Source: Dermatophilaceae bacterium Soc4.6 (GTDB lineage Bacteria; Actinomycetota; Actinomycetes; Actinomycetales; Dermatophilaceae). From it: DNA of 57,611 nucleotides. This document shows positions 1-57,611 of the stretch, piece after piece; the stretch's first letter is position 1; each line of letters starts with the position of its first letter. A program made the position numbers and the translations under genes. The stretch is from assembly GCA_039889245.1 (NCBI GenBank), contig JAZGVH010000003.1:1-57611 (forward strand), in the 5' to 3' direction. The notes beneath the pieces were generated by a model. That model was not told the DNA's origin, did not search any database, and worked only from the letters and a program-made list of their open reading frames with translations.

Positions 1-191
1 TGCGACGCGCTGACTCTAGCGTCCCAATCTGAGCAGAATTTTGTGTGCTGAAATGTAGTGCCGTACTGTAGTGTGAAGTGGAGTTAGTCGATGAGTAACC
101 GGATGTTGTAGCCGGGGACCTCTCGTCCCGCGCTCGGCCAACTGGCCACATCACCACAACCACCCCAGCCCGTCAGCCCTGAGAGGTACCC

Positions 192-1685
192 ATGTCGACA
201 CACGCCCCTGGAGTTCTGCCCGACCACGTCAGCCGCGACGAACGAGCCAGCTCGTGGTTGATCTTCTGTGACCTCACGGTCGACTCGCCCGCGTCCGCGA
301 CCCTGCTGCCCGCGTGGCTGCAGACCGTCACCACCGCGGTGCAGACGCTCACGGCCGGGAGCTCGGACGGGACGGATGACGCGGATGGCGAGGGCAGTGT
401 CGGCGATATCCAGCCGGTCGCGACGTGCACTACGGCTTTTGGCAGGACCCTGATCGAGAAGGCGGGGCGGTCGTCGGTATTGCCCACCGGCCTGCTGCAG
501 CTGCCGGCGATCGGTGACGGGACTCTGGAGAACCACGACGTGCTGTTCTACGTGCTGTCGACCTCAGACGCCGCGGTCGCTCAGTTTCTGCGTGAGCTGC
601 AGGTGAGCCTCGCTGGCGCGGGTGTGGGGGGGCAGATCCGGTTCGAACGCGGCTATCAGCGGGCCGACAAGCACGAGACGTTCGGCCAGCGTGACGGGGT
701 TCGCAACATCGCGCCGGCTGACCGGGCGCTGGTGGCGTTCGTGGGGGAGGACCAGCCGGCCGAGCCGGCCTGGGCCGTAGGTGGCTCCTACCTGGCCTAT
801 CTGAAGATCCGTCAGGACGTCACCACCTGGACGGGGATGACCCCAGAGCGGCAGGCGCAGGTCATCGGGCGTCAGGCCGATGGCACCCGGGCCGACCTGC
901 CTGCTGGGACCGGCGTCCCCGCTGAGGGAGCGTTCGCGGCGGACACCACGGTGCCGGGGGTGACCTCGCACGTGCGCAAGGCTGGCCCCCGCGGGGGAGA
1001 GGGGCAGGACAGTGTGCGCATCTTCCGTCGCGGCACCCCCTACATCGAGAATGCCATCGGCGCCGACGGGGCACTCACAGGGCAGCTCGAGCAGGGCCTG
1101 CACTTCGTCAGCTACCAGGCCAACCTCGACGACTTCGACACCATCCTTAACCGGTGGATGCTCAACCCGAACTTCCCCACGGCTGTCGGTGGTGCTGCCC
1201 CCGGGGTGGACCAACTGTTCGACGCACCAAAGCTGGCCACCATCGTCAAGGGCGGGTTCTACTTCGCCGTCCCCACAGGTGGCCCCTACATCGGTGCCGG
1301 ACTGTTCAACGAGCCCGGGCACCACGCGCGGATCGCCGTCAAGCTCGTCGTCCAGAACACGGCTGGACAGGTTGTCCCCACCGCAGACCTACAGGGCGCC
1401 ACCTTCGACATCGCCACCGCGACCATCGAGGCCACGGCGGACGGCTCGTCCCCCGTCGCCACCGTCTTGGAAACCCTGGTCACCAACGCCTCTGGTCACG
1501 CCATCTCAGGGCCGCTGCTGCTTGACCCGTCGCTGACCGTCACCCAAACCAAGGCGCCTGCGGGTGCACTTATCGCCGACCCCGCCGTCCAGACCGTGCC
1601 ACTGACCTGTCGTTCGATCCAGGTCGAGTTCCGCGACAACCAAGACAGCTCGGGCGGACAGCCCCCCTACGGTGCACCCGCCTAG
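192..1685 (+). CDS. DyP-type (dye-decolourising) heme peroxidase
   Basis: A 497-residue DyP-type peroxidase, which uses heme and H2O2 to oxidise bulky aromatic substrates. The family's GxxDG motif appears as FGQRDG (residues 164-169; D168 is the expected catalytic acid). GGSYLAYLKIRQD follows near 197-209. The proximal heme ligand should be H260 in SHVRKAGPR, followed by IFRRGTPY (277-284) with the conserved arginine. The YQANLDDFDTILNRW block closes the core. About 150 further residues, rich in Ala/Val/Thr, extend past the usual DyP core and are unassigned. There is no obvious signal peptide, so a cytosolic or encapsulin-like location is possible. The ATG follows GAGAGG at good spacing. No partner gene such as encapsulin is seen beside it. 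Confidence 0.9.
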   Translation: MSTHAPGVLPDHVSRDERASSWLIFCDLTVDSPASATLLPAWLQTVTTAVQTLTAGSSDGTDDADGEGSVGDIQPVATCTTAFGRTLIEKAGRSSVLPTGLLQLPAIGDGTLENHDVLFYVLSTSDAAVAQFLRELQVSLAGAGVGGQIRFERGYQRADKHETFGQRDGVRNIAPADRALVAFVGEDQPAEPAWAVGGSYLAYLKIRQDVTTWTGMTPERQAQVIGRQADGTRADLPAGTGVPAEGAFAADTTVPGVTSHVRKAGPRGGEGQDSVRIFRRGTPYIENAIGADGALTGQLEQGLHFVSYQANLDDFDTILNRWMLNPNFPTAVGGAAPGVDQLFDAPKLATIVKGGFYFAVPTGGPYIGAGLFNEPGHHARIAVKLVVQNTAGQVVPTADLQGATFDIATATIEATADGSSPVATVLETLVTNASGHAISGPLLLDPSLTVTQTKAPAGALIADPAVQTVPLTCRSIQVEFRDNQDSSGGQPPYGAPA

Positions 1686-1827
1686 GGAAAGGCGAAGCGC
1701 TTGAGACAGGAGCGACCGTCATAGAGGGCCGTGCGGGAGGCCTGGCACCCGCAGAGACCAACCCCTGCCCACCGTCCGACCTCACACCCTCACCACCCAC
1801 CACCCTCACCACAATCAGGAGCATCAA

Positions 1828-2073
1828 ATGAGCCATGACAACCGCCGTCACGTTGTCCCCAACGACCAGGGGGGCTGGGACGTCGAAGCACCCGGTGCGT
1901 CCCGGGCCAGCGCGCACACCGACACCCAGGCCGACGCCATCGACCGGGCCCGTGAGATCGTCCACAACGCCGGCGGGGGAGAGGTCGTCATCCACGGCCG
2001 AGACGGACGCATCCGCGACTCCGACACCATCGCACCGGGCCACGACCCCCATCCTCCGCGCGACCGGAAGTAG
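1828..2073 (+). CDS. DUF2188 domain small protein
   Basis: An 81-residue protein matching DUF2188. It shows HVVPNDQGGWDVEAPGASRASAHTDTQ, then A.D.AREIV.N.GGGEVVIHGRDGRIRDSDTI, the usual two-part pattern in which a residue written from the user side is repeated in the second half. The family is a short, soluble stress-associated fold of unknown biochemistry. The ATG is preceded by AGGAGCATCAA. It lies 140 bp after the DyP gene on the same strand and could be cotranscribed with it. Length is normal for the family. Confidence 0.8.
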   Translation: MSHDNRRHVVPNDQGGWDVEAPGASRASAHTDTQADAIDRAREIVHNAGGGEVVIHGRDGRIRDSDTIAPGHDPHPPRDRK

Positions 2074-2121
2074 TCCCCGTTTCGTCGAACGTCCACGTCC
2101 AGAGATCCAGAGGTTCGAGAC

Positions 2122-2616
2122 ATGCTCGACACACCTGGCGCCGCCGTAGACCCGCGCGAGGGTAGGGAGCCGGACTACACGCTGGCTCTTGAGGAGGCCC
2201 GACGCTCATGGGACGCACTGAACGACGAGCTGTCCGCGTTACGGACCCGCACGATTCAGCTTGTAGGGATCGCGGGGGTCGCGGCGTCCGTGCTGGGGGG
2301 TATCGCCGCCACTGGAGCTCGACCATTGCGCTGGGAGAGCGGAGTCGGTCTCGTCGCGTTCCTAACCGTGGTCTTGCTGGCCTTTGCCGTCCTGTGGCCG
2401 CGCCGGCTGTCCACCTCGATCCAGCCGACAGTCCTGGTGAAGTGGGCCGAGCTCGCCAGCCCCGAGCAGGGAGTCAAGAACCTTGCGCTGTACCTGGGGG
2501 AGAAGTACGACGCCAACCGCAAGAAGATCAACGTCCTGACCACGCTGTTCTGCACAGGCCTCGGCGCCACGGGGGTCGAGGTTCTCGCCCTCACCGGCGC
2601 CCTGGCCAGGAGATGA
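2122..2616 (+). CDS. Small membrane protein with cytoplasmic N-terminal helix
   Basis: A 164-residue protein of unknown function. An acidic helix (residues 15-45, including DYTLALEEARRSWDALNDEL) precedes a hydrophobic segment near 48-65, a second near 73-92 ending in WPRR, and a third near the C-terminus (GLGATGVEVLALTGAL). A charged loop with GEKYDANRKKIN lies between the last two. The arrangement recalls small membrane effectors, but no diagnostic motif is visible and no nucleotide cyclase or other partner is nearby. The ATG follows GAGGTTCG. Its stop overlaps the next start in an ATGA, so the two are probably translated together. Confidence 0.65.
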   Translation: MLDTPGAAVDPREGREPDYTLALEEARRSWDALNDELSALRTRTIQLVGIAGVAASVLGGIAATGARPLRWESGVGLVAFLTVVLLAFAVLWPRRLSTSIQPTVLVKWAELASPEQGVKNLALYLGEKYDANRKKINVLTTLFCTGLGATGVEVLALTGALARR

Positions 2617-2789
2617 TTGCCATGCCGCAAACGCCGCCCCCGCCAGCGCCGCAACCTTCACCCCCGCCCCCAGCACCCCGACTACCGGACCCGTTCCGCG
2701 AGCCAGAACGACGCAACAACCCCCGGCCCGCGCCGCGGCGCGCTACCAACGCCGGTCCAAGTGGACGGAGCGCTGGCGAGCGGCTCTAG
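2613..2789 (+). CDS. Proline-rich 58-aa protein, coupled to upstream membrane protein
   Basis: A 58-residue protein, Pro-rich over the first half (MPQTPPPPAPQPSPPPPAP) and Arg/Asn-rich over the second. It has no recognisable domain and is probably disordered. Support comes mainly from the ATGA overlap with the preceding membrane protein gene and the AGGAG-like sequence just before it, which suggest coupled translation. It may be a tail partner of that membrane protein. It could also be a chance open frame in GC-rich DNA. Confidence 0.4.
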   Translation: MIAMPQTPPPPAPQPSPPPPAPRLPDPFREPERRNNPRPAPRRATNAGPSGRSAGERL

Positions 2790-2878
2790 ACGGGATCTCG
2801 GTGGGCTGAGTCGGTGTGCGCTGCGACCCGGCCCGAGCCGCTGAGCGCGAACGCTCTCGTGGTGACCGCCCGGTTGGG

Positions 2879-2998
2879 ATGGCCGCCAAGCCAGCGATGG
2901 CGGTCCACGACGGCATCTCCTACGACTTTGAGGTGCACGCCGACGCGCAGGGACCGAACGAGCTGGCCCAGCGCATCCAACGGCACTTTTTCGCGTAG
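2879..2998 (+). CDS. Possible 39-aa protein
   Basis: A short open frame encoding MAAKPAMAVHDGISYDFEVHA and then PNELAQRIQRHFFA. The second half reads like a compact beta-alpha unit rather than GC-biased noise, but there is no good ribosome binding site and no known family. A longer in-frame start exists at 2816. Reported because it is the only plausible coding segment between 2790 and 3401. Confidence 0.25.
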   Translation: MAAKPAMAVHDGISYDFEVHADAQGPNELAQRIQRHFFA

Positions 2999-3401
2999 AC
3001 CCGCGGCCCCGTGGAGGGACTGGTTTGCGGGAGGCATGCACGGCCTGACGCTGCACCCGCCCGCAGGACGACCGGGCGCGTAAGTCTTGCAGTTATCGGC
3101 GACATCGACGCTGAAGGTCCGGCCCGGAACACGACCGGGACGAGGCTACGATCCGCAAGCTTGTGAGTCCAAAGTCCGAGAAAACAAGCAGGCCACTAGC
3201 TAGATGGCGGATTCCGGCGGTTGTCGCATCACCTCGAGCAGGAGGCGGAGGAGAGGACGGCCGGTGGGGTGGTCACCGGGGCCGGCCGGGGAGTCGCGCC
3301 GAGGGGTCCTGACGAGGTCCTAGGACCGGGTGCGGCGGGGCCTCGACCTGTCGCAAGGTCACTCCCGGCTCACGCTGCTGGCCACCCGCACGACGTCGTC
3401 G
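2999..3401. other. Intergenic, no gene seen
   Basis: About 400 bases between the last plus-strand small frame and the 3' end of the minus-strand propeller gene. Open frames here lack a ribosome binding site and look like shadows. No convincing hairpin terminator or repeat was found. Confidence 0.4.
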
Positions 3402-4991
3402 TTAGCCGGGGAGGTGAAGGGTTCGGGTGGCGATGGACTGGGCGGGGGTGCGGATCCGGCCCTTCTGGTAGATGACTGTGGTGGCGTCGGCGCTGAGGTA
3501 GGCGCCAGCGGAGTAGTCGGGGAAGCGGATGACCTGGCCGGTGGCGACGACGTAGATGAACGCATAGTAGGCGCGGGAGTAGGTGTTGTACTGCTCGCCC
3601 CGTACGGGCGGGTTCATGATGCGGGAGGTGCTGAGGAAGGTGACGTAGCGCCCGTCGGGGGTCATGCTGCCCGCGGCGGAGCCGTTGTCGTGGTCGAGGC
3701 CCGAGGGGGTGCCGTGGTGGCGGGAGATTAGCCGGGTGGTGTGCCGGATCCGGTCGCGCAGGTAGACGTCTTCCCCGAACTGGCGGGTCAGCCCGTCGAG
3801 GCCGACCGCTTGGGCGGTGAACGTGACGTAGCGGCCGTTGTCGCTGACGTACGCGGAGGCGGTGTAACTGTTCCGGCCGAAGACGGGGTTGCGGTGCTGC
3901 TGGGTGCCGTCGTCGTCGACGGAAACCAGCTCAGTGGTGCCGGTGAGGCGGTCGTGCAGGAGCACGTCCTCGATGTGGTTATGGTCGCCTGGCACGAGGG
4001 CGTCTGAGAAGGAGGAGAAGGTGACGTAGCGCCCGTCGCCGGAGATGCCGAGGGACTGCCCGTCCTGCCCGCTGCTGTAGGGGCCTTGCCGGCCGGCGGT
4101 GGACACAGAGACCCGGGTGGTGGTCTGAGCGGTGAGGTCACGCACGTAGACGTCGTTGACCCCGTTGGTGTCCTTCGGCACGAGGGGGTCGGCACTGACG
4201 AATGCGACGTACCGGCCGTCAGCGCTGATCGCGGCCTCGGCGCTGCGGGTGCCGTACCTGCTGACCGACTCGCTGCCGTCGGCGGCGAGGTTGACGCGTT
4301 GGGTGGTGCCCGTGGCCCGATCGTAGGCGAACAGGTCCTCGGTGCGGTTGCGGTCGCCGCGAACGATGCTGGGCGAGACCGAGCAGAACAGGATGACGCG
4401 GCCGTTACGGGAGACGTTGGGGCACCCGGTGTCGTAGGTCGTGCCGCGCACGATGAGGTTGGTCTGGTCGTACGGTAAGTAGCGGTGGCCGCCGACCTCG
4501 TAGAACACGTCCCAGCCGACCAGGTCGGGGGTGATCAGATCGGTGCGGTCCGAGTCGTAGACCACGACCGACCCGTCGCCGCTGATGTTCGGATCCGATG
4601 CCTGGTAGGGCCCCGCCGTAGTGCCGAGGTTGTCTGGGGTGACGAACTGCGGCGGCCCAAACCAGCCCGTCCGCCTGGCCGGTGTCTCCTCGCTGGCTTG
4701 AGCTGTTCCGCTGGGCGCGGCCTGCACGGGGGTGGAGGCCACGCGTGGAGGCGAACCTGCCAAAAGCCCGGAGGCGGCCCGAGACACCAGGGGAGAGCTG
4801 CCGCCACCCCCGTCAATGTGGGGAGCGCTGGCTCGCCCCGGTCGCCCCGCCTGGAGCGCCGACACACCGGGGCCGGGTGTCGCGGCGGGCGCACCGGCTG
4901 ATCCGAGGACGGTCAGTACGACGGCTACCACCGCGGTCGCCGCCGTCTGGATGAAGCGACGAGGTCGCAGTCGTCGCGGAGCGTTACGCAT
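3402..4991 (-). CDS. Secreted WD40-like (PD40/TolB-type) beta-propeller protein
   Basis: A 529-residue exported protein. The start at 4991 is chosen because GGGAGGTG precedes that ATG at correct spacing and the signal peptide follows directly: a basic n-region (MRNAPRRLRPRRF), hydrophobic core AATAVVAVVLTVLGSAG, and an A-rich cleavage region. A longer frame reaches 5045 without a better site. After a Pro/Ser linker come at least six propeller blades of the PD40 type, each with an ISGDGRYVTFxS strand and a partner strand of the form DVYVRDLTAQTTTRVSV. The family folds into an extracellular propeller, usually for binding. It has no catalytic domain. The next gene upstream, also minus strand, encodes another secreted protein. 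Confidence 0.8.
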   Translation of the reverse strand: MRNAPRRLRPRRFIQTAATAVVAVVLTVLGSAGAPAATPGPGVSALQAGRPGRASAPHIDGGGGSSPLVSRAASGLLAGSPPRVASTPVQAAPSGTAQASEETPARRTGWFGPPQFVTPDNLGTTAGPYQASDPNISGDGSVVVYDSDRTDLITPDLVGWDVFYEVGGHRYLPYDQTNLIVRGTTYDTGCPNVSRNGRVILFCSVSPSIVRGDRNRTEDLFAYDRATGTTQRVNLAADGSESVSRYGTRSAEAAISADGRYVAFVSADPLVPKDTNGVNDVYVRDLTAQTTTRVSVSTAGRQGPYSSGQDGQSLGISGDGRYVTFSSFSDALVPGDHNHIEDVLLHDRLTGTTELVSVDDDGTQQHRNPVFGRNSYTASAYVSDNGRYVTFTAQAVGLDGLTRQFGEDVYLRDRIRHTTRLISRHHGTPSGLDHDNGSAAGSMTPDGRYVTFLSTSRIMNPPVRGEQYNTYSRAYYAFIYVVATGQVIRFPDYSAGAYLSADATTVIYQKGRIRTPAQSIATRTLHLPG

Positions 4992-5075
4992 GAGCAAGAA
5001 CACCTCCCTCGATCCGTTTGAGCCGAGGGTGGCACGCTTTGGCATCCCATCGTCGGTGTTCGCCGGGATCGGGGC

Positions 5076-6938
5076 TCAACTGGTGCTGAGAGTGACGAAG
5101 TCGATGATGCCGGCGAAGGAGTCCGCAGTGTTCTGGGAGTCGGGCTTTTTGCCGATGCTGAACTTCGACCCGTAGACCGACAGCGAGTGGTCGTTGGTGG
5201 GGGCGACCTCGTCCAGCCCGCTGGTGTTGGCGCCGGTGTTGGTCAAGGTTCCCTCGACTGTCTCCGACCGACTAAATAGTTGTGTGCCCACGTGTGTCTT
5301 GCCGGACACGGACAAGGAGATGTTGGCCTTGCCGTTACGGTCGGTGGCGCGGTGACAGTCGATGTCGTAGTAGGCGTCGACGTTGAGCAGGACCGAGTTG
5401 GTCGTGCTGGGCTTGCCGGTGTAAGCCTCGGCGAGTGTGCCGTTGGTGCTGTTGGCGTCGTCGTCCATAAAGACGCAGTGCACCGAGCCCTTCTGGAAGT
5501 TGCCGGTGGTGTAGCCCATGATCTCGATCTTGTAGAACCCGCCCGTGACCCCGTTGCGTCCCTTCTCGACGACGTTGTACGACGGGTGAAGTTGGTCGCA
5601 GCTGTTCGTACAGGTGGACGCGGCTGGGAGCTGGAAGTCGGTGGAGCCGCCGGTGCCGAAGTCGAGCAGGGTAGGCCGTAGGCGGGTGTGGATCCGCCAT
5701 CCCCCGAGTCCGGGATTCAGGGTCTGGGCGGCGTTGCTGGAGACGTCTGGCTGACCGTTCTTGTCATCGATGATCTGCCCATAGCCTGCCTCGAGCGGGT
5801 TGACCTCCGTCTTGAGCTTGTTCGCGGGGGCTGCGGCGGTGTGGCCGGTCCAGCCCGGAAACGTGTAGTAGTTCTTGGAGCGCTTCACGCACGTGTTAGT
5901 GGTGTTGCTGCCGGCGATGGTGCACGGTGGGGCGCAGACCCTACTGGTCGTGCAGGTCGCGGGGGTGATCGAGTTTGGGCCGGTGGGGTTGTCACTGTCG
6001 AGCATGGTGGTGCCGGTGTCGTTGAGGTTCCAGCACACGATGGTTCCCGAGCAGGTGGTGGCGGCGGTCGAGGCCAGGAGTGCCGGGGTGAGTGGTTGTC
6101 CTGCAGCGGTAGTGAGGACGTCGTCGCCTTGACTGGCCCAAGCGACCATGTTCGTGACGAGCTGGGTACCGTCGGTGGTGAGGTTGGTCAGGGCGCCGTC
6201 GGAGAAGCCGATGACGGCGCGGCGGGCCGGGGCGGTGGCGCCGCCGGTGAGGGCAGCGCCGGTCTCGAAGGTGAAGATGACGTTCTGAGAGGTGTTCTCT
6301 TGACGCACCGCGACGGGGGTGGCGCCGGTGGCGAGGTTGCCGACGACCATGGAGCGCATGGGTCGTGAGGTGGGGACGACCTGGACCGCGGTGGCGGGTA
6401 GCCAGGCCATGACGGGAACGGTGGTGTCGGCCCAGACCAAGGTGGTGGAGTCGGCGAAGATGCCGTCCTGATCGGTTAGGCCCATGTCGTCCCAGGCAGT
6501 CGACGCGAACACGATCTGGGGGACGCTGACGCTCTCGTACTTGTTCCCCAGGGCGGTACCCAGGGTCGAAGGGGCGATGAGGACCACGTCGGTGACGTTG
6601 ACCGCCGCTGTGACGACGGCGTCATCGTCGACGGCGGTGACGGTGTACCCGAGGTTCTGCAGGAGGGTCATGGCGGCGGTGTCTCCGGCGGTCAGCGCGG
6701 CGGGGTCACCGACGACGAGCTGGGCGGTGCCGAACCCGTCGGCATATGCGGGGGAGCCGGTCGCAACTGTCGCCACGGTTAGGGCCGCGACCGAGACACC
6801 GGTGGTGACCAGGCGGGTTAACCGGTTCCCGCGCCCACCACTGCGGCGACTCAGGAGGCTTCCCATGCGCAGGAAACCCGCGCGGGCCGCCGAATTTCTC
6901 AAAGTCGTCGTCCTAGCGTCCCCACGATTAAGTCGCAT
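5076..6938 (-). CDS. Secreted protein: ThuA/amidotransferase-like N domain plus LamG-like C domain
   Basis: About 620 residues. The start at 6938 has GGGAGAG at proper spacing. An internal ATG at 6866 lies nearer the signal peptide but has no ribosome binding site. The signal sequence has a long basic n-region, core LVTTGVSVAALTVATVATG, and SPAYADG cleavage. The N-terminal ~200 mature residues alternate Val-rich strands and loops (VVLIAPSTLG, IVFASTAWDDMG, RRAVIGFSDGALTNL), resembling secreted ThuA/glutamine-amidotransferase-like domains. A Cys-rich linker then leads to a beta-rich region (W..HTRLRPTLLDFG to FAGIIDFVTLSTS) with the look of a concanavalin/LamG fold. Paired cysteines suggest disulfides. 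The substrate is unknown. It is transcribed toward the propeller gene. Confidence 0.65.
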   Translation of the reverse strand: MRLNRGDARTTTLRNSAARAGFLRMGSLLSRRSGGRGNRLTRLVTTGVSVAALTVATVATGSPAYADGFGTAQLVVGDPAALTAGDTAAMTLLQNLGYTVTAVDDDAVVTAAVNVTDVVLIAPSTLGTALGNKYESVSVPQIVFASTAWDDMGLTDQDGIFADSTTLVWADTTVPVMAWLPATAVQVVPTSRPMRSMVVGNLATGATPVAVRQENTSQNVIFTFETGAALTGGATAPARRAVIGFSDGALTNLTTDGTQLVTNMVAWASQGDDVLTTAAGQPLTPALLASTAATTCSGTIVCWNLNDTGTTMLDSDNPTGPNSITPATCTTSRVCAPPCTIAGSNTTNTCVKRSKNYYTFPGWTGHTAAAPANKLKTEVNPLEAGYGQIIDDKNGQPDVSSNAAQTLNPGLGGWRIHTRLRPTLLDFGTGGSTDFQLPAASTCTNSCDQLHPSYNVVEKGRNGVTGGFYKIEIMGYTTGNFQKGSVHCVFMDDDANSTNGTLAEAYTGKPSTTNSVLLNVDAYYDIDCHRATDRNGKANISLSVSGKTHVGTQLFSRSETVEGTLTNTGANTSGLDEVAPTNDHSLSVYGSKFSIGKKPDSQNTADSFAGIIDFVTLSTS

Positions 6939-7086
6939 ACCCACACTCTCCCTGCCCAGCGAACGGTCATTTTCCCTGCCAGGAAAGTGAGGCAAAAGTA
7001 GCAGGCCCGACCTCAACGCACCGGGTTCAATCTGTGTTTTCAATCTCCGTTTCAGTGAAAAACAAGGGCACTTTGTTCCGTGTCCG

Positions 7087-7422
7087 GTGTCGTCGAACCG
7101 GGCGGTGCTGCTGTCGATACGGGCCGCCGGAGAGGGCCGGGTCATCACGGTCAGCAGCGTCGGGGGACTGGTCGGCCAACCCTTCGCCGACGCCTACTGC
7201 GAAGCGAAGTTCGCCGTCGAGGGCCTGATGCAGTCGCTGGCCCCGGTCATAGCCCGCTATGGCGTGAACGTCAGCATCGTGGAGCCGGCCGCCGTCAGCA
7301 GCGCCTTCGTGGCCAACACCGGTGTCTTGGACTTCGATCTGAACGGCCAGGACGGCTCGGGCGACCAGCACCACCTGCACCGCACGTTGCAGGCCGCCTA
7401 CCTCCGACGCAGCGCGGCTTAG
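7087..7422 (+). pseudogene. Short-chain dehydrogenase (SDR) fragment, 5' truncated
   Basis: Encodes the C-terminal half of a classical SDR. GEGRVITVSSVGGLVGQPF holds the active-site Ser region, and YCEAKFAVEGL carries the catalytic YxxxK with an unusual C at position 2. It continues with GVNVSIVEPAAVSSAFVAN. The NAD(P)-binding TGxxxGxG motif and NAG strand are absent. Homology starts abruptly at about 7096 (NRAVLLSI), and the preceding bases belong to the intergenic region upstream of the secreted-protein gene. It is a remnant left by a rearrangement, probably inactive. Downstream it ends 40 bp from the 3' end of the RES gene. Confidence 0.75.
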
Positions 7423-7461
7423 TGGAACTCCGGGCTGGGACCGGCTTTGCTGGGTGTGTAC

Positions 7462-8172
7462 TCAGACGATGTCGAGCCTGAGCCTGGAGCAGGCCGCTTC
7501 CAGGGTCGGCTGGAAGCCGCGCAGTGTCAGGGGGTCGTTGAACGTTGGACTGGTCGGCATGGCCGCAATCGCGGCTTCCCACAGAGCGACTGAGCGTGCT
7601 GCCGGGTTGTGTGAGCAGGGGTAGATGACGCCGTCGATGCGGTCCGCCGCGGTTCGGTCGCTCCCGGGACCGCAGACGCGGTAGATCGCCCGGGCCCACT
7701 CTCGAGATCGTGACCGCAGTCCGCTGGCGATAGCCAGGTTGCCGCCGGCCCTGGTCACCCAGTCGCTCTCGGCTAGGTCGAGTAGCCGCACCTCACTGAT
7801 CAGGTCGAAGACGGTGAAGTAGGGGCTCTGGGCTGTACGGTCCACCACACCCCGGTCTCGGAAGCACTCGGCCAGGGCGGTCTCCAGCAGCGGCGGTGGG
7901 CGCAGTCGCCGAGCCGGGGGTGGGAGAGCAGATGCCACGTAGGCGGCCGCGTACAGGACCCTGCGGGTCGGGTGGACGCGCCTGGGTGGTGGCTGCGGGT
8001 CGAAGCGGGAGCGAGTCGGGCCGAACGCCCGAAAGGTGTCCCATGCGGTGGGGTGGTCCCCGCCGGCGCTGTAGATGCGCCCGAGTCGAGCACCCACGGG
8101 CAACGTCCAGACGTCGGTGTCGAGGAGGTCAGGGAAGTCGGCCGGCTTGGGGGCAGGGAGGCGTTCGCTCAC
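7462..8172 (-). CDS. RES-domain toxin (NAD+ phosphorylase-type)
   Basis: A 236-residue RES-domain protein. RES toxins deplete NAD+ by phosphorolysis. The expected Arg lies in GRIYSAGG followed by the G..RSRFDP block (family GRFNP). The expected Glu is in ETALAECF and the expected Ser in IYPCSHNPAARSVALWE. The last segment (LRGFQPTLEAACSRLRLDIV) matches typical RES C-terminal ends. The start is GTG with a weak ribosome site. It lies 36 bp after the end of the putative antitoxin gene on the same strand, antitoxin first, as in known RES toxin-antitoxin loci. The domain looks intact. Confidence 0.8.
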   Translation of the reverse strand: MSERLPAPKPADFPDLLDTDVWTLPVGARLGRIYSAGGDHPTAWDTFRAFGPTRSRFDPQPPPRRVHPTRRVLYAAAYVASALPPPARRLRPPPLLETALAECFRDRGVVDRTAQSPYFTVFDLISEVRLLDLAESDWVTRAGGNLAIASGLRSRSREWARAIYRVCGPGSDRTAADRIDGVIYPCSHNPAARSVALWEAAIAAMPTSPTFNDPLTLRGFQPTLEAACSRLRLDIV

Positions 8173-8208
8173 CTGGGCAGCACGTTTCTCACTCGGGCCT
8201 GGCTCGGC

Positions 8209-9186
8209 TCAGGCTAGCGTGAGCGCGGAGGCAATGACGTCGGCGGCCACGGCCGCGGACCCGCCGGAGGCCAGCCAGTCGACCGGGGAGACCAGCTCGT
8301 CTTGGAGCCCCAGCTCTTCACTGGGGTGAGTCACCACGTAGGCGACCGCTAGCGGGTGGGCGTGTTCAGGGATGGCCTTGGCGACTTCGCCCCAGCCCGG
8401 GGGCTCACCACTGAGGCCAGCCCCCGCGACCGGCCCACGGGGATTGGCGCCGCCGGGTCTGGACGCGGTGAACTGGAACGCGGGGAAGCGGGTCCTCCCG
8501 GCAACCGTGACTGAGTACAGCGACCTGTCCGCTGCCCGCTGCCGGATACGACTCTCACCCACCTGTAGCAGCTCGGCGACCTGCGCTGTGGCCAGGCTGT
8601 CTTCGAGCAGCTGCTCCCAGCGCGCTCGGGCGCGATAGGAGGCCCGCTCCTCCAGCGGCGGCATGTCCTCGACGTAGGAACCCACGCTCTCAAGAACGGC
8701 TCGCTGCTCCTCGGTCAGCTCCCGGCCGCTCGGCTCCGGTCCGGAGGACGACTCAATGGTGTCAACGAACCGCTCCAGCGCTGCAGCGAGAAGGGCTGGG
8801 GGGTCGACGTCGATGCGACGCCCCGACATCAGTTGCCGCAATCGCTCCACCGCCTCCAGCAGTCGCGCGACGGACGAATCCGCTTCTGGTTGAACAACGT
8901 TCTCAGGTGCGAGGGCAGCAACGAAGTCGGCCGTCACCTTGCCAAGATCCGCACTCGCCCGATGCCCGCCCACATCGGAGCCGACCGCAATCGCAGGCGC
9001 TGCACGCTTCGCCGTGGCCGCCTTCCTCACTGCCCTGCCCGTTGTCGACCGAGCCCCTCCCTGTGCCGCACGCTTCGCCGGGGCGGCCTCCTTCGTCACG
9101 AACTGGCCTGAGCTCGCACTCCTCGCCGCGATCTCGCGTGTCCCGGCGGCAACGTTCGAAGCTGTCCTGGTCGACTTTGTAGTCAT
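8209..9186 (-). CDS. RES-associated DNA-binding antitoxin, unusually long, with Ala/Lys-rich N-terminus
   Basis: A 325-residue protein upstream of the RES toxin. The start at 9186 follows a strong AGGAGG site. The C-terminal ~200 residues match the DNA-binding partner found with actinobacterial RES proteins: an acidic helical region, then a helix-turn-helix (ATAQVAELLQVGESRIRQRAADRSLYSV) and a RTRFPAFQF segment, ending with WGEVAKAIPEHAHPLAVAYVVTHPSEEL and WLASGG. The N-terminal 90 residues are low-complexity, rich in Ala/Lys/Arg/Thr like histone tails, and include ARSASSGQFVTKEA. That motif recurs in the small protein encoded next at 9365-9574. Likely role: neutralise the RES toxin and repress the operon. 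Confidence 0.7.
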   Translation of the reverse strand: MTTKSTRTASNVAAGTREIAARSASSGQFVTKEAAPAKRAAQGGARSTTGRAVRKAATAKRAAPAIAVGSDVGGHRASADLGKVTADFVAALAPENVVQPEADSSVARLLEAVERLRQLMSGRRIDVDPPALLAAALERFVDTIESSSGPEPSGRELTEEQRAVLESVGSYVEDMPPLEERASYRARARWEQLLEDSLATAQVAELLQVGESRIRQRAADRSLYSVTVAGRTRFPAFQFTASRPGGANPRGPVAGAGLSGEPPGWGEVAKAIPEHAHPLAVAYVVTHPSEELGLQDELVSPVDWLASGGSAAVAADVIASALTLA

Positions 9187-9364
9187 GGAAGCTGCCTCCT
9201 CAAGCGTCGCGCTGGTACTACCTCGAGTTAACACTATCAGCGACTGTTACCTGCAGGAGCGGGTTGGCTCATTGCGGCCACGGGACGTCATCATGCTGCT
9301 CAACTGAGCGACACCTACGGCGGAAGTGGCCCCAGAGCCAAGCTCCGGGGCCACTTCAGGTACC

Positions 9365-9574
9365 TCAAACCTGCTGGGTGATGGTCCCGTCGGGGTTGCG
9401 TCGCACCGTGGCGTCGGTGACGAACCGGCCGCTCGAGGCGGACCGGTTCACTGACCGGCTGTTCGACGTGCCCGAACCCACACGCTCGGTGGTGGTCTTG
9501 CCGGGCCACCGTGCGACGGTGGCTCGACTGACGAATCGACCGGTAGCGGCTGAGCGATTTACGGACCTGGCCAT
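9365..9574 (-). CDS. Small protein with two tandem GRFV repeats
   Basis: A 69-residue protein built from two ~30-residue copies of one unit: RSVNRSAATGRFVSRATVAR followed by WPGKTTTERV, then RSVNRSASSGRFVTDATVRR followed by NPDGTITQQV. The RSAxTGRFVxxATxxRxP pattern is known from many small uncharacterised actinobacterial proteins, usually as a single copy. The ATG follows GGAGGTGA, an excellent site. It is basic, without membrane segments, and may bind nucleic acid, though that is inference. The same RSASSGxFVT motif occurs at the N-terminus of the neighbouring RES antitoxin, suggesting a functional link. Confidence 0.75.
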   Translation of the reverse strand: MARSVNRSAATGRFVSRATVARWPGKTTTERVGSGTSNSRSVNRSASSGRFVTDATVRRNPDGTITQQV

Positions 9575-9754
9575 GGGTCACCTCCAAGGTGATCTTGACC
9601 TGTTGTTGACCTCAGCAGGGTGCTGGGCCAGCTACGCTCAACGTCGCTAGGCGCTGATCGAACAGGTCGGTTGGTGGTGGGGTTCGAGGCCAATCGGGCC
9701 CCACCACATGAGCGGTCGTTATGACCTCCCACGCTCTGCGTATAGGCGTCGCCG

Positions 9755-9916
9755 TCAGCCCTTCCCCCCAATCATCCTGGGATTTTTTGGCGCACTTCGG
9801 GCGGCAGAGGCCGCCACGATCCGGGCGGCCATCGCTCGGGGGACTCGTCGACGACGAGCCTTTGCCTCCCTGGTGCCCAGGGATGACGCCTCGATGGCCT
9901 TCTCGATGTCGGTCAT
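9755..9916 (-). CDS. 53-aa basic protein coupled to the sigma-like factor
   Basis: A short basic protein starting MTDIEKAIEASSLGTREAKA and continuing through an Arg/Ala-rich stretch to PKNPRMIGGKG. Its ATG overlaps the stop of the upstream sigma-like gene as ATGA, and AAGGAGAG lies at the right distance, so translation is very probably coupled. No family is recognised. Possibilities include a regulator of the sigma factor, although it has none of the features of classical anti-sigma proteins such as a zinc motif or membrane helix. Confidence 0.6.
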   Translation of the reverse strand: MTDIEKAIEASSLGTREAKARRRRVPRAMAARIVAASAARSAPKNPRMIGGKG

Positions 9917-10689
9917 GCGCTCTCCTTCCGACCCTCGACGAGTGTGCGACGGGCGTACTCGAGCGCCCGCTCGACTGCCTTGGGCGTGGTTCCCAACTGG
10001 TCGGCAGCTTCGACCTGGGTGTAGCCGTAGTAGTGGCACAGCACGAAGGCTCGGCGAGCCTTGTCGCTGCGCACGTTGCGCAGGGCGTTCGAAGTCATCA
10101 TGGAGAGCATCACGTCGTCTTCGACGGGGGTGAGACGCTGACTCAGCTGCACCTCAGCGAGATCGATGCTGCCCCGATGGCTCTCGACACTGGTCAGCCA
10201 AGGCCGGTAGACGTCAGGGAACCGCAAGATGCACTGGCCGACGAAGAACGTAGTCAGTGAGGCCCCCTTCTCCGGATCCCACCGGCCAGCCCGGAGGACC
10301 TCATCTCGGAAGTACCCGAGAGCTCGGGTGACGGTCTCACCGGCGATCGACTCGATCTCGTCTGAAGTGAGCGCCCCCTCGGGTGCCCGCTTCACCGGAC
10401 GCTTCTTCTGCGCGCACTTGTCGTAGATGGTGCCCTTGCGTATCCACGAGCAGAGGACGTCGACCCCGTAGCGAGCGAGCTCCTCGGCGGTCAGCTGCCA
10501 CTCTCGCCCTCCGTAGCCAGCAGCCTGCAGATCGGCCACGAGGTTGGCGTCAGCCAGCAGCCGATCGACACGCTCAGCCTTCTGCAACTTATCTACCGTG
10601 TCGAAAACGGCGGCCGTCGTCTCCGGTTGTAGGCGTGAGGCAGCGCCAGGCGGCGGGGGCTGCGCCCCCGGGGCCTCACTACTGCTCAT
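9913..10689 (-). CDS. Sigma-70 family-like RNA polymerase sigma factor
   Basis: A 258-residue protein with a divergent sigma organisation. The N-terminal ~110 residues are helical and not assigned. A region-2-like block reads RWDPEKGASLTTFFVGQCILRFPDVYRPW, where the WDP.KGASL.TFF pattern is typical of sigma region 2.2-2.4. The C-terminal helix-turn-helix ARRAFVLCHYYGYTQVEAAD, then QLGTTPKAVERALEYARR, matches sigma region 4. The start ATG at 10689 has AGGAG almost touching it and AGAGG further back. It is the first gene of a two-gene unit with the 53-aa protein. Closest known type: actinobacterial phage/plasmid-borne sigma-like factors. Target promoters cannot be read from the window. Confidence 0.65.
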   Translation of the reverse strand: MSSSEAPGAQPPPPGAASRLQPETTAAVFDTVDKLQKAERVDRLLADANLVADLQAAGYGGREWQLTAEELARYGVDVLCSWIRKGTIYDKCAQKKRPVKRAPEGALTSDEIESIAGETVTRALGYFRDEVLRAGRWDPEKGASLTTFFVGQCILRFPDVYRPWLTSVESHRGSIDLAEVQLSQRLTPVEDDVMLSMMTSNALRNVRSDKARRAFVLCHYYGYTQVEAADQLGTTPKAVERALEYARRTLVEGRKESA

Positions 10690-11062
10690 CTCCTGCGCCT
10701 CTCACTAACAATGGAGTGTTCGGCCCTGTGGCCTCCGACTCGTTCCTCGTCCTCAACCACAAAACCGGACGCTCCTTCGTAGGGCGTCCCGAGGCCGCTT
10801 CCCCCCAACTCTTGCTGAAGTTTTTTTCGTAACCCCCTGACCTGCACAAACGTCGACGTCGGGCTCACTTCACAGGTTAGGTCACGGTGGCGACACCCCA
10901 TCCCGTCATCCACAGGGCCAGCGCCACTGGTGCCCTGGCAGGCACCGTAGAACCTGGTCCTACTTGGTGTCGTGGTCTGGCTCCGGGACACTGTCTGTGG
11001 CGGCCTCTACCCTCGAAACCGAGAGCGGGGACAGGTCTGCTCACCGGGCCGGAGGACCATAG
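10690..11062. other. Divergent intergenic region between sigma-like gene and unknown gene
   Basis: The two flanking genes are transcribed away from each other, so both promoters should lie here. A run of seven T follows GAAG near 10819-10829, making this the most AT-rich spot. I could not define a convincing -10/-35 pair, and no coding frame in it is believable. Confidence 0.35.
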
Positions 11063-11809
11063 ATGTTCGACCACGACCGAGACTTCCCACGGGCCTACAC
11101 AGTGCCTGGGATCGCACACAAGGACGCCAGTACGCGGGGGGTCCAGTGGGCGTTGAAGCAGGCCCAGGCGCTCGGCTCGACGGTGTCGCTCTATGCGCCG
11201 GGGAAGCAAAATCTCCGGCGCGTGGCTGAGGAGCACCCAGCGGTGCACGCCCTGATACAGCGCGGCGTTCAGGTCACGACATGGAGGAACGCCAGCCCAG
11301 GCGGCGGTGTAGTCGTCGCACTCTGGCCAGACGAGAAGCATCTTCTTGCGGCCGATGAGAGCGGCTCGACTCGGGCACTGGTGGCGGTCACGTGGAACGC
11401 GCGGGAGACGTTGGAGTGGGCGCGCGCGAAAGACGCGGAGCCCTTGGGCGGTCCCAGCCCTGACATCAGTCCAACAGCGCCTCTGGATCCCGTGGTGGCT
11501 GCGGCAGTCGACGGGCTCGGCATCCTCGTGGGGCAGCACAAGACTGCCGATCAGCGGTACCGGGCAGCCATGGCAAAGGGCCTAGCCATGCTCCGCGACG
11601 CCGGCTATGTCCTCGATCCGAGCGCTGTGCACACACATGCCATTGGGCATGGCTGGCGGGCCAGCAATGCTGAGCAGCTTCGAGAGGTCACCACCCGCAT
11701 CAACGAGGGTCGAGTCATCAAGGGCATGAAGTCGGCACCCCTTCAAGACGACGCACTGGTCAACTGGCGTCAGCGCGCGGCCCAGGGTTCAGCGCCGGAT
11801 GAAGGATGA
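11063..11809 (+). CDS. Conserved-looking protein of unknown function
   Basis: A 248-residue soluble protein. The ATG follows CGGAGGACC at good spacing. The first ~110 residues alternate strands and helices (TVSLYAPGKQNLRRV, GVQVTTWRNASPGGGVVVALWP, RALVAVTWNARETLEWARA), consistent with a Rossmann-like or nuclease-type alpha/beta domain. The second part, from DPVVAAAVDGLGILVGQHKTA, is helical. I recognise no catalytic motif and assign no function. Its stop overlaps an ATG (ATGA) that opens a following frame, now truncated near the resolvase gene. Confidence 0.65.
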   Translation: MFDHDRDFPRAYTVPGIAHKDASTRGVQWALKQAQALGSTVSLYAPGKQNLRRVAEEHPAVHALIQRGVQVTTWRNASPGGGVVVALWPDEKHLLAADESGSTRALVAVTWNARETLEWARAKDAEPLGGPSPDISPTAPLDPVVAAAVDGLGILVGQHKTADQRYRAAMAKGLAMLRDAGYVLDPSAVHTHAIGHGWRASNAEQLREVTTRINEGRVIKGMKSAPLQDDALVNWRQRAAQGSAPDEG

Positions 11810-12090
11810 CCATCCCGGACACCACCGCGCAGCCGCACCCCTTGTATTCCACCGACTCAAGCGAGGAAGGCTTTCGGAGCCAGTGGGGCTTTCGCCTCTT
11901 TCGCCAACGATCGTTTACGAGACACCCAGGCGAATGTCGGGAGCCACGCATGAGCCACCGTCTCGCAACCCGTGTCCGTGAACTACGTCAAGCGAGGTAC
12001 GTTTGTGATACGGTCCGGGGGTGGCACTCGTCGGATATGCCCGGGTCAGCACCCGCGACCAGCATCCGGAGGCGCAGCTCGACGCCTTAA
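11806..12090 (+). pseudogene. Truncated gene coupled to the upstream unknown gene
   Basis: The ATG at 11806 overlaps the stop of the upstream gene, a coupling arrangement, and the first ~45 residues (MTIPDTTAQPHPLYSTDSSE and on) look like real coding sequence. From about 11950 onward the frame enters the resolvase 5' region and its sequence becomes Arg-rich nonsense overlapping the resolvase gene. I read it as the 5' stub of a second operon gene, cut off by insertion of the resolvase-bearing segment. It could instead be an unrelated short frame. Confidence 0.35.
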
Positions 12091-12608
12091 GCGCGGCAGG
12101 GTGCGGACGGACGTTCACCGACCACGCGTCGGGCACGCTGGCCCGCCGCCCGGCACTGGATGAGGCGCTGGCCTACCTGCGCTCCGGGGACGCGCTGGTG
12201 GTCACCAAGCTGGACCGGCTGGGCCGGTCGGTGCGCAACCTCAAGGAGGTGGCTGATGACCTGCAGTCCCGCGACGTCGCGCTGAGGGCGCTGAGCCAGG
12301 GCATCGACACCGCCACCCCGGGCGGCCGGCTGTTCTTCCACATGCTCGCAGCGATCGCGGAGTTCGAGCACGACCTGATCGTGGAACGCACCGTCGACGG
12401 GCTCGCCGCCGCCCGGGCCCGCGGCCGCAAGGGCGGCCCGAAGTTCAAGATGACCCCGACCCGGATCGCGCAGGCCCGGGCGATGTACGACGCCGGCGAG
12501 CACACCGTCCAGCAGATCGCCGACACGTTCGGAGTGTCCCGACCGACCATCTACCGGCACCTCACCACCACCGCGGATCAACTCGGCCGCTCGACAACAA
12601 TTCAGTAG
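12021..12608 (+). CDS. Serine recombinase (resolvase/invertase)
   Basis: A complete 195-residue small serine recombinase of the Tn3 resolvase/Pin type. GYARVST carries the nucleophile S10. LVVTKLDRLGRSVRNL and the GIDTATPGGRLFFHMLAAIAEFEHDLIVERT block follow, then the linker GRKGGP and a C-terminal Hin-type helix-turn-helix (HTVQQIADTFGVSRPTIYRHL). It starts at GTG 12021. It catalyses cointegrate resolution or inversion at a res-type site. I could not delimit such a site with confidence in the 70 bp upstream. It stands alone, without a Tn3 transposase, at the edge of a mosaic region, so it may be the remnant of a transposon or a plasmid multimer-resolution gene. Confidence 0.9.
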   Translation: MALVGYARVSTRDQHPEAQLDALSAAGCGRTFTDHASGTLARRPALDEALAYLRSGDALVVTKLDRLGRSVRNLKEVADDLQSRDVALRALSQGIDTATPGGRLFFHMLAAIAEFEHDLIVERTVDGLAAARARGRKGGPKFKMTPTRIAQARAMYDAGEHTVQQIADTFGVSRPTIYRHLTTTADQLGRSTTIQ

Positions 12609-12789
12609 GTTTCCACCCAGCTAACGCTCGACGAGCGTCAGCCTATGACCCACGAGGTCCGTCATTTTTGGATGCGTTCGCGATACGGCTCCGGTAATGG
12701 CACTTAGTGATGTCGATCCGACAGGCGCGACTAGCACAAGAGGCGAAACTGAACGCCCTGACAAGGCCTGCGTAAATGTTGGATCAAGT

Positions 12790-13128
12790 TTATCTGATAT
12801 TCACGGAATAGCCTTGAGAGCGCAGTCCCTCAATAATGGATTCATTATTGAACCCGGCAAAATAGTGGCGAGCATCTCGACGAGTCACAATTTCTATTCC
12901 TGCCGACCAGATAAGAAACCCACCGCCGCCATAAGATATGGATCGAATGTCTTCCCGATGGATAACTGCTCCCCGAAAGATAAGCCCTAGGCCGAAACCA
13001 GGTCGAAACTGAAGTTGATCACGCGTAACCGTTAAACGAACAAGCGGCCCGCTGAATTTTATTCCTCGCTTGAACCAGCTGCCCACGAACGTGAGGGCTG
13101 GCTGGTTTCTGGGAGATTCCGAGGTCAT
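12790..13128 (-). CDS. Putative immunity protein for the orphan RHS tip (PH-like)
   Basis: A 112-residue protein with lower GC than its surroundings. Alternating strands LTVTRDQLQFRPG, GLIFRGAVIHREDIRSISY and FLIWSAGIEIVTRRDARHYF, with a final helix (NNESIIEGLRSQGY), resemble bacterial PH/GRAM-like domains. The ATG overlaps the stop of the orphan RHS tip frame as ATGA, the standard toxin-then-immunity arrangement. No signal peptide, so it would act in the cytoplasm or at the inner membrane face. The immunity role is inferred from position. The family assignment is only fold-level. Confidence 0.6.
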   Translation of the reverse strand: MTSESPRNQPALTFVGSWFKRGIKFSGPLVRLTVTRDQLQFRPGFGLGLIFRGAVIHREDIRSISYGGGGFLIWSAGIEIVTRRDARHYFAGFNNESIIEGLRSQGYSVNIR

Positions 13129-13655
13129 CGCACGAACTGCCTTCGAACGTATTGTTTGACCGCATCGAACAGGTTGAATTTTACATCGGTCCCGGTTTTT
13201 GTGTTACTGATTCCTCCATGAATCTCCGCCGGCAGCGGCCCGATACTGACGCCAACTCCAAAGTCGGCGCCGTAGGCAAAATTATTCGGTGCGCCTTGTG
13301 CCGACCCCCCAAACAGTTGAGCTCCTGCCGATATCACTCTATACACAGGAACGGAGCCTCCACCATAGGCGAACGGACCACCCAACTGACAAATTTGGTT
13401 AACATTACTGAGCTGCTGCGACAGGCTGACGCCAAACGTGGGCGTCTGCACCATATCGCCTGGCCCGGCTGACGTTTCAGCGGTACCCAGTTCAACGTCG
13501 CCTGTCTGCAGGTCGAAGGCGACCACGCCACAATAACTGTAGTCAAAACCCGCGAAAACTCCCAGATTAAGGTTCACGCAGTTTCCAACCGAAATGGCGC
13601 CACTTGGGTCTGACAGGCTGATGGGGTTGCCATTCGCGTAACTATAGCGGGCGCC
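13125..13655 (-). pseudogene. Orphan RHS C-terminal tip (toxin domain without its RHS body)
   Basis: Reading down from about 13655, the frame encodes ARYSYANGNPISLSDPSG, the conserved junction that ends the RHS core. A ~160-residue tip follows: cysteine-containing, Gly-rich strands such as VNLNLGVFAGFDYSYCGVVA and FGVGVSIGPLPAEIHGGISN, ending KQYVRRQF. The tip looks like a beta-rich, possibly membrane-acting domain and is distinctly less GC-rich than its neighbours. Everything upstream of the core junction (YD repeats, signal peptide) is missing, replaced by unrelated sequence. Without the body it should not be exported; it may be a reservoir for recombination into a full RHS gene. The first in-frame start is GTG 13577, which would give a 150-residue cytoplasmic product. 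Confidence 0.7.
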
Positions 13656-13936
13656 GGTGAGGCCAGCGAAGGATGGTCCCGACGACCACGGTGAGGGCGA
13701 ACGACCACCCCAGCATGTCGTCCCACGGTCGAAGGACGCTCACGTTCAGGAAGACGGTCACGTACGCGACCGCCCCTACCGTCTCCAGCCATGGGGCGTA
13801 CCGGCCGACGAGCCGCAGGATCGGGTGGGCTCGGCGGTGGTGGTGGTCACCGTTGTCGGTGTCCCTCTGGATGATGGCGTTGGCCTCCGCGATCCGGGCG
13901 ACGGCGCCGCTGCGGGAGTACGCCGTGCAGCGGTCA
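13642..13936 (-). pseudogene. Fragment of a small membrane protein
   Basis: Between the integrase 3' end and the orphan RHS tip, one minus-strand frame encodes AVARIAEANAIIQRDTDNG and a His/Arg-rich stretch. Two hydrophobic segments follow (LETVGAVAYVTVFLNVSVL and MLGWSFALTVVVGTILRW), ending where the RHS-like sequence begins. No ATG or GTG lies in this frame between the integrase stop and the second segment. It therefore looks like the C-terminal part of a membrane protein trapped between two junctions. Confidence 0.35.
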
Positions 13937-15061
13937 CAGGCCCAAGCCTGTCGCGGCGTTGTCGGTCCAGGCGTTGTGGATGCGGACGTAGCCGCCGATG
14001 GTGGCGAGGGAGCGGTGTCGGGTTTGGTGGGCGATGGCGCGGTCGGAGGATCCACGTAGGTGCGCGTAGGTGACGAATCCGGCGCGCAGGCTGTGCGCGC
14101 TGTAGTCGGTGGCGTCGAGCCCGGCCCGGGTGATCGCGGCCTGGACGAGGGTGTTGATGGACTCCGGGTGCAGCGCCCGGCCGGTGGCCTTGTTGGCCCT
14201 GCCGACCCCTTGGAACACCGGACCGGTGTGGATGCCAGCGAGGTGAAGCCAGGTCTGCAGGGCGGTGACGGGGCAGCGGTCAGGGTTACCGCTGCGCGGG
14301 AGGACTGCTAGTTCGGCCTCTGTGCCGTGGGGGTTGGTCTTCGACCGGGGCAGGGCCAGGACCAGTCCGTGGGGGTGGTCGGTGACGTCCTCGACCCTCA
14401 GCGCGGCGAGCTCGCTGCGCCGCAGCGCCGCGACGAACCCGACCAGGAGCAGAGCCCGGTCGCGGGCGCCGGCGAGGTCGGGCTCAGGGGAGCGGCCACG
14501 GGTCTTCCAGACCCGGGTGGTCGGGCACGCGGTCAGGACGTCGAACAGCTCGGGCGGCATCAAGGGGCTGGACTGCTCGGGTGGGGCGCCGTGGGTGCGG
14601 CGGATCCCTTCCCAGACGGCGACGACTCGGGCGTTCGCGGTCGGGTCGGGCAGGTCGCGCAGCTGGTGGACGAACTTCATTGCCGACAGTCGCCGCGACA
14701 TCGTCCCGACCTTCGCGCCGGCTCCGGCTAGCGCCGTCAGGTACCCGGTGATCGTCGACGCCGCCGCGGGCAGCGGGTCCCGGTCATGCCCGGTGCACCA
14801 GGTGGTGAACTCGGCCCAGTCGGAGCGGTACCCGCGCAGGGTGTTCGCAGCTCGGGCTGCCTCGACGTACCCGACCTCCGCCTCGCTGAGTGGGACCTCG
14901 CCGAGCAAGGCGGCCGCGTCCGTCTCCTCGAGCCCGACCATGCCGCCCGATCCCGACGCCCCACCAGCCAACAGGTCGCCCGTGACGGCGGCGTCTGCGC
15001 CGTCCGGCTCAGGGTGGGTCACCGGCACATCGTAGGCGCTATCACACGGGATTCCGGTCAT
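13934..15061 (-). CDS. Tyrosine recombinase (phage-type integrase)
   Basis: About 375 residues with the start taken at the ATG at 15061, since sequence further upstream belongs to an IS110 remnant in shifted frames. An alternative ATG lies at 14941. The SAM-like N-terminal core-binding domain is seen in NTLRGYRSDWAEFTTWC and the segment around KFVHQLRDLPDPT. The catalytic domain has the first Arg in ALRRSELAAL, then HSLR (about H323/R326), H349 and the nucleophile Tyr in GGYVRIH (about Y358). All catalytic positions are present. It could integrate or excise a mobile segment. No attachment site pair could be identified. A long inverted repeat covers its start codon and may control it. Confidence 0.85.
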   Translation of the reverse strand: MTGIPCDSAYDVPVTHPEPDGADAAVTGDLLAGGASGSGGMVGLEETDAAALLGEVPLSEAEVGYVEAARAANTLRGYRSDWAEFTTWCTGHDRDPLPAAASTITGYLTALAGAGAKVGTMSRRLSAMKFVHQLRDLPDPTANARVVAVWEGIRRTHGAPPEQSSPLMPPELFDVLTACPTTRVWKTRGRSPEPDLAGARDRALLLVGFVAALRRSELAALRVEDVTDHPHGLVLALPRSKTNPHGTEAELAVLPRSGNPDRCPVTALQTWLHLAGIHTGPVFQGVGRANKATGRALHPESINTLVQAAITRAGLDATDYSAHSLRAGFVTYAHLRGSSDRAIAHQTRHRSLATIGGYVRIHNAWTDNAATGLGL

Positions 15062-15075
15062 TATCCCGTGTGATA
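15040..15075. promoter_or_regulatory. 13-bp inverted repeat over the integrase start codon
   Basis: TATCACACGGGAT at 15040-15052 and its perfect complement ATCCCGTGTGATA at 15063-15075 are separated by 10 bases that contain the integrase ATG (minus strand, 15061-15059). A 36-bp site of this symmetry is most easily read as an operator for a dimeric repressor or a recombinase-binding site. In RNA it would also fold into a hairpin hiding the start codon. Confidence 0.6.
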
Positions 15076-15460
15076 AGAGGGTCATGAACAGCATGCCCGA
15101 CTCGATCAGCCGCGTGGGCCATCTCGAAAATCGTCTTGTCGAGCCAGGCCCGCCGCGAGGTCGCCAGCAGCACGTTGTCCAGCGTGGCGTCGTACGCGGC
15201 CTGGAGCCCGGGCAGCTCGAACCGCTGCTGGGCCAGCACTGCTCGTGGGCGCCGATCCAGGCTGTCCCGCCCGACCATAGGATGCCCTGGCGAAGCAGGC
15301 GCTTGGAGGTGCGGTGCCAGCCGCGCATCAGGTCGGCGCGCACGTCCTCCCGCACGCGTACCAGGTCACGGGCGGCTTCCTGGGCCAGCGACGGGACCGT
15401 GACCGCCGTGATCTCCCCAAGCGCAGCAACCGGGCCAGCAGCAGCGCATCCCGCGCGTCG

Positions 15461-15468
15461 GTCTTGAC
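15461..15468. repeat. Target site duplication, left copy (GTCTTGAC)
   Basis: Eight bases immediately outside the left 24-bp terminal repeat. They are identical to 16565-16572 outside the right terminal repeat and are present once in the reconstructed IS110 gene. Confidence 0.85.
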
Positions 15469-15632
15469 GGCTCTTGGGACCTGAGGTGGGAGAGGCACCC
15501 GTCGGAGCGCAGGGCAAGACTCTCGGTGTAGGGAGTGACCAGGATCTGAACCCCGAGGACGATGACCAGGCCCACGCCGTCCTGTATGCGCCGCCCGGCC
15601 GAGTTTGGACTTTAGCTCGACACACGTTCTCT

Positions 15633-15746
15633 GGCGGTACGTTGAGGAGATGTCTGATCACCTTGACGGTCGGCATTCAGCGTCGCTGCGACGGCGGCGA
15701 TGTCGTGAGGGCGGTACGTTGAGGAGATGTCTGATCACCTTGACGG
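15633..15746. repeat. Two 37-bp direct repeats spanning the phosphotransferase start
   Basis: Positions 15633-15669 and 15710-15746 are identical over 37 bases. Both contain a TTGAGGAG ribosome binding site and an ATGTCTGATCACC start. The spacing is 77 bp, so the first copy opens a different, short frame. Only the second copy (ATG at 15727) reads into the phosphotransferase. The upstream copy would give a decoy start on the same transcript. Confidence 0.8.
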
Positions 15747-16437
15747 GGGGTATCGGAGTGCGGCGCGGCGACACGGCGACTTCGTCCATCGTGGGGCCAC
15801 CTCGCCTTACGCGGTCGAGCTGCTGGGTTTCCTGACGGCCCACGAATGGCCCTACAGCCCGGCCCTGATCTCCAACACGGCACAAGCCTCCGTGCTGGCC
15901 TACCTGGACGGCACGGCGGCCATCACCCCCGAGCAGCGCGTCGCAGCATCCGAAGATGCGGCCCTGGCCTCGATCGCTCGGATCGTGCGCGAGCTGCACG
16001 ACCTCACTGCCGGGACCGGGCTTGCGAGGGGCGGTGAGGTCGCCTGCCACAACGACCTCGATCCGCGCAACACGATCTACGACTGCAACGACAACCTCTT
16101 GGTTCCGGTCGGGCTCATCGACTGGGACCTGGCCAGCCCCGGGAGGCGGGTGCACGATCTCGCTCACCTCTGCTGGACCTTCACGGGGATCAACCCCACT
16201 GCGGATCCCGACCTCGTCAGGCACCGGCTCCACGTCTGCACAGAGGCCTACGGATGGACCGGAACGCAAGACGAAGTCGTCAGCGCCATGCTGTGGTGGC
16301 AGGACCGCTGCCACCAAGGCATCCGCGCCGAAGCCGACGCCGGCGACCGCGCGATGCAGGCCTTGGTCGTCGACGGCGTCATGGACGCTGTCCGCCGTGA
16401 CTACGACTGGACCCTCAAGTACCTCCGTCCCCGGTGA
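15727..16437 (+). CDS. APH/choline-kinase-like phosphotransferase
   Basis: A 236-residue member of the aminoglycoside phosphotransferase-like kinase superfamily. The catalytic loop is CHNDLDPRN (about H108, D110, N115) and the metal-binding DFG-equivalent is LIDWDLASPGRRVHDLAH (D132 or D134). The Brenner-type HxDxxxxN pattern is complete. The N-terminal lobe is short (RRHGDFVHRGATSPYAVELLGFL), without an obvious P-loop lysine motif, similar to short uncharacterised actinobacterial APH-family proteins rather than known resistance enzymes. The substrate is unknown; resistance should not be assumed. GAGGAG lies just before the ATG. It is the only clear gene inside the ISL3-like element. Confidence 0.8.
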   Translation: MSDHLDGGYRSAARRHGDFVHRGATSPYAVELLGFLTAHEWPYSPALISNTAQASVLAYLDGTAAITPEQRVAASEDAALASIARIVRELHDLTAGTGLARGGEVACHNDLDPRNTIYDCNDNLLVPVGLIDWDLASPGRRVHDLAHLCWTFTGINPTADPDLVRHRLHVCTEAYGWTGTQDEVVSAMLWWQDRCHQGIRAEADAGDRAMQALVVDGVMDAVRRDYDWTLKYLRPR

Positions 16438-16463
16438 TCGGCGAGGTCCCCGGAACGTCCTTG

Positions 16464-16489
16464 GGGGCGGCAGGTTTTGTTGTCGCCCC
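16464..16489 (+). terminator. Hairpin downstream of the phosphotransferase
   Basis: GGGGCGGCA pairs with TGTCGCCCC (one G-T wobble) around the loop GGTTTTGT, 27 bases after the stop codon. There is no strong T-run, so termination may be incomplete. Confidence 0.45.
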
Positions 16490-16564
16490 TGATCCTTGCG
16501 GACTCTGACGGCCTTCGTAGCGCTTGGCGTGTCCCCCCGGCTCCCACCTCAGGTCCCAAGAGCC

Positions 16565-16572
16565 GTCTTGAC
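16565..16572. repeat. Target site duplication, right copy (GTCTTGAC)
   Basis: Right-hand partner of 15461-15468. The IS110 reading frame continues from here into the N-terminal half. Confidence 0.85.
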
Positions 16573-16963
16573 CCGGTCACCCGAGGGGCGGTGCATCTTC
16601 GACGGCGCCGCGACCACGCACCTGGTCCCCTACCGGTCAGGAACCGGGCCAGCCCGTAGCCCGTCGGGCCAGCCTCGTAGACCGCCGCCACCGGGGCCCG
16701 GGAAGGCCTGCAGCCAGGCCAGGACCGTCTCGTTGCCCGGCACCAGCCGGGCCTTGCTCAGCTCGCCGTCCTGTCGTCCAAACCGCACGCCACCACCGAG
16801 CGTGCACATCAAGGCCGACGAACGTACGCTCAATCTCCACCGGAACCTCCCGCAATTATTGGCTCTACCACCGGACTCAACCCGGGACGGCAACCCACGA
16901 CAACTTGCGAGTAAGGTCCCGGCCCAAGAACCGGGCACCTCCATACTGTCTAGAAACGAGTCG

Positions 16964-17311
16964 TCAGAGCCTGCCAGTCTTGTTCGCCACGAGAACGCCT
17001 GCGGGAATAACACATCCCAACGTCAAAAGAATAATTCCTACAGTAAGGTTCTCAGAACGACCGTCCGACCTAGAGGCCACGATAGCTCCCGTCGCGGCGA
17101 CAAGTAGTGATAGGAGACCCAGCAGAACTATTCTATAAGGTGAAACCCTGCTAGGCCTACTTTTGCTGGAGGCGCCCCATGTTGTAATCGAGAAAATCAA
17201 AATGAAGATTCCCAAAAGTGACGCCCAGCTCGACCCATGAACCAAACCAACTAGGGCTCCGGCGGCTCCAAGAAACCCGCTAATAATGAGAAAGATTTTA
17301 CCGGCACCCAC
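16964..17311 (-). CDS. Membrane immunity-like protein paired with the short-tip RHS protein
   Basis: A 115-residue membrane protein, starting at the GTG at 17311. AGGAGG, located within the last codons and stop of the upstream RHS gene, sits at the right distance before it. A longer frame from TTG 17332 has no site. It has four hydrophobic segments (IFLIISGFLGAAGALVGLV, SLLGIFILIFSITTWGA, YRIVLLGLLSLLVAATGAIV, LTVGIILLTLGCVIPAGVLV). Base composition is much more AT-rich than the RHS body, as is usual for tip/immunity cassettes. Position and coupling suggest it protects the cell from the RHS tip, which is itself hydrophobic, so the interaction may occur in the membrane. No family is recognised. 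Confidence 0.6.
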   Translation of the reverse strand: MGAGKIFLIISGFLGAAGALVGLVHGSSWASLLGIFILIFSITTWGASSKSRPSRVSPYRIVLLGLLSLLVAATGAIVASRSDGRSENLTVGIILLTLGCVIPAGVLVANKTGRL

Positions 17312-17322
17312 TCTTGAACCTC

Positions 17323-20300
17323 CTAGAAGCAATTCGTCAATTCCGCATAACTGGTTCCTAAGGCCGTGACCCCTGCGCCTATCACAAGCAGAGAGCCCCC
17401 GAAAGTCTCAGGTGAGGCAAGCACGGCCCCTGCAAAAAGAAACGCAGCACCAACGAAATAAAACGTGGTCTCTATACAGTCTTCGCCGGTTGGGTCAATT
17501 GCGTTGACGGGATTGTTGGCCGTGTATGCGTAGGGGTTGGCATTAGAGGGTTTGGCTAGCCGGGTAATGGGGTCGATGGATGTCCATCTGCCGGTGGTGG
17601 TGTCGTGGTAGCGGGCGCCGTGGTGGACCCAGCTGGTGGAGGGGTCGACGGTGCCGAAGGTGTACCCGTAGGGGTTGGTGTTGATGGCGGTGGTGGCGGT
17701 GGTGCCGGCGATGTTGGTGGTGGCGGTGGTGGCTCCGTAGGGGTCGTAGGTGTAGGTCGCGAGCAGGGTACCGCCGGAGTCTTGGGAGAGTAGGGCGACG
17801 ACGGAGCCGTGGCCGTCGGTGGCGTAGAAGTCGTCCTGTCCGGTGGCCAGGTGCATCTCTTGTGCGGTGCCGGTGGTGGGGTCGTTGGTCAGGTAGGCGG
17901 TGGCGCCGTTCTTGGTCACCGACGACAGCACGGGCACCCCTTGGGGGGAGGTGAGCCCGTAGGAGTAGTCCCAGGTGGTCCCCATCGGTGGTGAGACCTC
18001 GTGGGTCAGCTCGGACTGTCCGGTCCCGGCGTAGGCGTAGGTCGTGCCGGAGCCGCGGGTGTCCAGCTGACCAGCCTTGTTGTACGTCAGGGACCCGGCG
18101 GACGGGTCGGAGGTCAGGTTCCCCGCGGCGTCGTAGCCGTACCCCGTGGTGGTGAGCTGGTTCGAGGCGGTGTTCACCGTCAGGGTTTGGGTGGTGGTCC
18201 CGTCGACCTTGACGCTGGTGCGGTTGCCGTTGACGTCGTACCCGTACTGGTAGTGGTGGCCGCCCATGTCGGGGGCGGCGTCGATCAGCCGGTTCCCCGC
18301 GTCGTAGGTGTAGACCGTCCGCTCGAGGGTGCGGTTGTCGAACGTGTACTGCACCAGGCCCGTGTCGCTGGCGGACGGTGCGGACGTGGCCTGGTTGGGG
18401 CAGCCCACCCCGGGAACGTACTTGGCGTAGCAGTAGCCGGTGTCGAACACCCGCGCCGTGGTGGCGTCGCTGGAGTTCTTCGAGGTCCACGTCTTGGCGA
18501 CCCGCCCGGTCCGGTCGTAGTCGGTGTGCGCGTGCGCGGTGAACGCGGTCGGCCGGTAGGGCGCGCTCGAGGCGGGCGGGCCCGCCCGCCAGTACGTGTC
18601 GGTCCGTTTCCCGACCCCGTCGTAGAAGTAGTAGCTGGGCAGGCTGCTGGGGCCGGTGTACGAGGCCAGCTGGTTCGCGTCGTCGTAGGTGTAGGTGGTG
18701 GTGCCGAACCCGTTCGTGGCGGAGGTCAGGTTCCCGTTGGCGTCGAAGCCGTACCCCACAACGACCCCGGCGCCGTCGGTGCGCGCGGTCAGCCGGTTCA
18801 GCCCGTCATAGCCGGTGGTGGTGGTCCCGGTGCCATCGACCCGCTTGCTCAGGTTCCCCGCAGTGTCGTAGGTGTAGGCGACCGTGGTCACCCCCGCGAG
18901 GCCGGACCCACCACCGGAGTAGGCGACCGAGGTCACCCGGTCCAGGTCGTCGTAGCTGTATGTGGTGACCGCGCCGCGACCGTCGGTGACGGTGGCCAGC
19001 CGGCCGTACCCGTCATAGGTCAGCCCGGTCGCGCCCAGGCCCGACCCGGACGGGGGCGTGATCCCCGTGACCTGGTGGCTGGGGGCGTCCTCGGTGTAGG
19101 TGGTGACCTTCCCCGCCGGCGACGTCGACGACTTCAGCGTGCCGTCACCGTTGTACGTGACCGACGCGGTCGCCGCCAACGCGGTGTTCCCGCCCGACAG
19201 GGAGTTCCCGAAGCCGTCGTACATCAGGGTCGAGGCGTTGCTCTGAGCGTCGGTGCCTCCGGAGGGCAGGTACTGGCTGGCGCCGGTCCCGCCGTACGAC
19301 AGCGACGACGAGCCGCCGGTGGCGCTTCCGACGGAGGTCAGGGACTCCCCCGAGTTCACGCTCGAGGTGTGCCCGAAGGTGGTCGTGTTCTGGGTCCCGG
19401 TGACCGCGCTGCTGGAGGAGGTGGCCACGTCCCCGAACGAGGTGTACGTGGCCGACCGGGACCGGCCGAGGGCGTCGGTGACACTGGCCACCCGCTCCGT
19501 CGCGTCGAGGGTGTACGTGGTGTGCGGGACCGACGAGACGGCCCCGGCACCGTTGGTGGTCGGGTCCGCGACCAGGGTCTGGGTGGACGAGGGGTAGGTG
19601 AACCGGGTCTTCGCGTTCGCCCCGCCAGCGTTGGTCCGCAGCACCGACATCACGCGGTGGCTGCCGTCGTAGGTGAGGGTGGTGGACTGCCCACCGGGGT
19701 TGGTGATCGAGGTCAGGTCGTCCCCGCCCGCGGCCGGGGTGTACCCGAACGTGGTCGACCGGCCGCCGGTGTCCGTGATGCCGGTCAGGTTCCCACTGGT
19801 GTAGGAGTACGTCACCGCCCGTGACCCCGACGTGTCGTTGTCCTGGGTGATTGTCTTCAGCCGGCCGTTCGCGTCGTAGGTGAACTTCGCCTTCCGCGAC
19901 GAGCTCCCACTGGCCGGCCCGGACCGGGTCGAGGTGATCGTGGCCAGCTGGCCTGCGGTCCACGTGAACGTCGTGGCCTGGCTGTTGCGGTCGGTGATCG
20001 TGAGCAGCCGCCCACTGCTGGCGAACGCCAACGTCTCGTTGCTGGTGTGGTCGCGGACGCTGAACCCGGTGCTGGCCGTGCCGAGCAGGGTCGCCTTGAG
20101 GCCTACCGGGGCGGTGTACCCGCCCCCGGCCTTGGGGGTGAACGTGCCCTGGAACCCGTCGGGGCCGTAGTACGCCACCGACCCGTCCGTGTTGGCGTTG
20201 ATGAACGTGCTGTACCCGACCCGGTCGGTCCACTCCCCCGCCACCCCGGCCGGGCTGCCGGACGCACCGACCAGGAGCGAGTTGAACGCGAGCCCCAGCT

Positions 20301-20652
20301 GCAGGTCGTGCGCGATCCCCGGCAGCTTCAGGTCCGACGTCAGGACAGACAGGTTCCCGGTCCCGACATCGACCGTCGCATCGATCCGGTCACCGACGGG
20401 GAAGTCGACCCGGGTCGCGTTAGCCCGCAACCCGACCAGGTACGTCGAGGTGTCCGCGGCGAACGCCGGAACCGACTGAACCACCGTCATCCCCACGGCC
20501 GCCGCAACCGTGACCGCCATCGGCACTCCCAGACGACGCACCAAACCCAACGCACCACCACGACCTCGACCACGGCCGCGACCATGAAACCCGCTACCAG
20601 TCATCTGACGAACCAGAACTTCGGCTCCACCCTGCCCCGTAACCTGCGTCAT
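17323..20652 (-). CDS. Secreted RHS/YD-repeat protein with very short hydrophobic tip
   Basis: 1109 residues. A Gly/Arg-rich n-region precedes a signal segment (LGVPMAVTVAAAVGMTVVQSVPAFAAD). A beta-rich N-terminal domain follows, then more than fifteen YD repeats (forms such as TTTYTYDDANQLASYTG and NGNRTSVKVDG). The RHS core is GARYHDTTTGRWTSIDP, then ANPYAYTANNPVNAIDPTG. Only 53 residues follow the DPTG junction. They contain two hydrophobic stretches (FYFVGAAFLFAGAVLA and GGSLLVIGAGVTALG) and two cysteines. RHS proteins form a shell that encloses a C-terminal toxin. Here the tip is far shorter than usual enzyme domains and may act on membranes. The immunity-like membrane protein gene overlaps its 3' end signal. 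Confidence 0.85.
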   Translation of the reverse strand: MTQVTGQGGAEVLVRQMTGSGFHGRGRGRGRGGALGLVRRLGVPMAVTVAAAVGMTVVQSVPAFAADTSTYLVGLRANATRVDFPVGDRIDATVDVGTGNLSVLTSDLKLPGIAHDLQLGLAFNSLLVGASGSPAGVAGEWTDRVGYSTFINANTDGSVAYYGPDGFQGTFTPKAGGGYTAPVGLKATLLGTASTGFSVRDHTSNETLAFASSGRLLTITDRNSQATTFTWTAGQLATITSTRSGPASGSSSRKAKFTYDANGRLKTITQDNDTSGSRAVTYSYTSGNLTGITDTGGRSTTFGYTPAAGGDDLTSITNPGGQSTTLTYDGSHRVMSVLRTNAGGANAKTRFTYPSSTQTLVADPTTNGAGAVSSVPHTTYTLDATERVASVTDALGRSRSATYTSFGDVATSSSSAVTGTQNTTTFGHTSSVNSGESLTSVGSATGGSSSLSYGGTGASQYLPSGGTDAQSNASTLMYDGFGNSLSGGNTALAATASVTYNGDGTLKSSTSPAGKVTTYTEDAPSHQVTGITPPSGSGLGATGLTYDGYGRLATVTDGRGAVTTYSYDDLDRVTSVAYSGGGSGLAGVTTVAYTYDTAGNLSKRVDGTGTTTTGYDGLNRLTARTDGAGVVVGYGFDANGNLTSATNGFGTTTYTYDDANQLASYTGPSSLPSYYFYDGVGKRTDTYWRAGPPASSAPYRPTAFTAHAHTDYDRTGRVAKTWTSKNSSDATTARVFDTGYCYAKYVPGVGCPNQATSAPSASDTGLVQYTFDNRTLERTVYTYDAGNRLIDAAPDMGGHHYQYGYDVNGNRTSVKVDGTTTQTLTVNTASNQLTTTGYGYDAAGNLTSDPSAGSLTYNKAGQLDTRGSGTTYAYAGTGQSELTHEVSPPMGTTWDYSYGLTSPQGVPVLSSVTKNGATAYLTNDPTTGTAQEMHLATGQDDFYATDGHGSVVALLSQDSGGTLLATYTYDPYGATTATTNIAGTTATTAINTNPYGYTFGTVDPSTSWVHHGARYHDTTTGRWTSIDPITRLAKPSNANPYAYTANNPVNAIDPTGEDCIETTFYFVGAAFLFAGAVLASPETFGGSLLVIGAGVTALGTSYAELTNCF

Positions 20653-20976
20653 CGTCAGCCCACACCCCTAGCTACGGACCCCCGAGACCGGCAAACAAAC
20701 GGTACGCATCACTAAGGTCCTGCTCGTTGACGGACCTCCTGGTCCGGTTTGTGAAGTGTGACCCCACGCACACCGAAGCGGTAGTAGGCCAATTTTAAAG
20801 TTTTGGCAAAGAAGTGAGACGCCGAAGGAAATACACGCATAGCGGATAGTGCGCGCAGCGAATGAGAATTGGCTAGTTCTTCTACGCGGTGAGTGAGGCA
20901 CGAGGTGCCCACGTGCGGTGACTCGTATTGAGCCCCTAATTTGGGACAGCACGCGCTAGCCGTCCCCGTTTGGGAG
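20653..20976. other. Intergenic region upstream of the short-tip RHS gene
   Basis: No believable gene. The stretch 20780-20890 is clearly richer in A and T than its surroundings and is the likely place for the RHS promoter or a scar of an earlier tip cassette. No perfect inverted repeat was found. Confidence 0.35.
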
Positions 20977-21201
20977 TTAGGAGCGTGACGCCGAGTGGGA
21001 GGCCCCAGCGTGGGAGGGCAGGACGGCGAGGACGATGAGCGCGATAAGCGAGAAGAAGAACCCGAGAACGGCCCACAACACGGGGCGGCGCCCCTTGCGC
21101 TGGGCCAGCAGGTAGCACCCGACGGCGAAGACCACGGCAAGGACGAGGCCAATCAAGGGGTTGGCGGTGTACCCGGTTGTGGCGGTGGTGAGTGAGAGCA
21201 T
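20977..21201 (-). CDS. Small two-helix membrane protein
   Basis: A 74-residue protein with two membrane segments: TANPLIGLVLAVVFAVGCYLLA and RPVLWAVLGFFFSLIALIVLAVL, separated by the short basic loop QRKGRR. It starts at ATG 21201 with AGGGGAACG before it; the open frame further upstream is rejected. The RR-loop layout with an aromatic WAVLGFFF is common in small actinobacterial membrane proteins of the phospholipase_D-nuclease N-terminal/PLDc_N-like type. No function is assigned. Confidence 0.7.
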   Translation of the reverse strand: MLSLTTATTGYTANPLIGLVLAVVFAVGCYLLAQRKGRRPVLWAVLGFFFSLIALIVLAVLPSHAGASHSASRS

Positions 21202-21350
21202 TGTCGTTCCCCTGGTAAAGGTGGTAGAGGTGGTGAAGGCTCGGGATTGTTTCCCGTGCTGAAGGCGGGACGGCAGGTCGCGCCTTCCCGGTGCACGAAT
21301 CCTGCAGGTCGCGCTGCATCTGCGCAATGGGCTCGCCGGCGCTTGTCCGT

Positions 21351-21380
21351 GGTAACCCCCGGTAACCCCCGGTAACCCCC
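21351..21380. repeat. Three tandem 10-bp repeats GGTAACCCCC
   Basis: Three exact adjacent copies of GGTAACCCCC. They lie about 150 bp upstream of the small membrane protein start. The unit differs at two positions from the GCTGACCCCC array near 54345. Ten-base periodicity places each copy on one face of the helix. Confidence 0.7.
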
Positions 21381-21593
21381 GCCCCTGGTCGACCGTCACG
21401 GCGTCGGGTGCGCCGCCGAAGCCGCGCCGCCTTCACCTGCGCCCAGAGCTTGAGCAGCCGCGACACCCGCCGGCTGCCGACTGACCCGACTGACCGCGCT
21501 GGTCAACGACCTCGACCCCGAGCACGCCACCCCAGCGGACTTGACCCAGCCGGGCGGTCGCGGATGTGGGTTAAGCCTTGGCGTTAGTCGCGA

Positions 21594-22190
21594 CTACTGA
21601 CGATGGGCACGCCCGCGGGGCACGATGGATTGTCGAGCGGCGGTGGTGAGGATGCGACGTTGAGCGTGTAGGGCGTAGGGGGTGACGACGAGCAGACCGG
21701 CGAGGTAGACCCACACCAGCCAGCGGTGCGTGAGCGTGGCGAGGACCGCGACGATCACGACCAGCGAGGTTATGAGCAGCAGCTGGGTTCGGGGGGATCG
21801 TCGCCCGTTGAGGTCGACCAGGGCCTGGGCTGTGGGGCGGTCGGCGTCGGCCACGTGGCCGCCCTTGGTGAGGGTGCGGCGTACCCGGCGGATGTCGCGG
21901 CGGTCAGCGACCATCACCAGCGTCCGGACCTGCTGGTTGCGCAGGGCGATCTTCGGCATCAAGGCCACCAGCCCCGCGGACGCCACCGTGATCAGGATCA
22001 GGATCACGACCGCGGCCACGGGGTACCGTCCGGGCTTGGCTTCGGTCCGGAGCGCTAGGACCACGACGACATCAGCGACGACGAACAGCGGCAGGACGGC
22101 CCCGGCGACGAGCCGGATCAGGCGGACGTAGGCCTTCAGTCGGCGCTGCTGCTGCGGGTCAAGCTCGGCGTTGGCTGGGCTCCTGCTCAT
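21594..22190 (-). CDS. Four-helix membrane protein of unknown function
   Basis: A 198-residue integral membrane protein, start ATG 22190 (MSRSPANAELDPQQQRRLKA). Segments: VAGAVLPLFVVADVVVVLAL, YPVAAVVILILITVASAGLVALM, LLLITSLVVIVAVLATL and WLVWVYLAGLLVVTPYALHA. A ~50-residue cytoplasmic loop with DRRDIRRVRRTL lies between the second and third. No transporter motif is visible. It is divergent from the mobilisation-region genes that begin at 22453. Confidence 0.65.
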   Translation of the reverse strand: MSRSPANAELDPQQQRRLKAYVRLIRLVAGAVLPLFVVADVVVVLALRTEAKPGRYPVAAVVILILITVASAGLVALMPKIALRNQQVRTLVMVADRRDIRRVRRTLTKGGHVADADRPTAQALVDLNGRRSPRTQLLLITSLVVIVAVLATLTHRWLVWVYLAGLLVVTPYALHAQRRILTTAARQSIVPRGRAHRQ

Positions 22191-22452
22191 TGGACTTCTT
22201 CTCTCCCCCGATGATGTCGTCGGCAGCATGGTAAGCAGAGGCCCCGCAGTGTCCACAGGGCACCGTGGTGGGGCGGTCGTCCACAGCATCAGTCCTCGGA
22301 CCCACGACGATCACGCCGGTCGCGGGCAAGGTAGGGGCATTGGTCGACCGGGTCCGCAGTGGGTCCTCAGAGGGCGGCGGCAAGGGGGAGACGTGGTGGT
22401 CGTGGGACGGACAGCGCGAGCTGAATGGTCCGGCGTGGGTATCGTCGGGTCT

Positions 22453-22893
22453 GTGACGGGTCAGGACGATCAGTTCGGTGCCGGGGACCATATCGGTGAC
22501 GCGGCGTGGGCCCGAGGCCTGGGGCGGGCGGCGAGTTTTGTGCGGTTGGCGTCGGTGCGGCTCAGTGAGCGGGCACGGCTGGTGGGTGTCGGGCTCTCGG
22601 GTGACGAGGACGCCGTGGCGTTGATGAGGGCAGGCTCGACGCAGGTGCGTCTGGATCAAGTCCTGTCCCTGCTGGAGGACGGGTGCGGGGCGGTGCCGGA
22701 TGCGGACCTGCTCGAGGACGGGCTGGCCGGAGTCGGCCCCGGCGGGGCGAGTGACCCGATGGAGCTGCTCGCGGCGGCGGACCAAGAGTTTGACCGGGTG
22801 CCGCCGGGGCCGGTCCCGCTGCGGCTGCCGTCGGCGCGCGCGGAGCTGGCCGGGGCCATCGTGAGCTTGATGCCCGAGGACAACCTCGAGTGA
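22453..22893 (+). CDS. Helical protein of the mobilisation region
   Basis: A 146-residue protein starting at GTG 22453 (MTGQDDQFGAGDHIGDAAWA). The reading frame is open further upstream but loses protein-like character there. It is helical and acidic near the end (SLLEDGCGAVPDADLLEDG, DPMELLAAADQEFD). No motif is recognised. Its stop overlaps a GTG (GTGA) that starts the next short frame, and the direction matches the mobC-relaxase genes 2.4 kb downstream. A role in mobilisation is inferred only from position. Confidence 0.5.
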   Translation: MTGQDDQFGAGDHIGDAAWARGLGRAASFVRLASVRLSERARLVGVGLSGDEDAVALMRAGSTQVRLDQVLSLLEDGCGAVPDADLLEDGLAGVGPGGASDPMELLAAADQEFDRVPPGPVPLRLPSARAELAGAIVSLMPEDNLE

Positions 22894-23072
22894 CCGACGT
22901 CGCCGCGGTCAGCAGGGTCAGCGTTGGCAGCGTCGGCGGCGTCGGCGGCGTCGTGGCCGGCGTGGCCAGTGAGACCCGTTGGACCGCGGACCGTGACGTC
23001 GTGACGACAGCACGTCGGGCCGTCTCGGGCGCTGTCGTGGGCGCGGGTAGCGGGTGTGTGTCGTGGCTGTGA
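22890..23072 (+). CDS. Possible 60-aa coupled protein
   Basis: A short frame beginning at GTG 22890, overlapping the previous stop by four bases, and running into the start of the next large gene. The product is Val/Gly/Ser-rich (VSVGSVGGVGGVVAGVA). The overlap arrangement on both sides favours a real gene. The low-complexity sequence and lack of homology argue against it. Alternatively this is leader sequence for the next gene. Confidence 0.3.
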   Translation: MTDVAAVSRVSVGSVGGVGGVVAGVASETRWTADRDVVTTARRAVSGAVVGAGSGCVSWL

Positions 23073-24934
23073 CGGCAGCTGAGCTGCTGGACCAGGCGCA
23101 GGCCTTGGCCCTGTCGGGGAACCGGTCGTTGCCGCTGGCGAGGCCGACCGGTCTACCGGGGCAGCGACACGGGCAACGACAGCGGAGTCACGTGGTGAAG
23201 CCCAGCCAGCAGGGATGGGCCCGTGATCGGGTACGGCCGCCTCAGCCGGGGCGGGGGCGGGTGGCGTGGGAGCTGTATCGGGCGCACGAGGTGGCGTGGC
23301 CGCAGCTGGCCGCGGCCGCGCGGTACGCGTTCTCGTCGGTCCCTGCCCACGCTGGCGTGCGAGCTGAGGTGGCGCCGGTACTGGCCGCGTTGGAGCGGAT
23401 CGAACGTCACGCCGGCCACCCTGGACAGATCTCCTCCTTCCAGGGCTCACCCGACGGGGTCGGCGACGACGGGTCCGCTGCCTCGGCGGACGGCAGGGGG
23501 CGCGTGCCGGCCGGTGCCGGTCGTGCTGGTACCGGTCGTGCTGGCCGTCCCGGACCGTTTGCTGGTGCTGGTGCTGGTGCTGGTGCTGGTGCTGGTGCTG
23601 GTGCGGGGGTTGGGGGTGCGGAGCCGCGGCTGGTGGAGGGTGCCCGGTTGCTGGCGCTGGCGGGTGAGGCGCTGCGGGTGGAGCGGAGTACGGCTGCTCC
23701 GGTGGGGGCTGCGGACGGGCCGGCGCGGGCGGCGGTGGCGCAGGTCGCCGCGGTGGTGGTGTCGTTCGCACGGTTCACGACGGTGTACGCCGAGCAGGCC
23801 CGCGAGCCCGGGACGTGGGCTCCGGTGGGGTCGCAGCGGTGGCGGTCGCTGGTCGAGCAGCTGGATGCGCTGTTGGAGAGCACGGACCGGACCACCCGCG
23901 GGACGGACCTGACGACCAGGCCGGTCCCGGCCTCGGCTGAGGAGTCGCTGGCGGGGGCGTTGGACCGGTGGCGGAACGCGGTCGATCAGGTGGGCGTCCA
24001 CCGCGGCGAGGTCGGTGGGGTGGCCGACCGCGATGTCCGACTGACTGCTCGTGGCTTGATGTTTGTGCATGCGGCCGCGGCCGTCGACGCCGGCGCTGCC
24101 GGGCACCTGGACCTGAACCGGGTCCACATGAGCGCGGCGCAGAGGTGGGACGCGGCGGCCACCGGCTGGGTCTCGTCGGTGCGGGTCCCTGGTCGGCCCT
24201 CCCCCACCCTGGCGGGCGCGACTAGCGACCTGACCCGGGCGTTGAACGACTTCTGTGGGGAGGTCCGTGCCGGCCGGGCCCGGCCGCAGGACACGGCCGC
24301 GTTGGCGCATTTCGTGCGGACGCAGGTGCCCCGGATCGCGGGTGAGCACGTCACCACGGTGGCTGCCCTGATAGATCAGGACGCGGCGATCGTCCCGGCG
24401 CGACGGATGGTGGACGCGGCCCTGGCCGCCGCCGCCCGCCTCACCCCGGCGAGCGTCACTGCCGGCGTCACTGCCGGCGTCACGACCAAGACCTCGGCCG
24501 CGACGGCCCCTGTGACCTCTTCTGGGACCTCTTCTGTGACCAGGGACCGGTCGCGGGTGTCGGTGTCGTTGGCGGAGGCGGCCCGTCGTGGCCGGTGGGT
24601 GCCCCTGCCCGCGTCCAGCCCTCTGGCGGCCGACCTGACCGGGAACGCGGAGACGGCCCGCCGGTTCAGCCGGGCTGCGGCCACCGCTGAGGCCGCGGTG
24701 CCCCGCTCCCCCGCGCCGCTGGGCGAGGCGTTCGACCGGGCGAAGGGTCTGCTGGGGGGTGGGGCTGGTCGTGACTCGGAGGCGTCCGAGGCCCGCCTGG
24801 TGTCGGCGGCGGCGTTTTCCCGCTCGACCCGGCAGAACCTGACCCCCACCGACCACGCGCCCGCTGAGCGGGTCACGCCGTGGCCGGGGCCGGGCCGGGC
24901 GGTGACCAGCGATGACCCTCACCGGACGCGGTAG
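23063..24934 (+). CDS. Large Ala-rich helical protein of the mobilisation region, with shared C-terminal tail motif
   Basis: About 623 residues; GTG starts at 23054, 23063 and 23069 are all possible. The N-terminal part is helical (ELYRAHEVAWPQLAAAARYA, EVAPVLAALERIERHAGH). A linker follows with seven Gly-Ala repeats encoded by a hexamer tandem repeat. Long helical segments come next (EPRLVEGARLLALAGEALRV, ARAAVAQVAAVVVSFARF), then a region with LMFVHAAAAVDAGAAGHLDL. Near the end comes VSAAAFSRSTRQNL, about 44 residues from the C-terminus. The same tail, VSATAFSRTTRDTL, lies about 42 residues from the end of the primase at 40262-43348. There is no membrane segment or known domain. It may be a scaffold or a transferred protein; that is inference. 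Confidence 0.6.
   Translation: MAVTAAELLDQAQALALSGNRSLPLARPTGLPGQRHGQRQRSHVVKPSQQGWARDRVRPPQPGRGRVAWELYRAHEVAWPQLAAAARYAFSSVPAHAGVRAEVAPVLAALERIERHAGHPGQISSFQGSPDGVGDDGSAASADGRGRVPAGAGRAGTGRAGRPGPFAGAGAGAGAGAGAGAGVGGAEPRLVEGARLLALAGEALRVERSTAAPVGAADGPARAAVAQVAAVVVSFARFTTVYAEQAREPGTWAPVGSQRWRSLVEQLDALLESTDRTTRGTDLTTRPVPASAEESLAGALDRWRNAVDQVGVHRGEVGGVADRDVRLTARGLMFVHAAAAVDAGAAGHLDLNRVHMSAAQRWDAAATGWVSSVRVPGRPSPTLAGATSDLTRALNDFCGEVRAGRARPQDTAALAHFVRTQVPRIAGEHVTTVAALIDQDAAIVPARRMVDAALAAAARLTPASVTAGVTAGVTTKTSAATAPVTSSGTSSVTRDRSRVSVSLAEAARRGRWVPLPASSPLAADLTGNAETARRFSRAAATAEAAVPRSPAPLGEAFDRAKGLLGGGAGRDSEASEARLVSAAAFSRSTRQNLTPTDHAPAERVTPWPGPGRAVTSDDPHRTR
23561..23602 (+). repeat. Seven tandem GCTGGT hexamers inside a coding sequence
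   Basis: Seven perfect copies of GCTGGT, in frame, encode a (Gly-Ala)n linker. Changes in copy number would keep frame and alter linker length by two residues per unit. Confidence 0.85.
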
Positions 24935-25119
24935 GAGACGGTCGGGCGCCACCGCTGGCTCACCACCGCGGGCTCAGAACTCGTCGTCTCGTCGCGCACC
25001 GAGGTGCTGAGGCGCGCACGTTCACCGCTAGCGCAGAACGCCCGGTGACACCGGGCTCCCGTTGCCTTCACGGCGGGTCGGCCGCAGGCCGATGACACCC
25101 ACCCCTACGTTGAGGTGCA

Positions 25120-25175
25120 CGGACGCTGCTTCCTGATCGTGCGGGGAGCAAGATATAGGTTAAGGTGCCCATTAG
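25120..25175 (+). other. Candidate origin of transfer (oriT)
   Basis: Upstream of mobC, an imperfect inverted repeat (TGCTTCC at 25127-25133, GGGGAGCA at 25143-25150, one mismatch) is followed 8 bases later by GGTTAAGGTGCCC (25158-25170). Relaxases of the MobA/MobP type nick a few bases after such a repeat. The GGTTAAGGTGCCC string resembles the nick region of RSF1010-like origins (TAAGTGCGCCCT). The location between the helical-protein gene and mobC is where oriT is expected. The exact nick site cannot be set from sequence alone. Confidence 0.4.
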
Positions 25176-25330
25176 CGGGTTCGGGCCGCTCCGCTACCCT
25201 CCCCGCCCGTGGACGTTCCCCTGGTGGTGCTGGCTCCGCGCGCACCCCCAGACGGTCCCTTGCATGGTCAGAACCCTCGCCCGCGAAGGCGCGGGCAGCA
25301 GTGCCAGTGTCGACGAGGAGGGGTGGTGTG

Positions 25331-25768
25331 GTGGCTGACGAGGAGGCCCGGTCGGGCCGGTATCGGCGGCGCCTGGTGGGGGGTGCCCGGGCGCATCGGA
25401 CGGTGATCAAGCACGACGACGATGAGTACGCGCGGGTGTGTGCGTTGGCGCAGCTGCAGGGGGTGTCGTTGCCCCGGCTGTACGAGCAGGCGTTGCACGC
25501 CGGGGATGTGGCGCAGGCGGCGCAGCTGTCACGGATCGTGGGTGAGCTGGCGTTGTTGCTGCGGCTGGTGGCGGGGGCGGCGTCGAACGTGAACCAGCTG
25601 GCGCGGGTCGCGAACGCGACCGGTGAGGTGCAGGCGGCGCAGGTGTTGGCGGCGGCGGCGCACCTTGACGGGCAGGTGGCCCGGTTGCATGAATTGGTGG
25701 CGTCGATCCCGGGTGGGGATCTGTACAAGGACGACGTCACCACGGCGTTGTCGACCCGGGACCGCTGA
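25331..25768 (+). CDS. MobC-like relaxosome accessory protein
   Basis: A 145-residue protein, starting at tandem GTG codons (25328/25331) after AGGAGGGG. The N-terminal ribbon-helix-helix region reads RAHRTVIKHDDDEYARVCAL, then AQLQGVSLPRLYEQALHAGD. The MobC hallmark LLLRLVAGAASNVNQLARVA, then NATGEV, follows; it matches the family pattern G.NlNQiAr..N. MobC proteins bind oriT and help the relaxase open the strands around nic. Eight bases separate its stop from the relaxase ATG, so the pair is an operon. Confidence 0.85.
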   Translation: MADEEARSGRYRRRLVGGARAHRTVIKHDDDEYARVCALAQLQGVSLPRLYEQALHAGDVAQAAQLSRIVGELALLLRLVAGAASNVNQLARVANATGEVQAAQVLAAAAHLDGQVARLHELVASIPGGDLYKDDVTTALSTRDR

Positions 25769-25776
25769 ACCCCGTC

Positions 25777-27738
25777 ATGGCTAGGTCGTCGTCGGTGGGG
25801 TCGAAGTCGTCGAACGCGTCGACGTTCGTGGTGAAGATCGCGAAGCCGGCCGGGGGCGGGAAGGCCGGAAAGGACGCGGCCGGGTTGTTGCGGTACCTGT
25901 ACGGGCCGGGCCGCTCGGACGAGCACACGGACCAGCACGCGGTAGCGGGATCGATGGGGTTGGCCATGGCGTACCCGGGCGGGTTGTCGTCGCGGGAGGC
26001 GACCGGGTTGGGGCGCACGCTCGAACTGTCGTGGCGCCACCAGTACGCCGACCAGCTCGCCCTCGTCGGTGCCACCACCGGCAGCCCGGGTGGTGGGGGT
26101 GGCGGGGCTCAGCTGGGTGGTGTGCCGCGGTCAGTGATGCCGTTCCAGGCCGGCCCGGCCGGGGTGCCGGAGGCGGAGAAGGAGTACGCGTACCACCTGA
26201 TCGTGTCCCTGCCGCCCGGGGCGGGGTGGGACGACGAGCAGTGGGCCACTGCCGCGCAGGACGTGGTGACCGGGATGGGATTCAGCGACGGCCCCGACGA
26301 CGAGGCCGGCTGCCGGTGGGTCGCTGTGCGGCACGGGTTGTCGGCGGGGGGGAACGACCACCTGCACGTGGTGGTGAACCTGGTCCGGCAGGACGGGCGG
26401 CGAGCGTCGACGCACAACGACTTCGTGACAGCGAGGACGGTGCGGCACCACATCGAGGCCACCCGGGACTTCGCCCTGCCGCTGCATGACGTTGGGAAGG
26501 AACCGGCCCGGACGTTGCCGGCGTACACGATGGCCGAGCACCGGCGGTCGCTCGAGCGTGCCGCCACCGGCGGGCGGGTGCTGCCGGACCGGACCGTGCT
26601 GCAGCAGGTCCTGCGCGCCGCGACTGGTGTCGCGTCGACGGAGGCGCAGTGGATCGCGGCCGTCCTTGACGCGCACCCGGACATCGAGCTCACCGCCGCC
26701 CGATGGGCCAGCCACCCCTCCCCCACTGACGGCACCTCACCGGGTGTCGAGGTCGGCCTCGAGAGCGAGGACCGGACCGCCGGTGACGTCCGGAGCCGCG
26801 CGGGTGGGGCTTCTGGCGAGCAGGAGGCCGGTTGGGGCGGGCGGGATGTCGTGACCGGGTACAAGGTGCGTCTGGGGGACGGGCCGTGGTTCTCCGCGTC
26901 CTCCCTCGCCCCCGACCTGACCCTACAGAAGCTGCGCCCGACGTGGCAGGCGCACGAAAGCGACACCAGCCGCGCCCACGCGGCCGCCCTGTGGCGCGAA
27001 GAGACCCAGCTGCCCGACACCACCCTGGCGGGCGGTGGCGGCGGGGTCGCGGTTAGCGCCCACCTCGACGCCGCGGGCGAGGACCTGGCCGCGTGGGCGC
27101 GGGAGCTGGCCGGCGTCGACCCCTACGACACCACCACCTGGGACCAGGCCCTGCGGGACGCGGCCGCGGTCGCGTCTGCGCTAGGACGCGCGGACGGGCG
27201 GGCCGGACGCGATCTCGCCACCGTCGGGCAGATCCTGACCCGGCAGACCCTCGCGACCCCACCTAGGGTCCCCTTCCCCGGTTTCGCTGTCTCCCCCAGC
27301 CACCACACCATGGACTCCGTGCTGGGCATCCAGCGTGGACCAGGATCTGTGCACGCGCATCGCGCGACCGCTCAGGTGCAGCGTGCCCTCCGAGCGAGCA
27401 GCCCCGACAGCCATCTCGGGTGGCTGGGTGTGCTGCAGCAGATACGCGCCGTGGTGGCCGCGATTCAAGACGCTCAGCAAGCCCGAGGAGAACTCGCCCG
27501 GGCTCGACAGCTCGCTGCTGCTGTCGGTGGCCTCGATACCGCTGCGACCGATGGTGACGCCACATGGGGTGGCTACGACCCCGACGAACTGGGACGTGTC
27601 CTCGCCTCCAGAGAAACTACCCGCATCAGCGCAGTCAGCACTTCCGGACCCAGCGCAAGCCTCACTGCCGACGCTTCTGACAGCCCACGTGGAAAGGAGA
27701 CGCACCGTCGGCTTGGACGCGCCGGAGGATTCACCTAA
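25777..27738 (+). CDS. MobP/MobA-type relaxase
   Basis: A 653-residue mobilisation relaxase. The N-terminal FVVKIAKPAGGGKAGKDAAG, then LLRYLYGPGRSDEH, is the usual motif I region with the expected nicking Tyr at 40 or 42. Motif III is AVRHGLSAGGNDHLHVVVNL, then VRQDG, with H186, H195 and H197 for metal binding. It would cut one strand at oriT, stay bound to the 5' end and lead transfer through a conjugation channel. The C-terminal ~350 residues include KVRLGDGPWFSASSLAPDLT and helical segments and have no helicase or primase motifs. It ends at TAA 27738, after which the same frame stays open for 98 codons. Confidence 0.85.
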   Translation: MARSSSVGSKSSNASTFVVKIAKPAGGGKAGKDAAGLLRYLYGPGRSDEHTDQHAVAGSMGLAMAYPGGLSSREATGLGRTLELSWRHQYADQLALVGATTGSPGGGGGGAQLGGVPRSVMPFQAGPAGVPEAEKEYAYHLIVSLPPGAGWDDEQWATAAQDVVTGMGFSDGPDDEAGCRWVAVRHGLSAGGNDHLHVVVNLVRQDGRRASTHNDFVTARTVRHHIEATRDFALPLHDVGKEPARTLPAYTMAEHRRSLERAATGGRVLPDRTVLQQVLRAATGVASTEAQWIAAVLDAHPDIELTAARWASHPSPTDGTSPGVEVGLESEDRTAGDVRSRAGGASGEQEAGWGGRDVVTGYKVRLGDGPWFSASSLAPDLTLQKLRPTWQAHESDTSRAHAAALWREETQLPDTTLAGGGGGVAVSAHLDAAGEDLAAWARELAGVDPYDTTTWDQALRDAAAVASALGRADGRAGRDLATVGQILTRQTLATPPRVPFPGFAVSPSHHTMDSVLGIQRGPGSVHAHRATAQVQRALRASSPDSHLGWLGVLQQIRAVVAAIQDAQQARGELARARQLAAAVGGLDTAATDGDATWGGYDPDELGRVLASRETTRISAVSTSGPSASLTADASDSPRGKETHRRLGRAGGFT

Positions 27739-28035
27739 CAACAGTTCCCCAGCTGGCGCCACCGTGGGTTCGTAAGGAACTGGCCTTGGGCCGGCGCCTG
27801 GGACAACCTCTGGGCCACCGCCACCGCCACACCCCTCACCACCCACCGCGGCGACCCGGAGTTCGACTACCGCCTACTCGCGGTCGAGGCCGCCTCGCCG
27901 GTCAGGCGGGCGGACCGCACCGGTGGCGGATCTGCTCGGATAACGGCTAGTGGAGCACGTTCGGGAAGAAACGTGGGAGGAATCGCAAGCCCGGACCGCC
28001 CGCGCACGACGACCTCGTCGCGCGTGACTTCATAG
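27739..28035 (+). pseudogene. Possible severed coding segment after the relaxase stop
   Basis: In the same frame as the relaxase, directly after its TAA, 98 codons stay open. The middle part (WPWAGAWDNLWATATATPLT, then GDPEFDYRLLAVEAAS) is protein-like and unlike random GC-rich translation. It may be the former C-terminus of the relaxase cut by a nonsense change, or a remnant of another gene joined here. No start codon or ribosome site supports independent translation. Confidence 0.3.
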
Positions 28036-28267
28036 CCGCCGAGCCGAACCAGCTGTGGCTGGCTAGAATCGCCGAGCACCCCACCGCTAGGGGAAGCTCT
28101 ACCTGTGCACGGTCAGAACTCCTGGTCGGGTCGGATCGTAAGGTACTCCATCGATTTCAGGATGAAGTCGCGCCTGGCCGTCCGAGCCCCCTCGAGCACG
28201 CCGTCATCCGGTGCGGTAACGCACGCGCGAAGCCGGTGTGAGCGTCCCGCGTTCCACCGAGCGGAAA

Positions 28268-28705
28268 TCACCGGCGCGCGTACGGCTCATACCGCGACTC
28301 GAGCATTGGCTCGCGCCCAGCTCCACGGACCTTCAGCCTCAGCCACGGATCCTGGTCGGGCAGCCGGAGCATTAGCTCCACGGACTTCCTCCCATACTGG
28401 CACAGCACCTCGGACCTCAGCACACGGGTGATTAGACCTTCGACGCGAACCCTTGTTTCCTCGCTGACGGGGGCCCCAACGACCTCCGAGTAAGGGCCAA
28501 CCCAGATATCGAGGTCACGTCCGAACACCAAGCGAAGCGGGGCAACCCCGAGCCTCTCTACAACCGCGTTTGGGATTTCTCCGACAATCGGATCGGCCAT
28601 GCGCACGTCGGGACTAACGCCGACCGGCGGATATCCGAGGCCGGCCAGCGACGCGTTGAGGGCTTCAATGCCCAGTTCGGCCAGGGCTAACTCGTGATCG
28701 GTCAT
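28268..28705 (-). CDS. Putative immunity protein for the 2248-aa RHS toxin
   Basis: A 145-residue soluble protein whose ATG overlaps the RHS stop as ATGA, the standard toxin-immunity coupling. It has mixed alpha/beta sequence (MTDHELALAELGIEALNASL; VAPLRLVFGRDLDIWVGPYS; TRVLRSEVLCQYGRKSVELM). There is no signal peptide, so it would act in the cytoplasm against an incoming enzyme tip. GC content falls here compared with the RHS body. No known immunity family is recognised. Confidence 0.65.
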   Translation of the reverse strand: MTDHELALAELGIEALNASLAGLGYPPVGVSPDVRMADPIVGEIPNAVVERLGVAPLRLVFGRDLDIWVGPYSEVVGAPVSEETRVRVEGLITRVLRSEVLCQYGRKSVELMLRLPDQDPWLRLKVRGAGREPMLESRYEPYARR

Positions 28706-31700
28706 TGTAAGCCGTTCACTCCCCGGATGACGTGCAGCAGATCGTTCGCCATGTCGTTAGGGACATGAGTCGAGCCGAAGTCCCAGTGGAAGCGGGCCTG
28801 ATTCGGGTTCAGTGGGCTACGCCCGACGCCGAGACGTAGATGCCACCCGCCTCCGAATTCGCCAGAACTCGTCCAGCCAAACTTGAGCCGCGAGCCCGTT
28901 TGGTTCAGCAGCCCGGACTCGCCCCGGGCGTAGCTGTGCCCGAGGAGTCTCGAGTCAACACCCACCGCCGGGCTGGTGAAGAGCCTCTCCGCGACCGGTG
29001 CGCCGTTTGCGGCTCTTCTGAGGTTTGAGATCCCTTTAAGCGTGTTGCCTATGGCTTTAGCTGCGCTGGCCCCTAGGAGCGTACCTAGGACATCAGCCCC
29101 GACCTGAACGATGTACTTGGCGACGTAGTAGCCGACGGAGTAGGTGTCCCCGGCCTGCCAGGCGTTGTAGATGGCTTTGAGGTCGCTGTAGTGGGTGACT
29201 CCCTCGGCAATGGAGGAGAAAAACGATGTGAAGGAGAAGTGGTGAATGAGCTGAGATGCGCCTCTGACGATGTCGGCGGGGTTGAAGGAGCTGAGGACGT
29301 CGGCGACTCCTTGGCCGGCGCCGTCTCGGGCTCCTTCCGCGAAGCCTCTCTTCGGTGCGGTGGTGGTGGTGCCTGTGCTTGTGCTTGTGCTTGAGGACTT
29401 CCCTTGGTTCGAGGTGTTGGCGGCTTCGGACCCGTGGGCCGCGCAGACGGGGCATGGTTTGTTTCCCATCCATGACCGGTCTCCGCCTTGTTCGGGGGGA
29501 GCTAGGCCGGTGGGGTCGGCGCTGCTGATGGGGTTGTCGTAGGCGTAGCTGTAGGCGTTGAGGTGGGCCGGGATGGTGGGGTCGAGGAGGGGGTCGGTGG
29601 TGGTGAACGAGCCGAGGGTGGGGTCGTAGTTGCGGGCGCCGAGCAGGGTGAGGCTGGTGGTGGTGTCGGTTGTGCCGCCGACGAAGCCCTTGGTGCCGGC
29701 GAAGGGTGGCGGGGCGGTGCCGCGGCTGGTGCCGTAGGGGGTTTGGTCGCGGCGGGTGACGGTGAGGGTTCCGGCGGTGAGGGATACGCCGTTGGTGCCG
29801 TGTCCGTCGGTGGCGAACTGGTACGTCAGGGTGCCGGTCCCGGAGGCGGTGGACGTCTTGGTGCGGGTGATGGTGGACGACGGGCCGGGGTAGTAGCGGG
29901 TGCCGGTGATGGTGCCGGTGCTGGCACCGGTGGTGGCCAAGTCGAGGTCTTCGTACCCGAGGAAGAGGGTGGTGTGGCCGGGGCTGCGGCGGATGAGCTG
30001 GGTGCCGTCGGCGTCGTAGAGGTAGGTGGTGGTCCCGGCCCCGGTGCCGGTGTCCTGGGTGAGGGTGTCGAGGTGACCGTCGGGGGTGTAGCTGAGGGTT
30101 TGGGTGCCGCCGCCGACTCCGGGGCGGCTGGTGAGCTGTCCGGCGGTGTTGTAGCCGTAGTTGGCGGTGCTGGCCGGAACGTTGGTGGTGGCCCCGGTGG
30201 TCGAGTGCGGTCGGCTGGTTCCGGCGGCGGGTTGGGTGTAGGTGGTGGTGCCGCCGCCGGTGGGGGTGGTGGTGGAGTGGTTGGTCTGTGTGGTGCGGTT
30301 ACCGACGGCGTCGTAGGTCCAGGTCAGCCAGTACGGCGAGGGTCCACCGACACTGCCGCCGGTGCCGGCGCTGGGGGTGGTGTCGGTGCAGCCGCCGAGG
30401 CCGGGGATCTTCGGTGCGGGCGCGGTGGTGGTGCCTGTGGTGTCGGTCCAGGCTTGGGTCAGGCGGTGCTGCGCGTCGTAGGTGTAGCACTGCCGGTCGA
30501 TGCTGGTGGTGGTGGTGTCGCGCTGGTCGGTGACGGAGGTGACGTCGCCGGCGGCGTTGTAGGTGTAGGTGTAGCCGTCGACGGCGGTGGTGCCGCTCTG
30601 CTTGTCGAGGTAGGACGACAGCAGCCGCCGGGTGCCGTCGTCGAAGGTGTTGATGATCTGGGCCGTGGCGGGGTTGGGGCCGATGACGAGCCGGTCGACC
30701 TCACCGAAGGGGGTGGTGTGGATGTCGCCTTGGTAGTAGGAACCGACACCACCGATGTCACCTCCGACGGCGCTGAGGGGCCCGTTCGGGTTGTAGGCGT
30801 ACCCGACGGTCTCGGCGGGCAGGCCACCGGCGGCGGGGTAGGTGGTGTGGTCGAGCAGCTCCGACGTGTCGGTGTAGACGCTGGCGGTGGTATAGCTCCC
30901 GGCGAGGGCCCCCTCAGCAGCGGGGATGGTGACCGTGGACCCAGTGGGCTGGTACCGGGTGGAGTAGCCGGTGATGGTGCGGGTGTAGGTGCTGCCGTGG
31001 TCGTAGCGGCTGCTCGAGGACAGGTAGCCCTTCGCTGAGGCCGCGAGGTCGTAGGCCCAGCCGGTCAGCTGGTTGGCCGTGGTGACGGTGTTCTTGTACA
31101 GACCGGTTTTGCGGCCGAGCTCGTCGTAGGTGTACCGGAGCGTCCCGGCCGGGGTGGTGGTGGAGGTGACCTGGTCGTTGTTGTCGTAGCTGGTGGTGCT
31201 CGCTCCGGCGTCGGGGTCGGTGGCGGACGTCTGCCGGCCCCGGTAGTCGAAGTCGAACGCCCAGGTGTTGGTGGAGGCGTCGGTGATCCCGGTCAGGTGG
31301 TCACCGGCGTCGTACGCGTAGGTGGTGGCGTACGCGTCGGTGGCGCTACCGGTCGGGGTGGCCGTGTTGTACGTCCAGCGGGCGGTGGCGTGACCGCGGC
31401 CGTCGGAGAAGGTGGAGGAGGCGGTGCCGCCGGCGGGTGGGGTGACGTCGGTCCGGTCGAGGCCGGGGTAGGCGGTGGTGGTGCGCCACTGCTCGATCGC
31501 TAGGGCTGAGTAGGTGGTGGTGGTGGTCCGGCCCATCCCGTCGTAGAAGACGCCGACCTGGCCGGGGACCTGGTTGTCGGGGGTGACCCAGTAGCTGGTG
31601 GAGGGGTCGGTGACCGTGTTGTTGAAGTAGGGGTTGTTGGTCTTGACGACCCAGCCGTGGGAGTCGTAGAAGGTGTCGGTGATGATCCGGCCCGAGGCGG

Positions 31701-34700
31701 CGTTGGCGGGGTCGGTCTGTTCCTGACGTAGCCGGAACAGCCCGTCGTAGATCTTGACGTCCGGGATGTACCCGACGCCGTCGTCGCGCAGGGTCTGGGA
31801 GGTGATGGTCACCGGGGTGGTACCACCGGGGACGGAGTAGGTGTAGATGAGGCTGGCCGGTTCCGTGGCCTGGTCCTGCCCGGGCAGCCACACGGAGGTG
31901 AGCCGGCCGAGAACGTCGTAGACGACGGTGGTGACCCGCCCGTTGGGGTCGGTGGTGACCAGGGGTTGGTTGCGGGCCGGGTCGTAGGTGGTGGTCGTCA
32001 CCCAGTTCTTGGGGTTCTTGGTCTTGACGCTCGTCGGCAGCGCTCCCGCGGCCGGGGTGTACGTGGTGGTGTCGGTCTGGTTGACACCGTCGGTGGACGT
32101 TAGTGTCCGCCCGTAGCTGTCATAGGTGGAGGTGCTGACGGTGGTGTACGCCGCGACCCCCGCGCTGTAGCTGTCCAGGCTCTGCTGGGTGGTGGCGTCA
32201 CCTGCGGTGAGGCCGGTCCCGACGGTGGCCGAGCCGTCGTAGAGGCTTCGCAGGCCGGTCACGGTGGTGGCCGGGGTGGGGCTGCTGGTGCAGGCACCCT
32301 TGAACGTGACCACCACCTCGGAGGGGTAGCTGACCATGTTGGAGCCCGCAGGCGCTGTCGCGTACGAGGTGGTGGTGCAGCGGCGGGGCGCGGTGGTGGT
32401 GCCGTCGCCGCGGTCGTCGACGCTGATGACTTGGCCGTTGCTGTCGTAGGCGAAGTCCTTGCGCGAGACCCGCCAGGTCCCGGCAGCGGTCTTGTCGCGG
32501 GTCTGGACCGTCTTGGTGTTGGTCATCCGTGCTTTGAGGGCGGGCAGCCCGCTGCGGGCGTGGGAGGCGGTGACCGCAGAGGCCCACGGGTCGGTGATCG
32601 TGGTGGAGACGATGCTGCCGCCGCTTTGGGTGTAGGTCGCCTGCTCACGCACCGTGCCGGCGAGCCAGTCGTCGTCGACGTCGGTGGCGCCGGTGCTGTC
32701 GGTCACGACCGCCGCGACGGCGGCGCCGGAGGCGTTGACGTTCTGGTCCATGCCACGGTAGTAGGTGGTGGCGCTCTGGGTCTGCAGACCGCTGGTCACG
32801 CCGGTGCGGGTGACGACCGTGGCGTACCCACGGAACTGGGCCCAGGTGCGGTACGCGGTCTCGGTCAGCTCGGAGTCGTCGCGGTGCCAGGCGGCGCCGC
32901 CCTGGTACTCGTACGTGGTGACCTTGTCCGGGGTGTACGAGTGCAAGGTCGTGGTGTCGACCTCGGTGACCTGCTTGACGAGGTACTTGTTGAACCAGTC
33001 CAGGACGGGCGCGGCCTCGTTCTGCGGGGTCCAGTACACGGGGAAACAGGTCAGCGAGTTGCTGTCCGCTGAGGCCGGCATGTGGCTATTGGTGCGCGAG
33101 CAGGGGTCCGCCGACTGGTTGGGTGCGGTGACCGCCTTCGGCGACAGCGAGTAGGAGACGGTGGTCCGTCCGCCGGTCTCGGTGGTGATGCTGGTCAGCC
33201 GGAACCGGTTGAACGAGTCCTGGGCCGGAACGGTGCCGTCAACCCGGTTGGGCAAAGGGGTGCCATCGAACGTCACCGACGGCAGGGTCTTGGCCGTGCC
33301 GCCGTTGGTGCCGGTACGGGTGATGGTCGACAGCCACAGCGTCGCGTCGCTGCCGTCGTTGGTGGCCGGAAACGTCTGGACCAGGTCGTAGGTGTCGACG
33401 GTGCGGTAGGAGGCGCCGACCAGCACAGCGGTGGCGATCGAGGTCAACCGCTGGGTGGACCAGAACGTGGGGGTGTGGGTGGCGCAGGTCGCGGTGCCGT
33501 AGCAGGCCTGGTCGATGGGGGTGTCGGGCCAGTTCGTGCTTCCGGTGGGGCGGCCGGTACCGCTGTCGCGGCAGACGCTGCCCTTGAGGCACCGGTCACC
33601 GGCGGTGAAGGTAACGGTCGCGGACGCCTTGGCCGTTCCGTGGGCGGCGACCTGGGTCGCCAGCAGCTGCCCGTAGGCGACGCTCTTAAGGACCCCGCCG
33701 CGGGTGTAGCCGGTGGTGACGTTGTCCAGGCCACGGGCGTACGCGTTCGTCTCGGGCGTGTAGGCGTACGTGGTGAGGTTGCCGTGGGGGTCGACGACGT
33801 AGTCCAGGTTCCACCGCCAGGCCTGAGCACAGGACGAGGCGTTGAAGGTGGACTGCTTGCACGGCTCGCCGGCGTCGTCGCCGAAGACGGGGACGGTCCA
33901 CGCACTGTTGGTGGCCGCGTCGGTGCCGTCTCCGGTCGGCAGGTGGTTGCTGCCCAGGTAGAACGCGGTGCCGTCGGGGGTCGTGATCTTCCAGTACTCC
34001 CCGGCCTTGCCCGTCCCGCCGGTGCCGCCGGTGCCGCCGCCGTCGCCGTTGTCGGCGCCCGCGAGCAGCTCCACGGTGGACCCGTCGTCGTCGGCAAGAC
34101 GCCAGGTGCTGCTACTGCCGTCGCGGACCAAGGAGGATGACATCCCCCCCAGAGAAAGGGTGACGACGTCCTGACCGGCCCAGCACAGGTCGGCGCTTCC
34201 ACTGACCCCGTCCTTGGCGCACGGCTTGTACGACCGTTCCACGTAACCAGGGCTGTAGTCCCACCCGTCCCCCACCCACGAGGCCTGACCGTTCTCCGCG
34301 GAGGTCCGTCCGTCCTGGCTGGCCGAGGTGTAGTCCAACGACATCTGTGGGCCCTGCCCGCCAACAGCTGCTGGCAGGGTGATCGGGTAGGACCACGAGA
34401 ACGATCCGCTCGTCCCCCCCGCCGACCACTTGCCCGACGGGGCCAAGGACGTGGCCGCGTAGTCTCCCAGCGGCCCCGAGGACCCGGCCGTCACCGCCAC
34501 AACGGACGACGCGCGCGTCCCCCCTTCTGCCGCGCTGGTGGTGGGGGCAAGAACACCCGTCAGCGTGGTCGGTAGCACCGACGGGCGCGCGGGGGCCGGT
34601 GTAGTGAGGGTGGGCATCGGGCTCTGAACGCGGCACTGAGCCAGCTCGGGAGTGGTCAGCACGCAGGCGGGCAGCTGCACCAACCGTGCCCGGGAAGCGG

Positions 34701-35448
34701 CGTTGGCCCCGAGCGAGGACGCGATCGCTTCCCGCGACACCGACACCGATAATGGGTCCGAGACGGACGCCGACGCGTCTGTCTTCTGGGGTGCGGAGGT
34801 GAGTGGCGTGGTGGGCGCGGTCGGCTGCAGAGTCAGGATCAGCCCATTCACCCCAGCTGCTGAGACTTGCTGACTTGTCGCGACGGTGACGGTCACGGAA
34901 GACGGAGCCGTAGACGCAGCGGAGGGACGAGCGGTAGAACGAGCGAGGGCAGCGAGACCGATGTGGACGGGCAGGGCGCCTGCTCGGACCATGCCCGGGC
35001 TGGCTGCAGGGTGGGCGGATGCCGCGGTGGACGGTCCGCTCGCGGGGGCGGGAAAACGGGCCGTGCCGGTCGCTCCGGCGGGGAGCTGGTTGTCGGCGCT
35101 GGCATGGGTGCGGGTGGCCGAGGGTGGGGTGGTTGCCCCGCGCAGGCCGCTGCCATCGTGGCCGGGAACGGACTTGGTTGGGGGGAGCGCTCGAGCGGAC
35201 TGCACGGTCTGCTCGGGCAGGTGCCCGTTCTTACCGGTGACGGTGGCGGCGGCGGTGGTCACCGTCAGGGGTGAGACCACCAAGAGCGAGGCCGTCAAGA
35301 CCACGGCTGTCCCCGCGGGGACGACGACCCGGCGGACCGGACGGGTCATCCAGCTGGTCCACATGGATCGACGGAGCGGGGCTGTGGACGCAGAACGAGA
35401 CTTCAAGACGGATCCCCACCTGTACGAGATGTACTGACGACAAGACAT
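28702..35448 (-). CDS. Giant secreted RHS/YD-repeat polymorphic toxin
   Basis: About 2248 residues. The start is uncertain: ATG 35448, TTG 35406 (after AGGTGGGG) or ATG 35364. The signal peptide is MTRPVRRVVVPAGTAVVLTA followed by SLLVVSPLTVTTAAA. After an Ala/Thr-rich stretch comes the TcB-like N-terminal region (FSWSYPITLPAAVGGQGPQM, then SLDYTSASQDGRTS), then dozens of YD repeats. The core is TLLGARNYDPTLGSFTTTDP and NAYSYAYDNPISSADPTG. The ~240-residue tip has a CPVCAAHG pair, helical segments and a C-terminal region rich in W/H/R (GWHLRLGVGRSPLNPNQARF, then HWDFGSTHVPNDM). That region recurs in RHS tips, but its activity is not known to me. It is divergent from a 1467-aa secreted protein and overlaps its immunity gene. 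Confidence 0.9.
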   Translation of the reverse strand: MSCRQYISYRWGSVLKSRSASTAPLRRSMWTSWMTRPVRRVVVPAGTAVVLTASLLVVSPLTVTTAAATVTGKNGHLPEQTVQSARALPPTKSVPGHDGSGLRGATTPPSATRTHASADNQLPAGATGTARFPAPASGPSTAASAHPAASPGMVRAGALPVHIGLAALARSTARPSAASTAPSSVTVTVATSQQVSAAGVNGLILTLQPTAPTTPLTSAPQKTDASASVSDPLSVSVSREAIASSLGANAASRARLVQLPACVLTTPELAQCRVQSPMPTLTTPAPARPSVLPTTLTGVLAPTTSAAEGGTRASSVVAVTAGSSGPLGDYAATSLAPSGKWSAGGTSGSFSWSYPITLPAAVGGQGPQMSLDYTSASQDGRTSAENGQASWVGDGWDYSPGYVERSYKPCAKDGVSGSADLCWAGQDVVTLSLGGMSSSLVRDGSSSTWRLADDDGSTVELLAGADNGDGGGTGGTGGTGKAGEYWKITTPDGTAFYLGSNHLPTGDGTDAATNSAWTVPVFGDDAGEPCKQSTFNASSCAQAWRWNLDYVVDPHGNLTTYAYTPETNAYARGLDNVTTGYTRGGVLKSVAYGQLLATQVAAHGTAKASATVTFTAGDRCLKGSVCRDSGTGRPTGSTNWPDTPIDQACYGTATCATHTPTFWSTQRLTSIATAVLVGASYRTVDTYDLVQTFPATNDGSDATLWLSTITRTGTNGGTAKTLPSVTFDGTPLPNRVDGTVPAQDSFNRFRLTSITTETGGRTTVSYSLSPKAVTAPNQSADPCSRTNSHMPASADSNSLTCFPVYWTPQNEAAPVLDWFNKYLVKQVTEVDTTTLHSYTPDKVTTYEYQGGAAWHRDDSELTETAYRTWAQFRGYATVVTRTGVTSGLQTQSATTYYRGMDQNVNASGAAVAAVVTDSTGATDVDDDWLAGTVREQATYTQSGGSIVSTTITDPWASAVTASHARSGLPALKARMTNTKTVQTRDKTAAGTWRVSRKDFAYDSNGQVISVDDRGDGTTTAPRRCTTTSYATAPAGSNMVSYPSEVVVTFKGACTSSPTPATTVTGLRSLYDGSATVGTGLTAGDATTQQSLDSYSAGVAAYTTVSTSTYDSYGRTLTSTDGVNQTDTTTYTPAAGALPTSVKTKNPKNWVTTTTYDPARNQPLVTTDPNGRVTTVVYDVLGRLTSVWLPGQDQATEPASLIYTYSVPGGTTPVTITSQTLRDDGVGYIPDVKIYDGLFRLRQEQTDPANAASGRIITDTFYDSHGWVVKTNNPYFNNTVTDPSTSYWVTPDNQVPGQVGVFYDGMGRTTTTTYSALAIEQWRTTTAYPGLDRTDVTPPAGGTASSTFSDGRGHATARWTYNTATPTGSATDAYATTYAYDAGDHLTGITDASTNTWAFDFDYRGRQTSATDPDAGASTTSYDNNDQVTSTTTPAGTLRYTYDELGRKTGLYKNTVTTANQLTGWAYDLAASAKGYLSSSSRYDHGSTYTRTITGYSTRYQPTGSTVTIPAAEGALAGSYTTASVYTDTSELLDHTTYPAAGGLPAETVGYAYNPNGPLSAVGGDIGGVGSYYQGDIHTTPFGEVDRLVIGPNPATAQIINTFDDGTRRLLSSYLDKQSGTTAVDGYTYTYNAAGDVTSVTDQRDTTTTSIDRQCYTYDAQHRLTQAWTDTTGTTTAPAPKIPGLGGCTDTTPSAGTGGSVGGPSPYWLTWTYDAVGNRTTQTNHSTTTPTGGGTTTYTQPAAGTSRPHSTTGATTNVPASTANYGYNTAGQLTSRPGVGGGTQTLSYTPDGHLDTLTQDTGTGAGTTTYLYDADGTQLIRRSPGHTTLFLGYEDLDLATTGASTGTITGTRYYPGPSSTITRTKTSTASGTGTLTYQFATDGHGTNGVSLTAGTLTVTRRDQTPYGTSRGTAPPPFAGTKGFVGGTTDTTTSLTLLGARNYDPTLGSFTTTDPLLDPTIPAHLNAYSYAYDNPISSADPTGLAPPEQGGDRSWMGNKPCPVCAAHGSEAANTSNQGKSSSTSTSTGTTTTAPKRGFAEGARDGAGQGVADVLSSFNPADIVRGASQLIHHFSFTSFFSSIAEGVTHYSDLKAIYNAWQAGDTYSVGYYVAKYIVQVGADVLGTLLGASAAKAIGNTLKGISNLRRAANGAPVAERLFTSPAVGVDSRLLGHSYARGESGLLNQTGSRLKFGWTSSGEFGGGWHLRLGVGRSPLNPNQARFHWDFGSTHVPNDMANDLLHVIRGVNGLQ

Positions 35449-35681
35449 GACATGACGACCAGAGGCGACACCACAGGACGTGACGACACGACGAGCCGGG
35501 ACACGGGTGAGGGGAAGGCAAGGTAGGTCGCTCCACCACGGGGGCAGATCCTCACGGTCTGCCCCTGTTGGGGCTCTTCCGCCGTATCTGCGCAGAATCT
35601 AGCGGATTCCTGTGATTTCGTACAGAGTTTCGGCTATCTTCAGCACAAACTCGCGTGCTTGCTCTCTCAAGGGATCACTAG
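35449..35681. promoter_or_regulatory. Divergent promoter region between the RHS toxin and the 1467-aa secreted protein
   Basis: Both neighbours start here. A perfect hairpin (GGGGCAGA 35541-35548 with TCTGCCCC 35558-35565) sits in the middle. Toward the plus-strand gene, TATCTT near 35635 could be a -10 element, and the coding sequence begins 40 bases later. The hairpin may be an operator or a leader structure, since a normal gene-end terminator is not expected between divergent starts. Confidence 0.45.
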
Positions 35682-38600
35682 ATGACGTTCAGTGCTACCG
35701 GTCAGCGTCGTCTAGCGTTCACCACCATCATCGCGCTGTGCACCACCATCGGCGGCTCAACGCTCCTGTGGGCCCCGGCAGCCTCCGCGGCGACGGGCTC
35801 GGCGGTCTCGGCGGTCTCGGCGGTCTCGGCGGGGTCCATGCTCACCGGGGGGACGGAAGAGCCGCCTGCCCCGGGCAGTGAGGCCGCCGCCCTGGCTGAG
35901 GCGCGGACGTCGCACGTGGCGCAGGTCGTCGATGACCTGACCACCGCCACCTCCGAGACCACAGCCAACCCCGACGGGTCGTTCACCCTGGTCCGGACCC
36001 TGCTGCCCACCCGGGTCGAGCAGTCCGGAGCCTGGGTCCCGGTCGACCCCACCTTGCAGCTGGGCCCCGACGGCCGGGTCCACCCCCACGCCCTGCCCAC
36101 CGACGTGACGTTCTCCCCGGGCGGCGCCGCACCCTTGGTGCAGGTCACCAGCGACACCGGCGAACCACTGTCCATCTCCTATCCCGACCCCCTGCCTGCC
36201 CCCGTCCTTGACGGCAACACCGCCACCTACCCCGAGGTCATGCCCGGAGTCGACCTCGTCGTGACCGCTACCGACGACGGCGGATTCAGCGAGGTCCTCG
36301 CGGTCAAGGACCGCGCCGCCGCCGCCAACCCTGACCTGGCCAGCATCGACTTCCACGTGGCGGCCGCCGGGCTGAACATCACCCACGACGCCACCACCGG
36401 CGCCCTGCAGGGCACCGACGGCACCGGCCAGCTCCGGTTCACGGCGCCGACCCCGCTGATGTGGGACTCCAGCGTGGCCCGGACACCCCGCGCGCCCACC
36501 GGTGACCCCGCCGGCGACCTCGCCGGCGACCTCTCGGACGGCAGCACCCCCGGTGACCAAGCCCAGACCACCCCCATCGACGTCGACCCCGGGGCGAAGA
36601 CGCAGGCCGGGGGCATCACCACCCAGACCCTCAGCGTGCAGCCGGACCAGGACATGCTCACCGCCGCCGACACGGTGTACCCCGTCTACGTCGACCCCTA
36701 CTTCGCCCCGTATACCGAGTCCCGACAACACTTCACCTGGGTCCAGTCGGGGTGCCCCACCAGCAGCAACTACGACTCCCAGGCCTACGACCCCGGCGTC
36801 GGTCTGAACGGGTTCCAGGGCTGCGTCGGGGTCGAACGTGCCTACTACCAGATCGACACCAGCGACCTCGACGGCGCCACGATCAACGACGCCACCCTGA
36901 AGACCACCGTGACGTACTCGGCGCAGTTCTGTCCCGCGACCACCGTCACCGTCAACGCCTACTACAGCTACGGCTTCACGTCGGTCACCAACTGGAACAC
37001 CAAGCCCGGGGCCGTCACCGCGCCCAACGACGACACCGACAGCGCCCCTGCCACCCACTGTCAGGGCCAAGGCGGCGCGACCAACGTCAACTTCGACGTC
37101 ACCAAGTCCGTCCGTCGTGCCGCCGCCAACGGCTACCCCAGCAACACGTACCGGCTGAGCTCCGACGCCAACGAGGGCAACCAGAACGCCTTCAAGCGCT
37201 TCGGGGACAACCCCTCCCTCTTCGTGCACTACGACCGACCCCCGAACGTCCCCACCAACCTCAGCACGACCCCCGCCCCGGTCAACGGATGGATCGGAGC
37301 CACCAACGCGGCCACCCCGGTCACGCTCCAGGCCCGCGTCACCACCGGAGTGCCCCAGCAGACCGTCTACGGGGTGTTCACCCTCAGGGACACCACCGCC
37401 GGGACCACACCCCTCGACAACGCCACGGGCGGAGCACCGGGCCAGCCCAGCGGTAGCTATGTCAGCGTCGATACCCCCACCCTGACCAACGGACACGACT
37501 ACACCTGGTACGTCTACACCTCAGACGGCATCCTGCACTCGGCCGCCGCCAACGGTGGCGGGTTCGGTGTCGACACCACACCGCCGGCCCTGGTCTCAAT
37601 CACCTCGAGCGACTATCCCGCCGCGGGTAGCTCCACCCCCACCACCAAGCACGCCGGTGCGCCCGCGGCCGACACCACCGGTGCGTTCACCATCAACGCC
37701 ACCGACGACCACAGCGGCATCGCCCGCATCGACTGGCAGCTGACACCCCTGTCCGCCGGTGCCCCAGCGGCCGGGGCCACCTCCGGCTCCAAGACGTTCA
37801 CCGGCTCCGCCACCGGCACCGCCACCGCCACCATCAGCCCCGGACGGTGGGGGACCAACATCCTCTTCGCCCGCGTCGTCGACCGGGCCGGCAACACCAG
37901 CCAGACCAAGCAGTACGTCTTCTACGCCCCCGCCGACCCTGACGCCACCCCCAGCCTCGGCGACATCACCGGCGACCACGTCGTCGACCTCATCACCACC
38001 ACCACCGATGGTCGGCTGCGGGTGTACCCCGCCACCAAGGACCCGGGGGCGCTGGATACCACCAACACCGACCCCGCGGCCGGGCCCTACATCGCCAGCG
38101 CCCCCGAACAGGCCCCCGACGGGACGACCTGGAACGGGTCGATCCTGACCCACCGCGGGTCCCTGACCAGCAACGCCTACGTAGACGACCTCGTCGCCTG
38201 GAAGAACGGCATCCTGCGCCTCTACAGCAACACCCAGAACACCACGACCGGCGCTGTCGGCTTCTTCAGCAGCGACTACTCCTCCACCATCCCCCACCCT
38301 GCCTGTACCGGCACCTGCACGGGCTACCCGACCAGCTGGGCAACCCTGACGGCGATGGTCGCCCCAGGCGACGTCACCGGCGACGGGCTTCCCGACCTCG
38401 TCACCATCGAAGGGGGCCGCCTCTGGCTCTACCACGGCACCACCTTCAAGCAGTTCAACAACCCCCTGGCCCTGTCCCTGACAGGACCGACCGGCATGGC
38501 GGTCGACACGGCCCACGCTGACCTGCTGGCCCCCTTCGATGCCGCCCACAACGGCAGCAGCCCTGACCTGTGGATCCGTGACCGGGTCACCGGCACGATC

Positions 38601-40085
38601 ACCCAGTTCAACGGGACCGGCACGACCGCCGGGCTCGCCACCACGGGCACGCTCGTGGCCACCGGATACACCGGCGACAGCACGCCCGTGGTGTTCACCG
38701 GGGGTGACTACCTGCACAACACGACCACCACCGCGACCACGTTCCAGCCCAGCATCATCACCCTCACTGGAGCCGGCACCCTCCAGCTGCGGGAGACCCC
38801 GACCTCGGCCGCCTCCCTCATCAGCACCGCAACGTTCGGACCCGCCGTCGCCGCCGTCGAGAACCAAACTGTGAGGCACACCCGCAACGTCTACGTCCCG
38901 GTTACGCCGACCCGCCTGGTCGACACCCGCAGCGGCGGCGGCGGCACCCTCACCAGCAGCCGCCGCGCCTGGCTCGTCACTGGCACGGCCAACGTCCCCG
39001 CCACCGGCGTCACCGCCGTCGCCATCAACGTCGTTGCCCTGAACGCGTCGACCGAGGGCACCTACGTCCGGTTCGGAGACAACGGCCCCGCCACGGCCAC
39101 CTCCACCCTCAACACCCCGGCCAGCACGCCCGTCTCCAACTCCGTCGTCCTCGTCCCCGACGACCAGGGCCGGATCTCCGCCGTCACCGGGAACGGCACC
39201 ACCGCCGACGTCCTGATCGACGTCGTGGGCTACTACACCGACCAGAGTGATGCCGACACCGCCGGGGTCAGCGGCAGCTACTTCGTCCCCCTCGCCGGGG
39301 CCCGGGCCTGCGACAGTCGCCTGAGCACCGGCAACGCCCCCGGCTGCGGGGACATCCCGGCGGCGGGCACGCGGACCGTCACCATCGCCGGCACCGCGGG
39401 AGTTCCCCTGGGGGCCACCGCGGTCACCGCGAACATCACCATCGTCTCGGCTACCGCCACCACCTCCGTCGTCGCCTGGGCCGCCGGAACACCCCGCCCC
39501 GGCATCACCAGCGTCTTCGCCGTCGCCGGGCAAACAGCCTCCACCACCTCCCAGGTCCAGCTCAACGCCACTGGACAGCTGAGCCTGTCCTCCAACGCAG
39601 GCACCCAGGATGTCGTCATCGACATCCAGGGCTACTACCTGCCCAGCAGCACCCCCACCGCGTCCCTCCCGACAAACACCAGCACCTACGTGCCCGTCCC
39701 ACCCGCACGGATCCTCTACACCGACGACCCCTCGCTGTCCGGCACGAGCGCCACCCCGCTGGGCACCGCTGCCCGCACGCTGAAAATCACCGGAGCCACC
39801 GACTCCAACGGCCAGGCCGTCATCCCCCCTTCCGGGGTCTGTGGCGCCGTCTACAACCTGACTGCCGTCCACCAAAGCGGCGGCGGCTACCTCAAAGTCG
39901 CCCCCCAAGGCACCACCGTCTCCACCAGCTCGGTGACCTACCCCGCTGGGCCCGCCGCCCGGAGCAACCTCGCCATCACCAAGCTCAGCGCCGCGGGGTC
40001 GATCGACATCACCAACCAAGGCCCCCCCACGGACATATTGGTGGACATCCTCGGCTACCTATCGCCGTTGAACGGCACCTGCTGA
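35682..40085 (+). CDS. Large secreted protein with FG-GAP/VCBS and actinobacterial secreted repeats
   Basis: 1467 residues. Signal peptide: MTFSATGQRRLAFTTIIALC and on through SAATGSA. A short Val-Ser-Ala tandem repeat (encoded by nine-base GTCTCGGCG units) follows. An N-terminal beta domain resembles those beside RHS proteins (VDPYFAPYTESRQHFTWVQS). Fibronectin-like segments (PPNVPTNLSTTPAP; DTTPPALVSITSSDYPA) and FG-GAP/VCBS calcium-binding blades (GDITGDHVVDLITTTTDGRL; GDVTGDGLPDLVTIEGGRL) come next. Three copies of the secreted repeat follow (PVTPTRLVDTRSGGG... to VLIDVVGYYT). It is exported, probably surface-bound through the repeats, and divergent from the RHS toxin, so a partner or delivery role is possible. 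Confidence 0.8.
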   Translation: MTFSATGQRRLAFTTIIALCTTIGGSTLLWAPAASAATGSAVSAVSAVSAGSMLTGGTEEPPAPGSEAAALAEARTSHVAQVVDDLTTATSETTANPDGSFTLVRTLLPTRVEQSGAWVPVDPTLQLGPDGRVHPHALPTDVTFSPGGAAPLVQVTSDTGEPLSISYPDPLPAPVLDGNTATYPEVMPGVDLVVTATDDGGFSEVLAVKDRAAAANPDLASIDFHVAAAGLNITHDATTGALQGTDGTGQLRFTAPTPLMWDSSVARTPRAPTGDPAGDLAGDLSDGSTPGDQAQTTPIDVDPGAKTQAGGITTQTLSVQPDQDMLTAADTVYPVYVDPYFAPYTESRQHFTWVQSGCPTSSNYDSQAYDPGVGLNGFQGCVGVERAYYQIDTSDLDGATINDATLKTTVTYSAQFCPATTVTVNAYYSYGFTSVTNWNTKPGAVTAPNDDTDSAPATHCQGQGGATNVNFDVTKSVRRAAANGYPSNTYRLSSDANEGNQNAFKRFGDNPSLFVHYDRPPNVPTNLSTTPAPVNGWIGATNAATPVTLQARVTTGVPQQTVYGVFTLRDTTAGTTPLDNATGGAPGQPSGSYVSVDTPTLTNGHDYTWYVYTSDGILHSAAANGGGFGVDTTPPALVSITSSDYPAAGSSTPTTKHAGAPAADTTGAFTINATDDHSGIARIDWQLTPLSAGAPAAGATSGSKTFTGSATGTATATISPGRWGTNILFARVVDRAGNTSQTKQYVFYAPADPDATPSLGDITGDHVVDLITTTTDGRLRVYPATKDPGALDTTNTDPAAGPYIASAPEQAPDGTTWNGSILTHRGSLTSNAYVDDLVAWKNGILRLYSNTQNTTTGAVGFFSSDYSSTIPHPACTGTCTGYPTSWATLTAMVAPGDVTGDGLPDLVTIEGGRLWLYHGTTFKQFNNPLALSLTGPTGMAVDTAHADLLAPFDAAHNGSSPDLWIRDRVTGTITQFNGTGTTAGLATTGTLVATGYTGDSTPVVFTGGDYLHNTTTTATTFQPSIITLTGAGTLQLRETPTSAASLISTATFGPAVAAVENQTVRHTRNVYVPVTPTRLVDTRSGGGGTLTSSRRAWLVTGTANVPATGVTAVAINVVALNASTEGTYVRFGDNGPATATSTLNTPASTPVSNSVVLVPDDQGRISAVTGNGTTADVLIDVVGYYTDQSDADTAGVSGSYFVPLAGARACDSRLSTGNAPGCGDIPAAGTRTVTIAGTAGVPLGATAVTANITIVSATATTSVVAWAAGTPRPGITSVFAVAGQTASTTSQVQLNATGQLSLSSNAGTQDVVIDIQGYYLPSSTPTASLPTNTSTYVPVPPARILYTDDPSLSGTSATPLGTAARTLKITGATDSNGQAVIPPSGVCGAVYNLTAVHQSGGGYLKVAPQGTTVSTSSVTYPAGPAARSNLAITKLSAAGSIDITNQGPPTDILVDILGYLSPLNGTC

Positions 40086-40151
40086 GCAGAACCCCGGCGA
40101 CACAACGGCGCGAATTCGCTGCGGGGCCGGGTTGTCACCAGGCACCAAGAC

Positions 40152-40179
40152 GGGGGGTGTGCAGACGGCCGCACCCCCC
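40152..40179. terminator. Hairpin between convergent genes
   Basis: GGGGGGTGTGC pairs with GCACCCCCC through a 2-base bulge, between the 3' ends of the 1467-aa gene (plus) and the primase gene (minus). It can serve both directions. No T-run is present, as is common in actinomycetes. Confidence 0.5.
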
Positions 40180-40261
40180 ACGGTTCTCCTTCCGAAGGAT
40201 CGCCAGCGGATGCCGCTCCCGAAGAGAATGCTCGAGGGGATCGGAGCTGACCCGACCCGGG

Positions 40262-43200
40262 TCAGCGACGGTGAGCCCGACCACGAACACGGTCGGGTGA
40301 GACACCGGGCTGAAGTCGAGGGTCCAAAACAGGAGGCCCGCCGGCGGCGAGCGTGTCACGGGTAGTGCGGCTAAACGCCGTAGCCGACACCTGCCGCGCG
40401 TACAGACCCTCGCCGGCACCGGCTCGATCCGCCGGTGCGCCCGACTCGACCTCGGGGCTATCAGCACTCGGTGAGGCCGTCCTCGAACGGTCGTACACCA
40501 CGGGGCCTTCCGCGGCCGGTAGGGAGGCCAGCTCGTCAACGGTCGGTTCCGCGCCTCCCTCATCGGTGGCGGCGCCGTCGCGGGCGCCGACGCTGTTCAC
40601 GCGCGCGTCCCCAGGTGCGTTGTCCATTGCGTCAACAGGAGGGAGTCTGTCGTGTGCTTCACCCGCCGAGCCGGATGGCTCCGCAACAGGGCTACCGGCC
40701 AGCCACGCCGGCTCCTCGATCGCTGCATCGAAGAGCAGGCCGTCCGGATCCTCAGCTGCCGCCGAAGGGCGTTCCTGGTCGAGGCGCCGGTCCAGGTACT
40801 GCCCGACCTGGCGTCGGTCCACGTCCGTCGCCCCGTCCATGGCCAGATCGAACCCGGCGGCGACCTGCTCCTGTGCGTCCGGGTCGCCGGCGACCAGGCT
40901 GGGTCGTAACCGGGTGATGGCGTCATCGAGCGCGGCCACGGCCGCCGGGGGTGCATCGTCCGCGACCTGGAGCAGGAGGCGCAACGTGGCGGGCTCGTCC
41001 TGCCACAGCTGGGCTGGGTCGGTCCCGGTGGGCAGCGGCAGCAGCCGGGCGTCCACGCACTGGGCGTACTGGCGCAGGGTCCAGAAGTCTCGGGCGGCCG
41101 CCGCCCGGCCGGCGGGGTCGGCGTCCGTCGCGATCCACACCCTCCCGTGGCCGCAGGCGGCATCGCGGCTGTTCGCGAGGTTGGCCAGCAGTTCGGCCTG
41201 GGTGGGGGTGAGCGCCGTCCCGAGGGGTGTGACCCCGACGGTCTGCCCACCGCCGGCGGCGGTGACCGCGATCGCGTCGAAGGGGCCCTCGGTCCGCATG
41301 ACCCTCGCGGCTGGTGCATGGAGTGCTTCGTACGCGCCGAGGAGGTGGTCGCCTTTGCGGAACGCCGGGGTCTGGCCGGTGTTGACGTACTTCACTCCGG
41401 CAGCGTGCCCGGACAGGTCGCGGCCGACGAACCCGACGACATCGCCGTCGCGGTCGCGGATCGCGACCATGGCCCGGTCCCGGAAGACGTCGATGAGGGT
41501 GCCGCGGGACGAGGTCCGGGCCAGTCCCGCGGTAAGCAGCTCCTCGTCGCGGGCCCCTGCCTGGCGGAGGTGGTCGACCAGCCCGGTCCATCCCGGCGGG
41601 GCGTACCCCAGTCGCCACTGCGGTTCTGCTGCCGGGATCGCCATCCCCGGCGGCGCTGTGGCAGCGACGGGCAAGCTGGCCGCGGTGACGTCGGCGCCGA
41701 CCCGGTCCTGAAGGTACGTACGGCCGCGGCTGCCGGGCCCGGCCTGGGCGGCGAACCAATCCGCCGCGGCAACGTTCAACTCGACGACCCGTGCCCGCGA
41801 CACCCCGGATACCTCACCCGGCTCGGCTCCTCCGCCCACCTCGCCACGCGCCGAGAGAGACCGAACCGGTGCGACCGTAGACCGCCCGGTGCCGTCCGCG
41901 GTCCCCGTCAGACGTGAGGAAGAGTCGGGAGCAGCGACTGGTGGTGACGTGATGGCAACCCCCGAGACGGGAGTTTCTGCTGCGGTGGGCGTCTGTTCGT
42001 ACGCTCTCCAGTAGAGGGGGGCCTTGTCCTGCCAGGACAGTCCCTCCCATGCGGCAGAAGCATCTGTGGGCCCCGTGCCGGCGGGCAGGGTCGAGGTGAA
42101 GCTGTCCTCCGCAGCCCGCCAGGCCTGCCGTCGCCGTTCCGCCTCGGCCGGGGTCGCCGCCTTCGACGGCGCGATCCCCCGGTCGACCGCCCCCCGCGGG
42201 GTGCCCCCGTCTGACCCCTCGCCGGCACCAGCCGTCCTCGCCGACGAGTCCGACGACGCCCCGGTCGCCTCGGCCGCGGTGCTCGAGGTCGGTGCGGCCC
42301 ATCCGAGCTCGGCGGCGCGGTCGGTGGTGGTGGTGACGGTGCGGGTGGTGGGGGTGTCGTAGGCCTGCCAGTACCGGCGGGTCTTGTCCGGCATGGACAG
42401 CACCGTCCATCCGCTGTCGCGGGCGGTCGGGGTGTCGAGGTCGGGGCGGGAGGTCTCCCAGTCCTTTCGGGCCTGCGCCCAGGCCTGCCGCCGATGGGCC
42501 GCCTCCTCGGGGGTGCCGGCCTTGCTCGGGGCGACGCCCCGGTCCGGGTTGGCCCGACCGGGCGGCACCAGCACCGCAACCCGTGAGACCTCCCCCGTCA
42601 CCGTGGCTTCCTTTGGTGCGGCGGCGGCGGGAGTAGGGGTGTGGATCGGTGAGGGGCGGCCGTTGTCCCGGTGCCCGGTCGTCCGCTCTGTCGTCTGCTT
42701 TGGCGTCCTCTGGGTCGTCCGCTCAGTCGGCGGAGAGACGGCGGCGGCCAGGTCGAGCCCGTCGAAGCGCAGCCGGGCGTAGTCGTGCAGCTCGGCCGCC
42801 GCCGCGGCCGCGTCGGCGTCGGCGGGGTCGCGGGCGATGTCGGCCATGGCCAGCGACCACGCCCACGCCACCCGCCGCGCCGACACCTGCCCCTCCCCTG
42901 CCGGCGCCCCCGGGCGCACACCCCCGGTGACCTCGTCCACCACCCCTTCAACCCCAGAGCCCACGACCTCGCCGGCAGCATGGGGGGCGTCGCCGAAGAA
43001 GTCGCCGGCCGCGTCAAGGTAGCCACTGGCGCGCACCCCCAGCCCAGCCCACTCGTCTGGGCCACTGGCACTTCTCCCCAGGTCCGTGGGGTCAGCGGGA
43101 TCGTCGGGCCCGGACATGGGCGACGACGAAAGAGTCTGGGGCCGGGACTGGGGGGTGTGAAGCTGCTGCTGCAGCATGGCGTCCCGCAGGGCCTGCGCGG

Positions 43201-43348
43201 CTTGCCGGTCGCGGTCGGCGGTGGAGCGGGCGGCCCGCTCGAGCATCTGCCCGACCACGGTCACCGCCGCCCGGACGGCCTGGTCGAGGTGGTGACCCAC
43301 CTCGAGCTCCTCATAGGGAATGTGCGGGGTGGGCGGGACCGACGTCAT
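40262..43348 (-). CDS. Plasmid-type DnaG-like primase (TOPRIM) with duplicated N-terminal module
   Basis: 1028 residues; AGGAAGGAGC before the ATG. Residues 1-250 are helical/disordered. A 63-residue module occurs twice, at 269-331 and 389-451, exactly 120 residues apart. Both copies have RGxAPSKAxTP.EA..RRQAW near the start and DK...YW.AY near the end. Residues 520-650 match the DnaG catalytic-core N-terminal domain (LQDRVG, GYAPPGWTGLVDHL, FRDRAMVAIRDRDGDVVGFV). TOPRIM follows (RTEGPFDAI with E687, then WIATDADPAGRAAA with D742/D744). No CHC2 zinc finger is present. Near the end, VSATAFSRTTRDTL (987-1000) matches a tail in the protein at 23063-24934. Last gene of a three-gene overlapping operon; likely primes the transferred or lagging strand. 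Confidence 0.8.
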   Translation of the reverse strand: MTSVPPTPHIPYEELEVGHHLDQAVRAAVTVVGQMLERAARSTADRDRQAAQALRDAMLQQQLHTPQSRPQTLSSSPMSGPDDPADPTDLGRSASGPDEWAGLGVRASGYLDAAGDFFGDAPHAAGEVVGSGVEGVVDEVTGGVRPGAPAGEGQVSARRVAWAWSLAMADIARDPADADAAAAAAELHDYARLRFDGLDLAAAVSPPTERTTQRTPKQTTERTTGHRDNGRPSPIHTPTPAAAAPKEATVTGEVSRVAVLVPPGRANPDRGVAPSKAGTPEEAAHRRQAWAQARKDWETSRPDLDTPTARDSGWTVLSMPDKTRRYWQAYDTPTTRTVTTTTDRAAELGWAAPTSSTAAEATGASSDSSARTAGAGEGSDGGTPRGAVDRGIAPSKAATPAEAERRRQAWRAAEDSFTSTLPAGTGPTDASAAWEGLSWQDKAPLYWRAYEQTPTAAETPVSGVAITSPPVAAPDSSSRLTGTADGTGRSTVAPVRSLSARGEVGGGAEPGEVSGVSRARVVELNVAAADWFAAQAGPGSRGRTYLQDRVGADVTAASLPVAATAPPGMAIPAAEPQWRLGYAPPGWTGLVDHLRQAGARDEELLTAGLARTSSRGTLIDVFRDRAMVAIRDRDGDVVGFVGRDLSGHAAGVKYVNTGQTPAFRKGDHLLGAYEALHAPAARVMRTEGPFDAIAVTAAGGGQTVGVTPLGTALTPTQAELLANLANSRDAACGHGRVWIATDADPAGRAAAARDFWTLRQYAQCVDARLLPLPTGTDPAQLWQDEPATLRLLLQVADDAPPAAVAALDDAITRLRPSLVAGDPDAQEQVAAGFDLAMDGATDVDRRQVGQYLDRRLDQERPSAAAEDPDGLLFDAAIEEPAWLAGSPVAEPSGSAGEAHDRLPPVDAMDNAPGDARVNSVGARDGAATDEGGAEPTVDELASLPAAEGPVVYDRSRTASPSADSPEVESGAPADRAGAGEGLYARQVSATAFSRTTRDTLAAGGPPVLDPRLQPGVSPDRVRGRAHRR

Positions 43349-45198
43349 GCCGGTGCTCCTTCCTCAACAGCCTGGGTGTGGATGGTCGTGACGCGATCAC
43401 GAGACGCCCCGGGTAGGTCGCGGGTGACGCGCCGGGTCTGGCGGGGGGAGTCGGGGTCGGCCTCGAACAGTCCCGGGATCGGCGGCATCGCGGGCCAGTC
43501 CGGGCGGGGTGAGTGCACCGACTCCCGCTCCGTCGCGGTGCACCCGGCGAACACCCCATCGCCGGCGGTCAAGGCCCGTAGGTGGGGGTCGAAGTGGTGC
43601 AGCCACCACGACGAGATCGCCGGGGCCGGCTGCAGCCGCATTGCCTCGAACGCCTCCCACAGCGCCTCGAGTCGGCCGACCGCTTCGGGGTGCTTCCACC
43701 ACTGCCGGCACCACCGCACGCCCGCCCCCGACCCGTGCCGCCAGTTCGGCAGCACGAACCCCTCGACGAACGCCTCCACCCCGGAGAAGAACGGCACCAC
43801 CACCACCGCCTCGCCCGTGGGCCCCGCCTCGGCCGAGGCCGACCCCGCCGACGTCGCCTGCGCGGCGGACCGGCCGGGCCCGCCGGCGAGGTGGGATGGC
43901 TGCCCATCGTTGAGCCGGGCCGCGGGGTCATCCTCGGCGGTGGCCAGGGCCTGCCGGGCTGCGGCCAGCCGCACCCGGGCCGCGATCACCATGGATGGTT
44001 CCAGCGCCGGCGCTTGTCTGGCCGCGGCGAGAGCCTCCTCCGCGGCGGCCAACGCCACCTCTGCAGCCGCCCGGGTCTCCTCCGCGACGACCAGCTCCTC
44101 GCGGGCCGCGGCCAGGACCCGTTCCTGCCGGCGACGCCTTGCCCACGACCGCGATCCCCGCCGCGCGGAGTCCGCGTCGGGCTCGGCTTTGGCCGTGGTG
44201 ACGACTGCGGACTCAGTGGTGAGGACCTCGAGCTCGTCCGCGGCGTCGTCGACGGCGTCGCGAGCGGTGGCCACGGCCCGGGACAGCTGCTCCGCCCGCT
44301 CCCGTGCCACGACCACGGCGGCGGCCGCGACGCGGACCCCACCGGTCGGGGCGGCCGCGGACGCCTCCGCCAGCACCGCCACCGCGACTTCGACCTCCCC
44401 CCGCGCAGTCTCCACCGACGCACTTCCCGCGGTCTGGCTTCGGGGTGCACCTACGCCGGGCCCTGGTCGGCGTCCCTCCAGCTGCGACACCCGCGACCCG
44501 GCACCCCCAGCACCGGCACCAGCGCCGGCACCATCGGGCGGTCCGGCCCGTCCTCGCGTACTGCGCATCGTGGTCCCCTTCCGGGTGCTTTCGGTTGCTG
44601 TTGTTGCTGATTGGGTTGGTGTCGTGCCCTGGCGGGGGGGTGCCGGGCGGTCTAACCCGGTGACGTGGCGGTCGGCAAGCCGACGGCCGGCGTTGTACGC
44701 CGCCAACGCGTTCTGCTCGGCCGTCCCCCGACCGATCCGTCCCGCGGTCATCAGGTCGGTCACCTGGGCGAACAAGGCGCACATCAACCGACCCTGTGAC
44801 GGGATCGCGTCACCCGGGTTCCAGACATCGGCGACCTGGTCACCGGTGAAGTCCGCACCCCACGCCGACCACGTGCCAGGCATGAACTGCGCGATCCCCT
44901 GGGCACCGGCCGGAGAGCCCGCGCGCGGGTTCCACCCCGACTCCTGCTCGACCTGCGCGGCGATCAACGGCGCCGACTCCCCCGCACACATCGACCCCGC
45001 CTGCACTACCAACGCCACATAGTCTGGCGGCACCACCGCTGTGTTCAGCTCGTCCCCGCCCGGCCCCCCACCACCAGGTCCAGGTCCGCCGCCGGAGCGC
45101 GCCGCCGCCGTCGCCACCTGCGACGTCCCGCCGGTCGTGACCGCCAGCACCGGCATGAGCAGCAGCAGCACACCAAACACCCCCGCACCCCACTTCAC
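43345..45198 (-). CDS. Lytic transglycosylase (SLT) fused to a DUF4913 domain
   Basis: 617 residues from GTG 45198 (GTGA overlap with the upstream stop). One membrane anchor (WGAGVFGVLLLLMPVLAVTTGG) precedes an SLT domain: AAQVEQESGWNPRAGSPAGA and QGIAQFMPGTW, with catalytic Glu in EQESGW and final AAYNAG. This would cut peptidoglycan glycan strands for a conjugation channel. With no stop, the frame continues through a Gly-rich linker, a long Ala/Glu coiled-coil-like region and a DUF4913 domain (FVEGFVLPNWRHGSGAGVRW, then CRQWWKHPEAVGRLEALWEA), common on actinobacterial plasmids. An internal ATG at 44568, with GGAAGGGG before it, could start DUF4913 as a separate cytoplasmic product. Its stop overlaps the primase start (ATGA). 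Confidence 0.75.
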   Translation of the reverse strand: MKWGAGVFGVLLLLMPVLAVTTGGTSQVATAAARSGGGPGPGGGGPGGDELNTAVVPPDYVALVVQAGSMCAGESAPLIAAQVEQESGWNPRAGSPAGAQGIAQFMPGTWSAWGADFTGDQVADVWNPGDAIPSQGRLMCALFAQVTDLMTAGRIGRGTAEQNALAAYNAGRRLADRHVTGLDRPAPPRQGTTPTQSATTATESTRKGTTMRSTRGRAGPPDGAGAGAGAGGAGSRVSQLEGRRPGPGVGAPRSQTAGSASVETARGEVEVAVAVLAEASAAAPTGGVRVAAAAVVVARERAEQLSRAVATARDAVDDAADELEVLTTESAVVTTAKAEPDADSARRGSRSWARRRRQERVLAAAREELVVAEETRAAAEVALAAAEEALAAARQAPALEPSMVIAARVRLAAARQALATAEDDPAARLNDGQPSHLAGGPGRSAAQATSAGSASAEAGPTGEAVVVVPFFSGVEAFVEGFVLPNWRHGSGAGVRWCRQWWKHPEAVGRLEALWEAFEAMRLQPAPAISSWWLHHFDPHLRALTAGDGVFAGCTATERESVHSPRPDWPAMPPIPGLFEADPDSPRQTRRVTRDLPGASRDRVTTIHTQAVEEGAPA

Positions 45199-47030
45199 CG
45201 TCCGCCACCACCGCCCGTATCTGCAGCCAGCGCCGGCACCACATCCAGCGCTGGCACCGCGTACAGCGACGTTGCCGGCCCGTCCTGTGCCACCACCAAC
45301 GCCACCCCGACCCCACCCGATGGGTGGACTGGTCCAGAACCTGCCGGATGGGACGGCGGCCACGCCACGACCGCGACCGGCGGGACAGGCGGGACCGCTG
45401 ACGCCAAGGTCCCCCCAGCACGCGGGGTGCCGGACCGAAGACGACCGTCCGGCCCGACCGTGACGACCGACCCCTCGGTCGTGCCGAACGCCCCGCCCGG
45501 CCCCACACAGGACGTAACCCAGTCGCCCGGGAGCCGGTGCACCCCACCCGTGCGCAGGTCAAGGACGCTCGACCCGTAGATCCCCCAGTCCCCGTCCGGC
45601 GCCACCGCGACTGCACCAGTCACGACCCCCGACCCCTGTGACCCCACCCCACCAACCCCACCCGCGGACGACACCGGCACCACCGGTGAGGTCCACACCG
45701 GCACCCAGGAACCCGACCCACTTCCCTCACCAGCAGACGCCACCCCAGCGCGGAACGCCCGCAACACCACCCGGCCAGCAGCACCGCCAGCCAGAGTTCT
45801 GGTGCGCTGGGGGGTGAAGGCGGCGACGAGCACGTCGTCGACGACCGCTACTGGACCCGACCACACGCTCCCCGCCGGACTGGGCAACGGGGTCCCTTCC
45901 CCCGCGACCGACGCCGAGGACACCACCCACACCCGGCCCCCGCCCGCAGCCAGCACCATCCCCTCAGCGGACGACGACGTCGTCGACGTCGTCCCGGTCG
46001 TCCCCAAGCTGGCCGTCACTCCGACGACGGCTGCGCCAGCGGGCAGGACCCGAGAGATCCAGCCAGAGCCGGTTAGGACCTGCAGATGCTGACCCGGGCC
46101 CATGGCGACCACCCCGGACCCGGCACCCCCTCCCACAGCGACCACCAGCATCCCCACCGTTGGAAGCGCCCACCGGGCACAAACCTCTCCCGTCAAGGCC
46201 GCGAGGACCACCACCTGCGATGAGGTCCACACCACCATTCGCCGCCGTCCCCCGATAACCACGACCACCGGCCCACCCGTGAATGTGTCCCCCACCGCAC
46301 GAGACCAGCGCACGCGGCCCGTGGCGACGTCCACAGCCTGCACGACCTTCCGGTCTGCAGACGGCACCCACACCAGACCGCCTCCGGTCGCTACCTCTGC
46401 AGTTCCCGGCGTCCTCGAGCCGACCAGGGCAGACCCCAGCGGCATCGGAACCGACCACAGAGCCACTCGGGAATACCCAGCCGGGGGAGCAACAGGCAGC
46501 TGCACTCGGGCCCGTGCCAGCAGCGGTGCTGACACACCTACCGACGCAGCTGAGCCAACACGGCGGGTTGCCGCCCATGACAGACCCCCTACGGCCCCAG
46601 CAGACAGCGCCGCGATGCCCATCAGGGACAGCAGTTGTCGACGACTCGCTCTCGCCCCTCGTTGACGCTGAGGCGACTTGTCTAACGGGAGCAAGACGCC
46701 GTCGATGGTCACAGCGACGACGTGCGGCTCAGCCTGCGGACCGTCCTCGAAGCCAGACAGGATCGCCCGTACCGCACCGCAGGGACGCCCGGCCGCCACG
46801 TGGGCAGCTCGACTCACCAGGTGAGCAATGACCTCGGTCCGGGTGCCGGCAAACACCGTCTGGCCATCTACCAGGCCCTGCACCCACCCGTCATCGTCAG
46901 GCTCGTCCTCGGGTGGCTGAGATTTCAGCACCGAGGGGATGGTCTCGATGGTCAACCGGACCACCGGGTAAGAGGGCACGCCGGCCGCAGCGGCGTCGAG
47001 ATCTTCCGACACCTCCACACCGCCTGTCAT
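45195..47030 (-). CDS. Membrane-anchored PQQ-like beta-propeller protein
   Basis: About 611 residues; start ATG 47030 with AGGTGGCG before it (the frame is open to 47129). The N-terminal ~125 residues are cytoplasmic, including a Pro/Asp-rich patch and HLVSRAAHVAAGRPCGAVRA. One membrane helix (RRQLLSLMGIAALSAGAVGG) precedes an external part built of PQQ-like blades (VWVPSADRKVVQAVDVATGR, then VRWSRA; VVWTSSQVVVLAALTGEV), rich in Gly/Val/Ser. Such propellers bind partners rather than catalyse. It is first in an operon with the transglycosylase and primase genes, so a cell-envelope scaffold in DNA transfer is plausible. Confidence 0.7.
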   Translation of the reverse strand: MTGGVEVSEDLDAAAAGVPSYPVVRLTIETIPSVLKSQPPEDEPDDDGWVQGLVDGQTVFAGTRTEVIAHLVSRAAHVAAGRPCGAVRAILSGFEDGPQAEPHVVAVTIDGVLLPLDKSPQRQRGARASRRQLLSLMGIAALSAGAVGGLSWAATRRVGSAASVGVSAPLLARARVQLPVAPPAGYSRVALWSVPMPLGSALVGSRTPGTAEVATGGGLVWVPSADRKVVQAVDVATGRVRWSRAVGDTFTGGPVVVVIGGRRRMVVWTSSQVVVLAALTGEVCARWALPTVGMLVVAVGGGAGSGVVAMGPGQHLQVLTGSGWISRVLPAGAAVVGVTASLGTTGTTSTTSSSAEGMVLAAGGGRVWVVSSASVAGEGTPLPSPAGSVWSGPVAVVDDVLVAAFTPQRTRTLAGGAAGRVVLRAFRAGVASAGEGSGSGSWVPVWTSPVVPVSSAGGVGGVGSQGSGVVTGAVAVAPDGDWGIYGSSVLDLRTGGVHRLPGDWVTSCVGPGGAFGTTEGSVVTVGPDGRLRSGTPRAGGTLASAVPPVPPVAVVAWPPSHPAGSGPVHPSGGVGVALVVAQDGPATSLYAVPALDVVPALAADTGGGGGR

Positions 47031-47464
47031 CCCGACGCCACCTGCGCCGTGGCAGGAGGTGGCGTCCGTCGAGAACTGCACTTCCCGATGGACGCCACCC
47101 TTGAGGGACCGTGGGGGTGAGGTACGCACTCACGGCGTACGTCTCCACAACACGACCCGCCCGTCGACCAGGACCGCCGGAGAGCCCAGCAATCCCAGTC
47201 GGTGCGCGCGCGCCCGTCGGCACCACGCGCTGCCCGACCAACCGATCCCCTGGGACGACGAGGACACGGCCGACCGGCGCTCAGCCCAGCGACGGCGACC
47301 CGCGGGCCACCGGCACCCCCCATGCGTCTGCACGCATCACCGGCATGACGTGCTGGCTGTATCGCCAGACGTTCACGCGGGCAGCGGTGACTCTGTAGCA
47401 TTTCCAACGGACCTTCCGTGTGCAGCATCCGGCTTGCCGGACTGACGCGCTCTTGACTAGGGAG

Positions 47465-47516
47465 CAGTGAGGGTTCACTGGCCGGTCGAGAGTTACCGCT
47501 CTCGGCCGGCCTTTCT
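47465..47516 (+). terminator. Tandem hairpins with T-rich tail
   Basis: CAGTGA/TCACTG (47465-47480) is followed directly by a 13-bp stem with one mismatch (GGCCGGTCGAGAG 47480-47492, CTCTCGGCCGGCC 47499-47511) and then TTTCT. On the plus strand this is a good rho-independent terminator. No plus-strand gene ends just before it, so it may end a small RNA or block transcription into the next gene. Confidence 0.55.
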
Positions 47517-47620
47517 AGGTCCGGACCCATGGCGGGATCCTGACCTATGAGGAACGTTAGGACCGGCGGACGGTCCGTTGTGAGTTTGCGGCGAGCAAAT
47601 TTGGCAAAATCTTGGTCAAG

Positions 47621-47642
47621 AACTTTTCAGAAATGAAAAGTT
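47621..47642. promoter_or_regulatory. Operator-like palindrome upstream of the EspR-like regulator
   Basis: AACTTTTCA and its exact complement TGAAAAGTT are separated by GAAA, 18 bases before the regulator ATG. It stands out as AT-rich in GC-rich DNA. A symmetric site so close to the start suggests autoregulation by the gene product. Confidence 0.6.
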
Positions 47643-47659
47643 GAGCCTAGGGTGGGGCC

Positions 47660-48070
47660 ATGCCAGCCACCCCCGGCGTCACCGCCCAGACCTCCGACGC
47701 CAATCGGGTTGCAGTCGACGTCCCAGCCGCATTGAACCGGCTACTGAGCAGGCTGCGGTGGCTCCAGCCGACCGAGCAGGGCTTAATGTGGCGGGACTGG
47801 AACAACAACGTCCACTTGGCGGCCGCGGTGAGCGCAGCCCGTGGCGCGCCGACATCACACGTCCAGATCCACCGCATCCGTCAAGGAGTCAACCCCGACC
47901 CACGGGGCAGCATCCTGTGGGCCATCGGACGGGTGCTCAGCGAGCACAGTCCGGTCCCCATTACGCCGGACTACTTCTGGGTCCCCGCGACCCGCGCAGC
48001 AGTCGACCTGGCCATCGACGCTCAGCTGCGCCAGCTGCGTGACGTGTTTGCCCGCGAACCGCGCTCCTAG
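47660..48070 (+). CDS. EspR/XRE-like small DNA-binding protein
   Basis: A 136-residue protein. It has the order seen in EspR-type regulators: an N-terminal helix (ALNRLLSRLRWLQPTEQGLM), a helix-turn-helix-like stretch (VSAARGAPTSHVQIHRIRQG with P.......LWAIGRVL) and a YFW segment equivalent to the conserved YFF near the end of the first domain. A C-terminal dimerisation helix follows (AVDLAIDAQLRQLRDVF). It probably acts as a dimer on the palindrome just upstream. Its stop overlaps that of the convergent MFS gene (CTAG, 48067-48070), with no terminator between. Confidence 0.55.
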   Translation: MPATPGVTAQTSDANRVAVDVPAALNRLLSRLRWLQPTEQGLMWRDWNNNVHLAAAVSAARGAPTSHVQIHRIRQGVNPDPRGSILWAIGRVLSEHSPVPITPDYFWVPATRAAVDLAIDAQLRQLRDVFAREPRS

Positions 48071-49302
48071 CCAGCCGACTGGACTCGGGCGCCCGCTCCG
48101 GACCTCACGGCCAAGCCAGACCACGCGAGGACAACAACCAAGGCGGCCGTCATTACAAGGCCCGCCATCGTCAGGGATACACCGGCAATCACTCCGTAGA
48201 GCAGTTCGCCGACGGGGATCATCGAGTAGATAGCGAGCTGAATGGCCGAGTTGACCCGGCCCATGGCCTCCGGCGGTGTGCGCTCGTGAATGGCCCCGCG
48301 CAGCATCCCCGCTGTGGGAGCGAAAAACAGCCCCGCGAGGAAGCAGGCGCTAGTCACCAGCCACGGTGAGTTCGAGACGGCGAGCACCACCAGAGCTCCC
48401 GTCGCCGGGACCATCAGCAACACCGGACGGCGTAGTGGACTCGCCGCGTCGTCACTTGGGGAAGAGCGCAGGCGGGCAGCCCAGCTGCCACCCACGATGT
48501 AGCCCACCGAGATGCCCACCGACGACAAGCCGTAGACAATCGGCGACCAGTGGTAGGCCACCGACTTCAAGGGGATCCCCAAGAACAGCGGGGCGGTAGC
48601 AGCCATGTTCGACAGAGACAACAACAGCAGCGCGAACCGGCTCACCGGGTCACGTACCAGCGTGCTGACCGTCTCCTGGACCATCTGGCGTGCCGAGAGT
48701 CCTGCTGACGTGGTCACGCCAAGCCGGCCACCAGCGCGCCGCCGGAGCAGCACTAGGAAGACGAGAGCGCTCACCAGCAGGCCGGCTGCGATGACGCCGA
48801 CTAACTGCGGGAGGAGGCCCAGCAGGATGCCCCCGCCGACAGTGCCGGCGATGATTGCCCCGTTTGAGGCCACTGACATCAGGGTCTGGACCCGGCTATG
48901 CTCCCCCGCCTCGGCCAAGAGCCCCGCAACACCGCGCATCGCTGGCATGTGGACGGCGTCCGCCACACCCACGGCGGCGGCCAGCAGCGACAGGGGAAGA
49001 ACCCCTGGCGTCTGACCGATCAGCAGTGCCGCGAACACGACCATCAGTAGAAGCCGGGCCGCCAAGGACCACACTGCGACCTTGGCGACCCCGAGTCGAT
49101 CGCCGACTACACCTCCCAGCAATAGCAAGGCAATACGAGGCAGGGTCCCTGAGGCGAAGATCACGGCCGCCTGAGCGGGAGAGCCGGCCCTGGCGGCGAC
49201 CCAGCCCAATGCGACATAGAACAGCGCATCGGCCACCTCGTCAACGGTCATCAGACCGAGGTAGATCCTCACCACCGGATCACCCGTTGACGTCGTCACC
49301 AC
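48067..49302 (-). CDS. MFS transporter (drug-efflux-like)
   Basis: A 411-residue major facilitator with ten to twelve membrane segments. Motif A-like sequence is LLGGVVGDRLGVAKV after helix 2. Later segments include LLPQLVGVIAAGLLVSALVF and GLSSVGISVGYIVGGSWAARL. The start GTG at 49302 follows GGAGGTG at correct spacing. It overlaps the upstream HTH regulator gene by 23 bases, so the two are cotranscribed. This pairing with an ArsR-like regulator is typical of proton-driven efflux of small toxic compounds. The substrate cannot be inferred. Confidence 0.8.
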   Translation of the reverse strand: MVTTSTGDPVVRIYLGLMTVDEVADALFYVALGWVAARAGSPAQAAVIFASGTLPRIALLLLGGVVGDRLGVAKVAVWSLAARLLLMVVFAALLIGQTPGVLPLSLLAAAVGVADAVHMPAMRGVAGLLAEAGEHSRVQTLMSVASNGAIIAGTVGGGILLGLLPQLVGVIAAGLLVSALVFLVLLRRRAGGRLGVTTSAGLSARQMVQETVSTLVRDPVSRFALLLLSLSNMAATAPLFLGIPLKSVAYHWSPIVYGLSSVGISVGYIVGGSWAARLRSSPSDDAASPLRRPVLLMVPATGALVVLAVSNSPWLVTSACFLAGLFFAPTAGMLRGAIHERTPPEAMGRVNSAIQLAIYSMIPVGELLYGVIAGVSLTMAGLVMTAALVVVLAWSGLAVRSGAGARVQSAG

Positions 49303-49912
49303 GGTGCTCACCTCCGAGCCACAACGGAAACCCAGCCACGGTCACGAAGACAGCGCCGAGGTCGCCACCGGCCATCTGGTCCCGCTGCTCCCGGTTGACA
49401 TCAGAGCGAGCCCGCGCCCGCTCCAAGACCGCGGCCATCTCATCGTCCAGGTCGTCCAAATCAGTCGGTGTGAGCCAGAACGAGTAATCGCGCTGGATCG
49501 AGGCCTCGACCCATGAGGAGGACCACTGACCGCGCTCACGTTGGACGTACCAAGCCTGTAGCCGTTCGATGACGCGCTGCATCGTTCCCCACCACAGGTC
49601 CTCTACCGCTTGCGCGACATTGGGATCGTCCCCGACTGTCTCGGCCCACCGGACGCTGACCACATCGGCCGCCCAAACAGCGTCCCGCCCCTCACCGTCG
49701 ACGACACGCACCCACTCCCCCTCGAGCAAGCCCCTCAAGTGGGCGCGCAGCCCGCGGCGGGCAGAAGGGATCCTTCGTCCGAGCTCGGCGTAGGTCATCG
49801 GACCCTCCAAGCGCAGGAGCTCCAGGAGGTCCAACCGGACGGGGTCCGCAGCGACAGCCCTCAACCGTCGTAGGGCACGCAACTCGTCTGATGGCTCGTC
49901 CTCGCTCGACAC
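49280..49912 (-). CDS. ArsR/PadR-like winged-helix regulator
   Basis: A 210-residue regulator starting at GTG 49912 after AGGAAC. The winged helix is at residues 10-75: LRAVAADPVRLDLLELLRLE, then GPMTYAELGRRIPSARRGLRAHLRGLLEGEWV. The C-terminal half is helical (QRVIERLQAWYVQRERGQWS; YSFWLTPTDLDDLDDEMAAV). The HTH type is common in actinobacterial repressors that sit upstream of MFS genes. It likely controls the efflux operon it begins. Confidence 0.75.
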   Translation of the reverse strand: MSSEDEPSDELRALRRLRAVAADPVRLDLLELLRLEGPMTYAELGRRIPSARRGLRAHLRGLLEGEWVRVVDGEGRDAVWAADVVSVRWAETVGDDPNVAQAVEDLWWGTMQRVIERLQAWYVQRERGQWSSSWVEASIQRDYSFWLTPTDLDDLDDEMAAVLERARARSDVNREQRDQMAGGDLGAVFVTVAGFPLWLGGEHRGDDVNG

Positions 49913-49952
49913 AGTTCCTGACCCTACTGACGACGACCAAGAGCAGATGGGG

Positions 49953-50072
49953 TTAGCAGACGGCGCAGTGCTTCATCGGATGCACCACCTTGGCCCCCGC
50001 AGCCGTCGCGCTCGAGGGGGCAGCCGCCGCCAGGGCGACGACCATGCAGAGCAGAGCCAGAAACCGACGCAT
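49953..50072 (-). CDS. 39-aa secreted peptide ending in a Cys-x-x-Cys motif
   Basis: ATG 50072 follows GAAGGA at correct spacing. The peptide has a clear signal sequence (MRRFLALLCMVVALAAAAPS, then SATAAG) and a short mature part, AKVVHPMKHCAVC, with two His, two Cys and a terminal cysteine. The size and C-terminal HCAVC suggest a metal-binding, disulfide-forming or signalling peptide. No modification enzymes are nearby. It lies between the efflux regulator (minus) and the RHH gene (plus). Too short to be certain, but site, signal and stop agree. Confidence 0.55.
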   Translation of the reverse strand: MRRFLALLCMVVALAAAAPSSATAAGAKVVHPMKHCAVC

Positions 50073-50287
50073 AGCAAGTCCTTCGCTGAAGTAAGGCACC
50101 GATCGTAGGGATCACCGCCTGGTGCGGGAAGGTGACTCCCAGGGTCGCCCGTCGGCGTCCCAACGCCCCCAAACTACCCGTTGGGGCCCCGAGGTGCCGA
50201 TGTACATCACGCGCCGACCCCCTCACCGACACGCCGAGGCAGCCAACCTCCACCAATCCGGATTCAGTGGCTGACAGGGTGGAGCCC

Positions 50288-50497
50288 ATGGCCAGGGACT
50301 ATCGCAGTGCGAGTCGCTCCGTGGGGATCTCCTTCCGGATGACCCCATCCGAACGAGCGTGCCTCGAGCGCGAGGCCGAGACCGAGGGATTCAGCTCCCT
50401 CCAGCAGCTGCTCGAGGCCCGCGTCTTCGGCGCGGCCAAGCCTCGGCGCAAGTCCGGACCCCAGCCCCAGGAAGAGCGGCTTGACCTGACCGCCTAG
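50288..50497 (+). CDS. Small ribbon-helix-helix-like protein
   Basis: A 69-residue protein; GGGTGGAG before ATG 50288. SVGISFRMTPSERACLEREA, then ETEGFSSLQQLLEARVFG, matches a short beta strand plus two helices of RHH/CopG-type proteins, with a basic tail (KPRRKSG). Such proteins repress plasmid replication or act as antitoxins or relaxosome factors. It precedes the rep gene by 260 bp on the same strand, which favours copy-number control. Confidence 0.6.
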   Translation: MARDYRSASRSVGISFRMTPSERACLEREAETEGFSSLQQLLEARVFGAAKPRRKSGPQPQEERLDLTA

Positions 50498-50530
50498 ACC
50501 ACGATCAGGGCAGGGCCCTGACATGACGAA

Positions 50531-50553
50531 GGCTCCCGTATGCAGCGGGAGCC
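50531..50553 (+). terminator. Hairpin after the RHH gene
   Basis: A perfect stem GGCTCCCG/CGGGAGCC with loop TATGCAG, 34 bases after the RHH stop. A strong hairpin without a T-run. Confidence 0.6.
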
Positions 50554-50565
50554 TCGTCCGAAGCT

Positions 50566-50753
50566 AGTTCCCCGGGTTACCCGGGACCGATCACCTTCTC
50601 GCCAGAGAGGCGCTTCGTTGTGCCCACTGTACCCCGTGGGCTGACGCATCGTTATGCGTCCATGCCCAAACTCGGCCCGCGTGTCGCCGTCAGCGCCCGC
50701 AACCGCCGTAATTACCCGTTCACGAGACCGGTACGCCGACTAGGCGACGCCCT
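50566..50753. other. Rep upstream region with clustered inverted repeats (possible origin or copy control)
   Basis: Contains CCCGGGT/ACCCGGG around one base near 50571-50585 and GACGCAT/ATGCGTC around CGTT (50643-50660), then an AT-richer GTAATTACCCG stretch. Inverted repeats directly before a replication initiator gene are usual for origins or operators. No tandem iterons are seen here. Confidence 0.4.
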
Positions 50754-52124
50754 GTGAAGATCGACGGTCCGCATGTCCTGATCGAGGCGGCTCGAGCCGT
50801 GCGCACCCATCGTGCGTGCGCACCCGAGCACGCCCACTTCGTTCGTGTCGCCTGCCTGTCCGACCGTGGGGTACTGCCCCGGTGGCACCAAGAAGACCGT
50901 GGCGACCGCAACGCCCACCGAGGGGTGCATTCTCGTGCCGCTGATGGTGCTTACGCCGGAATCCAGGTCTGGTCCGGGCGTCAGCACTGGCTGGCCTTTG
51001 TGATCCCGACCGCGATCGCGTGCCACCGGGATTTGCTCAAGCGGGCCGAGCTGTCCCCCGTCACGTTCAGCCTGTGGGCGCGGGTCGAGTCCGGGTACGC
51101 CCAGGACCAACGCACCGGCCGGCGGTGCATCGTGCGGCCCGCGACCGTCGCGACGGTCATGGGCTGCACCCCAAACACCGTACGCAACTGTCGCCGGATC
51201 GCGCGCCTCCTCGGCCTACAGGTCGTGGTCCTCCTTGGCCGGATGCTCACCGCCACCGAGTGCTACGCCGCTCGTCGCCGAGGCTCCCGCCAACGCGGGT
51301 TATCCACAGAGTGCGCCCTGACCATCCCACGCGCTCTCTATTTGTCGGTAGTTTCCGTTACCCCTACCAGAGGTAGGGCAGCCACCCTCCAAGCTCACCT
51401 CAACATCACCCCCCTAAGCGCCCTGATGGGCGAGCAAACGGACACGGCTTCGCCGTGGCCGCAACCAGGCCAGTTCGACCCGACCCTGCCCGGTGCCCCA
51501 CCACCGGCCCCAGGAGACTCCCCCAGCCACGAGCAGCCCCTCACCGGGCCCCAACAGCCCACCGGACCGTCACCGGTTCCCGCCCGCAGCCCAGCCCGCC
51601 GCCGCGGCGGCGGTAACTCCCACGCCCGACACGCGGCGCATCAGCTCATCGGGCTCCTGCCCTGGCTACGGACCGAACGCCCCGGCCGCCTCGCACCCGC
51701 CCTGACCCGGTTCGTCGACCCCACCATCGCCACCCCCGTCTGGACCGCACAGGACCTCGCCGACGCGATCACCGACCTGCGCGCCCGCCGCGGCCTGATC
51801 ACTCCCCTCACCGACACTCAGATCCGGACCCGCCCCGCCGTGGTCCTTGCCGGGTTCCTGCGCCAGCTCGACCCCGTCGCCGACCATCCCCGCCTGGCCC
51901 ACCTCGACCCCACCCACCTGCGCTGCCACCAACCCGCCTGCGACCACGGCTGGATCACCTACCTCATCCCCTCCCCCCCACCCCGCCAGCACCTCTTCCA
52001 CGAAGCCGTCACACCCTGCACCCACTGCCGCCCCGGAGCCTGGCCCACCCCCACCCCCTATACCCACCTCACCGACGACCTCGAACTCGATGACAACAAC
52101 GACGAGATCGAGCTACCGTTCTAA
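50754..52124 (+). CDS. Plasmid replication initiator-like winged-helix protein
   Basis: About 456 residues from GTG 50754; the true start may be further in, because the first ~75 residues are not protein-like. The conserved part begins WLAFVIPTAIACHRDLLKRA. A winged-helix block follows (SLWARVESGYAQDQRTGRRC, then IVRPATVATVMGCTPNTVRN), as in actinobacterial plasmid Rep proteins. A Pro-rich linker leads to a helical domain (LPWLRTERPGRLAPALTRFV; DLADAITDLRARRGLITPLT), then two Cys pairs (CHQPACDHGW and CTHCRPG), a probable zinc site. It would open the plasmid origin. parA follows after 178 bases. Confidence 0.65.
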   Translation: MKIDGPHVLIEAARAVRTHRACAPEHAHFVRVACLSDRGVLPRWHQEDRGDRNAHRGVHSRAADGAYAGIQVWSGRQHWLAFVIPTAIACHRDLLKRAELSPVTFSLWARVESGYAQDQRTGRRCIVRPATVATVMGCTPNTVRNCRRIARLLGLQVVVLLGRMLTATECYAARRRGSRQRGLSTECALTIPRALYLSVVSVTPTRGRAATLQAHLNITPLSALMGEQTDTASPWPQPGQFDPTLPGAPPPAPGDSPSHEQPLTGPQQPTGPSPVPARSPARRRGGGNSHARHAAHQLIGLLPWLRTERPGRLAPALTRFVDPTIATPVWTAQDLADAITDLRARRGLITPLTDTQIRTRPAVVLAGFLRQLDPVADHPRLAHLDPTHLRCHQPACDHGWITYLIPSPPPRQHLFHEAVTPCTHCRPGAWPTPTPYTHLTDDLELDDNNDEIELPF

Positions 52125-52302
52125 GCGGGCGACTTGCCTGACCCTTGTGGTCCGAGAACTCTGCTCGGGCGCATCGCAGTAATGCTTGCATTAATGCACG
52201 TGTTAGTTTTGTGCTTGTGAGATGCAGCAACGCTGCTTCTAATGCTTACAACTAGGGCGTGTCGCAGTGCGCCGTGGTGGTGCATGCGCCAAGATATGCG
52301 TT
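52125..52302. promoter_or_regulatory. Upstream region of parA with TAATGC repeats
   Basis: TAATGCTTGCATTA (palindromic, about 52179-52193), a following AATGCAC and another TAATGCTTAC near 52240 form an AT-rich cluster, with GATGCAGCAACGCTGC between them. Repeated TAATGC half-sites fit an operator for ParA or its RHH partner. Confidence 0.45.
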
Positions 52303-53214
52303 ATGGCACTGCATGATGCGTTGACCCGAGTCCTTACCATCGCGAACGGTAAAGGGGGAGTGGGCAAGAGCACGACGGCGACCAACGTCGCCGGCCTGGC
52401 GGCCACCGCCGGCTGGCGGGTCCTGCTCGTCGATTTCGACCCGCAGGGCAACGCCGGGCACATTCTCGGCTACCGCTGGAAAGGTCAGTCGGACGGTGGA
52501 CAGCACCTAGTCGACACCCTGATGAGTGGGGCAGCACTGACTCCGCTGCTGACCGGTGTCCGCGACAACCTCGACGTCGTGCCTGGGGGAGAGGCCTTAG
52601 ATACCCTAGAGGACCTCCTCGCTGGTCGAGTCAAACGCGGCCACGCCATCCATCAGCTATTCGCCGAGGCCCTGGCACCCATCGCCGTCGAGTACGACCT
52701 CATCGTGATCGACACCCCGCCGACGCGGCCGCTCCTGCTGCGTCTCGCGCTCGGCGCCACCCGCTGGATCATCGTGCCTACCCGGCCCGGACGCACCAGC
52801 ATCGAGGGCCTGCGTGCCCTCGCCAACGAAGTCCTTGCCGTCCGCAGCACCAATCCCGACATCGAGCTGCTTGGGGCACTGTTGTACGACGTTGAGACCA
52901 ACGCCACCGTCATCCGCCGCAACGCCATCGACGACATCACCACCGTCCTCGGTGGAGCCGCCCCCGTCTTCAGCCAGGTCATCCGCCACGCCCTGTCCCC
53001 GGTGGTGGAGTCCGAGGAGAAGGGCCTGCTCATCCACGAGGTCGCCGAACAGGTCGACAACGCCGAGCCCTACTGGAAAGCCCTCAAGGAAGGCCGCCGC
53101 CCCGACCGGGTCCCCGGCTCCGCCCCTGCCCTCGCCGAAGACTTCGTCCTGCTCACCCAGGAGATCCTCACCAGCATCGACCAGCACGAGAAGACCACCG
53201 AGGTCTCTGCATGA
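52303..53214 (+). CDS. parA: ParA-family partition ATPase
   Basis: A 303-residue ParA/MinD ATPase without an N-terminal HTH (type Ib-like). The deviant Walker A is KGGVGKST (17-24), including the signature lysine. Walker A' is LLVDFDPQGNAG, and Walker B lies in YDLIVIDTPPTRPLLLRLAL. ATG 52303 is preferred over the longer frame from 52267, since the domain begins directly after it. It would segregate the plasmid by nucleoid-bound ATP cycles together with the RHH protein encoded next (ATGA overlap) and the iterons at 54021. Confidence 0.92.
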   Translation: MALHDALTRVLTIANGKGGVGKSTTATNVAGLAATAGWRVLLVDFDPQGNAGHILGYRWKGQSDGGQHLVDTLMSGAALTPLLTGVRDNLDVVPGGEALDTLEDLLAGRVKRGHAIHQLFAEALAPIAVEYDLIVIDTPPTRPLLLRLALGATRWIIVPTRPGRTSIEGLRALANEVLAVRSTNPDIELLGALLYDVETNATVIRRNAIDDITTVLGGAAPVFSQVIRHALSPVVESEEKGLLIHEVAEQVDNAEPYWKALKEGRRPDRVPGSAPALAEDFVLLTQEILTSIDQHEKTTEVSA

Positions 53215-54020
53215 CCACCCCCGACACTCCTCACCCGACACCAGCTGTCACCCCTCCACACGCCAGCAACCCAGACCACCCCGGGAGGTCGCACGACCCG
53301 AGCGGGAAGCCACCGCGGACCGCGTCACCCCCCTCGCCTTCGCCCTCGCCCTCTCGCCGACCACCACTGACGCCCGTGCCTGGCCTGGCCCGCGTCGACT
53401 CCACCACCGCGACCCCGCGCACCGCGCGACTCCCCGGCCCGCCCGTACGCCGCCCATCGCCAGCCCCAGCCCCCAACCTGGCACTCAGGCCGAACGCCAG
53501 CCACCCCACACCTGATGATGCCGACGGTGCACCCCCTCACCACGACGCCGTCCCGGCCGCCTCACCGGCCCGTGCCACTGTCGGCCGAGCGGGCGCCGGC
53601 GCCGGCCACAGCGGGGGAGTGGACCCTACGAATCGGGGGACACGTCCCGGACGTCGGCCCACCCACACCGGGGGCCATGTTCCCCGGCCCATCACCCTTT
53701 CCCTGCCAGCCGCTTTGGTCGTGCAGCTCAAGACCCACGCCCGCGCTGAGCGTCTGTCCCAGCCGGAGGTCCTGCTCGACGCCCTCGCCGCCACACAAGA
53801 CCACCTGGGTGACCTCATCGCCGCCCGCACCCCCGCACCCTCCACGGACGGTCTGTTCCTGCGCCGCACCACACCACGCACCTCCACTGAGCCCATGGCC
53901 ACCGTCTCGATGCGGATGCTGGGGTCTAACGTCGACGTCATTGACCAGCTCGTCACCACCCACGACGCCCCCTCACGATCCGCACTCTGCGCTGCCGCCC
54001 TCCGCCACTACCTGGCGTAG
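53211..54020 (+). CDS. ParB-like partner with two ribbon-helix-helix domains
   Basis: 269 residues, ATGA overlap with parA. The first ~150 residues are Pro/Ala/Ser-rich and probably disordered, a common site for ParA contact. Two RHH-like units follow: ITLSLPAALVVQLKTHARAE and RLSQPEVLLDALAA near 158-190, then VSMRMLGSNVDVIDQLVTTH and APSRSALCAAALRHYL near 230-268. Two RHH units in one chain fit binding of closely spaced direct repeats, and six 10-bp repeats begin at the stop codon. There is no classical ParB/Spo0J motif, so it belongs with ParG/ParR-like centromere binders. Confidence 0.7.
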   Translation: MTTPDTPHPTPAVTPPHASNPDHPGRSHDPSGKPPRTASPPSPSPSPSRRPPLTPVPGLARVDSTTATPRTARLPGPPVRRPSPAPAPNLALRPNASHPTPDDADGAPPHHDAVPAASPARATVGRAGAGAGHSGGVDPTNRGTRPGRRPTHTGGHVPRPITLSLPAALVVQLKTHARAERLSQPEVLLDALAATQDHLGDLIAARTPAPSTDGLFLRRTTPRTSTEPMATVSMRMLGSNVDVIDQLVTTHDAPSRSALCAAALRHYLA

Positions 54021-54080
54021 CTCGCCGTACCTCGCCGTACCTCGCCGTACCTCGCCGTACCTCGGCGTACCTCGGCGGAC
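54021..54080 (+). repeat. Six 10-bp iterons CTCGCCGTAC, putative parS centromere
   Basis: Four exact CTCGCCGTAC copies are followed by CTCGGCGTAC and CTCGGCGGAC, immediately after the parB-like stop. Ten-base spacing puts all copies on one helix face, the layout of centromeres bound by RHH proteins. Confidence 0.75.
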
Positions 54081-54115
54081 CTCCCGCCGGGGGGCATCTC
54101 CGCCACAATGGGGGC

Positions 54116-54349
54116 ATGGCCCACCGCACCATCGTCACGATCACCGACGACCTCGACGGCAGCGACGACGCACAGACCGTGGTGTTCTCCTTCAAGGACA
54201 CCGTCTACACCGTCGACCTCTCGAGCCGGAACCAGCAGAAGATGCTGCAGGCGCTCGAGCCCTTCATCACCGCCGCCACTGTCGTGTCCCGCCCCTCACG
54301 CACCGCAGCCCGATCGACCCGGGCACCCGCCCGGCATCGACCACGCTGA
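54116..54349 (+). CDS. Lsr2-like protein with only the N-terminal oligomerisation domain
   Basis: 77 residues. MAHRTIVTITDDLDGSDDAQ, then TVVFSFKDTVYTVDLSSRNQQKMLQALEPFI, matches the Lsr2 dimerisation domain strand by strand: the V.VTL.DD.DGS opening, the EF/VFSFKD strand and the YTVDLS.(R/K)N block. Full Lsr2 is ~112 residues with a C-terminal DNA-binding domain that contains RGR in a WA..NG context. Here that is replaced by a short basic tail (SRPSRTAARSTRAPARHRPR). It may co-assemble with host Lsr2 and reduce its silencing, or form filaments without DNA contact. Repeat arrays flank it on both sides. Confidence 0.8.
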   Translation: MAHRTIVTITDDLDGSDDAQTVVFSFKDTVYTVDLSSRNQQKMLQALEPFITAATVVSRPSRTAARSTRAPARHRPR

Positions 54350-54382
54350 CCCCCGCTGACCCCCGCTGACCCCCGCTGACCC
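54345..54382 (+). repeat. Four tandem 10-bp repeats GCTGACCCCC after the Lsr2-like gene
   Basis: GCTGACCCCC recurs with exact 10-base period; the fourth unit is incomplete. The first unit covers the stop codon of the Lsr2-like gene. The unit is close to GGTAACCCCC at 21351-21380. Confidence 0.7.
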
Positions 54383-54483
54383 GGGACACCACACCCCACC
54401 ACACCCCGAACCACCCCGGCAGAGCCCCAGGCACCACGGGGATTTGGGTGCCGGCCGTGCTCGTGAGCGGCAGACTTCGGGGT

Positions 54484-54621
54484 ATGACGGTGGAGCTCAT
54501 CATGGGCGTCCTGGACGGAACGGGTCGGTCCCTAGACGTTTCTGTGCTTCTTGACCGGACCGGTTGCGGCGTGAGGCAGCCGTTCAGGACACCGCCCGCC
54601 AGCAAGGACGAGGACAGCTAG
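54484..54621 (+). CDS. Possible 45-aa protein
   Basis: Open frame MTVELIMGVLDGTGRSLDVS, then VLLDRTGCGVRQPFRTPPAS, ending KDEDS. Balanced composition and alternating hydrophobic pattern look genuine. The ribosome site is weak (CGGGGT). No family. It lies alone between the Lsr2-like gene and the MucR-like gene. Confidence 0.35.
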   Translation: MTVELIMGVLDGTGRSLDVSVLLDRTGCGVRQPFRTPPASKDEDS

Positions 54622-54899
54622 ACAAACCGACGTCCGTCACAGCTGGGCAGTGCCCCACACCAGCACCAGCACCACCAGCACGACGGACTCAGACCGCGCA
54701 GCAGACGAGGCGGTCCGTCGAGACGGCGGCAGAGACTGATCCTGTCCCCGGCTGGGCTGCTGGGTCGGCGACGACTCGAGGCCCCAGCAGCGCCCGTGAG
54801 GGCGGCCCGTGAGCGGGGCTGACCCGCAACACGACCAGCCCGGCCAGCCCGCCCGGGCCAGTGGGGTCGGGGAGTGAGCACGATCAGCGGGAGGCGGGG
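54622..54899. other. Intergenic, no gene seen
   Basis: Both strands give only low-complexity Pro/Ala/Arg or Trp/Cys-rich frames. CACCAGCACCAGCACCACCAGC-like trinucleotide noise is present, but no regulatory structure was defined. Confidence 0.3.
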
Positions 54900-55380
54900 A
54901 TGCAGGTCGGTGACGTCGACGGGTTCGGCCGGTACGGGATCCTGGAGGAAACATCCGACCGTCTGTTGCTGTGCGTGCTCTGCGGGTCCGCCTTCGCCCG
55001 CCTGGGTCTGCACATCGCCCGCGGCCACGGAGGCACCGCTGCGGTCTACCGGCTCGAGCACGGCCTGTCCCGCAGCCGCGGGCTGATCAGCGCAGACATC
55101 CGCGCCAAACAGGTCGCGAACGCCGCCGCCAGCGAGACAACCCAGCGGGGCGCTGGCCGCGTCCCGGGACACCGCCTGGGCCGCCCGTGCCCGGGTCGAG
55201 AAGGGCCTGCCCATGTCTCCGGCCGCGGCAGCGGAGCGAAACCAGCGTTTCGCTGCCGCCCGACCACGCCAGCGCACCGGCCGCGTCACCACCTGCGAGG
55301 GCTGCCAGGTCCAGTTCTGTGCCCTCATCGGGTCCGCCCGCCGCCGGTTCTGCAGCCCGGCCCGACGACATCACCACCCG
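54900..55380 (+). pseudogene. MucR/Ros-like zinc-finger regulator, apparently frameshifted
   Basis: ATG 54900 has GGGAGGCGGGG before it. The first ~80 residues match MucR/Ros-type regulators: CVLCGSAFARLGLHIARGHG, then GTAAVYRLEHGLSRSRGLIS. This is a C-x2-C finger completed by the two His, and the AA.YR..(H/F)GL helix. Near 55140 (SETTQ) this frame turns into nonsense. The next frame continues plausibly with LAASRDTAWAARARVEKGLP, AERNQRFAAARPRQRTGRVT and a second cysteine cluster CEGCQVQFCALIGSARRRFC. Joining the two needs a single-base change. The 3' limit is approximate and overlaps a possible minus-strand HTH segment. Confidence 0.55.
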
Positions 55381-55533
55381 CGGCGCCGGCAGCTGGCCCC
55401 GCGCGAGACGATGCGCGATCGTCGGCTGGCTCACCTGCGCCAGCTGCGCAACCGCCCGCACCCCGATCAGCCCCGGCGGCCCCAGCAACGGGGCCGGGAA
55501 CGGTCCCGCCGGCCTCGTGGCGGCCTTGACCAT
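55360..55533 (-). other. Minus-strand helix-turn-helix segment
   Basis: From ATG 55533 the minus strand reads GPPGLIGVRAVAQLAQVSQP, TIAHRLARGQLPAPRVV, the pattern of plasmid HTH proteins in which LPAPRVV..GR follows the recognition helix. It is out of frame with the repeated-HTH gene at 55646-56209. It may be that gene's severed C-terminal domain or a separate small regulator. No good ribosome site. Confidence 0.35.
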
Positions 55534-55645
55534 CCCGACCGTCACCCGGCCCACCCTCGACTGGTTGGCCCTCGATTGGGGAGTCTCAGGCACGGCCGCC
55601 GAACCCACCGGACCGAGAAGACCCCGCGGATCCACCGCACCAGCC

Positions 55646-56209
55646 TCATCCGACGGGACGCCTGGGGGAGTGGAGCACGCTGCGGGCGGCGCACCCCCCG
55701 GCCGAGCCACCGGTCGGGCCGGTCCCGGCGGAGGGGGAGTGGCTCTGCCCGTCGTCACTCTCCTGGTCGCGGGCGTTGTTCGTGTTGTTCTCGTCGTCGA
55801 CGATCCGGGTGATCGGGATGCGTCGGCGGCGCATCTCAGCCCAGCGGGCGGCGTCTTGCGGGGGCCACCGCGGCTGGGCCGGAGGCGCTGGCGGCGTGGG
55901 GAAGGGTCCCAACGGTGCGGTCGCCTGCGCGACCGCCCACGCGGAGACCCGCACCGGTGCCTGCGCCGCGATCTGCGTCGGCGTCGATCTGCCCCGACGG
56001 GCCGCGACCCAGTCGTCCCGCTCCTGTTCGCTGACCCGGTGCAGCACCGGAAAGGGGCCGTGCGCCGAGGTCGCCCTCGAGACCGTGGCCGCAGACGCCC
56101 CCGCAGCCGCCGCGACTTGCGCCACGGTCTGACCAGCCCGACGCGCCGCCACCCACCGGGCAGAGTCCACCCGCATCTGCTCGCGGGCCCGACGCGGCAA
56201 CAACACCAC
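55646..56209 (-). CDS. Protein with tandem ~40-residue helix-turn-helix repeats
   Basis: 187 residues from GTG 56209. Two clear repeats are present: ARWVAARRAGQTVAQVAAAA, GASAATVSRATSAHGPFP; and DDWVAARRGRSTPTQIAAQA, PVRVSAWAVAQATAPLGPFP. A third partial copy is ARWAEMRRRRIPITRIVDDE. Each has the WVAARR.G.T..QIA....V.......A..GPFP layout of short HTH units. The acidic/Ser-rich tail after 55760 is less convincing, and a further HTH lies out of frame downstream. Upstream, 56215-56384 has protein-like sequence (HPGDGVLFTPIEDVPPDVLL) in yet another frame. The intact ancestor was probably longer and has been frame-disrupted. Confidence 0.5.
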   Translation of the reverse strand: MVLLPRRAREQMRVDSARWVAARRAGQTVAQVAAAAGASAATVSRATSAHGPFPVLHRVSEQERDDWVAARRGRSTPTQIAAQAPVRVSAWAVAQATAPLGPFPTPPAPPAQPRWPPQDAARWAEMRRRRIPITRIVDDENNTNNARDQESDDGQSHSPSAGTGPTGGSAGGCAARSVLHSPRRPVG

Positions 56210-56431
56210 CGCAGGCTACGACCATTAACACTCCCACCTCCTGCTCGAGGAGCACGTCGGGGGGGACGTCTTCGATCGGCGTGAAGAGGACACCATCTCC
56301 CGGGTGCCAACGACGGTGTCTCGGCGGGACGGCGGCGTCACGAGAGGGCGTGCTTAGGAGGGTGGCTGGCGTGGTGGGTGGCATGGTGGTCTCGCGGCGA
56401 CCTGCGCTCATCCGAATGTTCTCGAACCTGC

Positions 56432-57487
56432 TCACTTCGTGGTGAGTGTCAGGCCAAGCACATCGAGCAAGCCGGTCGGTAGGTCGGCTTCTTCTATCGC
56501 GTCGTGGTTGAGAAGGAGGTCTTGCAGGAGGTGGGGCGTCTCAGGGGCGCCGAGAGGGACAGGTTCACTTCGGCGCCAACCTCGAGCGGAGATGGCCTTC
56601 ATTGCTCCGATGTACTGAGCTGGGCTGATGCTCTTTAGGGTGCGGGCCCGCATGAGTAGGGCCGCGAGAGAGACCTGCCACTCCTGCTTGAGGCGGAAGA
56701 AAGCGGGCCAGTCTGCTCGGGTGGGTAGCTGGGCTCGAATGTCGTTCTCCGGCATGAGGAACGCGGCCGCGAAGGTGTTCGCTTGGTGTTCGACTTCCTT
56801 GACGCCCCAGACCTGCTCACCGTGCAGGACAAGGTGGCCGAGCTCATGAGCCGCGTCGAACCGGGATCGGGCCCGGTCGTTCTTGTCCGAACCCAGGACG
56901 ATGACGGGGCAGTCGTCAAAGGGGAGCGAGAACGCGTCGACGTCGGCGGTGTCTAGGGGAAGGCGGATCACGATGATCCCGTTCTGCTCGAGCAGACGCA
57001 CCACGTTCGGGATCGGGCCAGGGGGCACGCCCCAGGCGGAGCGGACGTAGGCCGCGGCGGCCTCGATCACTGGAGCGGCGGTCGTCAGGTCGATACCGGC
57101 CACATGTGGAACATGGGGGGTGACGAAGTTGTTGGGTCGCCCCGTGTCGCGGGTAGCTAGGTCGTGCGCTAGGTGGCCGAGGGCGCGGGCCCGGCGCCGG
57201 TGTGCCACAGAGGAGCGGCGCAGCGACCGGAAGAACCCTTCATGCGTGTCGTTCAATGGTTGGGTCCAGAACGCTGAGGACACTTGCAGGACGACGCTCA
57301 TCGCGTTCAGGGTTTCCGGTGATGGCCGCGTCGCGCCGGACTCGAACTGACTCACCGCGGATCCGGTGAGTCCCAGATCGTTTGCCAGCTGGACCTGGCT
57401 GAGTTGTCGCAACTCTCGGGCCAGCCGCAGCCTCCCCGGCTCGAACCGGGGTGGTGTCGTGGTGTCCTGCTCCATCGTGTGCTCCAT
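56432..57487 (-). CDS. XRE-family regulator with ImmA/IrrE metalloprotease domain
   Basis: 351 residues from ATG 57487 (GGAG before it). The N-terminal HTH is at about 14-68: RLRLARELRQLSQVQLANDL, GLTGSAVSQFESGATRPSPE. The IrrE N-terminal-like domain carries HELGH (about 214-218) in RFDAAHELGHLVLHG, and the third zinc ligand Glu in EVEHQANTFAAAFLMP. All catalytic residues are present. Proteins of this type cleave or control a partner repressor in integrative elements and phages, or regulate toxin-antitoxin-like stress modules. No separate ImmR-type repressor gene is adjacent inside the window. Three 12-bp repeats lie just upstream. Confidence 0.88.
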   Translation of the reverse strand: MEHTMEQDTTTPPRFEPGRLRLARELRQLSQVQLANDLGLTGSAVSQFESGATRPSPETLNAMSVVLQVSSAFWTQPLNDTHEGFFRSLRRSSVAHRRRARALGHLAHDLATRDTGRPNNFVTPHVPHVAGIDLTTAAPVIEAAAAYVRSAWGVPPGPIPNVVRLLEQNGIIVIRLPLDTADVDAFSLPFDDCPVIVLGSDKNDRARSRFDAAHELGHLVLHGEQVWGVKEVEHQANTFAAAFLMPENDIRAQLPTRADWPAFFRLKQEWQVSLAALLMRARTLKSISPAQYIGAMKAISARGWRRSEPVPLGAPETPHLLQDLLLNHDAIEEADLPTGLLDVLGLTLTTK

Positions 57488-57524
57488 CAACGCTCCGTCG
57501 CCGTCGTGGGGTGCGCCCAGCAAA

Positions 57525-57560
57525 CGCCTCCCGGGTCGCCTCCCGGGTCGCCTCCCGGTC
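57525..57560. repeat. Three 12-bp direct repeats upstream of the XRE-ImmA gene
   Basis: CGCCTCCCGGGT twice (57525-57536, 57537-57548) and CGCCTCCCGGTC (57549-57560), ending about 40 bases before the start codon of the minus-strand XRE-ImmA gene. Position suits an autoregulatory operator. As the complement is AGGAGG-like, part of it may be chance. Confidence 0.55.
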
Positions 57561-57611
57561 GTCTCCTCGCCACTGATCCATGAGTCTGGCCGACGACAGG
57601 CGAGAGGACGG

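Follow-up and report, generated by a model that had tools for sequence, protein, structure and literature searches.

A kinase-like gene enclosed by two ISL3-type ends, with no transposase between them, interrupts a decayed IS110 gene in the window (the whole 57,611-bp contig analyzed here). This unit is reasonably likely to be a non-autonomous ISL3 derivative of the mobile insertion cassette kind, in which the kinase gene traveled between the ends into IS110 by means of a trans-acting transposase. The contig encodes relaxase-domain, DnaG-like primase/toprim, and transglycosylase-domain proteins, a gene content that makes a plasmid the probable identity; its two termini share no overlap of 11-200 bases.

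The element and its IS110 target

The element occupies window positions 15469-16564 (1096 bp) and is bounded by perfect 24-bp inverted repeats, both complete (15469-15492 versus 16541-16564). The octamer GTCTTGAC stands at 15461-15468 and again at 16565-16572, forming an 8-bp target site duplication. Both the perfect repeats and the exact duplication had been described in a first-pass annotation of this DNA, and both were confirmed. The features of the region are as follows:

15117-15460, minus strand: interrupted IS110 transposase gene, distal part, decayed (plasmid record matches)
15461-15468, unstranded: left copy of the target site duplication, GTCTTGAC (sequence; empty site in two IS110 records)
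15469-15492, plus strand: left 24-bp terminal inverted repeat, transposase-end side (IRR) by exclusion (sequence comparison)
15493-15726, plus strand: leader, with direct repeat (repeat search, ISL3 comparison)
15727-16437, plus strand: kinase-like gene, 236 aa, Pfam APH (PF01636) (profile match, alignment with relatives)
16438-16525, unstranded: spacer 3' of the kinase gene (ISL3 comparison)
16526-16564, minus strand: right end, transposase-start side (IRL), consisting of the 24-bp repeat (16541-16564) and 15 bp of this ISL3 lineage's subterminal block, GACACGCC (ISL3 comparison)
16565-16572, unstranded: right copy of the target site duplication, GTCTTGAC (sequence)
16573-16899, minus strand: interrupted IS110 transposase gene, proximal part, decayed (plasmid record matches)

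A repeat search recovered the ends as a 33-bp inverted pair (94% complementary) that extends past the ends into the duplication. Allowing up to 3 mismatches, the only sites of the 24-mer in the window are the two ends, compared with a mean of 0.00 in 100 shuffles, and the chance of a perfect 8-bp match, given the ends, is approximately 4^-8.

The right flank (16565-16900) matches 27 plasmid records and the left flank (15080-15468) matches 29; on either side, seven of the eight matches listed are IS110 family transposases and the eighth is without annotation at the matched place. The plasmid records that match IS110 are actinobacterial, and three of them (NZ_CP093381, CP128997, and NZ_CP038257) are common to both flanks among the matches listed. 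In NZ_CP093381, the left flank corresponds to 141399-141700 and the right flank to 141693-142034, while the places in CP128997 are 44790-45091 and 45084-45425, such that in each record the two matches overlap by exactly 8 bp. Judged from these alignments, the overlap is the empty insertion site, and together with the flank matches it bears out the earlier proposal that IS110 was the interrupted target. Both records are from Rhodococcus opacus and may represent non-independent copies of one element. The best flank places in NZ_CP038257 are in different copies on opposite strands and are uninformative on the empty site. The IS110 gene in the window is decayed, with its pieces in different frames (by eye), and the two flank ORFs scanned against Pfam gave no match. 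Two further ORFs on the minus strand accompany the IS110 copy: one with tyrosine recombinase domains (PF00589, PF02899; 13934-15676), which overlaps and adjoins it, and one of 1109 aa (17323-20652), which lies beside it and has an RHS/YD-repeat-like translation (by eye).

ISL3 relatives of the ends and the kinase cargo

The assignment of the ends to the ISL3 family, made in the first-pass annotation, now has the backing of ISL3 remains in three other genomes and of a 39-bp match. A genome from the same family (G027) contains a 611-bp element (C1:3209534-3210144) with 24-bp ends identical to those in the window, an 8-bp duplication of its own (CCATATCC), and an ORF matching DDE_Tnp_ISL3 (E 1.2e-20). 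It looks like an ISL3 element that has lost internal transposase sequence, and no kinase match was found in that genome. The first-pass annotation had named further copies of such ends, flanked by other 8-bp duplications, as supporting evidence; the G027 element supplies one, but with ISL3 remains between the ends and not a kinase. In Humibacillus xanthopallidus (G375), three of the four copies of the end (up to 3 mismatches) adjoin ISL3 transposase fragments, one (C3:905292) at the transposase start and two (C2:881548 and C2:887369) at the C-terminal part; the fourth (C1:905432) has no transposase match beside it, and its first 41 bp are 90% identical to the other end of the G027 element. An end in a further genome (G401, C1:71582) likewise adjoins an ISL3 transposase start.

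Read inward, the right end in the window is 92% identical over 39 bp to the end at the transposase start in both the G027 element and the G375 C3 element, and the block GACACGCC directly inside the right end is common to all three. The left end is common to ISL3 relatives over the 24-bp repeat only. On this comparison of sequences, the ends are of ISL3 descent. Seven of eight compared ISL3 elements, all selected for having a duplication and including that of G027, begin with GGCTCTT, and the remaining one begins with GGCTCAT. When 23 ISL3 or end-bearing loci were scanned for ends plus duplication, 6 had such a pair; the rest may be truncated, beyond the size limits of the scan, or broken. A transposase frame of 447-495 aa (stop to stop) is present in all compared elements except the G027 derivative, and the ends closest to those in the window among them (18-20 of 24 positions) belong to L055 (1487 bp) and L054 (3446 bp). 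The expectation of a full-length ISL3 element with the same ends was supported in part, in that such ends occur at ISL3 fragments (three of four in Humibacillus and the one in G401), but a search of the host and of the relatives sampled found no complete ISL3 element with the exact ends seen in the window. The L054 element (3993-7438; G394 C111) has perfect 24-bp ends and the duplication CGGATAGG, and is approximately 2 kb longer than its kin.

A tblastn search with seven ISL3 transposases (E up to 1) found no transposase inside the element, in agreement with the first-pass annotation, and gave two weak matches elsewhere in the window (E 0.68 and 0.91). Because no DDE_Tnp_ISL3 was found inside, the unit is not an autonomous ISL3 element and can be placed as a derivative only. 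No ISL3 match was found in the leader (15493-15726) or the spacer (16438-16525), and scanning the element for promoter and terminator consensus sequences gave no match.

The only clear gene in the element is, as previously described, APH-like: positions 15727-16437 encode 236 aa matching Pfam APH (PF01636) at 39.9 bits against a cut-off of 23.2. Its alignment contains the kinase motifs HNDLDPRNT and IDWDLA (of the HxDLxPxNT and DWDLA type; HxDxxPxN and DxD-type), which we take to have a catalytic role in the kinase. The kinase is full length, aligning end to end with nine of the ten relatives examined; the tenth (L101) is shortened by the chosen start codon. The best near-full-length relatives are approximately 44% identical and come from other families of the class. 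Kinase matches occur in 33 of 394 class genomes, the host included (E 1e-12), and one partial match reaches 53%. Searches at E 0.001 matched no NCBIfam family and no PDB sequence, leaving a role in aminoglycoside resistance unsupported. The gene is presumed to be expressed and its product to phosphorylate some target. A direct repeat (15633-15676 and 15710-15753; 93%, 77-bp spacing) spans a GAGGAG stretch and the first codons of the kinase, such that a duplicate of the gene start lies 77 bp upstream.

Further copies, transposase supply, and rival explanations

The 24-mer was found with up to 3 mismatches in 3 of 58 relatives, 2 of 347 order genomes, and 4 of 186 family genomes, and with up to 2 mismatches in 1 of 394 class genomes, this being the window's own copy; the four genome sets overlap. 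Amongst the family genomes with the end sequence, a pair occurs only in the host and G027. The reversed control pattern gave one match, in the order set, in a genome other than the end-bearing G039. The end in G039 (3 mismatches) was taken as chance, since there was no ISL3 transposase match within 1500 bases (E 1e-3) and the reversed control also gave a match. In a species-level collection, which may leave out the host or near genomes, the exact 24-mer was found in two stretches, both from Humibacillus xanthopallidus DSM 21776, and viral contigs contained no exact match.

Neither the host genome nor the relatives sampled yielded another copy of the unit with the kinase, and a protein search of the host with the kinase returned the window copy only; a 57-bp match to the end of the kinase (79%) lies elsewhere in the host at C2:534521. 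Beyond the window, 63 kinase matches were listed (25 from one search and 38 from the class search), 44 of them with loci. None of the 44 loci has ISL3-like ends and an exact 8-bp duplication around the kinase within flanks of up to 1500 bases, a span that could miss larger units, and a few of these loci overlap. An inverted pair with an 8-bp match near the kinase relative L076 was attributed to chance, with only 14 of 24 positions in agreement, unlike ISL3. When compared with plasmids, the whole element gave one partial match (Nonomuraea, 17% of the query). Six Sinorhizobium plasmid records matching the 39-bp right end (E 0.5) were also taken as chance, five of the six matches being inside a hydrolase gene.

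Apart from the window, the host matches the 24-mer (up to 3 mismatches) at one place only, a solo end (C2:1429362-1429385), which resembles the right end in the window over 38 bp (87%; C2:1429348-1429385) and is probably a trace of the same ISL3 lineage; no ISL3 transposase match was found within the surrounding 19 kb. Weaker sites were not used, because a 17-mer scan of the host genome gave 9 matches versus 15 in the reversed control. Approximately 100 bases from this solo end, an 8-bp unit, CCGGCAGT, is repeated many times in tandem (L005, 1190-1420; by eye). The host genome has nine DDE_Tnp_ISL3 matches, several of which are pieces, and the sole complete element with a duplication in the five chromosomal stretches scanned (L030; 1436 bp, 454-aa frame) has GGCTCTTCACA ends. 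No host ISL3 element with ends like those in the window was found; to move in trans where it now resides, the unit would require a transposase tolerant of other ends or an arriving ISL3 element. Two different host ISL3 transposase genes, in L032 (C2:1397000-1407000) and L031 (C2:1800000-1815000), each contain a 3.8-kb segment, 99.5% identical between them, that encodes two tyrosine recombinases (382 and 667 aa) and a DUF6262 protein, a trio presumed to be Tn554-like. The segment sits at the same conserved transposase site in both, after PTEAI and RSEGY (by eye), and in L032 the trio enlarges an ISL3 element to 5.2 kb (1122-6299) with a perfect 8-bp duplication, AGCAAACC.

Under the preferred explanation, both 24-bp ISL3 ends and 15 more bases at the transposase-start end would have been retained while the remaining ISL3 interior, transposase included, was replaced by a complete APH-fold kinase gene and its leader. 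The unit, with the kinase already between its ends, would then have been inserted into the contig's IS110 copy by an ISL3 transposase that acted on both ends in trans, leaving the 8-bp duplication. Alternatively, an ordinary transposase-bearing ISL3 element may have entered IS110 and later had its interior swapped for the kinase by recombination in place, making the unit a mosaic relic whose kinase never jumped. This account is somewhat unlikely, and stays a rival since a single copy of the unit is known; no complete cognate ISL3 element that could have moved it was found in the host genome, and a late replacement could leave the same pattern of ISL3 homology, with the match confined to the 24-bp repeat at the left end and reaching 15 bp further inward at the right end. 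However, a late swap would need two joints very near both ends, with the perfect repeats and the duplication left intact.

Self-movement of an element carrying both transposase and passenger, which later lost only the transposase by deletion, has a published precedent in the passenger-bearing ISL3 elements ISPst2a/b, as given in an excerpt of PMC6305408. Such a history is quite improbable here, as no transposase trace was found inside the element and none of the 44 kinase loci has ISL3-like ends around a transposase plus a kinase. An inverted repeat arisen by chance, or an element of some other family that makes 8-bp duplications, might have been entertained before the ISL3 assignment was checked against sequence, and now deserves almost no credence: none of the 100 shuffles gave such sites, identical ends surround ISL3 transposase remains, and the G027 and G375 elements refute this reading. 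Movement of the kinase between ISL3 ends is the simplest account, under which the unit could have spread the kinase gene and could still be mobile. A more far-reaching version, which is rather doubtful, holds that this is a functional plasmid-borne ISL3 cassette with a putative small-molecule kinase, moved in trans by host ISL3 transposases of other lineages, and that ISL3 elements have thereby spread accessory genes lacking a transposase.

Comparison with known cassettes and passenger-bearing elements

Mobile insertion cassettes hold a gene unrelated to transposition between IS ends, and the unit fits this description (IS ends around a non-transposition gene, no transposase). The unit, whose limits are well set by exact ends, duplication, and empty site, links a foreign gene on a relaxase-bearing contig to one ISL3 lineage, and its exact end sequence is now available for finding more such units. 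Cargo-only units with IS ends are easily missed in annotation because they lack a transposase, and one copy of this unit has been seen in samples of one genome per species. Among the matches listed in the openly licensed literature, no transposase-less ISL3 cassette was found in titles or the starts of abstracts. Should the unit prove mobile, the ISL3 family would be added to those IS groups able to carry genes in trans.

The unit resembles a mobile insertion cassette, an already described kind. MIC231-type cassettes, which we assume to belong to the IS231/IS4 group, share with the unit the lack of a transposase and differ from it in that the ends here are ISL3, the cargo is a kinase, and movement in trans is what we infer. 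According to an excerpt of PMC3129680, a mobile insertion cassette is without its own transposase and could be activated by a cognate one. Amongst ISL3 elements, the nearest likeness is the 611-bp G027 derivative, which has identical 24-bp ends and an 8-bp duplication and is likewise non-autonomous, but has an internal transposase deletion and no cargo. In the excerpted part of PMC6305408, ISArsp7 (ISL3 family, 1451 bp) has ends GGCTCTTCGCG and duplication CCTTTGCC; its GGCTCTT ends, listed as 24 bp, and its 8-bp duplication are as in the unit, whereas the unit has no transposase and carries a kinase. The same excerpt gives ISPst2a/b (2985 bp) as having a permease and an ArsR-family gene as passengers, making these ISL3 elements with passenger genes and 8-bp duplications like the unit, although they keep their own transposase and their ends begin GGGTATCC/GGGTATAC. 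As described in an excerpt of PMC5444012, the qnrS2 mobile insertion cassette of the Aeromonas plasmid pAC3 is similarly a plasmid cassette within a gene that carries accessory cargo, differing from the unit in its ends and in its cargo, a known resistance gene.
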